From Onthophagus taurus (lineage: Eukaryota; Arthropoda; Insecta; Coleoptera; Scarabaeidae): 64,000 bases of DNA. Numbering within the stretch: position 1 is the first letter of the stretch; each line of letters opens with the position of its first letter. The position numbers were made by a program, and so were the translations under genes. The notes under the pieces were generated by a model that was not told the origin of the DNA, did not search any database, and saw only the letters and a program-made list of their open reading frames with translations. The stretch covers positions 20,336,001-20,400,000 of the forward strand of contig NC_091967.1 in the NCBI RefSeq assembly GCF_036711975.1, given 5' to 3'. Positions 1-64,000 of this stretch are shown here, piece after piece.

Positions 1-815
1 AGACCCTAGCACTGATCGAGAACGGTATAATAATATTGCCTGAGCATAGGTACTTCTGTTACACTCTACTTGAGAGGTATAGAGGGGATTCCCCGATTTA
101 ATCGACATTTGGAGAATATACACATCATTTAATAAGCGCCAGGTATTTTCTACCCACGCGCGCGTCCTCCCGGGTTAATACATCCAAAAGGAAATTTTGC
201 ATAACAATAAAAGCTGTGAATAGAACAAAGAAAAAAGTGTTCAGTTCCTAAAGCGCTCTCTCACTTTTTCATAAGGAAAAATGTACAAGGATTCAAGGAT
301 TCATTAAATTTGTTAGGTTTAATAAATTTTGATATACCAGGTCAGGCATTTAAATTGAGATGATCTAATAACTCATAAACCATCAATTTTATCGAGAAAA
401 CCTTCAAATAAAACTTCATATGAAGTTTTCAACCCATCATATGAAAGGGAAAGTATTTTACATGGTCTACATTGCATTTTAGAAGCGTCATCAATGTCTT
501 TTAATTGTCAAGTAAGTTTTTCAAATGAATACATATATTTTTTTGATAAGTTTGCTATTCTCCATGACAAAATAAACAACTTTTATTGGAAAAATTTTTT
601 ATTTAATGAATTATTTACGCATAATAAAATTTTGAAGCGCAACCAAAGAATACCACAATTAATATCAAGAAAGAAATATTAAGGCAGCCATATCAGGTGA
701 TAGTTGTTTTAGTACACACATCTGTCAAACTTTCCCTTAGCTACAATTTCATTAGTTACGTTTCATTAGTTAAGCATAGAAAGACATACGATCGATGAAA
801 ACGGCCAGAGATATC
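1..815. other. AT-rich non-coding stretch
   Basis: I see no gene, RNA or repeat structure that I can support here. The only open frame (494-682, +) is short, Phe/Asn/Lys-rich and lacks family resemblance, as expected of chance frames in AT-rich DNA. Confidence 0.5.
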
Positions 816-819
816 AATG

Positions 820-1140
820 TTGCACGAAATTTAGTCTTCTGTTAGCAATATTTAATCAGCGACCACCAGCGCCTAGTTTTCTGTAGGCAGTAATCTTTAG
901 TCTTCTGTCACCAGTATTTAGTCTTCTCCCACCAGTATACAGTCTTTTTCTAGTAGTATCTAGTCTTCTTTATGAGATATGAATGAAATAGATAGTCTCC
1001 TGTCACCAACATCTATCTTTTGCAGCCAGTATGTACACACTGGTAGCAGTATCTAACCTTCTGCAAGTAATATCTAGTCTTGTATTAGCAGTATCTAGTC
1101 CTGTGCCAACAGTATTTAGTCTTCTGGGGCAGTAGAACTT
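820..1140. repeat. Degenerate minisatellite, TAGTCTTCTG motif, locus 1
   Basis: The words TAGTCTTCTG and CAGTATCTAG/CAGTATTTAG recur about every 20-30 bases, with diverged copies at roughly 830, 895, 920, 960, 1070 and 1115. The same motif builds three further loci in this window (about 25085-25335, 28795-28970 and 29515-29700). It is non-coding and imperfect. Confidence 0.7.
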
Positions 1141-1910
1141 GTAATATTTTTTAGTTATAATTTATACTTATTCCAGTATCATCTCAAAATTTATACGGAG
1201 AAAGATTTCCCAACAGAAATATACCATGCCATACATCATTTTATAGTATTGTGAAACAATTTGCCGACATTGAAGATTTTCGATACAGATAAAGATGGCG
1301 CAAGAAAACCACAACGGAAAATACAAACCAAAATACAATCAATATTTTAGCTACTGTTTGCAATAAACCGCACATTTCTTCTCGCGCTATTTCTCGTAAT
1401 TATTAGACGCAACAACAGTTGCAATTGGGTCCTGACTTATTCTTCAATGCGCTATTTCTGATGAAGGTGAATACCTATAATGAGAGGGACCAGTAATGAC
1501 CAGAAGAATCGTCATAATATGCAGTACTGGTCAGTGGAAAAACCTCATTAGTTACGTGAAATGAATTACCAACAACCTTGGATAGCCAATGTGGTCAACG
1601 GCTCTTTCCTTATTGATAGTACATTGAATAGAGAAAAATTATAAATTTTCTGATCCACTAACTACTAACTGCTAGAAGACTTAAATTTACAGCGGAAACA
1701 ATCTATGTGGTTTCAGCATAATGGATGCCTGACTACTATTCATTATTCATGTGATGCGGGATAAGTACTAAATAGGCATTATTAAAATAAGTGAATAGGT
1801 AGGGCTGGTCCGTAGTAACTGACCTGCTAGGTCTTCCGATCTAACTTCTCCTGATTATTTTCTGGGGGGTTATATTAAAGGCAGAGTCTACACTAACTCT
1901 ATAAACTGTA

Positions 1911-1992
1911 CCAATGATTCAAAAACAATGTCCTAAATTGCATAGTAAATGCACCTTGCTACATAAGAAACACTGATCTCCATGGCGACTTG
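1911..1992 (+). repeat. Left arm of ~82-bp inverted repeat
   Basis: This arm is the near-exact reverse complement of 2602-2683. Shared words include CAATGATTCAAAAACAA, AAATGCACCTTG and CATAAGAAACACTGA. The arms bracket ~610 bp containing a reverse-transcriptase remnant, so this is either a foldback element or an older inverted repeat hit by a retroelement. I could not find a clean target duplication. Confidence 0.7.
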
Positions 1993-2128
1993 GAACATCG
2001 ACGTCATCAGAAATTGCATCATTCGCATCTAAAGCTCTTTATCGCTCTTTAATTCGATTTAATTTCGATAAACCTCTTGGTTCATGAATTATTAGATCAT
2101 TGAGTATATAAACTCCTCACCCAATATA

Positions 2129-2360
2129 TGCTTTGTTGACTTGTCCAAAGAATTTGACAGAATGCAATTGAGAGATGTACTGAATCTGCTTATACAAGGA
2201 GGTATACCAGCTGACATCACAAACATAAAACACAAATTAAACACTAACAACAAGACTAAAGTAAAAACCAGTGAAAAACTAACCAAAGATATCCCCATAC
2301 CAGATGGCATCCGATAAGGTAATGGTCTCAGTCAATTTTTGTTTAACTTGTCAGATTAAC
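2129..2360 (+). pseudogene. Non-LTR reverse transcriptase fragment
   Basis: Translation in the frame starting at 2129 gives FVDLSKEFDRMQLRDVLN, which matches the conserved FVDLEKAFDRV block (first catalytic Asp region) of insect endonuclease-reverse transcriptases. A diverged GIRQGDSLSPFLFN block follows (seen as GIR*GNGLSQFLFN, with a stop). Only the fingers/palm segment survives. It lies between the inverted-repeat arms at 1911-1992 and 2602-2683. Confidence 0.7.
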
Positions 2361-2601
2361 AAAAGTACACTTTGGATTTTAGGTACCGTAATAAGAAAAA
2401 ATTGCGGGGATTTTGAAAATCAGACACGAATCACAAATGTTTTTCAGGTTCCATGTAGGAAAAAATATGTAGGTAAAATTCATGAAGCATAGCAAAATAG
2501 CTTTCTGAAGTCATCATCACAACTTTCCATGTCTTATCTTCATTCAACCGTCATTCAACTTTTGACAAATATATATATTTATGATGTTTGATTGGTTGAT
2601 T

Positions 2602-2683
2602 CAAGTCGCCATGGATGTCAGTGTTTCTTATGTACCAAGGTGCATTTAATATGCAACTTAGTACTTTGTTTTTGAATCATTGG
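2602..2683 (-). repeat. Right arm of ~82-bp inverted repeat
   Basis: Inverted partner of 1911-1992, with about 90% identity by eye. No coding potential. Confidence 0.7.
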
Positions 2684-3678
2684 GTCACATAAGCTGAAGA
2701 GTGAATGAATTGTAGTGGTTAAACGTTGTCAGTTCGAATAAGGTTCTGAATGACCATTATCTTGTAAGGATAAAATTTTAAATGTTTCTTTCATAATGAT
2801 TTGAAGATTTTGAGACGAAATTTCAAGTGTTTAGGCGCGATATCTCGTTAAAAGTGGTAGTCTTTCCTCAAGAGACACTCCAATATAATATATATTTACG
2901 GGAATAAGCAAATAAGATGTCATGTCATCTTCTTATTTGAATGTGCCGATCAATAAAGACCACATCTCTTGTGGGTTGAGATACCCAGAACCAGACCACC
3001 AAAAAGATGGAGCTGTTAGTCAACTTCTCAGCCGATATTTCAGAGACGGTCTACCGAGAGAGGAAAAGAAGAAGAGTTATTATTTATTAAATAAATGAAA
3101 GTATTACATAATTAAAAATAAAAGACTTGATAGACTTACTGGAAACATTTTTATTTTCATATCAAAATAAGTCGAGTGAAGTTCTTAGAATCAAATCTCC
3201 ATCAGATTATACATTACTTTTAAAAATAACTAATGTTAATAACTAATATCAATAACATACTTTTTATACCGATAAAAACATGATATGTGTTCAGATTACA
3301 AAATGTAGTACCTTATACGGTTGCTCATACCTCTCTTAACATTAATAACTTAATATACAAGATCGTCGTGTTAAGATATATCTATCAAATTCCAAAAAAT
3401 TTTCAATGTGAAGACAATCTTGATAAACGATTAAATACAATCTTTATTTAGAAATTTCACTAGCTAATTTTAGATATTTTTGTACTTTGCTTGAAGTGGA
3501 CCGGATAATAATAATTGACATTTTTATCCGAGATATCATCTTTATTTTGTCACTTACCGTAATTAACTGTCATCTAAAGACCAATTAATTATGAGTCTTA
3601 TATGAAATTCATTAATAATGTTGATTCAATATGACGTGGAGTGTTCTTCGCGAATTCACAACCCCATTAAATTAATTT
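2684..3678. other. AT-rich non-coding stretch
   Basis: No gene or repeat structure recognised. Long A/T runs and no frame longer than about 60 codons. Confidence 0.5.
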
Positions 3679-4086
3679 TTTAAGCAAGTTGGTGAATCTG
3701 GTAGAGGATGCTAGGAATCTCGTCATAGGCTATGATTTCAATACGCACTCCGTATTCTGGGGCTGTGCCGAGGACAACAGCAGGGGTAAGTCACTTTTAG
3801 ACTTTATTTTCAGCAGCAATCTTGATTTACTTAATCGGGACTCAGAGCTAACCTTTGTTACTGCCAGAGGTCAATCAGTGATTGATGTTATCTTTGCCTC
3901 GATGAGTATTTCACATAAGTCCACAACTGGAAAGTCTCTGACTTGGTTTCAATGTTAGACTACAGGTGGATCACTTTTGATCTAGGTATGAAGAAGATCG
4001 GGAAAAACCTGAACAAGTTCAAGTCGGTGTTATCAGGGTGTTTGAGCAATAAGGTTAATCCGGCCCAATTTGAGTAGGGATGTTGA

Positions 4087-4094
4087 GGAACGAT
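4087..4094. repeat. 8-bp target duplication, left (GGAACGAT)
   Basis: Identical to 4305-4312. It flanks the MITE whose ends are perfect 14-bp inverted repeats. Eight bases is the duplication length typical of hAT transposition. Confidence 0.9.
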
Positions 4095-4304
4095 CAGTGG
4101 CGCCGACTTTTTAATATTTCAGGGGGGGCAGAACTTTTTCATATGGTACACCTTATTACAATATGGTACACTTTATTACAATACACTTGTATTGTACAAT
4201 ACAATTGTACACTTTTACAATTTTCCGGGGGGGGGGCTCAAGCCCCCTGCCGCCGAGTATGGGGGAGCTCAAGCCCCGCAGCCCCCCCGTAGTCGGCGCC
4301 ACTG
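4095..4304. mobile_element. 210-bp non-autonomous hAT MITE
   Basis: The ends are CAGTGGCGCCGACT and its exact reverse complement. The flanking 8-bp duplication is GGAACGAT. Removing the insert rejoins the surrounding retrotransposon frame (...VEERSLVLTDFL...). The interior has G runs near 4121-4128 and 4226-4235, a matching C run near 4283-4288, and short repeats of a GTACAC word, and codes for nothing. CAGTG-type ends plus an 8-bp duplication indicate hAT. Confidence 0.9.
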
Positions 4305-4312
4305 GGAACGAT
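4305..4312. repeat. 8-bp target duplication, right (GGAACGAT)
   Basis: Right copy of the duplication made by the hAT MITE at 4095-4304. Confidence 0.9.
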
Positions 4313-6053
4313 CATTGGTTTTGACAGATTTCCTAACAATTGCGTATAAAAAGGCTTGCCAACTCCGTCTGGAAGCTGCTTCGGGACGTGCCACTCTGTG
4401 GTCGTGCACTGAGCTCAGCGACCTTAAGAGGGAGGTCAGAGCATCCTTCAATAAAGCCAAAAGCTCGAGATTAGATTCTGATTGGAATTGCTATAAAGGC
4501 AAACTATCGCAGTTTAAAAAAAGTGTTCGTCGAAAGAAGTGGAGGAGATTCTGCGTAGAAGTCACCTCTGGAAACGAACTCTCTCGTCTAGGAATAGGTT
4601 TATTGCAGAAGGATGACGGTTGCTATACCGACAACCTTCTACTGAATGTGCATTTTTAGGTTCGGTAGACTCTATAGTAGCTCATGGAAACACCAACCAC
4701 ACACCGACTGCAGAAGACTGGCTGTTAGCTGAGAAAATCTGCACGCAAGATAAAATGAGGTGGGCAATAAACAGCTTTTCAGCTTTCAAAGCTCCTGGAG
4801 CTGATGGTATCGTACCCGCCCTGCTGCAGTGGGGATTGGAGGAATTGATACCTCACCTAAGGAATATCTTTCAAGGATGCCTGGCGTTTCGCTACATTCC
4901 CAGTTGTTGGCGTGAGGTTTTGGTGAACGTCATACCTAAACCGGGTAACCAAAACTACTTCCTTCCGAAGTCTTTTAGAACAATCAGTCTCTACTCGTTT
5001 TTATTAAAAACCTTAGGGAGATCGTTACATAAGGGATGTCAGTCTTGTCGTTAGACCCTTATATTCTAATCAACATGCGTACAGCCAAGGCAAGTCCACA
5101 CTGACAGCTCTTCACAGTGTGACCAGTTTTGTTGAACTACAAGGAGTCCGCCTTGGGAGTATTCATAGATATAGAGGGTGCCTTTGATAAGACGACCTTC
5201 GTTGGTATTAACGAGGCTTTGGCTGAGCATAATGTTCCTCCTACCCTCTGTGGCTAGATAGAGAGCTCCCTCAGACGAAGAATCGTCAAGCTAACGGCTG
5301 GCAACGCCACCCTTAAAAAGGCTGTAACGCGAGGATGTCCTCAAGGAGGAGTTCTTTCACCACTTCTATGAAACCTCATTCTAGACAGCCTTTTTAACGC
5401 CTCAAAGAGGCCAAATTCATTACCGTTGGCTATGCTGATGATCTAACTATCCTTGTCAGGGGAAAACAAATAATACCCCCATTATTTGACAGGATACAAG
5501 AGGCTCTGAATATAGTCGAGAAATGATGTGGAAGGCAGAAATTGTCGGTTAACCCCAATAAGACCGATTTCATCCTTTTCACATGGTTGCCAAAAATTGG
5601 TAATTTTCGATTACCCTTGTTCGAAAAATGCCCACTGAGTTTGTCTAAAGAGGTTAAATATCTGGGTATCACTCTGGCTAGCAAACTATCGTGGAAGTCA
5701 CACCTAGATAATAGAGTAAAGAAAGCTAGTGTCGCATTTGGTCAGTGCCGAAGGGCGATTGGGAAGACAAATCACCCAAATCTGCCCTCTGGATCTACAC
5801 GGCTGTGATACGACCTATGCTCACTTATGGTGCAGTAGTATGGTAGTCTAAAACCTTACAGGTTACCGCCACTACCGCACTAAACAGAATACAGAGGCTT
5901 GCGTGTATGTGTTACAAGTGCCATGAGGACGACCCGCACTGCGGTCATGGAAAACATGTTAAACTCTACATTTATATATTTAGGAGGTGGCCCTGATTAC
6001 CATGTTGCGACTACGGGAAGTAGGACTTTTCAAGGGAGAGAAAACCGGAGGAA

Positions 6054-7500
6054 GTGCAGCATTTTGGAGGGATTTTAGAAGCGTCTACATCAAACAATTT
6101 GCGTGATGTTGTGATTCTCCCACCAGATTCGGATGATAAAGGAATACAAAGTGATGAGGACGAAATTGACGATGAAAATTTCGACATAGCGGGTCTACCA
6201 CAAGAAGTAACTGGTGAAGTAGAGTTACATGGAAGTGATACCACTGAAGAAGAATCCGATGAAACAGAACCGAAGACAAAAAAAACTTTGCAGCGGAGAA
6301 AAGATGAAGATGTAGCTATCCCTACAGATGCAGGTTGGAATTGAATACGCTGGAAAATCAGAATATGAAATTTTTCTGTTGTTTTGGACAGAAGAGATTC
6401 TTTCTCATATAACATATCAAACGAATCTTTACGCAACAAGAGATCAAAATCAACACAATTTCAAAGTAAATGAAGAAGACATTTCTTAGTTTCTTGGATT
6501 GTTGTTGATCAGCGGCTACCACAGTCTTCTTAAAGAAAATGATTGCTGGTTAACAGCAGAAGATATGGAAGCTCCAATTTTTTCCAAAACAATGAGTAGA
6601 GAATCGTCCAGACGAATAAAGCGGTATATACACGTAGCGGATAATAATAATTTAGAAAATTCGAAAGTTGCCAAAGTGTTACCTATATATAATATGTTGA
6701 AGACGAATCTACTACAGTTTGGAATTTTCCACAAACATTTATGTATCGATGAAGCAATGGTTCCTTATCATGGACATCATTCTGCTAAGATGTTCATAAA
6801 AAACAAACCAATTCGGTTTGGTTTCAAAATATGGATGTTGTGCGGGACCGACGGTTATCCATATAATATGGAAATATATTGCGGGAAATCACTTGTACAT
6901 AACAAAGAACCGTTAGAAACTCGTGTCGTAAAAAATATGTTATCTGTTGTTCAAAAACCTTTACAACATGTAATATTTTTTGACAACTTCTTCTCCAGCC
7001 ATACACTATTTCATTATCTGTCAGAGACAATCATTCGAGCTTGTGGAACTGTTCGTGAAAACAGAACTAATAAGTGTCCTTTGATACATTCTAAAGCTTT
7101 GGAAAAACATGAAGGAGGATCATAGGATTATAAGTCTGACGGAATGGAAATTTGTGTCAAATGGAACGACAATGCAATAGTAACCACTACGTTGTAACAC
7201 CTCCTCAAAAGGTTTCTAGACGGGTAAAAGGACAAAACAAGACAGACGTGATACAACCAAATCTGATAAGGAGATATAATGAAGGAATGGGTGGTGTTGA
7301 TCTCTTAGATCGTCTTTGCTCCAGCTACCGACCAAAAGAAAGGACCTACAGCACCAGTAGTGCGTGATATAAGACATAACGGAATCACATGTTCTCAAGG
7401 AAGATGTAGTGTATGTCAAAAAAAAACAAGACTTAAGTGTTCAAAATGTGATAAAAGATTGCACAAAAATGTTTGTTTTGAACTATTTCATAAAAAATAA
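6054..7500 (+). pseudogene. piggyBac-type transposase, broken
   Basis: Three frames together cover a nearly complete piggyBac transposase. The acidic N-terminal region is at 6054-6344 (PPDSDDKG, SDEDEID). The core is at 6499-7125, with the first catalytic Asp in CIDEAMVPYHGH and the second in IFFDNFFSSH. The third Asp region is at 7152-7367 (NEGMGGVDLLDRL). The C-terminal cysteine-rich domain is at ~7388-7498 (CSVCQKK, CSKCDKRLH), ending at a TAA. Breaks are a frameshift/stop near 6344, a TAG near 6487 and frame changes near 7125 and 7367. The three catalytic aspartates are recognisable, but the copy cannot make an intact enzyme. Confidence 0.9.
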
Positions 7501-7604
7501 TTAACTTTTTTGTTATACATGGTTTTTTTATTTTTTTTTCATCAACATATTTCATAGTTTCATGCACTTGTTTCATTGTATTCTAATAATCAATTAGCAT
7601 CCTT
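7501..7604. other. piggyBac 3' untranslated segment
   Basis: A T-rich stretch between the transposase stop and the nested LINE insertion. It continues at 10488. Confidence 0.5.
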
Positions 7605-7620
7605 TTATTAGCGTACTTAC
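7605..7620. repeat. 16-bp LINE target duplication, left
   Basis: TTATTAGCGTACTTAC is identical to 10472-10487. It marks target-primed reverse transcription of the LINE at 7621-10471. Confidence 0.92.
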
Positions 7621-7635
7621 GAGGAGGGGGGAAGG

Positions 7636-8427
7636 GTGGAGATATGTGGAGAGGAGGGACGACGACGGTCGAAGGATACTGTGCGGAATGGAGAAGGAAC
7701 AGAAATGCTGAGATGGGCGGAGAAGAACGGATGGGAGATACTGAATGGAAATAAAGAGGAAGGAGAGGAAGGGGAGTATACTTACATCGGGGCGAGGGGG
7801 ACATCTGTGATTGATTATGTACTGGTGGATCAGGAAATGTGGGAGAGGGTGGAAAGGTTTACAGTGGGAGAAGCGGTAGAGTCGGATCACCAACCGTTGG
7901 AGGTGGAGGTAAAGGGGGTGGACGGCAGAAGGCGAGCGGAAATGGGGAGCACGTTCATCAGGACAGACTGGTCGGAAGAAGGGGTAGCATTTTATAGGGG
8001 AAACCTAGACACTTGGCAACAGAAGATACAAGAGATCAATGGTTTGGAAGAACTTATCCAGGTAGTGCGGGAGTCAGCACTGAAAAGGGAGTGTGTACGT
8101 AGGGGGGGCAGAGTAGGGAGGAACGACTGGTATGATGGCGAGTGCAAGAAGGCGAAGAGGGAGGCGAGAAGGAGGTTGAGGCAGAGGAGACGGGGGAAGA
8201 TAGGGGTGGATAGATATAGGGAGGCCAGGAGAGGATACAGAGAGTTATGCAGTAGAAAGAAAACAGAACTGAGGGAGAAGAAAGCGGCAGAGATTAGAGG
8301 GATAACAAGGGAAGGGGAGGTCTGGAGGTATCTGAAAAAGAGAAAGAAGGGTAGGGAGAGGATAACCAGCGAAATACACATGACAGAATGGAAGAGTTAC
8401 TTTATGGGATTATTATTATTATTATAA
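7636..8427 (+). pseudogene. LINE endonuclease C-terminus and linker
   Basis: A 263-codon frame begins inside the endonuclease. TSVIDYVLVD followed by VESDHQPLEVEV is the end of an apurinic-type endonuclease (the SDH motif). A highly basic linker follows (RRGGRVGRNDWYDGECKKAKREARRRL). The frame runs into the (ATT)n/(ATA)n patch near 8405 and terminates. The upstream endonuclease is missing. Confidence 0.85.
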
Positions 8428-8447
8428 TAATAATAATTTTATTATTA
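8405..8447. repeat. (ATT)n/(AAT)n foldback microsatellite in the LINE
   Basis: A run of ATT repeats followed by ATA/AAT repeats and again TTATTATT makes a self-complementary patch inside otherwise G-rich coding sequence. It replaces the codons expected between YFMGLL and EGDGGEEIAEEEI. Confidence 0.8.
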
Positions 8448-8448
8448 T

Positions 8449-9475
8449 TGGAAGCTATGAGGGAGATGGGGGAGAGGAGATAGCAGAAGAGGAGATATAA
8501 GCAGTGCTTAGGGGATTGAAGAAGGGAAACGCGCCAGGGGAAGATGGCATCCAGAACGAGGCATGGTTGGAAGCATCAAGGGTGGTGAGAGTGAAGTTGT
8601 TGGAGGGGATGAATAGCGTATGGAGAGGGGGTGGTATTCCGGAGGGATGGAAAGTGGGGGTAATTTGCCCAGTATATAAAAAGGATAATAAGGGAAGGGT
8701 AGAGGGCTACAGAGGAATTAACCTACTAGACTCGGCATACAAGGTATACACGAAGATACTGCTGGGAAGACTGGAGGAGGAGATGGAGTTGGGGGGAATT
8801 TTGCCGGATAGGCAGGCAGGCTTTCGAAAGGGAAGGGGAGCAATCGACAACGTGTACGTGTTGAAGCATCTGGCAGATAGAGAGCTGGATAAGAAGGGAG
8901 GGAAATTGTACGCCCTGTTTATAGATTTGAAGGCGGCTTTTGATAAGGTGAATAGGGGAAAGTTGTGGGAGGAGATGAGGAGGAGGGGGATCACGGAACA
9001 CCTAATTGCGAGAGTGAAGGAAATATACATGGAGACTATGGCTAGGATAAAAGTGGGAGATAAGCTGAGCGACGTGTTTTGGACGACGAAGGGACTGAGG
9101 CAGGGATGTCCGCTGAGCCCAAGTCTGTTTGCACTGTATACGGCGGACTTGGAGGATAGATTGGGGAAGGGGCAAATGGGAGGGTTGGTGGTGGGAGGTA
9201 GAAAGGTGCATATGTTAGCATACGCGGATGACATCGTGGTCATGGCGAGAGAAGCGGCGGAGATGAAAGATATGATAAAGACATTGGAAAGATATTTTAG
9301 AGAGAAGGGGCTGGAAGTGAATGTGGGGAAGACAAGGATGATGAAATTTTGTAAGGGGGGGAGAAAAAGAACAGAAAACTGGAGATGGGGGGGAAAAGAG
9401 ATCGAGGAGGTTAGGGAGTATACTTACTTGGGGTATGTGTTCAGGGAGGACAACACTCCCTGTTGTCCTCCCTGA
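8449..9475 (+). pseudogene. LINE reverse transcriptase domain
   Basis: After one stop at ~8498, the frame from 8504 carries a full reverse-transcriptase core. It has KGNAPGEDGIQNEAW, then LPDRQAGFRKGRGAIDNV, FIDLKAAFDKVNRGKLW (first Asp), GLRQGCPLSPSLFALY, and the catalytic YADDIVVMA. The thumb motif EYTYLGYVF follows. It stops at 9475 because a 22-bp inverted repeat interrupts the frame just after YLGYVFREDN. Apart from those breaks it is well preserved, implying a fairly young copy. Confidence 0.9.
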
Positions 9476-9482
9476 ACACATA
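9434..9482. repeat. Perfect 22-bp inverted repeat with 5-nt loop
   Basis: Arms 9434-9455 and 9461-9482 are exact reverse complements separated by CTCCC. The right arm is a duplicated, inverted copy of LINE coding sequence and is followed by a TAA/AAT trinucleotide run, where ~20 codons of the reverse transcriptase seem to be lost. Confidence 0.92.
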
Positions 9483-9502
9483 TATTAATAATAATAATAA
9501 AA

Positions 9503-10268
9503 AAGGCGAATAAGGTGATGGGACAAGTATGGGGTTGGGGGAAGAGAGTCTTTGGAAGGAACGTGGCAGCGAGGAAGATTATGTTTGAAGGTCTGGTTAG
9601 CAGTGTGATGATGTATGGAGCAGAGGTATGGGGATGGGGAGAGCAGGCAATGCTGGAGGACGTGCAAGCTAGATACTGGAGATGGGTGCTTGGGGTGGCG
9701 AGAGAAACACCGGGGTATATAGTGAAGGAAGAGGTAAAGGTGGATAAAGTCAGAGTGGAGGGGGGCAGGAGAGCAGTGAAATATGAAGAAAGAATAGAAG
9801 GGAGGCCAAACTGCGGGATCTGAGTGTTGGAGGGAAATTAGAGAGGGAAAGATCAGATATGGGAAAGAAGACAGAGACAACTATTATAGACGAGCGGGCT
9901 ACTCGGTAACTGAGATAAATAGTAGACGAAGGGTGGGTAGGGAGATGTGGAGGGAGTTGAGAGATAGGGACCGAGATGTGCAGAGACAGGAAAGAAGGAC
10001 ACAAATAAAAGAGGGGAGGTATAACGAAAGGTACAGGGACATAATTACGGAGGGGCTACCTAGATACTTGTTATTGGAAGGAGATGAGGAAGGGAAGAAG
10101 TTGGTGGCTAGGTTCCGTTGTGGAAACGAGGAGAGAGCTAACAGAGACTGGATGGCCGATGAGGAGAGGTGGTGTAGGTTATGCAGGGAGGAATGGGAAA
10201 CGTTGGAACATATGTTGAATGGGTGCAGTGAGTTGAGGGAGGAGGAGTTGGACCGAGGGCAGATCTAA
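9503..10268 (+). pseudogene. LINE C-terminal domain with CCHC-type finger
   Basis: The frame KANKVMGQVWGWGKRVFG (from ~9503), then SSVMMYGAEVWGW, is the usual post-reverse-transcriptase region. A second frame (9933-10268) has RFRCGNEERANRDW and CRLCREEWETLEHMLNGC, a C-x2-C...H...C finger typical of the C-terminus of this LINE type. A frameshift near 9820 and a stop at 10268 separate the pieces. Confidence 0.8.
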
Positions 10269-10471
10269 GGAGAGGGGGGAGAGGGGAAACGATGGATGAG
10301 AATGGTTGTGGGGGTGAGGAGACAAAGGGATGGATGAGGGGAGGATTGGGCCGAGGAGCCGAGGGTATGGAAATGGAAGAAGAGGGTAGAGGGTGAAAAT
10401 AATATACTAATGACATATATTAGGATGTATTAAGGGGAAAATTGTAATGATCAAAAACAATAAAATGCTTA

Positions 10472-10487
10472 TTATTAGCGTACTTAC
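10472..10487. repeat. 16-bp LINE target duplication, right
   Basis: Exact copy of 7605-7620, placed directly after the LINE 3' end. Confidence 0.92.
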
Positions 10488-10645
10488 CAACTAAAGCAGC
10501 CAACGTTCCCAAAATGGGAACATGGTATTTTGAAAATCTTGAGAGAAAAGTTTTTTTTTCTAGTCTAATCATATAGGTCTATAGAAAGATTTGTGAAAAG
10601 TTAAACAAGAAAAACAAAGTTTTTCACAACTCGGCCTCTAGAAGG

Positions 10646-10649
10646 TTAA
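10646..10649. repeat. TTAA target site at piggyBac right end
   Basis: TTAA directly follows GCCTCTAGAAGG. On the other strand the element therefore starts CCTTCTAGAGG, a piggyBac-like terminus. Confidence 0.6.
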
Positions 10650-11676
10650 AAAGAGGTAGAAGAAGAAGGAGAATAAAAAAGTAAATACCTCTCAGAGTAA
10701 ATAATATCAAATATTATATATTTTTTAAGCAGAAATGATATTGATAGCAAGTAAGATTTAATTACGTTTTATTACTAAATTCAAATCGAAAACAACATTT
10801 CTCCTTACCCAATCTAAATAAAATTTTCTGAATGATTCATCATATTAAAACTACACAGTTAAAAAAGTGTTAACAAATTTTAAGTTGCAATGTCACTTAA
10901 AATCATATATCATTATGATTGTACTGATATTACTTATAGTCCAAAGATTTTAAAGCATAATCTGTAAAAACTTGACCTTGTTAATACCTAATGCTACCTA
11001 ATCAGAAAAAATGTAATTAAAATAAATGCCAAGATTATCTTAATTTAAAACAATTAAAATAATTTTATTCTCATCCCAAAACATATATTTTATCAATAAT
11101 AATAATAATAATAATCCTCATTATTCTAATTACGTCACAAACATCACTTTAAAATAAAATAAAAATACGTATTACTTATTCTAAAAAAAAATATATAAAG
11201 AGAGTCTTGAAAGATCAATCAAAAAACGTGATAAAGATCCGAATCTATAAACCTATACAAAATTAAGATATTAAAAGAGGGCCGAACTTTTCGATCTGAT
11301 ATTCATAAACGGATGATGACGATTGGCAATAATGATAAAAATCGTTTTGAACGATCGACACGAGTGGTGGTTCGGGCTGTGATAAAAACAATCTGGTACC
11401 GGTTGTGTTCGGGCAGTCCAACAATTCTATCAAGTGAAACGCACTTCGTTTAAACGTTCCTATTATGGGCTGACAAACCAAAAAACGAAAATAGAAGAAC
11501 GTGGAATTTTATAACTTTTATACCAACCACAAATGTGAACTGCTTCGATTTCTCATTGGCTATTGGATTGAAAACCCTGCCGAAAATAAAATAAGATCGA
11601 AAGAAGAAGACATCTTTAAAAATTACTTAATAGTTTTTTTGGGGAAAAAAGAAAATTGAGAAGTTTCGTGTCGAAA
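10650..11676. other. Upstream region of the sugar transporter
   Basis: AT-rich, with an (AAT) run near 11096-11114. No protein fragment is recognised. 11260-11600 is less AT-rich than its surroundings and lies just 5' of transporter exon 1, so it may hold the promoter and 5' UTR. I do not see a convincing TATA box or initiator to place a start. Confidence 0.4.
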
Positions 11677-11734
11677 ATGATTAGTTTCAAAGTTATTGCC
11701 AAAAGGAGATTGTTGGTTGCTGCTGTTTTTGCAG
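11677..11734 (+). CDS. Tret1-like sugar transporter, exon 1
   Basis: ATG at 11677 opens MISFKVIAKRRLLVAAVFA, and the exon ends at 11734 in G|GTAAGT, a strong donor in phase 1. The only sensible partner is the acceptor TTTTTTTAG at 22993-23001. Joining gives GCT (Ala) and continues NLSILSCGMMEAWTSPVLPK, the standard start of the first membrane helix and its exit in insect trehalose/sugar transporters. A basic N-terminus followed by a hydrophobic segment fits the family. The intron is 11.27 kb. Confidence 0.85.
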
Positions 11735-12258
11735 GTAAGTCTCAACAGAAATATCTTTAATAAGAAAAATAAAATGATTGAAATTAATAAACAAAAATTA
11801 ATTTTTATTATTTTATTAATGATATGGTTTAAGAAAAAAATTTAAAGTTTTTTTAAAATTTTTAAAGTTATAAAGGAATTTCTATTAGTAACTCCATTTG
11901 TAGTTGTTAAACTTGGGTTTTTACGGTTTCACTTAAATTTTGATTTACAACTCGTTTTAGGTTCTAATTGTTTTGGGTTTATTGATAATATTAGAACTAG
12001 GAAAAATACTTTAAAACTATTAATCGTAACTATTACGTCATATCATTGTAATTATATAAAAATGTTATTATAAAAATTTAACAAATTTATTTCTTTTTCG
12101 AGTTTTTGGAAGAATTTTTTTTAATTGGCCGATTTTAATGATTAATAACATAATTGTTTATACCTTTGAATGCAATAAGACGGTGTTAAAGTTACGTTAT
12201 AACAATCAATTAACGTTACGATCAATTCACTATGTAATCATTTCCGTATTGTTAAAAA

Positions 12259-12655
12259 TTAGACGACAGGATATACACCGGAAATTACCGAATACAATGT
12301 TTTTAGTATTGAATAAATTCCGGAGACCGGAAGATGAGGTCCAATATTTTCGCCATCGTTTTTTGCGTTTTTAACGTTTTTTTTGCGTCTTTTTCTGTGT
12401 TTATACCAGCATCTTCGTCTCTGTCTCACCCATCTTCCTATGTCCTGTATTCCACATTGTTGTCTGATATCTTCGTTCCAAATTCTGTAGTGTATAGTTT
12501 TGCCTTGTATACTTCTTAGCGTTTTCATCTCGACTGTTCTCATCATTTGTAGAGTCTGCTTGTATCGGGTCGTGTCTCTGCCGCATGTGCTATAATGGGT
12601 CTTATTATTATTCACTTCGTTCTTTGCTGATCACTACTATGGCGTGATTTTATTA
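12259..12655 (-). pseudogene. Endonuclease-RT type LINE fragment, C-terminal part
   Basis: Minus-strand translation contains VEMKTLRSIQGKTIHYRIWN followed by EDIRQQCGIQDIGRWV. This matches the C-terminal AEMKTLRRIxGKTxxDRxRNExIR block of insect endonuclease-reverse transcriptase elements. It lies within the transporter intron, antisense to the gene. A further minus-strand piece of similar character lies beyond the hAT copy at 14290-14540. Confidence 0.7.
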
Positions 12656-12663
12656 GTTCACAC
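12656..12663. repeat. 8-bp target duplication, left (GTTCACAC)
   Basis: Identical to 14282-14289. Flanks hAT-like satellite element copy 1. Confidence 0.85.
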
Positions 12664-14281
12664 TAGCGCATTTCTGAAGTGATACCCTACATTACCACAT
12701 TATTGCGATATTTGAATAAAAATGAAATTAATAAGAAAGCTGATAAGATATGTCAACTTAATTGGATCGAAGATATACTACTAACAAAGCAACTCTAAAA
12801 AGAGGATACTTTAATTAATAATTGGTGATATTTCCACGAGGATTCTTCAAGAAATAAATTTTATAGCGAAATTTGAAAGTTATCGATGAAAATTGCAACA
12901 TCGAAAATTTTATCAAAACTTCAAATATTGTTTTCTCAAAAATTAAAAGTTATTTTTCAAAACGGGTTGGTTCATTGAAAAGAGGACACTCTTATTAATA
13001 CTTTGGGAAATTTTTAAACTCATATTCCAAAAAATGGATTTTGTATGAATTTTTAAAACATAATCAGCGAAAATTGCAAAATTCGAAAAAACTGTCGATC
13101 ATTTCAAACATTTATTTCTCAAAATCTAAATGCGATTTTTCAAAACGGTTTTTTGCATTAAAAAGAGGATACTTTAATTAATAATTGGTGATATTTCCAC
13201 AAAGATCCTTCAAGAAATTAATTTTATAGCGAATTTTGAAAATTACTAATGAAAATTGCAACATCGAAAATTTTATAAAAACTTCAAATATTGTTTTCTC
13301 AAAAACTAAAAGCTATTTTTCAAAACGGGTTGGTTCATTGGAAAGAGGACACTTTTATTAACACTTTGGGAAATTTTTAAACTCATATTCCCAAAAATGA
13401 ATTTTATACGAATTTTTAAACTTAATCAGCGAAAATTGCAAAATTCGAAAAAACTGTCGATCATTTCAAAAATTCATTTCTCAAAATCTAAATGCGATTT
13501 TTCAAAACGGCTTTTTGCATTAAAAAGAGGATACTTTAATTATTAATTAGTGATATTTCCACAAAGATCCTTCAAGAAATTAATTTTATAGCGCATTTTG
13601 AAAATTACTAATGAAAATTGCAACATCGACAATTTTATCAAAACTTCAAATATTGTTTTCTCAAAAACTAAAAGCTATTTTTCAAAACGGGTTGGTTCAT
13701 TGGAAAGAGGACACTTTTATTAACACTTTGGGAAATTTTTAAACTCATATTCCCAAAAATGAATTTTATACGAATTTTTAAAACTTAATCAGCGAAAATT
13801 GCAAAATTCGAAGAAGAACTGTCGATCATTTCAAAAATTTATTTCTCAAAATCTAAATGCGATTTTTCAAAACGGCTTTTTGCATTAAAAACAGGATACT
13901 TTAATTAATAATTGGTGATATTTCCTCAAGGATCCTTCAAGAAATTAATTTTATAACGAATTTTGAAAATTACTAATGAAAATTGCAACATCGAAAATTT
14001 TATCAAAACTTCAAATATTGTTTTCTCAAAAACTAAAAGCTATTTTTCAAAACGGGTTGGTTCTTTGGAAAGAGGACACTTTTATTAACACGTTGGGAAA
14101 TTTTCATATTCATATTCTAAGAAGTGGATTTTATACGAATTTTTAAAACTTAATCGGCGAAAATTCCAAAATTCAATTCAATTTAAGTAATAGGTTTTTA
14201 ATATCCGGTATCCGGTTTTTAAGCCGGATATTTGGTAACTATCCGATTTTTAAAAATGGCCGCATATCCGTTCCACCACTA
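12664..14281 (+). mobile_element. hAT-like element carrying a satellite array, copy 1
   Basis: The right end reads CCGTTCCACCACTA, the inverse of the TAGTGGTGGAACGG left end of copy 2. A perfect 8-bp duplication (GTTCACAC) flanks the element. The left end (TAGCGCATTTCTGA) lacks the ~100-bp subterminal GGATATCCGG-rich sequence seen in copy 2 but still abuts the duplication. The 150-bp lead-in (AATAAGAAAGCTGATAAGA and so on) matches the other copy. The body is a ~360-bp tandem array. There is no coding capacity, so it is non-autonomous. Confidence 0.85.
12797..14170 (+). repeat. ~360-bp tandem array, ~3.8 units
   Basis: Units begin AAAGAGGATACTTTAATTAA and recur at about 12797, 13161, 13523 and 13887. 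Each unit is a dimer. Half A starts AAAGAGGATACTTTAATTAA and half B starts AAAGAGGACACTTTTATTAA. Both halves share the order CTTCAAGAAAT/CAAAAATGAAT, then GAAAATTGCAA, TTTCTCAAAA and TTTTTCAAAACGG, so the basic monomer is ~180 bp. It lies in opposite orientation to the array at 18780-22600. Confidence 0.93.
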
Positions 14282-14289
14282 GTTCACAC
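14282..14289. repeat. 8-bp target duplication, right (GTTCACAC)
   Basis: Right copy of the duplication for the element at 12664-14281. Confidence 0.85.
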
Positions 14290-14540
14290 CATATTTTTCA
14301 TTCAAGCTTATTTGTTCTCAGCATTCTTTTTGTGATCTTTTCTTATTGATTCTCTTTTTGTTATTTTATGCGTTTATCTCATTTCGTTTTTTTTGGTTGT
14401 TCCAGTTTTCAGGCGTTTTATTTCGGATATATTGTACTTCCGGCGGAAGCCAAGGTGTTCTATTGATTGTATTAACATTCATCTGTCTCTTTCCTACTGC
14501 CCCTGCTTCCATGGCGGCGTCTAATATCTTACTTTTCACT
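14290..14540 (-). pseudogene. Probable LINE linker fragment
   Basis: On the minus strand the translation includes ILDAAMEAGAVGKRQ and TPWLPPEVQYIRNKTPENW, resembling the region between endonuclease and reverse transcriptase of the element whose C-terminus is at 12259-12655. Weak, since the reverse-transcriptase core is absent. Confidence 0.45.
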
Positions 14541-14877
14541 GTTTTTTATTGTTCGTTTATACTATCTTGAGTATTAACTGGCTGTATTTTCTGGTTTAAG
14601 TGGTAAAATATAGTAAGTAATAAGGTATGTTCAAAAAGACTGACTTCTTTTACTTGCATCAATATGTTTCATGCTCTTACAAATCTATATAAATCTTTAT
14701 AAAATTTATAAAATTTATGAAAGTTATAAGTAAGTAAATTATAAGTAAAATTATATTAAAAAAAAGAAGAAAATGAGAATTCAAAATTTCCTGTACTCGT
14801 AGTATAGCAGTTGCCGCACTGTATTGCTTATCGCAGAAGATATAACAAACTGTTATCACACTCGTAGACTATTAATC

Positions 14878-15557
14878 TTTTCTTCTTATCTCGCATATCA
14901 CTTTAATCATTAGATACTTCCACTTGATGCGATTCTATTTTGGATTTACTTGGAACAATTTCAGATTGATCAGATATTATAATTCTGCCCCTCCTCATGT
15001 TATATTATGAAAGCAACTCCTTTGGACTCCTCTTCATCTAGAACATTTTCACAATTTGTTTCTTTAAGCATATCAACTAAATCCTTCTTATGAGCTTTTG
15101 CCAAATAGATTCTTCCTGGCATCCTAGTCAGGACTGGAGGAATTGTTGAAAATAATTCCAACGAATTTTGCTATATATTGGTACATCTTTCAATCTTATA
15201 TTGTGTAAATAATGCCACTGAACTATTGAAACCAACCATGGCACAAAAGATAGACTATAAGAAGGGTCTAAAGATGAGGACTAATTCTCAATTTTTTCAT
15301 AAAGCTTCAAAGCCTTACTTTTATTTTCATTGGTATCAATTGTTATTTTCTTTTGAGTTATGTCTTCTTGCTATATCATTAATGCTTTTTCCATACTCAA
15401 AGAATATCTAGCAGCAACACTTTTTGTAGTGGCACCTTCTTGCGTTCATGGCATAACATTTAACAACATTCGCTACTTTTCCTATATTATGTAAACGATC
15501 TAATATTTTAATTTTACGTTCTAAAGAAATAACTTTTCTTTTAATGTTATTTGACAT
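14878..15557 (-). pseudogene. pogo/Tigger-like transposase remnant
   Basis: A minus-strand ATG at 15557 opens MSNNIKRKVISLERKIKILD, the first helix-turn-helix of pogo/Tigger/Jerky-type transposases. After a frameshift come SVAARYSLSMEKALMIW and a CENP-B-type second DNA-binding block (ITIDTNENKSKALKLYEKIE). Diverged remnants of the start of the DDE region follow. Many stops make it non-functional. Confidence 0.7.
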
Positions 15558-15704
15558 AGCAAAAATCTAGAATTTTAACTAAATTATAAACATGTTACAA
15601 AAAACAACGCAGTTTGTAACTAAGCAGTAAATACGAAGTGTTAAGAAAATGTAAAATAACCCCCTATTTGGATTAAATAGAAATAATACTAGGTTATCTT
15701 TTTT

Positions 15705-15790
15705 ATGCTCCTGCATAAATTAGCCAAAGAGAACATTCCAAAGAGGAGATGCCAGGATTGATCCCTGTGGGACACCTTAGAGACTAAGTA
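15705..15790 (-). pseudogene. Short reverse-transcriptase scrap
   Basis: The minus strand encodes GVPQGSILASPLWNVLFG, the PQGSxLxPxLWN block of non-LTR reverse transcriptases. Nothing more of the element is recognisable. Confidence 0.6.
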
Positions 15791-17835
15791 ACATACGAAA
15801 CACCTTCGTCAAAAGTCGTTACATCTTGCCGCGACCTATCTTGCATTTAGGGAGCTTTTGATAATGTTTACGAGGTATCTTCAAATTAGTATAGGTGTAT
15901 AGGTTACATATGATCACTTCCTATATCATTGTTTCTCGTTTCAATGTTAAGTTATTGTCTCTAATTTTTCTCTTCTTCTATATCCCATTCTTTCATTTTT
16001 CTGTTATTGCACATGGTTATCTCTGGATTCCAGTATGCGTCTTGCTTCTTGTCGTTTAATTCATTTTTTTGCCTACCTCTATAATACTTTCTTCTAGCAT
16101 TCACTTATTAAGTATCTTTCCTCTCTTAAGTCCTATTCTTTTCTATTACATTCGAAAATGCTCCACTGAGTCATTTGGCATTGTTAACATAAATCATATC
16201 ATTATCATATCATTCTTTGCGTTCTTTGACATCATGTACTGTCTTGCCACATTCGTGGGACACCTTCCTCTTATTTGGCCAGTGCAGTCACTACTAATTG
16301 TAAGATGGTCTCCAATTCTTTTGTCTTCTCAAAGAGCCCTCTTTCCAATGTATACATGTATTAAGTCTCAAAATGTCTACTAGCTAAATATTTAACATGG
16401 AAAAGTACTGCAACTAAAATGCTGTCTTGGCAATCAGTTTAAAATTAGTTTGTTTCTTAAATTTTGCAAAAATACAGTACTTTATGCGCCCTTTCAGAAT
16501 GTAAAGTTTGTTTGTAAAATGACTTAATCAAAACACTTAACTAAAATCGTTGTAACAATGAGTCGTATATATTGTTTAAATTGCAAAAAAAAAGCTAATT
16601 TTTAACAAATGTAGACATTGAAATGTGCGTAGTAAAAAAAACTTATATAAACTTATAAGCATCCGATATGATAACACTCTAAAGTCACAAAATATATAGA
16701 TTAATTCCGTCTACTAGTTAGTAAATTAATAAGATAATATTTATGTAAAAATGTTATAGATCAATCAAAAAAGATCAATTGTAAGAAAAATTATAAATAT
16801 AAAATAATCAAATACGGAACAAAATTATTATAAAAAATTAGTTATTAATAAAAATTCTTAACAATAATGTAATCTAAAAGTATAGTATGTATCATAGGTG
16901 ATGGTATGAAAAGGAATTAGGTATAGATAAACATTGTAACAAATAAATAAATGATTGATGAGGTTTTATATAAAACTATCTTAATACAATAAGGATTTAA
17001 CATAGTTTTATCTAGGAAAATTTTTTTTTTTAATTTGGTTGATGTCAACTTCTGGTTTTTTTCTGATATTTAAACCAATTTGAAATTCCCAGAGTAAATT
17101 ACAAGCGATTACGTAATGAACGAAAATGGTTAAAAAAATCCAATTCAACTAGAAATTACAATAATTACTAGTATATTAACGAAATTGTCGGTTGTTACGA
17201 ACATAACCCGTAAAAAGAAAGAAAATTAAAAAAAATGAACTAAATAAAGCGATGCCTTTCCTTGATGAAATAATAATTTAAACAAAAATAACCTTAACAA
17301 TAGATATTAAATAAATATGACAATTGTTGAGCGTAAATTGCGATTTTCATTGTAAATCTAGTGTATTACTCTTACCTTGGAATTCAAGAGTATAACAATA
17401 AAAAAAGAAACATTTAAAAAATCAACAAAAATAAATTGTTATTTTTGTCATTCAATGTTCTATTTATATCCAACAATCGAACAAGAATTTTTATTATCAA
17501 CATAAAACACATTCAAGAAACAATTAAGTTCTTATCCCACAAGAATTTTGTTATCACCTATACATGTATTAAAAAGATGCGTTGTCAGCAATCTCCCATG
17601 TTATTTTTTTTGTTATACATGTTTTCATAATCACATCTGGAAGTATATATCACTTCAAACAACTTTGATATTGATCTGTTCAACGATTCATCTGTTCAAA
17701 ACGATTGCGGAAATGTTTCATCGTTTAATTTTTTTTGCGTTTATTTTGTGTGTGAGGACTCGACACGATTTACGTCAAACATTTCTAAGAGACTTGTAAT
17801 AGGACAGATAAGAGTCATTTTTATTGTTTTTATTT
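15791..17835. other. AT-rich intronic sequence
   Basis: Part of transporter intron 1. A minus-strand scrap near 16200-16380 weakly resembles a LINE C-terminus. Otherwise I see only A/T-rich sequence without repeats or genes. Confidence 0.45.
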
Positions 17836-17837
17836 AT

Positions 17838-18090
17838 TAACTAGCTGTACCCTGCACGAGTTACTACGCCACCAACTAAAATACATTTGAAGGAAAGAAA
17901 TTACGCAAATATTCAATTCATTTTGAGTCATTTTATTGATTTTGTTCATTTTGAAAAAATTGTGACATAGAAACCTTCGTGGGCTCATGCACAACAACTT
18001 TGCTAAAGATTATCACATGATCAAATGTATAGTTTACGATTCTATAAAAAACATACAGACAAACATTCATTTTTATATATATAGAAGATG
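17838..18090. repeat. Dispersed repeat starting AACTAGCTGTACCCTGC
   Basis: It begins AACTAGCTGTACCCTGC and ends with a TTTATATATATAGAAGAT tail. This layout (AGCTG-ACCC-GC start, TATATATATAGA end) is seen in widespread short repeats of insect genomes. I recognise the type only loosely and cannot assign a class. Confidence 0.4.
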
Positions 18091-18204
18091 TAAATACTTT
18101 AATACAATAAAACCTCGATATATACTATTAATATTATCTATTTAATACATCAATATATTTAAATATAAATGTTAGCGCTCATGTCTGAAGACGCAAACCT
18201 GAAA

Positions 18205-18600
18205 CTTTTTAGTTCTAGGTCTAGCTAGTGTTAGTTCTTGTTTTAGTTGTTATTCAGTGCAAGATTGTTGTATATTTTTATTGAACTGAAAGTAGAACTA
18301 ACACTAGACCAAGAACTAGAAATATTCGGGTTTAGCCGTACGTCCCTTAAGATGGCTAAACCCGAATGTTTCTATTTGTAGGTCTAGTGTTAGTTTTATT
18401 TTTAATTATTATTCAGCGCTAGATTATTGTATATTTTTATTGATCTAAATCTAGAACTAACATTAGACCTAGAACTAGAATCATTCGGATTTAGCCGTCT
18501 TAAAAGACGCACGGCTAAACCCCAATGTTTCTAGTCTAGGTCTAGTGCTAGTTCTAATGCCAGTGTTAGCTCTAGTTTTAGTTGTTATTCAGGGTTTTTG
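18205..18600. repeat. Tandem hairpin repeat of CTAGTGTTAGTTCTAG words
   Basis: Two ~180-bp units, each with two potential hairpins. In unit 1, TAGTGTTAGTTCT (~18220) faces AGAACTAACACTA (~18293), and ATTCGGGTTTAGCC faces GGCTAAACCCGAAT at 18324-18367 (perfect 14-bp stem). Unit 2 (~18385-18545) repeats the pattern with changes. Related words recur at ~51410-51460 and ~61090-61140. Confidence 0.75.
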
Positions 18601-18717
18601 GCTATACGGACTCTCCCTTCCTCGTATTAATCCGTTATACCGAGGTTTTACTGTATTTTGATATTTTTAAAAATCCTTTTTTATTTATTTTGATTTTTTA
18701 TAAATCTAATGAGATTG

Positions 18718-18725
18718 CATAAAAC
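18718..18725. repeat. 8-bp target duplication, left (CATAAAAC)
   Basis: Matches 22792-22799 (CATAAAAT) at 7 of 8 positions. Confidence 0.75.
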
Positions 18726-21700
18726 TAGTGGTGGAACGGATATCCGGCAACTTTTATATATCGGATATATATAAAATTTCTCAAAGTGTTAATAAAGGCG
18801 TCCTCTTTCCAATGAACCAACCCGTTTTGAACAATAACTTTTAGTTTTCGAGAAAACAATATTTGAAGTTTTGATAAAATTTTCAATGTTGTAATTTTCA
18901 TCGATAACTTTCATAATTCGCTATAAAATTCATTTCTTGAAGGACTCTTGTGGAAATATCACGAATTATTAATTAAAGTATCCTCTTTTTAATGCAAAAA
19001 GCCGTTTTGAAAAATCTTTTAGTTTTTGAGAAATAAATTTTTGAAGTGATCGACAACTTTTTGAATTTTGTAATTTTCCCCGATTAAGTTTTAAAAATTC
19101 GTATAAAATCCATTTCTTGGAATATAAGTATGAAAATTTTCCAAAATGTTAATAAAGGCGTCCTCTTTCCAATGAACCAACCCGTTTTGAACAATAACTT
19201 TTAGTTTTCGAGAAAACAATATTTGAAGTTTTGATAAAATTTTCAATGTTGTAATTTTCATCGATAACTTTCATAATTCGCTATAAAATTCATTTCTTGA
19301 AGGACCCTTGTGGAAATATCACGAATTATTAATTAAAGTATCCTCTTTTTAATGCAAAAAGCCGTTTTGAAAAATCTCTTTTAGTTTTTGAGAAATAAAT
19401 TTTTGAAGTGATCGACAACTTTTTGAATTTTGTAATTTTCCCCGATTAAGTTTTAAAAATTCGTATAAAATCCATTTCTTGGAATATAAGTATGAAAATT
19501 TTCCAAAATGTTAATAAAGGCGTCCTCTTTCCAATGAACCAACCCGTTTTGAACAATAACTTTTAGTTTTCGAGAAAACAATATTTGAAGTTTTGATAAA
19601 ATTTTCAATGTTGTAATTTTCATCGATAACTTTCATAATTCGCTATAAAATTCATTTCTTGAAGGACCCTTGTGGAAATATCACGAATTATTAATTAAAG
19701 TATCCTCTTTTTAATGCAAAAAGCCGTTTTGAAAAATCTTTTAGTTTTTGAGAAATAAATTTTTGAAGTGATCGACAACTTTTTGAATTTTGTAATTTTC
19801 CCCGATTAAGTTTTAAAAATTCGTATAAAATCCATTTCTTGGAATATAAGTATGAAAATTTTCCAAAATGTTAATAAAGGTGTCCTCTTTCCAATGAATT
19901 AACCCGTTTTGAAAAATAACTTTTAGTTTTCGAGAAAACAATATTTGAAGTTTTGATAAAATTTTCAATGTTGTAATTTTCATCGATAACTTTCATAATT
20001 CGCTATAAAATTCATTTCTTGAAGGACCCTTGTGGAAATATCACGAATTATTAATTAAAGTATCCTCTTTTTAATGCAAAAAGCCGTTTTGAAAAATCTC
20101 TTTTAGTTTTTGAGAAATAAATTTTTGAAGTGATCGACAACTTTTTGAATTTTGTAATTTTCCCCGATTAAGTTTTAAAAATTCGTATAAAATCCATTTC
20201 TTGGAATATAAGTATGAAAATTTTCCAAAATGTTAATAAAGGCGTCCTCTTTCCAATGAACCAACCCGTTTTGAACAATAACTTTTAGTTTTCGAGAAAA
20301 CAATATTTGAAGTTTTGATAAAATTTTCAATGTTGTAATTTTCATCGATAACTTTCATAATTCGCTATAAAATTCATTTCTTGAAGGACTCTTGTGGAAA
20401 TATCACGAATTATTAATTAAAGTATCCTCTTTTTAATGCAAAAAGCCGTTTTGAAAAATCTTTTAGTTTTTGAGAAATAAATTTTTGAAGTGATCGACAA
20501 CTTTTTGAATTTTGTAATTTTCCCCGATTAAGTTTTAAAAATTCGTATAAAATCCATTTCTTGGAATATAAGTATGAAAATTTTCCAAAATGTTAATAAA
20601 GGCGTCCTCTTTCCAATGAACCAACCCGTTTTGAACAATAACTTTTAGTTTTCGAGAAAACAATATTTGAAGTTTTGATAAAATTTTCAATGTTGTAATT
20701 TTCATCGATAACTTTCATAATTCGCTATAAAATTCATTTCTTGAAGGACCCTTGTGGAAATATCACGAATTATTAATTAAAGTATCCTCTTTTTAATGCA
20801 AAAAGCCGTTTTGAAAAATCTTTTAGTTTTTGAGAAATAAATTTTTGAAGTGATCGACAACTTTTTGAATTTTGTAATTTTCCCCGATTAAGTTTTAAAA
20901 ATTCGTATAAAATCCATTTCTTGGAATATAAGTATGAAAATTTTCCAAAATGTTAATAAAGGTGTCCTCTTTCCAATGAATTAACCCGTTTTGAAAAATA
21001 ACTTTTAGTTTTCGAGAAAACAATATTTGAAGTTTTGATAAAATTTTCAATGTTGTAATTTTCATCGATAACTTTCATAATTCGCTATAAAATTCATTTC
21101 TTGAAGGACCCTTGTGGAAATATCACGAATTATTAATTAAAGTATCCTCTTTTTAATGCAAAAAGCCGTTTTGAAAAATCTTTTAGTTTTTGAGAAATAA
21201 ATTTTTGAAGTGATCGACAACTTTTTGAATTTTGTAATTTTCCCCGATTAAGTTTTAAAAATTCGTATAAAATCCATTTCTTGGAATATAAGTATGAAAA
21301 TTTTCCAAAATGTTAATAAAGGTGTCCTCTTTCCAATGAATTAACCCGTTTTGAAAAATAACTTTTAGTTTTTGAGAAAACAATATTTGAAGTTTTGATA
21401 AAATTTTCAATGTTGTAATTTTCATCGATAACTTTCATAATTCGCTATAAAATTCATTTCTTGAAGGACCCTTGTGGAAATATCACGAATTATTAATTAA
21501 AGTATCCTCTTTTTAATGCAAAAAGCCGTTTTGAAAAATCTTTTAGTTTTTGAGAAATAAATTTTTGAAGTGATCGACAACTTTTTGAATTTTGTAATTT
21601 TCCCCGATTAAGTTTTAAAAATTCGTATAAAATCCATTTCTTGGAATATAAGTATGAAAATTTTCCAAAATGTTAATAAAGGCGTCCTCTTTCCAATGAA

Positions 21701-22791
21701 CCAACCCGTTTTGAACAATAACTTTTAGTTTTCGAGAAAACAATATTTGAAGTTTTGATAAAATTTTCAATGTTGTAATTTTCATCGATAACTTTCATAA
21801 TTCGCTATAAAATTCATTTCTTGAAGGACCCTTGTGGAAATATCACGAATTATTAATTAAAGTATCCTCTTTTTAATGCAAAAAGCCGTTTTGAAAAATC
21901 TCTTTTAGTTTTTGAGAAATAAATTTTTGAAGTGATCGACAACTTTTTGAATTTTGTAATTTTCCCCGATTAAGTTTTAAAAATTCGTATAAAATCCATT
22001 TCTTGGAATATAAGTATGAAAATTTTCCAAAATGTTAATAAAGGCGTCCTCTTTCCAATGAACCAACCCGTTTTGAACAATAACTTTTAGTTTTCGAGAA
22101 AACAATATTTGAAGTTTTGATAAAATTTTCAATGTTGTAATTTTCATCGATAACTTTCATAATTCGCTATAAAATTCATTTCTTGAAGGACCCTTGTGGA
22201 AATATCACGAATTATTAATTAAAGTATCCTCTTTTTAATGCAAAAAGCCGTTTTGAAAAATCTTTTAGTTTTTGAGAAATAAATTTTTGAAGTGATCGAC
22301 AACTTTTTGAATTTTGTAATTTTCCCCGATTAAGTTTTAAAAATTCGTATAAAATCCATTTCTTGGAATATAAGTATGAAAATTTTCCAAAATGTTAATA
22401 AAGGTGTCCTCTTTCCAATGAATTAACCCGTTTTGAAAAATAACTTTTAGTTTTTGAGAAAACAATATTTGAAGTTTTGATAAAATTTTCGATGTTGCAA
22501 TTTTCATCGATAATTTTCAAAATTCGCTATAAAATTAATTTCTTGAAGGATCCTTGTGGAAATATCGCCAATTATTAATTAAAGTATCCTCTTTGTAGAG
22601 TTGCTTCGTTAGTTGTATGTATGTATATATTGACATATCTTATCAGCTTTCTTATTAATTTTATTTCAATGTAGGGTCAGAAATGTACCAGAAATTATAA
22701 CCATAATGGCCGGATTGATATGCCGGATATCCCGCCGAAGGGGATCCGAATATCCGGTTTTTTCACAAAATCACTATCCGTTCCATCACTA
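18726..22791 (-). mobile_element. hAT-like element carrying a satellite array, copy 2
   Basis: The ends are TAGTGGTGGAACGGATA (left) and the inverse of TAGTGATGGAACGGATA (right), flanked by an 8-bp near-duplication. TAGTG fits the hAT terminal rule YARNG. The right 190 bp, read on the minus strand, holds GGATATCCGG-rich subterminal sequence and then the same ~120-bp lead-in as copy 1 before the array. Orientation is opposite to copy 1. At 4066 bp the extra length over copy 1 is array expansion. No coding capacity. Confidence 0.88.
18780..22600 (-). repeat. ~360-bp tandem array, ~10.5 units, highly homogeneous
   Basis: Units on + start GTTAATAAAGGYGTCCTCTT at about 18788, 19148, 19508, 19870, 20232, 20592, 20952, 21312, 21672, 22034 and 22394. 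Central units are nearly identical and differ at a few linked sites: GGCG/AACCAACC versus GGTG/AATTAACC, GACTC versus GACCC, and ATCTTTTAG versus ATCTCTTTTAG (2-bp indel, giving 360 or 362 bp). The last partial unit (22480-22600) is clearly diverged and closer to copy 1. Each unit is an A/B dimer of ~180-bp monomers. Confidence 0.95.
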
Positions 22792-22799
22792 CATAAAAT
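22792..22799. repeat. 8-bp target duplication, right (CATAAAAT)
   Basis: Right partner of 18718-18725. Confidence 0.75.
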
Positions 22800-23001
22800 C
22801 AACATATGGTAACAATCCCCTCGATAGCTTATCAGGAGGATGGTGAAAGTGGTCCTTAATGAGATTAAAGTTGACGCAAAACTAGCCTCATTTAAAGTTT
22901 CATAAGAGTATTTAAGATACATACAATCAAAATCTATTAAATATCAATCAAGATAATAATTTTTAGATGTAATTTATTTTAATAAATTTTATTTTTTTTA
23001 G

Positions 23002-24326
23002 CTAACTTATCAATTTTATCCTGTGGTATGATGGAAGCATGGACATCCCCAGTACTTCCAAAAATGCTCGATCCTAATCGCACCGATGACAATCCATTAG
23101 GTCGAGTGATAACGCAAGATGAGGAAAGTTGGATCGGAGCTTTAATATCTATCGGCGCATCCGCAGGTCCATTTATAGCGGCTTTTGCGGCGGATCATAT
23201 CGGAAGGAAGTGGACCTTACTAGCCCTGGGAGTTCCTCTAGCAGCCTCCTTCATCATGTTGGTCTTTTCTAATACAATCGGAATGATTTATACGGCGCGA
23301 ACATTATCCGGTATCTCGGTTGGAGGAGTTTTCGCAGTTCTACCAACTTACATAGCCGAAGTATCAGAAGTGAAAATTCGTGGGATGATGTCAACAACAA
23401 TGAACAATTTTGAAGTATCTGGAATGTTATTGGCTTACGTAATTGGACCATATGTTTCGATAAAATTGTTTAATATCTTGTGCGCTTTGGTACCATTATT
23501 GTTCCTATTGTGTTTCTTGCCTATGCCGGAATCGCCTTATTACTTAATAGCGAAAGATAGAAAAGGTTCAGCTAAAGAATGTTTGAAGAAGTTGAGGATC
23601 GGATCCACGGATAGTAAGGTGGAGAAAGAGTTGGAAGAGATTAAAGAATGTGTAGATCAATATTTAGGGAGTAAATACACTGATATAATATCAAGTAAAA
23701 GTAATTTAAAAGCTTTATTAATAAGTTTAGGATTAATAACAGCCCAACAATTATCTGGAGTAAATATCGTTACTTTTTACACTCAACTAATTTTCGAAGC
23801 AACTGGAAGTAGTATTCCCGCCGAGATATCATCAATTATAATCGGTGCTGTTCAAGTTATAGCAGCTTTCATAACACCTTTAGTCGTTGATAAACTAGGT
23901 AGACGAGTTTTATTAATGATTTCAGCAATAGGAGCTTTAATTAGTGAAGCTCCACTGGGATTGTATTTTCATTTAAAGAATAACGACGTCGATGTCGAGA
24001 ATATTTACTGGCTTCCAGTTGTATGTTTGATAGTCTACATGATCGTTTTCAACTTTGGCTTTGGACCTCTACCTTGGACGATTATGTCCGAACTTTTTCC
24101 AGATAACATGAAAGCAGTAGCCACGTCACTCACATCTTTCCTCTGCTGGATCTTATCCTTTATCATCACCAAGTATTTCGAATCAGTGTCCGGGTATATC
24201 GGTATCGGCGGATCGTTCTGGATTTTTTCCGGTTTCAATTTACTTGCAGCCTTTTTCATCTATTTCTTCGTGCCGGAAACGAAGGGAAAGACGTTTCAAG
24301 AGATTCAGAACGATCTGCAGCGCTGA
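23002..24326 (+). CDS. Tret1-like sugar transporter, exon 2 (facilitated trehalose/sugar transporter)
   Basis: The joined protein is 460 aa, normal for insect Tret1-like members of the MFS sugar-porter family, which move trehalose or glucose passively across the plasma membrane. Family landmarks are all present: GRKW between helices 2 and 3 (res ~87), AEVSEVKIRG after helix 4, PESPYYL after helix 6 (~195), QQLSGVN in helix 7 (~268), DKLGRR between helices 8 and 9 (~317), GFGPLPW in helix 10 (~372) and PETKGKTF at the C-terminus (~444). The central loop (~205-250) is Lys/Glu-rich. The start ATG inside this exon (23028) is not the true start; exon 1 supplies the N-terminus. The frame is intact with no stops, so the gene is probably functional. 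Exact substrate cannot be told from sequence. Confidence 0.95.
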
Positions 24327-25080
24327 TGAACACTTTTATTTCAAATGTTATAAGTAATTTTAATAAAAAGAAAAGCCGTTTGTTTCCTTCCTTTGTTGTT
24401 AGATCTTATTTATTGTATAAACAATAGGTTTGTGTAATTTTATGATATGTTGTTTTATAACATTCGCACAAAATATAGTATTTATTTTTTTAATTTTTTA
24501 AGGGTTTTATTTTATTTCTTGATTATATAAAACTTTTTCTTTACCATATTCTTAGAGGTGATATCTTTGTTATGTTTTCCATAACAAACAGTTTCCTGTT
24601 GTCAAATAAGTTACATAAACTTATACAGCAGATAGTGTATAATTACATTAATAAGAAATAAACAACATTTTTAGAGAGCTAACTGTAAAGGAGGAGGAAA
24701 AATCTAAGCGAATATTTTACTAGGCCAAGCGATCGCCGGAAAGATGGAAAGTTGGTAGGTTTAATGAAATCTCAAGTTATTTCTTCCAACCTTCTGTATC
24801 TAAGGTTTTTTTTCCATCTTTGACAATTATTATCAACTTTTTAGTTGAGTGGTCTTCATTTTCTTCAGTTCAGAAAGTCATTGCAATACAACATTAACAC
24901 TTTACATGATAATTCATTGGACACAGCCATCAATACACCTTCGCCATTCTTTCAACATTACAAAGTCTATCACCTCTAAAGTGTTAATCACACGAATGCA
25001 AACGCATGGCTGTTGTAGTGTTTCTTCATATAAACCAGGGCTTTAATAGAGACAACTAATAACATTGTATGTAATTAAGT
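24327..25080. other. 3' flank of the transporter
   Basis: An AATAAA lies at 24362-24367, 36 bases after the stop, and is a likely polyadenylation signal. The rest is AT-rich without recognisable genes. Confidence 0.5.
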
Positions 25081-25084
25081 TTTA

Positions 25085-25335
25085 AGTCATCTATTAGTAG
25101 CATTTAGTCTTCTGACAGCAGTATGTATTCTTATTCTAACAATGTCTAGTCCTCTACTCTACATCTACTCTTTTAACAGCAGAATCTAGTCTTCTGCAAA
25201 GAGTGGGTAGTCTTCTGCAGACAGTATCTGGCCTTCAATTAGCAGAGTCTAGTCTTCTATTAACAGTGTCTAGTCTTCTTGCAGCGGTATTTAAACTTCT
25301 GAAAGCAGTATTAAGTCTTTTGCCAGCAGTATTAT
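25085..25335. repeat. TAGTCTTCTG minisatellite, locus 2
   Basis: At least eight imperfect ~23-base units of the type CAGTATCTAGTCTTCTG. The distal part (~25150-25395) is also closely similar to 28810-29035, including the non-repetitive tail CTTGTAACTGTTTTCATTTA-like sequence, so these two loci share a duplicated block. Confidence 0.8.
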
Positions 25336-25589
25336 ACAACAAAACTAAGTGAACTATTTCAACAAATTGTAACTGTTTTCATTTATAATTTTTCAGTTGT
25401 TTTTGACTGAAAAATGGTTCTGAAATGGTTGAATTAATTCAACCCTACTTTATATGAATACAGGAATGTACTTAACGAAAGTTATAGAAAAATAAAAAAA
25501 AATAAATGTTAATGTAATAGGCCTTATTAATTTAGGTAACTTAATTAAGCAAAATTAACATAACTTACATATGTTAAGTTATGAGACTG

Positions 25590-26118
25590 TGAGATTTAAT
25601 GTAATAGAATAACTCCATAAAAGTTCGAGTTCGGCGATTGAGTAAATATTTCTCGTCGTACTCCTTTTTAAAGGCTTGTCAATATGGCACAACACAGCTT
25701 CCCATTCGTATTCCAATTTATCCACTTTTTCTGGCCATTTCCAGAGTCGCCCAAACTTTTGCATTGCTGAAATAGTAGCAGCCGTTTCAGAAACATCAGT
25801 AATAACATACTACATATTCTCCTAATTTTCTCTCTACTGTTTCTTTAAGATTTCTCTTCTGCATGTTTTCTCCGCCGTTCTCATCTCTACATTCACTTTT
25901 ATTGTCGGATAGCATCTCATCCATATTTGAGTCAGAATTGTCTTCGTATCCATCCGCTTTGGAGCCTTTTTCTTACGCTGCTGAACTTTTTCTTGTTTCG
26001 CTTTATCGTTTTCTTCTCTTTTCCTTTGTCTCTCGGTAACACGTTTCACTTTCCTTTTTTCTAATTCTTCCTTTTTTGCAAATTTTGTAAAATATTCTTG
26101 ACACAGCTGTTCTGACAC
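25590..26118 (-). pseudogene. C-terminal part of a Tigger/Jerky-like transposase (probable)
   Basis: The minus strand has a Lys/Glu/Arg-rich helical stretch (EYFTKFAKKEELEKRKVKRV, then REENDKAKQEKVQQRKKKAPKR). After frame changes comes MQKFGRLWKWPEKVDKLEYE followed by EWEAVLCHIDKPLKRSTTRN. The pattern of a basic tail plus a small W/P-rich C-terminal module resembles the tails of pogo/Tigger-type transposases in insects. The catalytic domain is not present here. Assignment is tentative. Confidence 0.5.
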
Positions 26119-26153
26119 GATAGAGACTTCCTTGTATGTACAATTCGCATATA

Positions 26154-26545
26154 CAGTGCTAGCGTAAAGTAACCCCCCCCCTGTTTAACTTCCGAACAAA
26201 TTGAGATATCACTATGAACAAAAAAACGTCAGTTTCTATATTTTATCAGCACAAATATTTTCTTATGGAAAATTTTGCCATCACTTTTAGTTTTTCCGGA
26301 AAATAGATCAACTTTGTTTTTTTAAATGGAACACCCAGTATATTATGGTATCTTCCGAAAGATGAAAACAATACGAATCCAACGGTACCTCACAATCAAA
26401 TATCGGTTTATTAGTTTTTCGCATAAAAATTAAACAAAATGCGGAATTTTGCCGGAAAAACCAACGTATCTTCGTCGACTACCTGTCGTAATGCAATCGG
26501 CCAGGTAAATGGTGGACGGTAGGTTTACGGTCGGTATACGCTCGA
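26154..26545 (+). repeat. Left long terminal inverted repeat
   Basis: Inverted relative to 27950-28339. Shared words include ATACTGGGTGTTCCATTTAA-type sequence, AAACCGATATTTGATTGTGA and GGTAGTCGACGAAGATACG-like stretches. Confidence 0.88.
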
Positions 26546-26789
26546 GCTAAGACGGATTTAAAATTGCAAGTTCAATTACTTATTTTTTTTAGAAATGAAA
26601 TAAAAGTTGATTGGAAGTATATTAAATTTATGAATTAATCATATTTTATAAAAAAATATTTATAAAGAAAAAAAGTCAATATAAGAAATGAAATTTTCTT
26701 ATTAAAGATTTTGCTAGTATAGGTAACGGTTGAAAAATTTGCTTAGTGTTGTTATTGAATAATAAAAGAATTTTTTATTTATTAAGAAT

Positions 26790-27709
26790 CAACTATTAAG
26801 TAAATTGTTCGATATGATTACGTTGAACTTCTAGGCAGTGGTACCATCTTTGTAGTGTTTCCTCTCTCACACGGCTTAACATGTGATCAATATTTTGGCA
26901 GACGTCAATAATTTTTTGTTTTAAATCCTCAATACTACCCAACGGAATTTCATATACCTTGGATTTTAGATAACCCCATAAAAAGAAATCTAAAGGTGTC
27001 AGATCTGGTGATCTTGTTGTCCATTAAAATTTTTATCAAAATAATTTCGTACCATTGGCGCATAATGTGGAGGTGCTCCGTCTTGATGAAACACTAGTTC
27101 CATTTCAAAATCGTCAGAATTCTGTTGTACAATTTGCAAAAGTCTTGAAAAAAAAACATTTACTTTCTAATGAAATTGAGTGATAACGTCACGATATTGA
27201 TGTGGATTAACATCACGGCGATGCAATTTTCCACCCAAAAAGAAAGTACATTCATCACTGAAACAAATATGTTTCAAGTGTAATCGATTTCGTTCAACCA
27301 TATTTGTCATTAGCTCACAAAATTCTGTTCTTCTATATCAGGGTCACCTTCTGTTAATTCATGAAGCATTTTTATTTAAAATGGGTGATATTTATTCATC
27401 TTTAAGTATTTCCACGTCGTCCAACAACGACGCGGAAATATTTAACACATCACACGTTGATGCGATAGCAGCAGACGACATCATGGGCACATTAAATACT
27501 TCTGTTAATATCTGACGACCAGTTCTTTTGCGGTCTTCGACGCTTCCAGTTTCCAAAAACTTATTCACAAGCTCTCTTAAATATTTTCGACTAATTGGAT
27601 GTTCAGGAAATCGTTTCTTAAATTGTCGCTCTGTTTCATGTAGATTTCTGTCAGCACGAGCGAATATTAAAATTGCTTTGATATTGTGCTCTAAACTCCT
27701 TCTAGCCAT
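26790..27709 (-). pseudogene. Tc1/mariner-type transposase, broken
   Basis: The ATG at 27709 starts a 105-codon frame with a helix-turn-helix region (FARADRNLHETERQFKKRF, then VNKFLETGSVEDRKRTGR), as in insect mariner-like transposases. Further along the minus strand (near 27110-26990) the DDE-domain signature FHQDGAPPHYAPMVRNYFD appears in another frame, with stops following. The catalytic Asp in QDGAPPHYA is visible, but frameshifts inactivate the gene. Confidence 0.82.
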
Positions 27710-27949
27710 TTTGATCTCGCCTTTCTTTGGTTATACTTGGTCGGGTAGAATTCAAAGATAGAAATGAAGGAAAATATTTGCATGCTGCCTTAAATACAAA
27801 ATTTCAAAGTACCTACAAACTTTAAAATTGTTGTTGTGACCATTTTTTCTTAGAAGTTTTAAAAAGAACTTTCTTTTTATCCTTTTCTTGTATTGATTGT
27901 TTCATAAAAACATTCTAAAAGAATTGCTGATTTTAACCCTGCTTAATCC

Positions 27950-28339
27950 GAGCGTAGACCGACCTTTAACTGACCGTCCACCATTTATCTGGCCCATTGT
28001 ATCTCGACAGGTAGTCAACGAAGATACGTTGGTTTTTCCGGCGAAATTCCGCATTTTGTTTAATTTTTATGTAAAAAACTAATAAACCGATATTTGATTG
28101 TGAGGTATCGTTGAATTCGTATTGTTTTATTCTTTCGAAAGATACCATAATATACTGGGTGTTCCATTTAAAAAAACAAAGCTGTTCCATTTTTCGGAAA
28201 AACTAAAAGTGATACCAAAATTTTCCATAAGAAAATATTTGTGCTGATAAAATATAGAAACTGACGTTTTTTTGTTCATATTGATATCTCAATCTGTTCA
28301 GAAGTTAAACAGGGGGGGGGTTACTTTACGCTAGCACTG
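27950..28339 (-). repeat. Right long terminal inverted repeat
   Basis: Inverted copy of 26154-26545. Confidence 0.88.
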
Positions 28340-28344
28340 TATAT

Positions 28345-28790
28345 ATTCTATTGTCTGTGTGATATTGTCCGGTATATCTCTATTATATAACAGGTGCGTT
28401 ACATACTCGATACTTTTCTCAATTATTTGACGCAGGATGAATACTCCATTACTGCATGATCTTCGAAATCCTTGTTGTTTGTCAGTAAGCAAAGTGAGTG
28501 TGTGAATTTCAGTGCTATGTCTAATAACTGTATACCTCGATATTTGTTTAATTCTATCACCTTTCTTAAACATGCGCATCATCACAACTGCCTTTCCAGG
28601 TATCAGGTATTTTATTTTGTAGTAGGACTTTTTGAATCAGATTTGTTAGTACTTGTATTAATCTCCGGCCGACATCTGCAAACGTTATTTGTATATCTTG
28701 TCTGATCTGTATTATATCAGCATTTCTACGCTCAATCTTTCCTTTGAACAGGTTCTTGGGTGTGTAAATCTTGTATATGTTCAATCAATT
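28345..28790 (-). pseudogene. Non-LTR reverse transcriptase fragment
   Basis: Minus-strand frames give LIQKVLLQNKIPDTWKGS, then MFKKGDRIKQISRYTVI (the PIFKKGDRxxCxNYRGI block) and LTDKQQGFRRSCSNGVF followed by LRQIIEKSIEY (the QxGFRxGRSxxDxIF block). These are the fingers and early palm of an insect endonuclease-reverse transcriptase. It directly abuts the TA of the Tc1-type element. Confidence 0.78.
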
Positions 28791-28794
28791 CTTG

Positions 28795-28970
28795 AGTCTT
28801 CTACAAGGAGAGTCTAGCCTTCTACTCTGCATCTACATCTACTCTTTTAACAGTTGAATTTAGTCTTTTACAGACAGTATCTGGTCTTCTATTAACAGTG
28901 TCTAGTCTTCTTCCAGCGGTATTTAAACTTCTGAAAGCAGTATTAAGTCTTTAGCCAGCAATACTATACG
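28795..28970. repeat. TAGTCTTCTG minisatellite, locus 3
   Basis: Five to six imperfect units. Closely parallel to locus 2, including the 60 bases after the array (to ~29035), indicating segmental duplication rather than independent arrays. Confidence 0.75.
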
Positions 28971-29035
28971 ACAAAATTAAGTTAACTATCTAAACAACTT
29001 GTAACTGTTTTCATTTACAATTTTTCTATGAAATT

Positions 29036-29514
29036 ACTTAAAAAGGAATATCGTATTTTTTAATTATTAATATCTGTATCAATCTTAATCTCTGATCTAC
29101 ATCGGTTAATTAATGATAACAGTAATTGGTCCGAACATATTTTCAAATGTTTCACTGACACTTTCAACTGATGTAACCTAACGTATATTTACAAATACAT
29201 CTTTCAACGACAAAAATTAATATATATTAAGCTTTAGCGAAATTACATCACTGTGTGGAACTTTATCTAAACACCCCTTGGTAGCTTTTCATGTAAATGT
29301 AGACTTTAAATAAAAATAAATTAATAATTTTTAATAAAAAAAATTTGTTGTACAGTTTCTAGTCATCAATTAGAAGCATGTAGTGTTTTGTTTTATATGT
29401 ATTTGTATCATCTATATGTAGGCATATTCTCTAATTTATACTATATACTTCTCTGTACACAATATTCAGTCATGTATAAAGTAGGCAGTTAAGTATCAAA
29501 GTTTAGCCAAGGGT
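29036..29514. other. AT-rich non-coding stretch
   Basis: No gene or structured repeat recognised between minisatellite loci 3 and 4. Confidence 0.5.
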
Positions 29515-29700
29515 TTTATTGGTAGTATCTAGTTTTCTACCAGCAGAATCTAGTACTCTGCAATGAATTGGCAATCTTGTGCATGCAGTATCTATTCCTC
29601 TATTAGCAGTGTCCAGTCTTCCATTAGCGATATTTATTCTTGTGCCAACAGTATCTAGTTTCCTGATAGCAGTATTAAATCTTCATCCAGTGTTGTCAGG
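29515..29700. repeat. TAGTCTTCTG minisatellite, locus 4
   Basis: About six diverged units (GTATCTAGTTTTCTACCAGC and similar). Confidence 0.7.
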
Positions 29701-29819
29701 CATAATTTTTTCATGATAATGTATTTTTTACGTCCAAAACAATGTTTAATTATTATTCGTTTACAACTATCGACATGTCAAATGTGGAGTGTAACCATTA
29801 GTTTGACGTTCTTCTTGGT

Positions 29820-30650
29820 AAATACTTTTTGTTCTTCATAAAGAGGCTAAACCCTATTCTTTCCTCGATTTTGTTCTCATCTATATGCTGTCATTCCATC
29901 TTTTTCTTGGGTGTTCAATATTTCTTCTGCCGTCAGATAATTTCGTGATGAGTCTGTTTGTTGACATTCTATTGATGTGTTTAATTCTTGATATTTCTCG
30001 TTAATCCCAACTGGTGTCCCAAAAAATTTTCCGAAATCCATCTTAGAATTTTCATCTCAGCTGTCTCAAGAAGTCTTCTTGTTTTTGATATTGTCGCCTT
30101 GTCGTTGTTTTGTACATTCTTGTTTTTGTGGTTCGATTAATATGTTTGTTTTCCTATGGATATTTCCATATTACATTTGCTCCCTATTGTGTTAAAAATA
30201 TTTGTAAGTCTTTGAAGATCGTCTTCATATTCTGCAAAAAGCAGCGCATCGTCTGCATAACATATTTTTCAGAGTTCTTCATCGCCTATTCTATATCCAC
30301 GTCTTACCTTGATTCTTCTGTTGTTGTCTCATTATTCTCCACTACTCTTTGTGCCCCAAAGAATTTTTCCCAGTAACCATTATTAATGGATTTTACTGGC
30401 AAGTTTGTTTCATTTCGAATTAGTTTATAGGTTTCGTGGACTTCTCATGTTTTTAGTGTTCTGCAGTTTAAATAGACTTTTCCTTACTTATTTATTTTTC
30501 ATTTCTTGGCAAAACCATGGTGTTCTGTAGTTACCTCTGCTGCTGTTTACTGTGATAATTCATTTGTGTTTATGTCTTTTTCATTATTCACTATTAACTG
30601 GATTTAATTCGAGATCTATCATAGATTTTTGGCTCTAGAGTTAAGTAGTT
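29820..30650 (-). pseudogene. Non-LTR reverse transcriptase fragment, C-terminal half
   Basis: The minus strand near 30290-30180 encodes CYADDALLFAEYEDDLQRL (catalytic YADD), and near 30065-29970 it encodes ETAEMKILRWISENFLGHQ, the AEMKxLRWxxGxTxxD block downstream. Stops interrupt both. Same broad class as the scraps at 12259-12655 and 28345-28790. Confidence 0.75.
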
Positions 30651-31275
30651 AAATTAATTATCATTGTGATCAATCAACTGTTTTTTTAATTAGTAATTAC
30701 TGACGCAAATCCAGATAAACATAACCAACCTTAAAGGCCGTTTGACGCAAATACGAAATTTTACATCAAGTACAGTACAATAGCAATCAATACCAATTAG
30801 GGTACAGACTCAAAAAAAAATATGCATGACATTGAAAATGTCACGAAAATTTGATGAATGGAATATATGTACATAATTATCATCACAAACATACATGCAT
30901 ATTGTGACAACATCGACTCCTTTATCTAATCAAAGAGGTATTGAAGAGATATATTCTATGGAAGATTTTTTTAAACCATTTCGTTTATTACAATAAAGAT
31001 TATTATTATTATTGTCACAGTAATTAATTCTTAGTACCGTAATCTGACTATGACAAAATAAGATTTTTATACTGATTTTTGCGAAATTTCTATGTGTAAA
31101 CAATTAAGATTTAATCTAAAAGACATTTACAAGATAGATGAATTCGTTTTAGATTAATATCACAACAAGATTTATGCGCCTTCAAAAAGCTTAAATTTTA
31201 TTTAGCTGATTTTTTATTATTATTAACTTAATATCTATCATCACTTATGGTGGTTTTCATCTATTTTTTTTTACT
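30651..31275. other. AT-rich non-coding stretch
   Basis: No gene or repeat seen beyond a short ATT run near 31003. Confidence 0.45.
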
Positions 31276-31279
31276 GAAA

Positions 31280-31345
31280 ATGGTGGGAGATGTGCCTCAA
31301 AACAAACTACAACTGATAAATACTCTTTTTCGTTTCGTTCGTTGG
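31280..31345 (+). other. Possible short exon with strong splice donor
   Basis: An ATG at ~31281 reads MVGDVPQNKLQLINTLFRFV and then meets GTAAGT near 31345. Nothing similar is known to me. The acceptor at ~32110 would put the join out of frame, so it is not a proven coding exon. It could be a non-coding leader. Confidence 0.2.
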
Positions 31346-32109
31346 TAAGTTCTAAGCAAAAATATTTTTGTTTTCCTTAGATCTTTTTTGTTAGGTATTG
31401 TAATTACTTTTTTTACGTTTTGTTTTAAATAAAATCATTACACGATAAAAGCGATCTTAATCTACAATCTGATTATATTATCCTTTTTTATGAAGTGATA
31501 CAATCTTCTTAATAATTGAGTGTTTAATGCGAATCTCCAAAAATTGCACAACAAAAGATTGTATCTACTTAATCTGATAACAGTATTACTTTTTACAGTA
31601 TGATTCAATTAGACAATAAAATAATATTACAAATGATTCATAATCAATAATACCTTTCTACAAAGTTTTCAAGGAGATAAAATCAAATCGAAACTACAAA
31701 TCAAAGCAGCATTTGTAATATACCAAAATACAAATCAAATATTATATGATCCTTTTTGTTATCAACAAATTCGAATGAAATAGCTCCATCAATTTTAAAT
31801 TAAAACGTATACCGGTTAGATCTCGATATTTTCAACCATTTTCGTAATTTGCTTTTATATGTTTCAATGTACACCGTATCAGTTATCTCGAAAACAATAA
31901 AAATGTGAACATTCACACCAATTCACACTGACTGTCGCCAGGCACCATAAAACAATTGTTGTTTATTATAATCAAAGTTATATTTTACTATATTCAACTC
32001 AACTAAAAAAGTTGTTTTTATAAATATCCCAAAAATTAGATTGTAATGTTGGGTATATTTGTGTTAATCAACTTATTTTGATCTCCTATATTTCCCACTG
32101 CTCTATTCT

Positions 32110-32269
32110 CAGATTTGACTACTATGGCAGATTTTAAATCAGTAACGAAAGGAAGGAAGTCATTTAAAAGATCAACTGCGATTTCCACTGCGAGTCTGAT
32201 GGAGGAGAAAAGAAAGAAATTAATTCCTATTTTTAAAAATAAAGATTGTTTTTATCAATTGATTATTTA
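32110..32269 (+). other. Possible short coding exon (MADFKSVTKG...)
   Basis: The sequence CTCTATTCTCAG before ATTTGACTACTATGG looks like a 3' splice site. The ATG opens a 49-codon frame, MADFKSVTKGRKSFKRSTAI, followed by SLMEEKRKKLIPIF. The polar, basic composition looks more protein-like than the surrounding AT-rich DNA. I cannot find a downstream partner; transposons fill the next 7 kb. Confidence 0.25.
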
Positions 32270-32289
32270 ATAGTAATTCGGCAGGTCTT

Positions 32290-32645
32290 CAAACATAAAT
32301 AATTACAACTGTACCTAGTAGAACAGTCAGTATAACACTGGGAAAACATGGCCTAGGAAATAGAAACAACAACGGTAAATTATTTTGTAGACGTCTACAT
32401 GAACAACAACTTAGCAATTGGAGACACTCTTCCCATACAAAACCATACACAAAACAACTTGGACGTCACTACATGGCAGAACACAAAACTAAATAGATCA
32501 TATAACGACAAACACAAGCTGGTGAAGCTCATTACTAGATGTGCGAAATAAAAGGCGTGCAGAAGCGACCATCATTTATTGATCGCAGATTTCCGATTGA
32601 AGCTAGCAACAAACAGAAGCAAATACCACAGGGAAATGATCCTAA
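32290..32645 (+). pseudogene. LINE endonuclease fragment
   Basis: In shifting frames the sequence reads TLGKHGLGNRNNNGKLF (~32335), then PIQNHTQNNLDVTTW, SDHHLLIADFRLKLA (~32565). This is the C-terminal half of the endonuclease of insect endonuclease-reverse transcriptase elements (SDHxLL motif). Confidence 0.75.
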
Positions 32646-32851
32646 AAGCATACAGTGTTAGGAAAAAACGTAGTCGTATTTAGTTGATTCAGTACGACAA
32701 AGAGAAACTTGTAATCAATTCTAAGAAACAAAAGGATAATGCATGTGTTATTGCAATGATAAAACATAACTCTAGTATGTTTTGTATTTAACTGTCAGTT
32801 AACATCAATAAATCGTGTTTAACGTTATTTTTATAATGGATACTTACACAT

Positions 32852-33072
32852 ATTGTAATAATATCACTTATGATAGTATTAAGAGGTGGCGTTAATATAA
32901 ATAAATAAAAGTCATGGAAAAAAAAAAAAAGAAATGATAGTAGTAAATAAACAAAAAAAGCGTTAACTCGAATTTTTGAATTAACGAATTTCTGTTTGAA
33001 CCTGCTCCCGAAATATTCTATGATATATGTAAAAATTGTGTTTTGATAATAAAATACACGTTCATCACAATT
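32852..33072 (+). repeat. 5' LTR of gag-only retrotransposon
   Basis: Runs from ATTGTAATAATATCAC to ATACACGTTCATCACAAT. It is 221 bp, ~65 bp longer than the 3' LTR, which lacks an internal segment (GTTAACTCG...ATGATAT). Holds an AATAAAA-type signal near its end. The primer-binding site begins just after it. Confidence 0.88.
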
Positions 33073-33073
33073 C

Positions 33074-33090
33074 TGGCGCCCAACGTGGGG
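33074..33090 (+). promoter_or_regulatory. Primer-binding site
   Basis: TGGCGCCCAACGTGGGG starts one base after the 5' LTR. A TGGCGCC start is typical of tRNA-primed LTR elements. Confidence 0.85.
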
Positions 33091-33177
33091 CAATTCAAAA
33101 GACAATTTAATAATACAATCGTTATCCTTAGAGTAAAAAAACTATATTAATTAAAACTAAAAAATAAATCAATAAAG

Positions 33178-33954
33178 ATGTCCGAGAGAAAGACTAGGGG
33201 AAGAACTTTATCAAAAACTGAAGAAATAGAGAGGGAAGAAAGATCTTTGAGTAGAACCACAACGGGAACTCATGACATCGGAGACACAGGTGAAGAAACA
33301 ACACCGAAACCTTCGACATCTAAAGATAAAAAAGAAGAAGAACAAACAAGTAAAGGTACGTCTATAAAGGAGATGATGATTAAATTTATGGAAGAAAATA
33401 GGAGAATAAATGAAGAGAATCAAAAAAGAATCGATGGAAAATTACAAAAATTAAATGAAGAAAATCGAAAAATAAATGAAGATAACAAAATAAGAGATGA
33501 AAATAATAAAGTAATAAATGAAGGAAATCTAAGAAAATTAAATGAAGAGAACAAAATCATAAATGAAGAAAATCTAAGAAGAATAAATGAAGAAATAACA
33601 ACTAAAATAATAGATGAAAACAAAAGAATGAGAGACGAAAATAAGAAACTAAATGAAGAAAATAGAACATTAATAGTAGAAAACTTCGAAATAATTAAAA
33701 AAGAAAATGAAATAATTATAAAAAATAATCTTGAAAAATTGGAACAACAATTAAATAATCAAATAGAAGGTATAACTAAAGCACTAGATGGGAAGATAAC
33801 GTATCAAATTAACGAAAAGATTGAAACAATTAGACAAGAAAACACAATTCAAATTATTACGACAATAGATCAACAAATAAATGAGTATTCCGATAAAATT
33901 AAAGAAAATAGAGATATTATAAATTTAAAAGAAGAAACACAAAAATTTAAATAG
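33178..33954 (+). pseudogene. Gag N-terminal coiled-coil part
   Basis: 258 codons. The first ~60 residues are polar/charged. Residues ~65-190 are a long Glu/Asn/Lys coiled coil built from repeats of the type NEENxxxINEEN, about every 7-14 residues. The frame ends at a TAG at 33952-33954. A single-base frame change near 33940 separates it from the downstream capsid-like frame, in which translation stays open across the junction, so the two were probably one Gag. Confidence 0.75.
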
Positions 33955-34105
33955 TTTACAAGAAGAACAAGATAAATTAAAGAAAGATATCATAATTAAC
34001 CAAGATCTAAATAAACAAAATTTCGATAATTTAAAAACAAAAGAATGTGAAAATTACGACAATGTAATTAAAATAATCGAAGATATAAAGAAAACTAGAA
34101 GTAAT

Positions 34106-35077
34106 ATGATAAATTTAGATTCTACATCGACATTATCATATTTAAAACCGGAAATGTGGCCCAAATTTAGGGGTACCAAGGACAAGATACACCCGATGAC
34201 ATACTTAAATAACTTGATAAGACTAACCACCGATATTGACGATCCTAAATTAATTTTGAATTTGATTCAACTAACTTTAGAAGAGCAAGCTTTAGAATGG
34301 TACGAAATGGTAGCGAACAAATGCCATAACTTGGATGATTTTAAAAATGAATTTGTGAAACAGTTTTGGAATCGTAACCAACAACACCGACAAAAATTAA
34401 AACTATTAAATGGAAAGTATAACGAAAATTGGAAAGTAACCAGGGAAATTTATGCGTGTGATGTATACAACCGTAGCAAATACATACAGGGTCTGGAAGA
34501 AAAGGAAATAGCAGACATTTTAATCAAACATTTTGTCAATGCAAATAACGTAGCACTTGTTTATCAAAATATTTCCAGCATGAATGAATTAATGGAGATT
34601 TTAAGAAGATTAGATGATTTTACGGAAAACCAAAGAAAAGAAAGGTATTTAAATTATCAAAATATAAACTACGGGCATACAAAAGTAAACTATAACTACA
34701 ACTACGATAAAAAACCAGAGCAAAGTCAAAGAAACTACAATTACAATAACAATAACTATACGAACTGTGATAATAATGATAAAACCTACGGTAGTAATAA
34801 TAGATATGATAATAATTACTCTCGAAATAGAAATGGAAATGGACACGATAATTATGGATATAGAAATTCTCAATCAAGATTCCAAAATAATGACAGAGGA
34901 CCACCACGTAGATTTAATTTTGTACCACAGAATCGAGGAAATCTCCCAGAACGAGAAAATGTATATATGAATCACCTGACTTATAAGGATTATTCCGAAG
35001 ATAGAACGAACCAAAATGTGGATGATGTAAAAAAAAAAAACGCTGACTGTACCAACAGAAGAAGAATGGTACGTTGA
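34106..35077 (+). CDS. Gag capsid-like protein of LTR element
   Basis: 323 codons. Residues ~10-180 resemble a retrotransposon Gag capsid (KPEMWPKFRGTKD, then QLTLEEQALEWYEMV and FKNEFVKQFW, the usual W...F..F pattern). Residues ~185-290 are Asn/Tyr/Arg-rich low complexity (YNYNYDKK, NYNNNNYTN) in place of a CCHC knuckle, perhaps an RNA-binding tail. Followed within 60 bp by the purine tract and 3' LTR, leaving no space for pol. The open frame extends upstream of this ATG toward the frame break at ~33940. Confidence 0.75.
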   Translation: MINLDSTSTLSYLKPEMWPKFRGTKDKIHPMTYLNNLIRLTTDIDDPKLILNLIQLTLEEQALEWYEMVANKCHNLDDFKNEFVKQFWNRNQQHRQKLKLLNGKYNENWKVTREIYACDVYNRSKYIQGLEEKEIADILIKHFVNANNVALVYQNISSMNELMEILRRLDDFTENQRKERYLNYQNINYGHTKVNYNYNYDKKPEQSQRNYNYNNNNYTNCDNNDKTYGSNNRYDNNYSRNRNGNGHDNYGYRNSQSRFQNNDRGPPRRFNFVPQNRGNLPERENVYMNHLTYKDYSEDRTNQNVDDVKKKNADCTNRRRMVR

Positions 35078-35133
35078 ATTGTAAAATTTCCGTCATCTAC
35101 ATTTGTAAATTTGCCAATTTTGAATATGGGGAA

Positions 35134-35289
35134 ATTGTAATAATGTCACTTATGATAGTATTAAGAGGTGGCGTTAATATAAAAAAATAAAAGTCATGGA
35201 AAAAAAAAAAGAAATGATAGTAGTAAATAAACAAAAAAAGCGTATGTAAAAATTGTGTTTTGATAATAAAATACACGTTCATCACAATT
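35134..35289 (+). repeat. 3' LTR of gag-only retrotransposon
   Basis: Matches the 5' LTR at ~95% but with a ~65-bp internal deletion (156 bp). Confidence 0.87.
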
Positions 35290-35290
35290 C

Positions 35291-36235
35291 GATGAGCAAG
35301 TAGATATGATTTTAGTTTATGACCAATGTCAATTTAATGGTCGCAAAAGCGTTCGAGTCTATAGGGAAAAGTTTCCTAATCGTCGAGTGCCAAATCACCA
35401 AACGTTTGGAAATATCGTAAGACGTCTCAGGGAAACAATTAGCTTGAAACCGAAATACACAGACCGTGGATGTCAACGTACAAGGACTGTAGAAGAACTG
35501 TAGAGTTAGAAGAAAGGGTTCTTAAAAGAGTGGCAGAAGACCCTAAAATTAGTACGATACGCTTAGGAAATCAACTAGAAGTCTGTAAAGACGTTGTCCA
35601 TATCACCTTCAAAAAGTGCAAGAGCTTTTACCTGTGGATCACGAAATGCGTTTGACTTTCTGCCAACTCATCCAAAACGAAAGAATCCACGACCCACATT
35701 TTAGTAGAAGGATCATGTTTATGCTGAAGAAAATTCGTATATGACCAAAGCAGTCCATCATCAGCATCAATTCAAAGTCAATGTTTGGGTTGTAATTATT
35801 GGCGATAACATCATTGGACCGGTAATAATACCAAATCGTTAAATGGCGAAGTTTATTTAAATTTATTAAGACCGGATTTATTAGAAAATTTACCTTTATT
35901 ACTTCGTCGCGATATGTGGTTCATGCTCCGCCACATTTTACAATGGCTGTTCAGCAATATTTAAGCCAACAATATCCTGGTCGATGATATCATGGTCGAA
36001 AGGGAGCTGATGCCCCAACAAAATGGCCAGCAAGATCACTAGACCTTACACCGTGTGATTATTTTATCTGGGGGGCATTGAAGTCAAAAGTCTATGCCTC
36101 TACAATTGATAGTAAAGAGGAATTACGAAGAAAAATTTTCTTAGCATTTAATACATTAAATAATCGCGAAACAATGGACAGAGTGCAAATTTATGTATTT
36201 TGAGAAACGGTGGTCATTTTGACCAATTTTTGTGA
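35291..36235 (+). pseudogene. Tc1/mariner-type transposase, broken
   Basis: Helix-turn-helix region VYREKFPNRRVPNHQTFGNI (35356 on), then EERVLKRVAEDPKISTIRLG. The DDE domain is seen as HAPPHFTMAVQQYLSQQYPG (~35920) and KWPARSLDLTPCDYFIWGAL (~36022), followed by KSKVYAS. Several frame changes and stops. Its first codons lie at 32836, upstream of the inserted LTR element. Confidence 0.82.
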
Positions 36236-36351
36236 ATATATTTTGAGTTTGTACTTGTTGAGTTTATTGTTACCTTTTGTTTCTTAGAATTGATTAAAAG
36301 TTTTTCTTTCTAGTACTGAAACAACTAAATACGACTACGTTTTTTCCTAAC

Positions 36352-36742
36352 TATCTCTATTCCTATGATATTGTATTCACGTTAAACATAAACTGCAATT
36401 AGTTGAAATCAGTGCCAACTACGGTGAGGTAACTTTTGTAAGTGCAATGACATAAACAAAGCACTTATGTAATCAAAATCTTAGAAGAGACAAAAACGGT
36501 TTAGAACTAAATGGGCTATTCAGAAATTATAATAATGTAATTGTCGTCTGGCCAGAAAAAAGAAATATGGAGTAATAACCGGTGAACACATGACTTTTCC
36601 ATCATTCAATCGAACCTAGGAACTGACTTCTGAAAAATGGTTTCTACTGATTTACGCGTTTTCGAGTTATAAAAAATAAAAGAACTTTTTTGCTAACTTT
36701 GAAGTCCTCTAGCGGCGAAACGAAGCAACTTTGGATATAGAT
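36352..36742. other. Non-coding spacer
   Basis: Nothing recognised between the Tc1-type element and the Penelope-like element. Confidence 0.45.
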
Positions 36743-36768
36743 AACTTAAATCTTTTGTTATCGAAATT

Positions 36769-37105
36769 TAAAAAATAAAAATGGTTTTCGCACTTAAACA
36801 CTGGATTTTTATTTTTACTGATCAGCTTTTACCGGTTTCGCCTATTTATTTCGGCATCTTCAGAAAGCTTTCTATACAAAATACAAAATAAAATTAATTA
36901 CAGTTATTCCTTATCTAATCGGAAATAGTTGTTAAAAAAGAATAAAAACTTACGTTTGGATCGAACATTAAAACAAATTTTGACAATTATATGGAAAAAT
37001 CCGATAGCAAAACAACGTTGTAACATCATTAAAATGTATATAAAATTAGTAGAACGTCGAAGTAGGTCGTACATCAAAAAATATGACATCAAGATAAAAG
37101 TGATA
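36769..37105 (+). repeat. Penelope left terminal repeat
   Basis: Reverse complement of ~39355-39696 (ATGGTTTTCGCACTTAA, CGACGTTCTACTAATTTTAT and so on on the other strand), with ~90% identity. Confidence 0.88.
36824..36869 (-). ncRNA. Hammerhead-ribozyme-like motif (left repeat)
   Basis: On the minus strand: AGCTTT, CTGAAGA, TGCC, a 10-nt loop, GGC, GAAA, CCGGT, A, AAGCT. This matches the hammerhead core CUGANGA...GAAA with stem II (GCC/GGC), a minimal self-complementary stem III (ACCGGU), cleavage base A, and stem I pairing AGCUUU with AAAGCU. Penelope-like elements are known to carry such minimal hammerheads in their terminal repeats. The extra U after CUGAAGA is a deviation to weigh. Confidence 0.55.
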
Positions 37106-37192
37106 TGTTGCCATACATGTACCACATTGTAATTTATATATCTCCTTACGAAGACTACATTTACTGGAGAAGAAATAAAACTGCTAGGAAAG

Positions 37193-38363
37193 GTGTATAA
37201 CAAATACACCATCCATTCCACACCAAATTTCAGAAGACTAGGTATAGAACTTGAAGCAACAACATGTAATCATCCAGATGAAGAGGAAATACATAAAGAA
37301 TTACAACAAATATTAATTAAAGAAAACACACGAATATGTAAGAAAAAAGAAAATCAAAATAAGATGAAAAAACAAAAAAGAGAAGAAATAATACTAAAAA
37401 ATATCAAACTTAAGATTAAGAACAATAATCTAATAGTGACAAAGGCAGACAAGAACGCAGGTTTAATAATTATGGACAAGGACAAATATATCGATAAAAC
37501 CAATGATTTTTTAAGAAATAACAACTTTAATACTATGATAAAAAATGCAACTATCACTTTTCACAACAAGGTGAAAAAAACTATTAAAGACACCAAAGTA
37601 ACCTTAACAAAGCTCAACTTAACACGTTATTATTTAATCCCAATGAATCCCAAAACCCCACGTCTCTACGCATTGCCTAAACTACATAAAAAAGAATTTC
37701 CTATAAGACCCATTATAAGTTCGATTGACTCGAGTACACATAAAATTTCGAAAATGTTATTAAATATATTCACGGATATCACAGCTTTTAAGCCCAAACA
37801 TATCATCACAAACAGAAGACAGTTAATTACTACACTGGAAAAATGTGTTCTGCCAGATAGATACCTGGACCATGGTGTCCTTCGATATCGTAAATCTGTA
37901 CACTAATATCCCTACCAAACAGACTCTAGAAATAATCAAGGGAATTTTAAACGATAAATTAGCAGACCATGACGACAGCTCTAACCTATTAAAACTTTTT
38001 CAGTTATGAATAGAACAAAATTTCTGTTCATTTGAAAAGAAGATTTACACCTTTTCAGATGGATTACCCGTTGAGCCGTTGAGTGGACTGTTGGCGGATA
38101 TATTTCTTGACAGGCTTGAAAATGAAGAGATCAATAACCCCAAAAACCCATTTTACAGAAACATAATATTATGGAAGAGATATGTGGACGACGTTTTTGC
38201 AATTATAGACATCTCTAATGTAAACGAAGTTGATGACATTCTACAACATATTAATAGCTTACATCAAAACATTAAATTCACGATGGAGATGGAAGAAGCG
38301 AATAAGATAAATTTTTTAGACCTTACAATAGTAAGACAAAACATTGACCTTCGATGTCTATAG
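37193..38363 (+). pseudogene. Penelope-type reverse transcriptase, frameshifted
   Basis: Frame 37193-37906 has VTKADKNAGLIIMDKDKYID and PRLYALPKLHKKEFPIRPII, the N-terminal and core motifs of Penelope RT. After a frame break (a Phe-Tyr-Asp-like segment near 37890, catalytic Asp region), the frame at 38079-38363 has SGLLADIFLDRLENE, LWKRYVDDVFAI (catalytic YVDD) and INFLDLTI. The core is complete, but it is broken at ~37880, ~38000-38070 and ~38345. Confidence 0.9.
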
Positions 38364-39050
38364 AAAAAAGACGCAGACTGACATAATAGTACCATACGAC
38401 TCATATCACGAACCTTCACATAAATTCTCTGCTTTTCATGCGCTGATAGACAGAGCCCTCACATCCAACCTTGATGAACACAAAATGATAATAGAACTTA
38501 ACATAATAAAACAAATAGCACGAACAATCGATTCCCTAGGAATGAGATTGAGAAATTTATTGATAGAAAACTTAAAAGGCATTACCGCACCAAGATCACC
38601 ACACTTTTACCAGATAAGAACCCCGAACCCAAATATTATAGATCCATACAATATCAAGGCACAATAAATAAGAAACTTAAAAAGCTCTTCAATAAACACA
38701 ACATAAAAATCTCATGCAAGAATAACAACACAATAGGAAAATTATTAATAAATAATAAGGACAACATTAACAAACTAGATGATAACGGAATCTATAAATT
38801 ACAATGTGGTACATATATGGCAACATACATAGGACAGACAGGACGGAAATTGGGATAAAGAATATACGAACATAAAACCAAACCAAATTCTAACTTTGGA
38901 AGATACCTGTCATTTAACATAGAACATGAATTCGATGACAAAGAAAACACCACACTTATACACAAAACTAATAAAGGACAGTTGATGGAGTTACTTGAAC
39001 ACTATGAATTAATAAATTCAAGAATAATTTTCCGACATATAATTGTTTGA
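38344..39050 (+). pseudogene. Penelope thumb/linker and GIY-YIG endonuclease
   Basis: 38344-38667 continues FDVYRKKTQTDIIVPYDSYH, then a helical linker. Around 38805-39000 comes YKLQCGTYMATYIGQTGRKL, then a stop, then RIYEHKTKPNSNFGRYL and LLEHYELINS. This is the GIY-YIG nuclease of Penelope-like elements (seen as Y-YIG, with the Arg and His/Glu positions present). Confidence 0.85.
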
Positions 39051-39354
39051 ACGAGCAGATAAACGTTGCCAGGAAGCCACTATATATGTATTTAAAAATT
39101 CCTTTTACACCTCCCAAACAAAACCAAAAACCGCCAGATGAACCAGGGTAACTACTTAGGTAGCAAGTAGTTCACTGCAACATCTGGCGCACCTTAGCTA
39201 CCTCCCCATCCTTTTTTCCTACCTAATCCTGCCTTATTTCCCTTTATTTTTAAATTAATCTTTTAAATTATTGGTTTGGTTGGGGTGGCATCCAAAAGTT
39301 TGAGGTTGGCAACATGCACAGTTGGCTGTTACTAAATCTGGCGCGTTTTTGACA

Positions 39355-39696
39355 TACATAACCTCAATATCACTTTTATCTTGATGTCATATTTTTTGAT
39401 GTACGACCTACTTCGACGTTCTACTAATTTTATATGCATTTTAATGATGTTACAACGTTGTTTTGCTGTCGGATTTTTCCATATAATTTGTTTTAAGTAT
39501 GCGATCCAGACGTAAGTTTTTATTTTTTTTAACAACTATTTCCGATTAGATAAGGAATAACTGTAATTAATTTTATTTTGTATTTTGTATAGAAAGCTTT
39601 CTGAAGATGTCGAAATAAATAGGCGAAACCGGTAAAATAAATTAGTAAAAATAAAAATCCATTGTTTAAGTGCGAAAACCATTCTTATTTTTTAAC
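39355..39696 (-). repeat. Penelope right terminal repeat
   Basis: Inverted copy of 36769-37105. Confidence 0.88.
39595..39636 (+). ncRNA. Hammerhead-ribozyme-like motif (right repeat)
   Basis: AGCTTT CTGAAGA TGTC, a 10-nt loop, GGC GAAA CCGGT A. Same core as the left copy. Stem II has one G-U pair and stem I is weaker (AAAATAA on the 3' side), suggesting decay. Confidence 0.45.
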
Positions 39697-39703
39697 TTAA
39701 ATC

Positions 39704-40816
39704 GGCCTATTTTGAGCCAAGGAATCTATGGTCTTCCGTTGTACACACATTTCGGAGACGTCCTGTATGTATGTTTAAAGTTCCATATTATATCGTTTTC
39801 GTCTTTATCAAAAGATGTCACCACAATAACCAAAACGTTCTCATCTTGTTAATTTTTAAATTAAATATAAATATTAATTAATTTATCATTAACCTCTTAC
39901 GTTTTCAATTTTATTATCAATCTATAAACAAATTGATATTAAACCAATTCAATTCCTTGTTGTATTTGTGTTTAATTCGAATACGTTTAAGAACGTATCA
40001 TAGGGGTTAAAAAAACCGTTGGTTAACGCTTGCGCATTTCACCATAATCGCTTCTTCCCGCCGTTTCGTTTCATCACTTTCTTGTAACCGTTAGAAGCAT
40101 CCAGCACGTGGTAAGTAAAACGCACTCTTTAAAAACGTCTACAAACCATTCACCATCTTTCATTAGCCAAATAATCTTCGTGGACGAGTCAACTTCATGT
40201 GAAAGACATCCTAACCTAGAAAATCTAGAAATAGATATTTTTTGGTGGTGTAAGCTTGTGTTCAGTCTATTGTTGCCGGTTTTAAAAAGTGACTAGATCG
40301 AACACTCGCTTTCAACGCTAAGCCGGAAGTCATCGTTGGAAACAAGACGCAAAAACATGAAGTTTATAATTTGGAAAGGGTTTCTGATTTGAAGGAACTT
40401 CTGGTGTGATATGTTGCTTTTAATCTTATCACAGCCAGAAGTTACCTACGAAATGGAATACCCTGTTCAACGGAAACGATACTTCGCCCATACGTAATTT
40501 GAGTAAACAACGTTCGAAAGCCCAACCGTCGTTGTTAATTAAATTGAGAAAGGTAAGTTTTAGCCTGGTTCGTTCTATATAAAGGTGAACATTAGTCATC
40601 CGGTTTCTTGTTTCATGTTTTTAACAGCTTCTTCGAAGTGATTCATTTTTCGTTTTTTTTATCATATTCGTCATTTTAACGGTTCAAATGTGGGAAAGGA
40701 AAGTTTTTTTTATTGTTTAAATCTCTTTGTTTTATATTTAACGGTAATTTATTTGTATGTAATAGCTTTTACCATGTAAATTAAATAAAATGCGTTTAAT
40801 GTTTCAATTGGAATTT
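39704..40816. other. Intergenic; possible non-coding 5' exons on +
   Basis: 40010-40560 is less AT-rich than its surroundings. It holds two good donor sites on + (CACGTG|GTAAGT near 40110 and GAGAAAG|GTAAGT near 40553), which could end untranslated first exons of a gene further right. I find no coding sequence to connect to them. Confidence 0.25.
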
Positions 40817-41328
40817 TCATTGGTCAACCTCATCGTTATTATCAATATCACATTGTGTTTTTTTAGCTTTAATACCCCCAAAGCTTGTAACACCCAAATC
40901 TTTGCCATATTTTACATCTAAACTTTCCTCAAACCTTTTCCACAACATGGTTTTCATATATTTTTCATCTTTGAGTTGTTCTTCAATACGATCCATATCA
41001 ATTTGGTGTAAAGGACAGTTACAAGGTTCACTAATTTCCCTATTTTGAATCCTTTTTAATAAATCCCTTATTTCATTGGAAGTTTCCACGATCCCTAAGT
41101 TTTTATAACCTATTTTTCTGAGTCCTTCAACCATCATTTTTATGCATTCTAACTCGGATTTATAAGGCATATGTTTTGTGAACTCATTCAGGTCATTTAT
41201 TTCAAGACCTGGAGGAACAGCACGTTTTCCTGATTTGCAAGAACAATAAGAATTTGTTTTTTCTTGAAGAGAATCTGTGCAAGGACATGGCAGTGTTGTT
41301 GGACCTTCAGGATCCTTTTTAACCAATT
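40817..41328 (-). CDS. Unrecognised five-exon gene, terminal exon 5
   Basis: The minus-strand acceptor TTTTTGATATAG precedes 41328. The frame then runs 169 codons to TGA. It is Cys-rich at the start (LPCPCTDSLQEK, SYCSCKSGK) with a later EPCNCPLH, and mostly helical between. The exon needs one base from upstream (phase 1), which exon 4 supplies (AGT A|GTAAGA) as does exon 3. I link it to the gene at 47427-48933 on that phase match and strand. It could instead be the end of a separate gene. Function unknown. Confidence 0.6.
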
Positions 41329-41590
41329 CTATATCAAAAAGAAATTTATATAAATAGAATAATTACAAATATAAATGTTTAAGTAAAATTTTTTATAGTA
41401 AAAATATAATTGTTTAGTACCAAGGCAGATTATCAGTCTTAATTAACCTACCCAGTAATATCTGAATTTTATTTATTTATGGGTGGTCACATTGAAATGT
41501 CATTATTATATAATTATTATTATTAAATTATGGTGTTATGAAATTTGGACGTTGAGAACCTCCAAAAATTATTATGGTTTTTCCTTTTTT

Positions 41591-41598
41591 CTCTAGAC
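41591..41598. repeat. 8-bp target duplication, left (CTCTAGAC)
   Basis: Matches 43464-43471 (CTCTAGAT) at 7 of 8 positions. Confidence 0.8.
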
Positions 41599-41614
41599 CA
41601 GTGTTCTTCAACCT

Positions 41615-42373
41615 GTGTTCCGCGGAACCCTACTTAGGGTTCCACGAGTCAATGCTACAGTTCTTGACAAAGTTTCTTGTTCGACCAGTTTTTCGCCAAC
41701 ATTAATCCCAACGGATAACAGTGGAGAAGAAAATAAACCACGATTAACAAGCCGAAAAAAACGAAATTATGATGAAGACTATATGAAGATTGGATTTACT
41801 TGGATTGGCGATAAAAATGAGCCCAATGGGTTTTGTGTAATATATGAACAACTAGAGAACAACAGCAGTTTAAATCCTGCAAAGTTAAAGCGTCATTTGG
41901 AAACTAAATATTCGACTTTGAAAGGTCTGAAAAGGAATACCTTTGAAAGGTATGTTCGTGATGATAATAAAAATGTACTAAAAGCATCATATTTAATTAA
42001 TTGGCGCGTAGCTAAACAAGGCGAAGCTTATATGATAGCAGAAAAATTGATTAAACCTTGTGCAAAAGATTTAACCACATCCATGATTGGAGAAAAATTT
42101 GCAAGCAAAATTGACCTTGTCCCATTATCTGATACGACGATTTCACGACGAATTAAAGATATGTCAGATTTCTGCGAAGCGGAACTAGGGAATGGTTTGA
42201 AATACGCTAAAGATTACTTATCTACGGTATCTACGGATGTGGCTGTACTAGCAATTTTGTTAATTTTCGTTACATACATACACGAATCCTCTTTTAAGAA
42301 ACATATGCGTTTATGTAAAGCTTTGCCAGTTCAAACAACATGTGAAGAAATATTTAATTTACTTATACTGTGA
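41615..42373 (+). pseudogene. hAT (ZBED5-like) transposase N-terminal half
   Basis: The 252-codon frame includes YMKIGFTWIGDKNEPNGFCV, then PAKLKRHLETKYSTLKGLKR (BED-type finger: C in FCVIY, then H in KRHLETKY), LIKPCAKDLTTSMIGEKFAS and LSDTTISRRIKDMSD. This is the typical order of ZBED5/SCAND3-related hAT transposases. Frame lost at 42373. The listed start lies inside the terminal repeat, so the real N-terminus is likely at a later Met. Confidence 0.85.
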
Positions 42374-42789
42374 AAATATTCAATTTCTTGGAATTTATGC
42401 CATCATATAATAGCACGTAGGGCGTAATAGCACGTATAAAGAAACTAGTTCTGGACATCAAGGCTGTCTTCATCGCCTCTTAAACGGATACCAACTGCTC
42501 TGAAAAGTTCTTAATGAAGCCGATAAATTGGTTAATCTCATCAAATCTAGATCCCTAAATCCCAGGGTATTTACCATATTGTGTGATGACCTGGATGCTT
42601 ACATAAACATCTCCTTCTTCATACTGATGTAAGATGGCTATCCAAGGGAAAGGTTCTAACCCGATTCTAGGAATTGCTTGATGAAATTCGTATCTTTTTA
42701 ACTATGAATTTGCAAGAAAACTTAATGACACTAGTTGGTTTCAAAATTTAGCCAACCTTGCAGACATATTTTAGTACCTGAACCACGAA

Positions 42790-43235
42790 ATAGTACAGAA
42801 TGTTTTGCTAATTTAAACGATTTCTTAGCAACCAATAATATCGTATTCGACCAGAATATTTTCCCCCTACTTGCAATAATTTAAGTTGGGTTGAAAATCC
42901 TTTTAATGATTGCAGTGGTGTGGATACCTTCCCAATTAAGGAAAGAGAACAACTTATAGATATACGTACCGACACCACATTAAAATCTACATTTGCATAT
43001 GATGGCATTGGTCCATTTTGGATAAAATTATTGGATGAATATCCGGAAATTTCCAAACGCGCTCTAAAAGAATCGTAACAACCTATCTCTTTGAGAAATC
43101 CTTTTCCACATACGTCGCTACAAAAACGAAGTGCAGAAATCGACTTGGTGCTGAAAATGATATGCGTCTCCAATCAACATCGATTCATCAAGATATTGAT
43201 AAATTGTGCAGTAATAAATATGCACAATAAAGTCT
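42790..43235 (+). pseudogene. hAT transposase C-terminal part
   Basis: The frame reads WVENPFNDCSGVDTFPIKER, then FAYDGIGPFWIKLLDEYPEI and LKMICVSNQHRF, matching the C-terminal dimerisation/catalytic-Glu segment of the same family (NPF, FW, EYP). Contains a stop (ES*QPISL) in the conserved LLPF region. Confidence 0.8.
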
Positions 43236-43463
43236 TTATCTATTATATGTCATAAGACGTATTTATATTTTATAAGGAATATTTATCTTTTTGTCTGAAT
43301 AAACACAAGTTACTCTTGTATAGAGTTTTTACAATGAAGGAAGAGATGCGTCTTGTTCACAACATGTAATATGTAATTATAATACAACACATCAATCCCT
43401 AAAATCAAATCTGGGTGTTACAGTACGAAGGGTTGAAGAGTTGACAAAGGTTGAAGAACACTG

Positions 43464-43471
43464 CTCTAGAT
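43464..43471. repeat. 8-bp target duplication, right (CTCTAGAT)
   Basis: Right partner of 41591-41598. Confidence 0.8.
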
Positions 43472-43663
43472 CATTCATTAAACAGCATATTTATGTGCTT
43501 CTATAAGTACTATAAATATTGCGATGAAATACTGTTTGTTATGTCATATTCTGCTAATATGTGAAAGATGATATAAATATGCGAAGAATCTTAAAAAAAC
43601 AGTTTCAAGCTATTATCAGTTTGAAGTTATCAAGTTTGTTTCTACTTTAACATTAAACAAGGT

Positions 43664-43905
43664 TTGTACAAAATGATGTCAAATATTTGGGTATCCACCT
43701 GGATCACCATCTGACTTGGAAAAAACATATATGGACCAAGTAGCTTCAACTAGGAATGTTATATAGAAAAATCTACTGGTTTATAAACAGGAACTCAAAT
43801 TGCTCAGCGAATTTTCAATTACCCAATAAAGCTGGAAGTCTATCCAAATCGATTTGCAAAAAAAAAACCTTTTACACCGGAAAAACCATTAAAAGACTGA
43901 AGCGA
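43664..43905 (+). pseudogene. Jockey-type LINE fragment
   Basis: Reads NDVKYLGIHLDHHLTWKKHI and, in part, YRKIYWFINRNSNCS. This is the segment after YADD in Jockey-clade reverse transcriptases (VKYLGxxLDxxLTWKxHI). Confidence 0.75.
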
Positions 43906-43939
43906 AAAGATTTATAAGACAATCATAAAAATATACTTT

Positions 43940-44235
43940 TATCTATTAAGGTTCGTTCCCCATCATATAATAACGTCCTGATTTTGAAAGATGGCAATGA
44001 TGTTGCTTCTCAAGATGGAAATAAACATACAAGGGCTGAAGTAAGTGAGTTTTAATCTGAAACCGATTGGTCCTCAAGGAAGTGTGCTCATCTGTCCACA
44101 CGGTAATGCGCTTCTTATTATTTTTGTAAACAGTGGTTGAAAGAGAATGTAAGGCTCCAAGTATTTCAGAAACATTGGGAACAAATCTGTGATAAAAATT
44201 GATCATTCCAAGAAATCTGGACTTTTTAGATTTTG
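43940..44235 (-). pseudogene. Gypsy-type pol fragment (RT/RNase H junction)
   Basis: The minus strand gives MINFYHRFVPNVSEILGALH, then WTDEH...LRTNRFQIKTHL, the connection between reverse transcriptase and RNase H of gypsy elements. Confidence 0.8.
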
Positions 44236-44369
44236 AGGTTGAGGAAAATTTATATATTGCGTTAATTTTTGATTGAATTGGACGAGACTCTTTGGAAGAT
44301 ATATGAAGGGTTAAAAAATCTATTTAACTTAACAAACAAATTATTACGCTACACAGGCTATCGGAGGAC

Positions 44370-44905
44370 ACGGAGCTTTAGGAAGTTATTTGAAAAAAAT
44401 AACGATAATAGAGTCGAGTGAGTGTTGGTATGGACGTGGAATTGACGATACGCCAGAACACACAATCTTTTATTATAAAAAATTTCCTGCTTTGTGTGAG
44501 AATACCGAGCAAAGGATAGGGAAGTCAATTAACATTGATACTATTGCGGAGACCCTTCTGGAGACGGAGGAGATGGGAAAGGCGATTGTGGAGCTGCTAA
44601 GTGTAATGATGAGGACGCAGGAAGAAGATGAGAGGACACCAATGGGTTGACAGAATAGAGAAAAACAATTGTCAACTGTTTCGCAGGCAGCCTGAAGTAA
44701 TGCTAAGCGATCCCAGGCAGCCTAAAGTCTAGAAGTGACAGAATGAGCTGGAGTTTTTAGTGCGGTAGGCCTGGCCAACAACATCTAGGCCAGGAGAGTC
44801 CAATACTCCCGGTCGGATCTTTTCCAGGCGCCATATCCGATCGGGGCTCAGTGATAAAGATTTTCTCCTCCTCCAAAAATTTTCTCCCTTGGGTTGGGTT
44901 TCGTT
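44370..44905 (+). pseudogene. 3' end of an R1-type LINE
   Basis: Frame 44390-44650 has CWYGRGIDDTPEHTIFYYKK, with the C...DTxEHTxF finger, followed by helical sequence to MMRTQEEDERTPMG, the usual R1-type C-terminus. The following 250 bp (CCAATACTCCCGGTCGGATC and so on) looks like its 3' UTR. It interrupts the minus-strand gypsy fragments on either side. Confidence 0.75.
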
Positions 44906-45011
44906 ATGTAATATACTAGTAAACGTACTTAAGGTTTAATTGGGCGTCATTAGTAATTGTATACATCAACTACATTTCATATTTTATATATACATCAACT
45001 AAATAAATTAG

Positions 45012-45350
45012 TTAATGTATGCAGTGACTAGAATGTATACATTTACGGAATGAATGCTTTAACTGTAACATATACATTTCAATCAAGTTGTATAATGCTT
45101 TTACCACATACCACATATTGAGGTTAAGGATGAAATGTTTGAGCTGCATTTTTAACCCAAATGTCATTCTAGTGAATTCATAGGGACCGAATGGGGTAAT
45201 GATAGCAGCTTTGACCATGAAGATTCAAAGTGAAGTCTTGTAAACGAGGTAATGGGTATTTGTTGGGTACCGTTACTAAATTTAACTGTGGATAGTCGCC
45301 ACAAGGACGCTAGTCTTGACAATCTTTTTTAGGTACCATGTGTAATAATA
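45012..45350 (-). pseudogene. Gypsy-type reverse transcriptase fragment
   Basis: The minus strand has GDYPQLNLVTVPNKYPLPRL (near 45290) and AAIITPFGPYEFTRMTFGLK (near 45200), the classic gypsy RT motifs (DYRxLNxxT, TPFGxYEFxxMPFGL). Same element as 43940-44235, split by the R1-type insertion. Confidence 0.85.
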
Positions 45351-45374
45351 AAGAAGAAGAAGATGAGCTACAAA

Positions 45375-45730
45375 TACCGAGTGCTACCATATCATCGAAT
45401 TGGTGAGTGCGTCAGACAGATGCTACAGAGCATTTTTGTGCCAACAAGACGAAGTAATCGTTTATACAACTCGTACAACGATGAAGATTTACAAACACTA
45501 TTTTCAAGACCGTGTGATTTTCCAATTTAGCAATTTGAACTCACCGGCCAGATCGCCAGATTTGACGGCGAAAGGTTTCTTTCTATAAAAATTTTTGAAA
45601 ACTAAGTTGAAAAAATTGCCAATTCAGAGGCAGATGTTTTGGGAGCAACAATTCAGACTGTAGTAAAACGAGCACAAAATGTGCATCAACTCAGGAAAAG
45701 GTCAAATAATTTTTTCAAATTAATGTAATC
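45375..45730 (+). pseudogene. Tc1/mariner-type transposase C-terminal scrap
   Basis: Around 45530 the + strand reads NLNSPARSPDLTAKGFFL, matching the PARSPDLTPxDFFLW block of the DDE domain. In another frame it ends with VVKRAQNVHQLRKRSNNF. No terminal repeats recognised. Confidence 0.65.
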
Positions 45731-45894
45731 AATTTCACTCCTTCAAATAAACTTTCCATGAAAAAAGAGAAGTATTTTTTTTTCATTATATCGAAATGGC
45801 AGCCAATTCACATTATGACAAAACTATTCAACCAACGAATACCTTAAATCTGTCTCTACAAGGCAATATCATCTACATTTTCAAAATTTTAAGA

Positions 45895-46310
45895 AAGCCG
45901 AGTCATGCCGAGAGGGTTTGGTACCTCGAGCTGTAATCTAATCCATGACATAGTGGTTAAAGATGAGATCATCTATCTGGGCACAAAAATAACATAGATG
46001 CGGCTCAGAGCAAGAAATAAGGAGAAGAATCAGAACGGTGGAAACATCACCGTATCCTCAAAGAAACTAAAATTAGACTTCTGAAATCTTTACTGTTTCC
46101 TATTGCAACATATGGCTCAAAATCCTGGATGCTACATGGTGAAAGAGTGTTAAAGCTTTTAAAATGTTATGTTACTACTGCATCCATTCTAGAAGAACTA
46201 AAAATAATAAGATAACAAGAGATTACTACCAAAGATCCAGCGGTATGGCAAAACCCACGATACAAGTTAAGGTTGATGGCAAAAGATGAAGAGGCAACTC
46301 ACTGGAGAGA
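45895..46310 (+). pseudogene. Endonuclease-RT LINE C-terminal fragment
   Basis: EIIYLGTKIT, then KLKLDF*NLYCFLLQHMAQ (from LL..FPIATYGSxSW in a second frame), then a basic tail. This is the region after the RT thumb. Confidence 0.6.
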
Positions 46311-46494
46311 TATTTAGACTAAGTAAAGGATTTGGTATAGATATCGGTTTGCCAAGTGATGCCTACTATAGAAAACAGAGAGGCAAGGCAAAGGGTCACC
46401 ACACAACCTCCATGAATGAGTCACGACGTCTGAAATCGGACAACGACTGAAGAGAGAGAGGGAGAGAGAGATATGATTTGTAAAATAAAATATA

Positions 46495-47327
46495 CAGGTG
46501 TTCAAAAAGTTCCCGTACTTTTTTTAGACGTTGTTTGTTCCGATGATTTCATGTAATTTTGACCCTATATACTGTTTTCATTTTTTTTAATTTTGTACCA
46601 CTTCTGTTAGCTGCACAAATCGGGAATGTAAAGTGCCGAAGTGGGTCTAGGATGCCCTCAAACGTTACAAGGAGTCTGAAACTGCTGAACGTCCTCAGAC
46701 AGGTTGTTCAATCACCGTTACGACTCCGAAGAATGTGCAGAAGGTCCATTGTTGCGGTCAACGCAACCAAGAGCGTTCGATCAGGAAAATCGAAGGGAAC
46801 TTATCGTTAGTACCGGTAAAACTTGGAACATCAGAAGAAAATTAAAGCTTCGAAGCTACAAGGTCGGTCGTCAACACTTCCTCAACGATAAAATGAAGCT
46901 GAAGAGAATGTAAAATCTCCGAATGATTAGCCTCATCGCTGGTGCTCGTTTATCAAAACTTTCTCTTCACTGATGAGAATATTTTCACGATCGACTTGCT
47001 CTGCAACCAATACCATTGGTTTTCATTGATCGCAACGTCATGATCAACACCGTCAGCCATCAACAGCAAGTTTTATGAGACGTTTTCATTTTTTAACAAG
47101 ACTGAGCGCCGTCACATTCGACTAAATGCAGTTTCCAGACTATTAGGGTAGCGACGTTTGATTCACCCTCAACCCAATGGATTACTCAATTTGGTCCATC
47201 TTGGAGCAAAAAAATCTCAGGAACATGATATGTCACCGTAGAAGCACTCAAAACGGTTCTGAAACGCGCCTGGGACGAGATTACGGTAGAAATGTAGAAA
47301 TTTTGACGAGAACTTTTTGAACACCAG
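46495..47327 (+). mobile_element. Deleted mariner-like element (833 bp)
   Basis: The ends are CAGGTGTTCAAAAAGTTCCC and the inverse of CTGGTGTTCAAAAAGTTCTC, each flanked by TA (46493-46494, 47328-47329). The interior is a transposase remnant, including FTDENIFTID near 46975 (DE of the catalytic domain) and ALKTVLKRAWDEI near 47250, with internal deletions and stops. Confidence 0.87.
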
Positions 47328-47426
47328 TAATTATGTTACTAAAAAAATGGACAAAATTTAGAATGAATCTGAATTCACTTCAAATGATTTTTTAACATAA
47401 CCAAAATATTAAATTTTAAATCTTAC

Positions 47427-47489
47427 TACTATAGTTTTCCTTTAAAGCTTGTTGCAGGAGAGTTTTACGACTTTGAGCAGTTCCTTTTC
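47427..47489 (-). CDS. Unrecognised five-exon gene, exon 4
   Basis: Acceptor TTATTCCTAG, then 63 bp coding RKGTAQSRKTLLQQALKENY with a terminal Ser, ending at A|GTAAGA (phase 1 to phase 1). If the donor is skipped, the frame continues S-K-I and stops at ~47414, giving a shorter alternative C-terminus. Confidence 0.65.
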
Positions 47490-47546
47490 CTAGGAATAAA
47501 TATTAAAGTTAATAAATCATTTGAAAAAGGATTAAGAATAACTTAC

Positions 47547-48369
47547 TATATTCCATAGGATCAACTCCTATTAAACTAAAAATACGTTGAGGAAAATTGT
47601 AGCTGTCTCTAACTCTCCTCGTTTTCTCAACATCCTTTTCCTTATCTTGTTGATCTGCTCCATCATCTATCGTTACCTTCGGTAAAATCTCAATATTTTC
47701 TTCAACTTTGATTTGTGATGAAGCAACTTTTGAGACTTTCGCAGATGGTTTCTTCCAACTTTCCATAATATCTTTACTTTTCCATGAACTCTCAATATTT
47801 TTTTGTTCATCCTCCTTTAATTTTATAAGATTTTTGGCCGTTTCATTAAGACTTTTTAATAGCTGCTCATTTATATCGTCTCTTATACATTTGTAATCAA
47901 CCAAATTATCGGCGCATTCACAAGGCTGATCGTTACTTTCATTTATATAATTTAAAATTGTATCAGAATTAGATAGTTCATCAACTGTTGGTTCACTTTT
48001 TTCATCTAAGTTTGTTGTAGACTCATTTGTTGTTGTAAAATTAGCCCCAACAATAGTTTCTTCCGTGTTAGCTGGTGTGGGTGAGATGTTGAAGGTATTG
48101 CTGTCAATGCTTTTTTCTTCGATTTCGGGTTCAGGTAAAGTTTTAATAGGTATGGGGATTTCTATTAAAACAGGTTTTGGTTTAGATTTTTTGTGTTTTA
48201 ATAACGATTGGTCTGATTCGGTTGAAACTTTTTCTAAGGGTTTTCCCAACATGTTTAGACATGGTGGATCAAATTCATCTAATTCAGATAAATGGTCACT
48301 GTCGGAAGATTCAACATCAATGAATTTCGGATATTGGCAATATTTACAAGAAATTGTACCAGCATTCAT
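47547..48369 (-). CDS. Unrecognised five-exon gene, exon 3
   Basis: The acceptor AATAAG lies directly before ATG (48369), and the donor ATATA|GTAAGT lies at 47546 in phase 1. It encodes ~274 residues. There is a C-x2-C near the start (ISCKYCQYPKFI), followed by a long acidic, Ser/Thr/Asn-rich and probably disordered stretch. A Lys/Glu helical segment follows (KSLNETAKNLIKLKEDEQKN). It ends RIFSLIGVDPMEY, which looks like the most conserved patch. I do not recognise a family. The genomic ATG is internal because exon 2 joins in frame. Confidence 0.7.
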
Positions 48370-48424
48370 CTTATTAAAAAAAGAACTTTATTAAATTAAT
48401 CGTTTTATGAATTATGTTTCTTAC

Positions 48425-48652
48425 AGCCGCTTTATCGAGGTGTTTCTCTTTTAAGAGATGTAAAGCTCGCACCCATGACGATTCTTCACTTTCCTCTTGT
48501 TCCGTTTGGCATTCTTTATCTCGTTTATTTCTCTGTGCGTCCATAATGGTACAATTAACCGGTTGAATTTCTGGATGGCTTTCAATTAAGTTCCAAAATT
48601 CAAGGCATTTTTCATTACGTTGATTAAAACCTCTATTTTCAAAGGTAAATAT
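48425..48652 (-). CDS. Unrecognised five-exon gene, exon 2
   Basis: Acceptor AATTTTAG, donor GCT|GTAAGA, 228 bp, phase 0 on both sides. It encodes IFTFENRGFNQRNEKCLEFW, then acidic sequence, then WVRALHLLKEKHLDKAA. Introns on both sides are short (59 and 55 bp). Confidence 0.75.
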
Positions 48653-48711
48653 CTAAAATTTGTTGATGAATACTTGAAATTGTTTCTTAGTAATATTTTT
48701 ATCTACATTAC

Positions 48712-48933
48712 CTTTAAAACAGACTCACATGACTTAATACTATCAACTTTCTCTGTAATCGAAGTTGTTATCTCAGAACTTGTATAAGATGAATCCGTTT
48801 CTGTATTTTGATCAGCTTCAATATGAGGCAGAAATGAATCGGAAAAGCTTTTTGCATTATTCGTGTTCTCCTTTTGCCGGAGATAATTTATACTTTCCAC
48901 ATTTTCTACTATCAATTTACTCGTAGAATTCAT
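48712..48933 (-). CDS. Unrecognised five-exon gene, exon 1
   Basis: ATG at 48933 opens MNSTSKLIVENVESINYLRQ. Donor AAG|GTAATG at 48711, phase 0. 74 codons, Ser/Thr/Glu-rich with no signal peptide. The total model is ~610 aa, cytosolic or nuclear by composition. It starts 310 bp from the oppositely oriented mS38 gene. Confidence 0.7.
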
Positions 48934-49243
48934 CGTAGAATCACGTAGAATTAATGGAGTAATTATTTGCGTAAAATTGAAACTTCAAAATATTTTTTGA
49001 CAGTTATAGCGCCATCTATGAATAATTTTCTAAACTATCAAAAAATTTTGTACTAATAATTTAAATAAATTATTTATATAACATTATTTTTAAATTAATA
49101 GAGGTATATCATTAAAGCTATACTTAATTTGAATAATTTTAATCTATAATAGCATATTAAAAGCGCCATCTAAAATAAATTAATGCAATGACAGCTAACA
49201 TAACCTTTAAAAAATATGACATAACCTTAAAAACTCGAACGAA
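48934..49243. promoter_or_regulatory. Shared intergenic region of head-to-head gene pair
   Basis: The 310 bp between the start codons of the minus-strand gene and mS38 must hold both promoters. No TATA box is obvious amid general AT-richness. Co-regulation is inference. Confidence 0.5.
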
Positions 49244-49286
49244 ATGGCAAGTTTATTAAAAATATTACGTTTAAGTACTTTCAAAG
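49244..49286 (+). CDS. AURKAIP1: Mitochondrial ribosomal protein mS38, exon 1
   Basis: ATG at 49244 opens MASLLKILRLSTFK, a basic, hydrophobic leader as expected of a mitochondrial targeting peptide. Donor G|GTAACA, phase 1. The intron is 51 bp. Confidence 0.85.
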
Positions 49287-49337
49287 GTAACAATTTCAAC
49301 GGTATTTAACCTGTTTATTAACTAATTTTTCTTTTAG

Positions 49338-49672
49338 GTCAAATTTTACCAATTTTTCGTAATTTAACAACCCAACCTAACATTCACATCAAAACACCTC
49401 CCTTAACACTAACAAGCCTTATAAATCCATGGATTATACAAAAAGAAGAAAAAATCAGACTTCCCGTGTTAAATAATAACCAAATAAACCTCCCAAGTGG
49501 AATGTTTTATATTCCAAAGATTGATAAAAATGTTCAAGATGAAATCGATGAACCAAGTAAAAATTTTAATGATGAGATACAAGCAGCTAGATTGATTATA
49601 ATTCGAAGAAAGAAGATGAGAAAACATAAGTTGCAAAAATTAAGGAAGAAAATGAGATTTGAGTGGGCTAAA
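49338..49672 (+). CDS. AURKAIP1: Mitochondrial ribosomal protein mS38, exon 2
   Basis: mS38 (Aurora kinase A-interacting protein 1 in mammals) is a component of the mitochondrial small ribosomal subunit. The diagnostic conserved C-terminal block begins here: IIIRRKKMRKHKLQKLRKKM followed by RFEWAKV. The exon continues the leader (GQILPIFRNLTTQP) and carries the variable middle, with LPSGMFYIPKIDK before the conserved block. Donor AAA|GTAAAT, phase 0. Reading on without splicing would stop after VNNKID, so the third exon is required. Confidence 0.9.
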
Positions 49673-49735
49673 GTAAATAATAAAATTGATTAAGTTTCGT
49701 TTTTGATGTTTATATTTGTATTTGGGATGTTTTAG

Positions 49736-49912
49736 GTGAGACAAAAACGCGAATTGAAAAAGGAAAAGGAATTTCAAGCTGTGCTTATACAAAAATGTAA
49801 AGAGGCGGATGCTTTCTCTGCTGAAAGTTATGTTCAATCACGTATTGATAAATTAAATGAATTAATTGCTTTTGATGCAAAAAAAATGTTATCAAATAGA
49901 GATAGAAAATAA
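49736..49912 (+). CDS. AURKAIP1: Mitochondrial ribosomal protein mS38, exon 3
   Basis: Acceptor GATGTTTTAG, then VRQKRELKKEKEFQAVLIQK, then CKEADAFSAESYVQSRIDKL to TAA at 49910. This is the K/E-rich tail of the family (RxxKKExxFxxxLxxxKEAExFxAExYV). The total is 184 aa. The stop overlaps an AATAAA. The final bases and 3' flank are duplicated at ~60757-60903. Confidence 0.9.
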   Translation: MRQKRELKKEKEFQAVLIQKCKEADAFSAESYVQSRIDKLNELIAFDAKKMLSNRDRK

Positions 49913-50040
49913 ATAAACACCTAATAAATAGTATTTAAGGAGTGTTTTTCTTTACAAAATTTTGAACATAAATATTATTTGACAAAAAGGTTTTAATTTT
50001 TAACTCTTGTAAATAAACAAATTAATGTTGGATCTTAATA
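49895..50040 (+). repeat. Direct repeat of 60757-60903 (mS38 tail plus neighbour's 3' end)
   Basis: The mS38 end (ATAGAAAATAA...AAAC.CC) and the following CTTTACAAAATTTTGAACAT...GTAAATAAACAAATTAATGT align with 60757-60903 at ~85%. On the minus strand the second half encodes a dead copy of DPTLIRLFTRVKN-stop, the end of the gene at 60860. Confidence 0.8.
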
Positions 50041-50079
50041 TAAGTATTTTGTGTACTGAAGCAGGAATGTAGTACCATT

Positions 50080-50480
50080 TATATAGCTCTACATAAAGTT
50101 CTGCTGTTTTATATGTTTGAATTTTTTGGAGAATTATGGAAAACCTTTTAATTAAATCCTCCTCTACTCCTGTAATATCTACTGTTCAAGCAGGATTAGA
50201 AAAGAATCTTCTAGCAGTGTTACCATAGTTGGAGTTTCCAGTACCTTGTTAAGGCTTATCAACAATTATACCTACTTCATCTCTAAATCGCTCTTGTACT
50301 TGTTTTTTCTTAGTCTGTTTTTCAATCTTGTGTAAAGGATCAATGGCAGACCTTTTTTTAAATAAAAGATTGTACGGGATTTAAAGAACCAACTCCATAA
50401 ATCTGATCCAAGGGTGTAAAGATGAGATACGAAATTTATATGTATCTACCCAAAATGGTCTTGCTCTTACCTTCTCCAGA
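50080..50480 (-). pseudogene. Unclassified transposon protein fragment
   Basis: Minus-strand reading gives ITGVEEDLIKRFSIILQKFK and, before it, KIEKQTKKKQVQERFRDEVG. I associate this pattern with a repeated, poorly annotated transposon protein of insects but cannot name the superfamily. It contains stops. Confidence 0.35.
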
Positions 50481-50880
50481 TTATTAATTTCCGTTCTGCT
50501 CATAGTCCTTGCAAAAATACAACATGACGTAATTGTCCTCTTTTACATTCACAACGAAATCTTTTGCTAATTACACTCCAATTAAAAAAACATATATATT
50601 TCTTTGAATAGGACAAAAACGGGCATGAGACTTTATTATCTTTTTTTTCTATATTATGCATAGCACAATTGTATAACACCTAGTAAATACATACTAATTA
50701 GTTACTTATTTTTAACACCAAATTAAACTTGATAATGTTTTGCAGCTTTTCCCAATGGTCCAGTCTGCTTTACCCATAATTGATAAATATTGTCATATTT
50801 TTACCGTTTTAAGACCGAAACACAAAAACGCTCACACTCCGATACGCGGAATATGGGTATTATTGTTTTTGTTATAATTC
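50481..50880. other. AT-rich spacer
   Basis: No feature recognised. Confidence 0.45.
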
Positions 50881-50949
50881 CGCACTATTGCTCTCGTTTG
50901 AATCGACTAGGTCACTAAATTGAATGGCTTCATCCTCTGAGGACGACGC

Positions 50950-51235
50950 AGGACATCCTCGTCGTCGAGAAGCTGGATGGCCTCGATGGTAAATTCCCTA
51001 GCCATCTTTATAGACTGGGTATTGTAGACTTTCCTGGATGTTCATGTGGTAATGAGGTAGGTGACATCAACCACCTGTTATTTAACTGCAATAGATACCA
51101 TAGCCAAACAGAGAGTTTTTTGCAAAATCTTCTGGATAGTGGCGTGCGACTACCGACATGCAACATATATATTATCGGGCTATTCCTCGCAAGCACTGGA
51201 ATTATATTCTAATCCTGTTCCTCTTTGACTAATAC
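50950..51235 (+). pseudogene. LINE C-terminal fragment
   Basis: Reads FPSHLYRLGIVDFPGCSCGN, then INHLLFNCNRYHSQTESF, the C-x-C-G...HLLFxC finger at the end of Jockey-superfamily ORF2. The upstream element is absent. Confidence 0.65.
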
Positions 51236-52117
51236 AATCCATTGAACATTAGATTACATTGAGTTGAGAAATTGTTGAATTTATTCGATGGCAAATGGGC
51301 ACAGGGCTGGAATAGCTTAATAATAAGGGAAAAAAAAGTTTTTGCACTTCGAACCAGTTTCTGAAGAAGGTTGCAACATGGCATCCGAAACGTCAAACCT
51401 TTTCTTAAAAGACTAGTGTTACTAGTTGTTCTAGTGTTAGTTCTATACTATCTAATTTTAGTTCACTTAACACCGACCGTGACAGCTTTCGTACTTATAT
51501 TCTTCTGAAAGAATTGCTAAAAAGTGAATAATATGGCAAATGACGCTGTGGAAATCTTTCTTGATATTCTTGTCGAGCATTTCCATTGCAAAAACCATAC
51601 ACGAAAATTATATCAGCATACTCTTCAGTGCTATAAGCGTACATTTTGAGTTTCTTCTTGTATGTAATAATTAAACCTTACAGCAAACTGACATATTACA
51701 ATGACAACTTTGTTTTTGTTGAATGTTTGATTTTACTGACTATTAATAAATTCGCTGCAGAAAACTTTAAAGTGTTATAATTTCGTAAATAATTGAAATA
51801 AGACATATGTTCATTAACATTTTTTTATGTCAAAATTTGATGGTGAGGTAATAAATCACCTTGTATAACATATTCAAAATTTTGTCATAGTTGTGCTCAA
51901 AACTTTTACTACAAATATCTCAAAGATTGTCCAATGAGCAACAAATCTTTTTGTTTCATATATTAATTTTCGTTTACAGTTCTTTCGCTTTATCGTTTTG
52001 TTACGATTATCTCGATTATACTGTTAACAAATTAAAATTCAGCTTTATATATAAATAGTAAAAACATTATGATGATTTCAATAATCTAAGAATTGGTTTT
52101 ATTAATATTTTATTAAA
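51236..52117. other. AT-rich spacer downstream of the receptor gene
   Basis: Contains a short CTAGTGTTACTAGTTGTTCT block near 51410-51440 related to the 18205-18600 repeat. Nothing else recognised. Confidence 0.45.
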
Positions 52118-52411
52118 CTATTGATTGACCAAGTTATTTAAAAACGGCTGTAATACAGCTAAAATCAAAGAAATCGTAAATGTTGCAAATATAAATAAAA
52201 TGTTATTAGAAATGTTATAATCAATACAATTTATTTTATATTTAGGACGATAGAAACGAGCACTTTGAAAAATATTTTTTCTATGATGGTTAATTTTTTG
52301 TAAATCGTCCATTTTCGATTTTTCCTGAGAAACTTTATAAAAATGTAATAAAAGTCTGTTCCCCAATGAAATTGTTTTCGTCGCATTATAAACATATAAC
52401 AACAGAATGCT
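52118..52411 (-). CDS. Gustatory-receptor-like 7TM gene 1, exon 2
   Basis: The acceptor TATTTTTTTAG ends at 52412. The exon encodes SILLLYVYNATKTISLGNRL, a polar linker, and ends with a last membrane helix, ILFIFATFTISLILAVLQPF. In insect gustatory receptors this position carries the TYxxxxxQF signature; here TFTISLILAVLQPF is a degenerate version. Stop at 52118. Confidence 0.75.
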   Translation of the reverse strand, partial: SILLLYVYNATKTISLGNRLLLHFYKVSQEKSKMDDLQKINHHRKNIFQSARFYRPKYKINCIDYNISNNILFIFATFTISLILAVLQPFLNNLVNQ

Positions 52412-52465
52412 CTAAAAAAATAGTTTGTTAGCTTTTATAAATATATCAATATCCCTATTACTCAC

Positions 52466-53206
52466 AACTCTTAGAATAAGTGTTAAGCTGTATTTTATTT
52501 TATTTTCGCTAGTAGTAGTGAACAAAATTAAGGAGAAAATAAAATAGACCGAAATCGAACAATCACACACAAAAACCATCAGCATTTGCCCTCCAAATAT
52601 AGTGTTGAATTTTACGACAATTTCATACATAACTGTATATAATGCAACAAAATCTTTGATTTCTAATAATTCTTCTTTTGAAATACTCTCCAATTCTTTG
52701 AATCTCCAATAAATACTTTCCGTAGCGTAAATGATCGTCGATCCTATTAAAAATTGTTGTATACCTGGGTAATTATCCCACGTCGGATAATAGCTTATTA
52801 CAGATTCTAATATAAATATCAACCAAATGAATAAAAATAAACTTGATATCGTAATAAAGTTATTCTTTGAACCAATTACGGCTTCCATTTTAGTTAAACC
52901 ATTTAAAAAATCAACCCAAATTTTCGTTTTACTTACATTAAACTGGTAAATGAAGTAAATGTTTGCCGATAATGTTTGAGCCAATGTAATAATAATTATA
53001 TATTCGTAAGAACTATTATACACTATTTTTAGTTGTGTTAGATATTTCCACATAGTAATCAGTAAACATAAGATATTAACGATTGATACACCTTTAAAGA
53101 AATTTTTGTATATCACATCTTGTTTTTTTAATGAATACACTGGCAAAATACCACAGGCATTAAATACCAATTGAAAATACATAAACATTGATGTTGTTAT
53201 ACCCAT
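52466..53206 (-). CDS. Gustatory-receptor-like 7TM gene 1, exon 1
   Basis: ATG at 53206 opens MGITTSMFMYFQLVFNACGI, then LPVYSLKK, a typical receptor N-terminus (G-x-x-P entering helix 1). Several hydrophobic helices follow (VNILCLLITMW, YIIIITLAQTLSANIYFIY, FLFIWLIFILESVI), then a helical intracellular loop with KELESISKEELLEIKDFVAL, and two more helices. Donor GTT|GTGAGT in phase 0, 54-bp intron. The joined protein is 344 aa, somewhat short for the family (~370-450). Expected role: ligand-gated chemosensory channel in taste neurons; ligand unknown. The second receptor of the window (62544) shares start, layout and intron. Confidence 0.82.
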
Positions 53207-53765
53207 TTTTATACATATATTATTATTAGCTTCAAAGTTATAATGAAAATGTTGTTTAGTATGAATAAGTTGTGATGTTAAAGTATGATTTAGGTCAGTT
53301 ATAATGAATAATAAAATTTTTGTTTATTTGAAATTTAGATGTGTAAAGTGATAAAATATATGTAGCGGGTGTTCCTGAAATAATAGATTAATTTTAAAAT
53401 AATTTTAACCAACTAAAGTTCACTATCTCGAGAAAAATATACAAACCGCGATAATAATTTTGCTGCAGCAAAGCCTAAAGGCTTATATTATTGATAAAAT
53501 AAAAAAATTTAAAGATTTTGTCATAATTCTAGGCTAACATTAATTAGGTAGTAGAAATGGTGCTTGTAGTCAGATACATATGTTTCACTTAATTAAATTA
53601 TGGCTGATGTTCAAATTAAAATTGATGAAACTTATTTAGGCTACTCGCGCCACCGAAAGCGCAATAAGAGAACTAATAATTGTAATTATAATTATCGAAT
53701 TTATGTTTCGGATTTTAATTTGCAAGCTGTCGGAGGGCAGGTTTTCTTCGAATTTATTTATTTTG
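53207..53765. other. 5' flank of receptor gene 1
   Basis: AT-rich and probably includes the receptor promoter. No other element recognised with confidence. Confidence 0.4.
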
Positions 53766-53981
53766 TGTTCATATAATAATAAATTCCAATTTTGATGCAA
53801 ACAAAAGATTTTGATTTAGTCTCTGCTCTTGATCTACGTGGGGTTCCGTGGGGTTGAGCTCGTTTACATTGATTTCTTTGATGTAAAGAGGTGTATAGGT
53901 ATCAAGAGTTTGAGCACCAGCAAGAGACGTGTGGGGCCGAAGTGATGTGCAGGAAGTGTGATAAAAAGGGCCATAAATACC
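53766..53981 (+). repeat. Left arm of a large palindromic repeat, with zinc-knuckle codons
   Basis: ATATAATAATAAATTCCAAT and the following ~200 bp are the inverse of 59830-60010 (ATTTTGATGCAAACAAAAGA, CTCTTGATCTACGTGGG, GATGTAAAGA.GTGTATAGGT). Near 53930 one frame reads TCGAEVMCRKCDKKGHKY, a C-x2-C-x4-H zinc-knuckle core. The arm is interrupted by a hAT insertion at 53982 and resumes at 59393. Confidence 0.7.
53974..53981. repeat. 8-bp target duplication, left (ATAAATAC)
   Basis: Identical to 59385-59392. Confidence 0.9.
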
Positions 53982-54074
53982 AGTGTTGTTAAATACCCGG
54001 GTATTTATTTTTAAGGGTAAATTTCCTGGACATATACCCGGGGGTATTTACCATAGATGGGTATTTACAGGTAC

Positions 54075-54961
54075 TTATAAAATTTTATTTAAACTGAGTT
54101 GATGGCAGTTTTGCCAGCACTTCAAGAATGCAGAGTCGATTATCGATATATCAAACTTATTTATAATATCTACAAGAATGCTACAATGACTGTAAAATTG
54201 CATGAAAGTTCTGAGGAGAGTAAAAGTAGTAAAGTACTGATTGTGAGTAAAACAAGGCGATACACTTGTGATGAACCCAACTTGTTCATCACAGTCCTGG
54301 AGAGTGCATTTAAACAACTGGAGGTGTGTGCAAGAGTCGGGCTAAATATCAACGAGGAGAAATCAAAATTTATGACAAATCTTGTTCCCAGCTCTAACAT
54401 CAACATTGGGGATAGTGAGATTGAGAGGGTTATGTATATCTTGGCTATGAGGTTCGTGTATCGAGAGATAATCAAACAAGCGAATTAAACAGAAGGATCA
54501 CACTCATATGGACAGCCTACGGGAAACTTAGAGACATCTTCAAGAGAAAAGGCCAAAAAAGGCGTGTTCTTTGTTATGACATATGGCTCCCAAACTTTAA
54601 CATTAACGGTAGCCACTGCCAGGAGGGTCTAAGTAACGCAAAGATAGATGGAGAGATCGATCCTGGGTGTAACTCTGAGGGACTACATATGAAATGAAGA
54701 CCTATGAAGAAGAACTGGCATAAATGATATGGTCAACATTGTGACAAAGCTTAAGTGGAACTAGGCGGGTCATGTCGCGCGAAGGAAGAATGAGTAGTGG
54801 ACAAAACGGTTGCTTGAATGGAGACCGCAAGCGAACAGATGAAGTAGACGTCAAAAGAATGACCAAAAAATTGGATTCAGACAGCAGAGAATAGAATCGA
54901 ATGGAACAGAATAGAGGAGGTCTATGTCCAACAATGGACGTAGAGGGCTGCTTGATGATAA
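54075..54961 (+). pseudogene. Endonuclease-RT LINE fragment (palm to 3' end)
   Basis: Reads ALQECRVDYRYIKLIYNIYK (from 54112), then VLESAFKQLE, VGLNINEEKSKFMTNL, then in other frames RITLIWTAYGKLRDIFKR, and near the end EVYVQQWT followed by an AGGGCTGCTTGATGATAAT tail. The YADD segment between VLESAFKQL and VGLNIN is deleted. The ending is typical of this class. The CACTA-like element inserted into its tail. Confidence 0.82.
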
Positions 54962-54964
54962 TAA

Positions 54965-55782
54965 CACTAGTCTACAAAAAAAAAATCATAAAATGTACAT
55001 CTGACGCCACTGTATTTTTCTTATGTAGTTTGGTCCCCTAAACTCAAAAATCACATTTAAAATTTTTTCTATGGATACGTTTTGGAGCTAAGAATTTTTT
55101 TTTTTTTTTAGAGGTACTTTGATTATTTGCAGCATATCTCGAGTTAGAGATGACCGATCTGGTGGTGCTATTCATCAAATTAAAGAGTATTGTATAGCCA
55201 ATAAATGGTATTAATGCTTATTCCAATCGGTTCGGTAGTTTTAAAACAATGGCCCATAATATGTGAAAAAAAAGGATTTTTTTAGACAAAATGTGAACCA
55301 AAAATTCATTCAATATCCGTGTAGAGTCGCAGAAAAATTCTTTTTTACCTTCTACGTAAAGGTTGCTCTTTTTAGAAGAAAATAAGGTACGCAGGATGAG
55401 AATCGGTGGAGAAATTACCAAAAATTATGATCTTCTATATGCGAGAGCACAGCTTTTTCTTGTACAAAAAATTCCGCGCAACTAGACCGTTAGAAATTTT
55501 TAGGTTTCATGTTCATACGTTTCTGAGATTTTACGTGTAGGAGCTATTCATCCCAATCTTTCGATTTAAAATAATTTCAAGACGGCTGCCACATCTAGTG
55601 TACCGGAAGTAGCCTACAACTTCGTTATTTTAAACGGAATGCTGCAATTTTTCTTGGATATTTGAATTGAAAAACGGTTTTTTTAATCAAAAATGACAAT
55701 ACAAAATTCACTCGCAAAAAGAGAAACGCAAAAATTTCGTCTTATTTTTTACATACAGTTTGTACTTTTACAATAGGAAGAC
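54965..55782 (+). repeat. Long terminal inverted repeat, left (~800 bp)
   Basis: Inverse of ~58331-59124 at roughly 93-95% by eye, with a few indels (for example, extra AAGGTTGCTCTTTTTAGAAG near 55360). Includes shared words AGTTAGAGATGACCGATCTG and GTAGCCTACAACTTCG. Confidence 0.88.
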
Positions 55783-55961
55783 AATATTTACGACCAAAGC
55801 CTATAGAGAAATATCGAAATTATGATCATTTGTGAGTCAAAGTGCCAACATCCAGCTTTTCCTGTTTCTGTAATTTCTCTCAAAAAGCACGAAATACAGT
55901 TCTTCATTCAGTTTATTTTGATTGTAACACTTAGGTATTTATAAAATAGTATGCACAAGTC

Positions 55962-56200
55962 TTAGAAATAAGTTTGCCCCCCGCTTTGCCTTCTGTTTAT
56001 TTGAGAATCCGTCTCTCTTATGAGGAACCAGATATAGTCTCCCATCATTCTTTCATCCCAAATTCCCTGATAACGCCGCTCAATGTTCTTCATTTGTTGG
56101 TGGAATCTTTCGCCATGTTCGTCACTTACGTCACCAAGATTCTCCGGGAAGAAATTTAAGTGTGAGTGTAAAAAATGAATTTTTAGAGACATATTTACAC
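55962..56200 (-). CDS. CACTA-like element protein, exon 3
   Basis: The acceptor TTTTTTCCAACAG precedes 56200; G|GT joins as Gly. It encodes VNMSLKIHFLHSHLNFFPEN, then LGDVSDEHGERFHQQMKNIE, then RRYQGIWDERMMGDYIWFLI, ending TAA at 55962. This EHGERFHQ region is the most conserved tail of the family and holds acidic residues (about E507 and E510) that could include the catalytic Glu. Confidence 0.85.
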
Positions 56201-56440
56201 CTGTTGGAAAAAATTAAAATAAAATTAAACGTATAACTGAAAATAATGAAATAACGTGTATTTGTAAACTGCCTGCATCCCCATAGCTTTTGAAATGTAC
56301 ATCGAAATTAAATTCAGAATAAAAAACGTGTCATTCCTTCATTGTTTTTTTATTCTGAATCAAAATGTCTCTTAACTCGGAACCTGCAGGGATGCTGGTA
56401 CTTTACGGATACCCGGAATAATAATAATAATGATCTATAC

Positions 56441-57630
56441 CCATTTTTGCATAATTCTGAAGCAAATTTTCAACAATTGTCTCGTAATTCGGGCTTTTAT
56501 TGTTTCCAAGAAAATCAGAAACAATTAACTGAAACGAATTCCAGGCTGCAGCTTCAACGGATGATAAATAGGTTTGAAATTTGTCATCTTTTAAAAGTTT
56601 TTTTATTTGTGGACCGTTGAAAACACCTTCCTTGATTTTTGCGAATGAAAGATTTTCAAATAAGGTTCTTAAATAAGCAAACGCTTGGCCTTCTATATCC
56701 AGCGCTTTCACAAAATTCTTGAAGAGTCCAAGTTTAATATGTAATGGCTGTAGAAGGATGTTTTCTTTTTTAATAAGAGGCAAGTATTTAATGTTGCCCT
56801 CGCCGAGGGTGTGGCTTTTTCTTTCAGGCCATTGCGTCCTCTTATAATGGTGTTCCCTTGCGCGGCTGTCCCAAAGACAAAGGAAACAACAATATTTCGT
56901 GTAGCCGCTTTGTAAACCACATAACATGCCTGTGACTTTTAAATCGGCACAAACTTTCCAGTCATGGTCTTCGTAATTAACAGATTTTAATAGTTTAACC
57001 ATTGTTTCGTACGATTCTTTGGTATTTACAGCATGCGCGATCGGAATTGATGGTTTTTCATTTCCATTATGCAAGAGAACTGCTTTCAAACTACATTTAT
57101 TGCTATCAATAAATAACCGCCACTCGTGTGCCTTATAAGGCTGGCCAAGCTCCTCGAACAAACCGGGAATGTCTTTGCAAAAGCATATGTTATCAGTTGA
57201 CGTATAATACTTTGTATAAGGCCTGTCACGGTCTCTGTAATATGTTACTTTAACACTCGTATCCAAAAAGTGATATTGCTTCATACGAGATGCATGTAAT
57301 TCTGCTTTCTCCTTTGAAAGCTCCAAGTCTCTCACCCAATCATTCAGTTCTTCCTGTGTTAGAAGATGCTGTTCATGCTGTCCTTGACATTCAGTTAAAT
57401 CACTTCGGAAATCTGACGTATCAGTACTTGAGGACTGAGATAAATCAGGGCAGTTGGGGATGGGAAGTGTATCTGAATGCGGAACTGGAAACGTGACAGA
57501 TGGTACATTTGCATAAACCCATCGCATATTTTTCCCAATTCCGGTTTGTTTACTTAGGCAAAAGTAGCAGTCGGTTGTATGACAAAGTGGTTCTTTCCAA
57601 ATCATTGGTACGCCAAATTTCATGTACCGC
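56441..57630 (-). CDS. CACTA-like element protein, exon 2 (core)
   Basis: Acceptor TTTAACGTTAG, donor ATG G|GTATAG. The spliced protein is 558 aa with no stop or frameshift. The family is common in arthropods and other animals as uncharacterised proteins. It starts MKFGVPMIWKEP with HTTDCYFC, then NVPSVTFPVPHSDTLPIP, EELNDWVRDLELSKEKAELH, HEWRLFIDSNKCSLKAVLLH (D258), DWKVCADLKVTGMLCGLQSG (D312), YTKYCCFLCLWDSRAREHHY (C331/C334, H343/H344) and LQPLHIKLGLFKNFVKALD (H380). Two Asp in strand-like segments followed by a C-x2-C/H cluster and a C-terminal Glu resemble the layout of CMC transposases. Transposase identity is inference; position inside CACTA ends supports it. Confidence 0.85.
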
Positions 57631-57684
57631 CTAACGTTAAAAAAAGTTATAAATTATAAACTATTTTTAACATGAAATACATAC

Positions 57685-57932
57685 GCTGGCGCGCCGGAGG
57701 CCCATCCACTAAGATTTATATGACAATTAAGACATAAAAAACTTGGTGTCCATTGTTCTTGAAGATTCTCAGCTGGTATTCCAAAATATTGGAGATAATT
57801 TTCTTGTACCGAATTAGTAAATTTACGTATGTTTTTCTTGACGACATATTCACCACACACATAACAGAAATTAAGGGGGTCGTTTTCACACTCAAAAATT
57901 CGTTGTCTTTTACTCATTTTATAATCAAGCAT
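57685..57932 (-). CDS. CACTA-like element protein, exon 1
   Basis: ATG at 57932 (or in-frame ATG 57917, MSKRQRIFECEND). It encodes FCYVCGEYVV and, 44 residues later, CLNCHINLSGW, two C-x2-C pairs that with HTTDCYFC of exon 2 would make an N-terminal zinc-binding, probably DNA-binding, domain. Donor AGC|GTATGT, phase 2; the intron is 54 bp. Joining gives GAPARYMKFGVP, restoring the family consensus. Confidence 0.85.
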
Positions 57933-58330
57933 GAAATTAAACTATATTATACGATACAATTTGTGAACAACTGTTTAACGCTGAATATGGAACTCCAATG
58001 AATAACTATAGCAATCTTAGTCTCCACGAAACCTTCCCTTACGGTACAGTGGGGGTTTTTATGATGCTCACTTTTTTCTTAACATTCCGGGAAAAAACCT
58101 TTTCATTTGTCCTCGAGAAACGTATTTATTTTAATATTGTTCAAGTAGGTAAAAAAAGATGGGACAAACCTGTGTGCGAAGAACCTTTGTTCTAAAACCG
58201 ATAGTTTTCCAAGAATAATAAAATGCACTGGTACCTCAAATATCCTTTTTCAAGTAAACTTAATTCATTGAGTAAAACGGCAATATACGTTAGGAATACC
58301 GAAAAATATAGAAACAGGAAAAACCTGGGC

Positions 58331-59124
58331 ATCTTCCTATTGTAAAAGTACAAACCTTATGTAAAAAATAAGACGGAATTTTTGCGGCTCTCCAAGGTGT
58401 TTAAGTGAATTTTGTATTGCGATTTTTGATTAAAAAAACCGTTTTTCAATTCAAATATCCAATAAAAATTGCAGTATTCCGTTTAAAATAACGAAGTTGT
58501 AGGCTACTTCCGGTACACTGGATGTGGCAGCCATCTTGAAATTATTTTAAATCGAAAGATTGGGATGAATAGAATAGCTCCTATACGTAAAATCTCAGAA
58601 ACGTATGAAACATGAAACCTAAAAATTTCTAACGGTATACTTGCGCGGAATTTCTTGTACAAGAAAAAGCTGTGCTCTCACATATAGAAGATGATAATTT
58701 TTGGTAATTTCTCCACCGATTCTCATCGCATTACATAGAAAGTAAAAAAGAATTTTTCTGCGACTCTACACGGATATTGAATGAATTTTTGGTTCACATT
58801 TTGTCTAAAAAAAATTCTTTTTTCACATATTATGGGCCATTAGTTTAAAACTACCGAACCGATTGGAATAAGCATTAATACCATTTATTGGCTATACAAT
58901 ACTCTTTAATTTGATGAATAGCACCACCAGATCGGTCATCTCTAACTCGAGATATGCTGCAAAAAGTCAAAGTACCTCTAAAAAAAAAAAAAAATTCATA
59001 GCTCCAAAACGTATCCATAGAAAAAGTTTTAAATGTGATTTTTGAGTTTAGGGGACCAAACTACATAAGAAAAATACAGTGGCGTCAAATGTACATTTTA
59101 TGATTTTTTTTTTGTAGACTAGTG
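58331..59124 (-). repeat. Long terminal inverted repeat, right (~800 bp)
   Basis: Inverted partner of 54965-55782. The promoter of the minus-strand gene must lie between here and 57933. Confidence 0.88.
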
Positions 59125-59384
59125 TAATCATAATAACTTGATCTAATTTAAATTACGACAGATTCGTCTGATGATAATACGTCTTTGATTGTTGATAATT
59201 CCTCGTCTTCATAGTCCATTTCATCATCTTCTCCTTCATTTTTTTTTTGAATCTGATATATTTTTACTGGTATCACTTTTATACGTACTATTTGGGTGTT
59301 TACCCTGGACCGGGGTAAATACCCGGACAAATACCCATTTTAGAAATACCTACCCGCTGGGTATTTACCCAGCGTCCATCACTG

Positions 59385-59392
59385 ATAAATAC
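59385..59392. repeat. 8-bp target duplication, right (ATAAATAC)
   Basis: Right copy of the hAT duplication. Confidence 0.9.
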
Positions 59393-60012
59393 ACAATAAA
59401 TATTGTGGAAGAAAGAATGCATAGCCGCATAGTGCGAATTGTAAAGCGAGGCGGAAATTGTGAATGAGTCAAGATTGACATTATGATTCCTATAGGTGGG
59501 CACTTCTAGATGAGAAGTCGTTGAGTGATCATATAATAACTGAACTGAAGGTTTGATTGAGCGTTAGACAAATGCTAATTCTAATCTCTTTCTTTCTACA
59601 ACATGACGCCGCACAGTGGGGCGAAGCGCTCTTTTGACTAGTGTTACTGTATATGGTGTATATCTGATAAGAAAAACCTGTGTCACTGCTACCTATTCTG
59701 TGTTGTTGAAAGTTCTTCGAAGGATAGGTATCTTTCTCTGCAATTACCTCATGATGTCAATCTTGACTCATTCACAAATTCCTCCTCGCTTTACAATGCG
59801 CACATACCGGCTATGCATTCTTCCTACCACAATCCCTGTATTTATCCCATTTCGTTATACAGCCTTTACATACCTATACACTTCTTTACATCAATGAAAT
59901 TCTCGATCCTACACGAACTCAAGTCCACGTAAGCCCACGTAGATCAAGAGCCGAGGCTAAATAAAAATCTTTTGTTTGCATCAAAATTGGAATTTATTAT
60001 TATATGAATACT
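59393..60012. repeat. Inner left arm, loop and right arm of the palindromic repeat
   Basis: 59393-59490 (AGAATGCATAGCCG, TTGTAAAGCGAGG, GTGAATGAGTCAAGATTGAC) is the inverse of 59745-59850. 59850-60012 is the inverse of 53766-53930. Between them is a ~250-bp loop without coding content. So before the hAT insertion this was a ~330-bp-arm hairpin repeat. Confidence 0.75.
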
Positions 60013-60283
60013 AAATAAATAAATTCCAAAAGAAGCCTAAACAACTTTCATCAGTTTTTACATCTCTTGCTCGATATCTGGAAAGCGGTTAAGTTTAGGT
60101 GTATGATGTGCTATCTGAATTTTGTTTAGAATTTCGAAATAAACTAAAATATGGAATAACATACAGGTGTTCCATTAAAGAAAACGTAACTTTGTTTCGT
60201 CATAACTTTTTGAATGACCCTATATACTTAATTTGTCTTTATAGTAATAAATTTTAAAACTTTCGTATCTTAACATTTTTTGG

Positions 60284-60755
60284 TAGGTTCACCAACTGGC
60301 AAGAGTAGCGGAATAAATAGAAGAAGGATACGAGGCTAAAAAGTTTACAGCTATTGTTTCCCTGAATGTAGCAAGGGCCTTTGATGCTGTCTGGATTGAA
60401 GGATTAAAATACAACCTCAATCAAACGGGGTTAAGTAACTATTTACTTGCCATTCTGTTCTCCTTCCTGGAGGAGAGAACTTTCTCCGTCACCATCAGGT
60501 GTCCCACAAGGTAGTAGTTTATTCCCTGCTCTGTTCAACATCTTTATGCATGATATCCCGACTGACGTAAACTTCGAAATGGCCATATTTGCGGATGACA
60601 TGTTAATAATGGGATAAAACGACATCTTTATTTATGCTATTGAGACACTTCAAAGGTCAGTGGACAAAATCAAGAAATGGTTATCAAAATTATTTTGTAT
60701 CAACGCAGCCAAGAAAAACAATGTCATTATTGAACTGGTTTTAAAATAAATAAAA
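60284..60755 (+). pseudogene. Jockey-type LINE reverse transcriptase fragment
   Basis: Reads HQLARVAE, EGYEAKKFTAIVSLNVARAF followed by DAVWIEGLKYNL (catalytic Asp region AKAFDxVWHxGL), SFLEERTFSVTI, GVPQG and, in another frame, MAIFADDMLIMG-like sequence (FADD). Stops and frame shifts throughout. Confidence 0.8.
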
Positions 60756-60756
60756 A

Positions 60757-60903
60757 AAAAGAAATAGAAAATAACTAAACGCCAAATATTTAAGAATTAT
60801 TTATTTTTTTCTTTACAAAATTTTGATCATAAATATGATTTGACAAAAATAAAAAGGTATTAATTTTTGACCCTTGTAAATAAACGAATTAATGTTGGAT
60901 CTT
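60757..60903 (-). repeat. Direct repeat of 49895-50040
   Basis: Contains the functional 3' end of the minus-strand gene (stop at 60860-60862) and a relic of the mS38 tail (GAAATAGAAAATAACTAAAC). Confidence 0.8.
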
Positions 60904-61038
60904 TCTTTAAAATGGTCATAATTGATCTTATTCTTTTGTCTGTAAACATGTAGGTAGTGTCCATGTAATCTCTATCTTTGCGATCTCCAACTACCTCTGC
61001 AACTGGAGTTTTATCCGATGATACAGAAGAAGATTTAA
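60860..61038 (-). CDS. Unrecognised Ser-rich gene, terminal exon
   Basis: Acceptor TATTTATAG before 61038, phase 1. Encodes VKSSSVSSDKTPVAEVVGDR, then KDRDYMDTTYMFTDKRIRSI and MTILKKDPTLIRLFTRVKN, then TAA. The closing ~35 residues look like a folded helical piece. Family not recognised. Its 3' end is duplicated beside mS38. Confidence 0.7.
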
Positions 61039-61570
61039 CTATAAATAAGGATAATTTAATGAATTTTAATTAAAGAAAAATAAAATATAATAGAACTAAA
61101 ACTATCACTAGATCTAACAGTAGAGCTAGAACTAAAAGCTATCGAGTTAAAGTTAATTAACTGTTCATGTTACTCCTATTTCGATGAATCTCTCTTGTCA
61201 TCTTTTGGAAATTATTTTCGGCTCTGGTTACCATCTTGGTCTTATCGAAATCTAAGCTTTCTAAGCTTGGGGGTGAAAAGGGTGATATGAGGCGGGTGTT
61301 CAGAAGTGTATGTATAAGAGGGAGGTGAACGATGTTAGAGATTTGTAGAAGAAATGGATAGAATCGGATAAGGATCGTGTTTAGCGGGGGCTTGCAGCTG
61401 ATAACGGAATATAGTCCTTCAGTAGTACTGGATGGTTGGTAGGTGGAGGCAGTGGGTGGTCTTGGGGTTGGTTGGGTGGAGAATATTATAAGATCTAGGT
61501 TTACTGTTAGCTCTAATAATAATGATAGTATTAGTTCTAGTTTTCTATTATAAGAACAATATTTTAATAC
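61039..61570. other. Intron of the Ser-rich gene
   Basis: 532 bp between phase-matched sites (GTATTA donor, TATTTATAG acceptor). Includes a G-rich stretch near 61260-61480 and CTAGATCTAAC/CTAGAACTAAAAG words near 61110 related to the 18205-18600 repeat. Confidence 0.55.
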
Positions 61571-62392
61571 CTTTCAGTTTTGTTTCATCCTTATAAATAT
61601 TCCATGGTGAATCTGCACTTTTTAGAACATTAGTTTCATAAACTTCATGAATCGGTGAAAATTTGACATCAGCCTCTTTAGTATCGGTAGGAATTTTAGC
61701 AACTCCAATATGAGATACTGTTAATGGAGAAACCACTTTCTGAATTCTTTGATATTTGTCTTGCTTTTCTACTTTTTGCGATTGTACAGAATCGGTTTTC
61801 CCTAATAAGAGTGTATCCTCGATGATTTCAGATTCCTTTTTAACATTTTTCGAATAAAGGAACGATTGTCTTCTTAACAATTCCAAAGAATCTTTGGTAA
61901 AACTCAACTTTGAAATTACCGAGCCCCGATGAGAAACTGGTTGTTGTTTCTGTGATTCCATTAATTTATGTCCCATCGTTAATGAATGTCTATGAATTAT
62001 CAAGGAATCGGTTGCTTGCAATAATTTCGAACCAGAGACCGCTTTCGAGGGAGGTTTCTTTTGTAAGATCGATTCTATATCTGATTTTGGGGACAATTTT
62101 GGTTTGGCCAAGCTTATTCTTGATGATCGATTAGATGGTTTTGTTAATTCGATTTCATCCAATATTCTAATCGCTTGGAATCGTTCAAAACTAACCGTTC
62201 CACCTTCGGCTAAAGCATTTTTTTTCGTCGTGCTAAGTTTATCCATCGGTGTCGCTTGAACAGGTTCATTTACTTCTGCGGTGGTTCTATCCATTTCCGA
62301 TAGTGATCCATTTTTAGTAGTTTGTACACCTTTTAATGAACTTCTTCGAGACATTTTTATTGTTGATAAAGAATCTTGAGCAGCTAGTAGTC
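61571..62392 (-). CDS. Unrecognised Ser-rich gene, large exon
   Basis: Acceptor CTGTTTTAG before 62392 (an alternative in-frame acceptor, TTTATAG, lies 12 nt upstream at 62404). Donor AAAG|GTATTA, phase 1. Encodes LLAAQDSLSTIKMSRRSSLK and a Ser/Lys/Gln-rich, probably disordered chain with repeated SLE/SLxxxRQS-like patches (TKDSLELLRRQSFLYSKNVK, TDSLIIHRHSLTM). An in-frame ATG at 62354 could be the true start if the first part is leader; otherwise a 5' exon lies beyond. Function unknown. Confidence 0.65.
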
Positions 62393-62543
62393 CTAAAACA
62401 GAAACTATAAACAATTATAAGATATTTATATTATTTGATTTAGATAAGCATAAAAAATCGTTATGTTTAAAACGTAAATAATTTTTGAATAATTAATTTT
62501 TATTTGTACAACCTTGATAGATAAAATAAAACGAATAAAATGT

Positions 62544-63353
62544 ATGGAATTATTTAAAAACTCAGTAAGTATGGGTTTAACAGTTTCAAGTTATTGTTAC
62601 GTACAGTTGTTGGCAAATTTACTTGGCCTTTTGCCGTATTATTCGTTAAAAAATCGAACCTGTTTGTGTAAAACATTCTCTAAAATCGTTTTATTTGGAA
62701 ACACCACTTACACTTTTGTGTATATTTGGACTTTAATTGATGAAATAGTTAAAGGCATGGTACAATATTCCGATGATATAACAAGATGTGTTTCCGTAGC
62801 GTTGTATATTTTGTGTTATGGTTCAATGATTTGTTTTTCTTATCGAATTCATATAAATTCAGAAGAAAAATGGATTTGTTTATTAAATAATTTGGCGGAA
62901 ATCGAAGAAAACGTCGATCAAAGATTTAAATATTCATTTCCGCTATGGTTTTTTACGTTGGTTAGTGGATCATTGATAATACATTATGATTCAATCGATT
63001 ATAGATATTTTTATGTGGCTATAAGAGAATTATTAATGTATCCCATCAGTTTGGGTGTCAATGAAATGATTTATTTAAAATTTCAAATGATTTATGAAGA
63101 AGTTAAAAAATGTAAAAACGATAAATTAGCTGGTTTTAACAAAACTACAAACAAGAAAATGCTAAATGTTATGAAAATTTATTGTAAGCTTCAAATTTGT
63201 GTTCGATTATACAACGAACTATTCGGTCTTCATATTTCTATAGCAGTTATTACAAACTCAATTACAATTATGGTAATAATTTGTCGAATTATTACTTCAA
63301 ATTTATTCGATTTTATATGGTATACAGACTATATACTTGTTTTAAAATCTTTG
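62544..63353 (+). CDS. Gustatory-receptor-like 7TM gene 2, exon 1
   Basis: The first in-frame ATG is 62544 (MELFKNSVSMGLTVSSYCYV); the next Met (MGLTV) aligns with the start of gene 1 and is also possible. Then LLANLLGLLPYYSLKNRTCL, hydrophobic helices (TYTFVYIWTLI, VALYILCYGSMICFSY, FPLWFFTLVSGSLII), an intracellular helical loop (YLKFQMIYEEVKKCKNDKLA) and LRLYNELFGLHI-type sequence near residue 230. Donor TTG|GTGAGA, phase 0, at the same relative position as in gene 1. Divergent chemoreceptor of the gustatory-receptor superfamily; ligand unknown. Confidence 0.82.
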
Positions 63354-63418
63354 GTGAGATTTTTAAACGCAAAACAATTCTTATTACTAATGACTATTTA
63401 CTTTTATTGTTTTTTTAG

Positions 63419-63664
63419 GTAGTTATAGCTTTATACGTTTACATACCAACTAAAATTGGAAAATTAGGATTGAAAATTTTATTGTTGTTAAAAGAAATTG
63501 ATAGCGAGGAGTTTAATATAATATGTTTTAAGCAGTTCACAATTTATCAACCAATATTTAATATACCTGGAATTAGGAGGCTTTCTTATAAAACGTTATA
63601 TTCTCTTTTTATTTTTAATTTAAGCTTAATATTAATAAACTTAGTAGCTACTGTTAATAAATAA
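63419..63664 (+). CDS. Gustatory-receptor-like 7TM gene 2, exon 2
   Basis: Acceptor TTTTTTTAG before 63419; 65-bp intron. Encodes VVIALYVYIPTKIGKLGLKI, a linker, then the last helix LYSLFIFNLSLILINLVATV. The usual TYxxxxxQF signature is degenerate. Total 351 aa. AATAAA-type signals follow near 63700. Confidence 0.78.
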   Translation, partial: VVIALYVYIPTKIGKLGLKILLLLKEIDSEEFNIICFKQFTIYQPIFNIPGIRRLSYKTLYSLFIFNLSLILINLVATVNK

Positions 63665-64000
63665 TTATCACTAATGTAAGAAGACAATATATTGATCAAT
63701 AAATAAACATATTTTCTGAAGACATGACCAACATGATAACGTATTAAGAAGTTCAAGCATCACAGGGTGTCACAAAAGTCCGGTAGCATAGTATTTCTGT
63801 TGATAAAAACAGAATGGAAGCACATAGAGACATGAAATTTGTCATAAAGTTTCTGCCAAATGTACAATCAAAGTTCGAGGTATCCTTTCGCTTTCACACA
63901 GGCGTCGAGATCATCTCATACCTTCTAAAGCCACGCTAAAGCCATGAGGACACCCCAATTTGCAACGTACCCTACATCCTCATATTTAATATGCTTTTTA
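63665..64000. other. 3' flank; possible start of another repeat
   Basis: CACAGGGTGTCACAAAAGTC near 63760 looks like the end of a Tc1/mariner-type or related short element, but the window ends before it can be confirmed. Confidence 0.3.

Follow-up and report, generated by a model that had tools for sequence, protein, structure and literature searches.

The locus analysed here raises the question of which kind of mobile element carries a spliced gene between CACTA-type ends and very long inverted repeats. The window, a 64,000-nucleotide stretch that is part of contig C2 in the 290.8-Mb Onthophagus taurus assembly, contains at positions 54965..59124 a complete element of 4160 bp whose gene lies on the minus strand, and the original prediction had regarded the gene product as an uncharacterised protein of a distinct CACTA-related lineage. 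Our answer is that the element is, with high probability, an autonomous-looking Chapaev3 DNA transposon of the Chapaev-Mirage-CACTA/Transib group, because it agrees with the published group in its ends, target duplication and motifs and in the lengths of protein and first exon; the membership is assigned by these hallmarks. Neither the term uncharacterised nor the separate lineage is therefore supported.

The element starts with CACTAG at 54965 and ends with CTAGTG at 59124, and directly outside each end stands one copy of the target duplication TAA, the left copy (54962..54964) having A before it and the right copy (59125..59127) having T after it. The inverted arms of about 0.8 kb (54965..55781 and 58332..59124) are 96% identical, with 755 of 785 aligned bases identical and 48 gap columns, counts that take in four aligned columns just beyond the element ends; their alignment scored 1297, and 100 shuffled versions of the left arm reached no more than 36. 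The CACTA...TAGTG termini, the inverted repeats of about 800 bp and the TAA on both sides, all named in the original prediction, are thus confirmed. The left flank (54855..54961) is a portion of a repeat family found elsewhere as uninterrupted sites, and the right flank (59128..59237) continues the same host repeat. When the two flanks were joined and used as a query, there were 40 scored matches among 398 candidates, all crossing the junction, and the five sites that we fetched were all uninterrupted, with one TAA each. An element of another Chapaev3 subfamily with about 48% protein identity (L021:2690-4855) has inserted in a further copy of this repeat, at the very base used by the window element. 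Just right of the window element there is also an 85-nt inverted repeat (59402-59486 and 59749-59833, 262 nt apart, 88% complementary), which is possibly a small transposon.

The intact three-exon gene expected on the minus strand was found there, with GT...AG at both introns. Exon 1 (57685..57932; 248 nt from the first ATG) encodes the zinc domain C23xxC26...C67xxC70, exon 2 (56441..57630) encodes D258, D312, C331xxC334 and L379-H380, and exon 3 (55962..56200, including the stop codon) encodes H488(4)H493 and the probable catalytic E510 in the block SDEHGERFHQ; intron 1 (57631..57684) and intron 2 (56201..56440) have 54 and 240 nt, respectively, and the proposed splice phases of 2 and 1 agree with the exon lengths. 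From a second ATG at 57917, exon 1 would have 233 nt, or 78 codons including the split one, and the predicted product has 558 aa with the first ATG as start and 553 aa with the second, without an internal stop. The GT-AG borders of both introns and the open frame are kept in the copies L009-L012, and the second junction is read identically in the NCBI protein P0001 of Onthophagus taurus, which starts in exon 2; intron 2 is missing in the single-frame relatives L020 and L022, which belong to the two sister subfamilies B and C described below. Short ORFs of 60-102 aa are also present within the element. Protein relatives amounted to 1490 matches at E up to 0.001, and the few named relatives among the 120 matches listed are labelled uncharacterised or hypothetical, P0001 being the best of them (95% identical over 85% of the query). 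Next after the beetle's own protein comes P0002 of the bee Anthophora retusa, 78% identical over 85% of the query; judging from protein similarity, horizontal transfer is possible.

Examination of copies and their flanks established that the element is mobile. Matches to the protein cover at least 106 stretches of the genome with exons counted apart, a lower bound because 78 of 1559 first-look candidates were scored; they are scattered across contigs and form groups of roughly 75-100%, 50%, 46% and 38-44% identity. A search with the initial 130 bases of the arm gave 40 scored matches among 129 candidates. We counted 16 distinct insertions with both ends read, excluding L025 and L026, in which one end is missing, and single ends such as L013, L017 and L053-L058, among which L013 and L053 may bound a single copy. 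Nine insertions belong to the window's subfamily (the window element, L009, L010, L011, L012, L015, L037, L041/42 and the L043-L052 event), four to subfamily B with CACTGG ends (L019, L020, L021 and L028) and three to subfamily C with CACAGG ends (L022-L024), the elements of B and C being 2062-2557 bp long. The ends CAC...GTG are found in all three subfamilies, except that L015 and the L043-L052 event each have an end beginning with AAC. A direct 3-bp duplication is present in 14 of the 16 insertions and in all three subfamilies (13 TWA and one TAG, L012 being counted by its outer end), and it is preceded by A in 14 of 14 and followed by T in 13 of 14; the two insertions without it are L010, with its inverted flank, and the L043-L052 event, with a terminal base changed at one end. 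Relatives of the protein lying outside inverted repeats at single-copy syntenic positions had been named as the finding that would speak against a transposase; none appeared, the matches being dispersed and the copies examined having ends, with duplications in the 14 insertions, and the reading of the protein as the transposase of the element is supported.

Two of these insertions deserve separate mention. The L043-L052 event comprises five end pairs whose flanks are nearly the same and which are distributed over four contigs, with two of them on the short contig C13; the pairs span about 1.6 kb (three) or 4.25 kb (two), and the event is probably one insertion copied inside a larger segment. 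L037 (C2:4427656), which has a TTA duplication, is a derivative shortened to 1.6 kb by internal deletion. Of one arm about 210 bp are left, and an interior stretch of about 420 bp is unlike the element; this suggests that a full arm is unnecessary for movement.

Passages of PMC4079192 give as Chapaev3 hallmarks the CAC...GTG ends, the TWA duplication between A and T and the motifs C(2)C, LH and H(4)H, and the motifs are also listed in passages of PMC12730594. The A-TWA-T target and all three motifs, together with a DDE triad, are found here, the window protein having C331(2)C334, L379H380 and H488(4)H493. According to the same passages of PMC4079192, the transposases of complete Merrow and Garfield elements consist of 77-78 plus 477-484 aa, and most other Chapaev3 transposases apparently have a single exon. 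The literature excerpts available already assign Chapaev3 to the Chapaev-Mirage-CACTA megafamily, in the neighbourhood of Transib/RAG1, and describe it as distant from other Chapaevs. Chapaev elements in O. taurus are not new in themselves, since an arthropod transposon survey, in the part available, records Chapaev in all species investigated, O. taurus included (PMC6327564). Pfam DUF1280 (PF06918, Chapaev family) was not among the matches of the window protein, and the DUF1280 and Transposase_21 profiles gave no match in the beetle's own genome, a result that does not establish absence because the controls gave none either. In viral contigs, where a bracovirus copy might be, 57 stretches fit the search pattern and none was confirmed as a relative. 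The literature searched contained neither the block EHGERFHQ nor Chapaev with "long terminal inverted repeats", and among the matches listed the one paper that combines Chapaev3 with RAG1 and AlphaFold was PMC12730594, which, in the excerpts available, applies AlphaFold to TET/JBP proteins.

Conservation of the presumed catalytic residues was examined in an alignment of 106 relatives, composed of 103 of the 120 listed matches and three genome ORFs; the window protein is absent from it, and the 17 listed matches left out are mainly short. All 106 relatives have the two Asp, the two Cys and the His of LH, and 105 have the two His and the Glu, the remaining row being gapped; CxxC and H(4)H keep a constant spacing in all 105 rows holding all sites. 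E510 is a better candidate for the third acid than its neighbour E507, because the latter is replaced in two of the 106 rows and gapped in one. The original prediction expected D258, D312 and a C-terminal Glu to be invariant within an RNase H fold. In an alignment of 105 sequences including the window protein they are conserved (D258 in 105, D312 in 104 and E510 in 104), and an RNase H core was found in the predicted fold of a relative, P0005, which is 56% identical to the window protein and was modelled in its place. The best solved folds against this model in Foldseek were RAG1 and Transib, the Transib chains being found only on a second look, outside the 50 rows shown, and identity in the structural alignments listed was 10-14%. 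Sequence searches of solved structures with the protein and with profiles gave only matches at E 0.12 or worse.

These results bear on two other classifications. The CACTA...TAGTG ends and the 3-bp duplication are what a true CACTA/EnSpm element would have, but we consider this assignment very improbable. Transposase_21 is absent from the Pfam matches of the window protein (searched up to E 10, with filters dropping most matches above 0.1) and of 37 family members (searched up to E 1; 36 rows of the 106-relative alignment and the window protein). The two sister subfamilies with the same type of transposase have CACTGG or CACAGG, leaving only CAC in common, so that the CACTA end is proper to the window's subfamily. 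In addition, the A-TWA-T target and the 78-aa first exon fit Chapaev3, and RAG1 and Transib are the best solved folds, with no CACTA transposase structure in the rows shown. A similarly slight chance is left to a new superfamily of the CMC/Transib group, ranking with Chapaev, Mirage and Transib, to which one might be led by the result that the window protein has no Pfam match over the cut-off and P0005 no NCBIfam match over the cut-off; against this, the element shows all of these Chapaev3 hallmarks, in its ends, target and motifs as well as in protein length and first exon.

Within the Chapaev3 family thus recognised, the element has recently multiplied. The three-exon frame is intact in the window element, L009, L010, L011 and L012, and these copies share 98-99% identity along the element; L013 has one stop and L015 has seven. 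In L009 a conserved Asp near the C-terminus is replaced by Gly, so an open frame need not mean activity. The similarity of the arms had also been taken as a sign of recent activity, and this argument does not hold: among the five intact copies, identity is 92-96% between left and right arm within a copy and 97-99% between corresponding arms of different copies, and fixed left/right differences common to all five occupy 14 of 728 ungapped columns, so that the arms must have diverged before the copies spread. Arm divergence is an old feature of the family and not a clock. Coding differences among the five copies fall on all three codon positions, and non-synonymous codons outnumber synonymous ones in 10 of 10 pairs; therefore there is no sign of purifying selection since insertion, and the pattern is as expected of copies evolving without selection after insertion. 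A domesticated host gene standing between inverted repeats by chance would agree with the intact frame and the predicted splicing, but it is hardly credible in view of the five near-identical dispersed copies with the same ends and their own flanks, the coding differences just described and the existence of empty sites.

Two intact copies have inverted flanks. In L012:2050-7164 (G000:C5:12473049-12478163), whose arms are 95% identical, the left flank reappears in inverted orientation after the right end, over 407 bp and with 99.0% identity; then come 20-25 bp of filler, the outermost part of the right arm again (about 95 bp) and a TAA matching the left TAA. This is most simply explained by repair of a break in the right arm, in which copying ran from the left arm outward and then returned. 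L010:1724-7257 (G000:C3) has 664-bp inverted flanks that are 99.2% identical, arms that are 94% identical, and no direct target duplication, and its flank is a repeat occurring elsewhere as inverted pairs. Insertion into a palindrome is possible for L010 and less likely for L012, and in either case the inverted flanks may be an assembly artefact.

For the movement of this Chapaev3 element we propose a cut-and-paste mechanism by a dimer with a 3-base stagger. The transposase would bind both CACTAG ends as a dimer that its N-terminal zinc domain holds together or guides, and the D258/D312/E510 site would cut the element out, probably, as the analogy with RAG1 and Transib suggests, by a nick and a hairpin on the flanking DNA. 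The 3' ends would then be joined to both strands of the A-TWA-T target three bases apart, and repair of the stagger would produce the TWA duplication.

The N-terminal zinc domain, C23xxC26...C67xxC70, is of the C2C2 type, and available excerpts describe the Chapa zinc domain at the N-terminus of Chapaev3 as shared with RAG1; RAG1_imp_bd matches three of the 37 members (best E 0.0064; 16.5 and 12.3 bits against a cut-off of 23.3). Compared as profiles, with residues 1-84 taken as the candidate ZAD region, the domain matches ZAD at E 2e-5, with THAP (0.31) and FYVE (0.023) as controls. The alignment used 20 of 26 picked N-termini and that of the window protein, six being left out for brevity; the ZAD set was five of 40 matches that cover nearly the whole profile and have no stop, and the control sets were taken from near the top (five of 133 for THAP and six of 15 for FYVE). 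A beetle ZAD, L075 (G000:C7:40631800-40632090), has in the region of its second Cys pair a sequence, LPAGCCWTCASAILSW, much like the Chapaev3 N-terminus, and without it the ZAD profile match weakens to E 0.003. Pfam zf-AD scores lie below the cut-off of 28 bits (17 for the window protein; 20.7, 15.3, 12.5 and 20.1 for others), the best E in the trimmed set is 2.3e-5, L020 has no zf-AD match in the Pfam search, and structural scores against ZAD are modest. Chapaev together with ZAD was not found in the part of the literature matches looked at. We tentatively suggest, leaning somewhat toward doubt, a common origin of the Chapaev3 zinc domain and the ZAD dimerisation domain of insect C2H2 transcription factors. 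If true, part of a RAG-type transposase would be present in a large class of insect regulators, or the derivation would have gone the other way, and this link between insect gene regulation and transposon domestication would surprise a specialist.

The present assignment gives the name Chapaev3 transposase to the family of 1490 matches (E up to 0.001), and the structure prediction backs the proposed kinship of Chapaev3 with RAG1 and Transib, the predicted fold resembling the enzyme that shuffles human antibody genes. Several intact copies in one beetle genome can be used for testing RAG-like hairpins biochemically.

Comparison with known systems places the element as follows. With CACTA/EnSpm it shares the CACTA ends (only in the window's subfamily among the three read), the 3-bp duplication and the megafamily, and it differs in giving no Transposase_21 match and in that CACTA is not kept among the sister subfamilies. 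PIF/Harbinger elements have a TWA 3-bp duplication and a second, Myb-like gene next to the transposase; the window element shares the duplication but differs in its CAC...GTG ends and in the RAG1-like predicted fold of its relative, and, apart from the short ORFs mentioned above, no second gene was recognised in it. CAC stands also at the ends of Transib and of the RSS, and the predicted core fold of the relative and the layout of DDE and zinc ligands are the same as in Transib/RAG1. According to passages of PMC4411706, Transib makes a 5-bp duplication, in contrast to 3 bp here, and canonical Transib is without the N-terminal zinc domain that is present in the window protein. With Merrow and Garfield of Chapaev3, the element has in common the CAC...GTG ends, the TWA between A and T and the C(2)C, LH and H(4)H motifs, and their transposases of about 554-562 aa with a first exon of 77-78 aa compare with 553 or 558 aa and 233 nt here. 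Complete Merrow and Garfield elements are about 2.3-2.45 kb long in the passages of PMC4079192, to which the sister elements B and C (2062-2557 bp) are close in size, whereas the window element has 4160 bp, and its 0.8-kb arms and second intron (three exons versus two) are absent from the Chapaev3 descriptions in these passages. The window element is ordinary in kind, and it is in arm length and intron number that it differs from the Chapaev3 elements described there.
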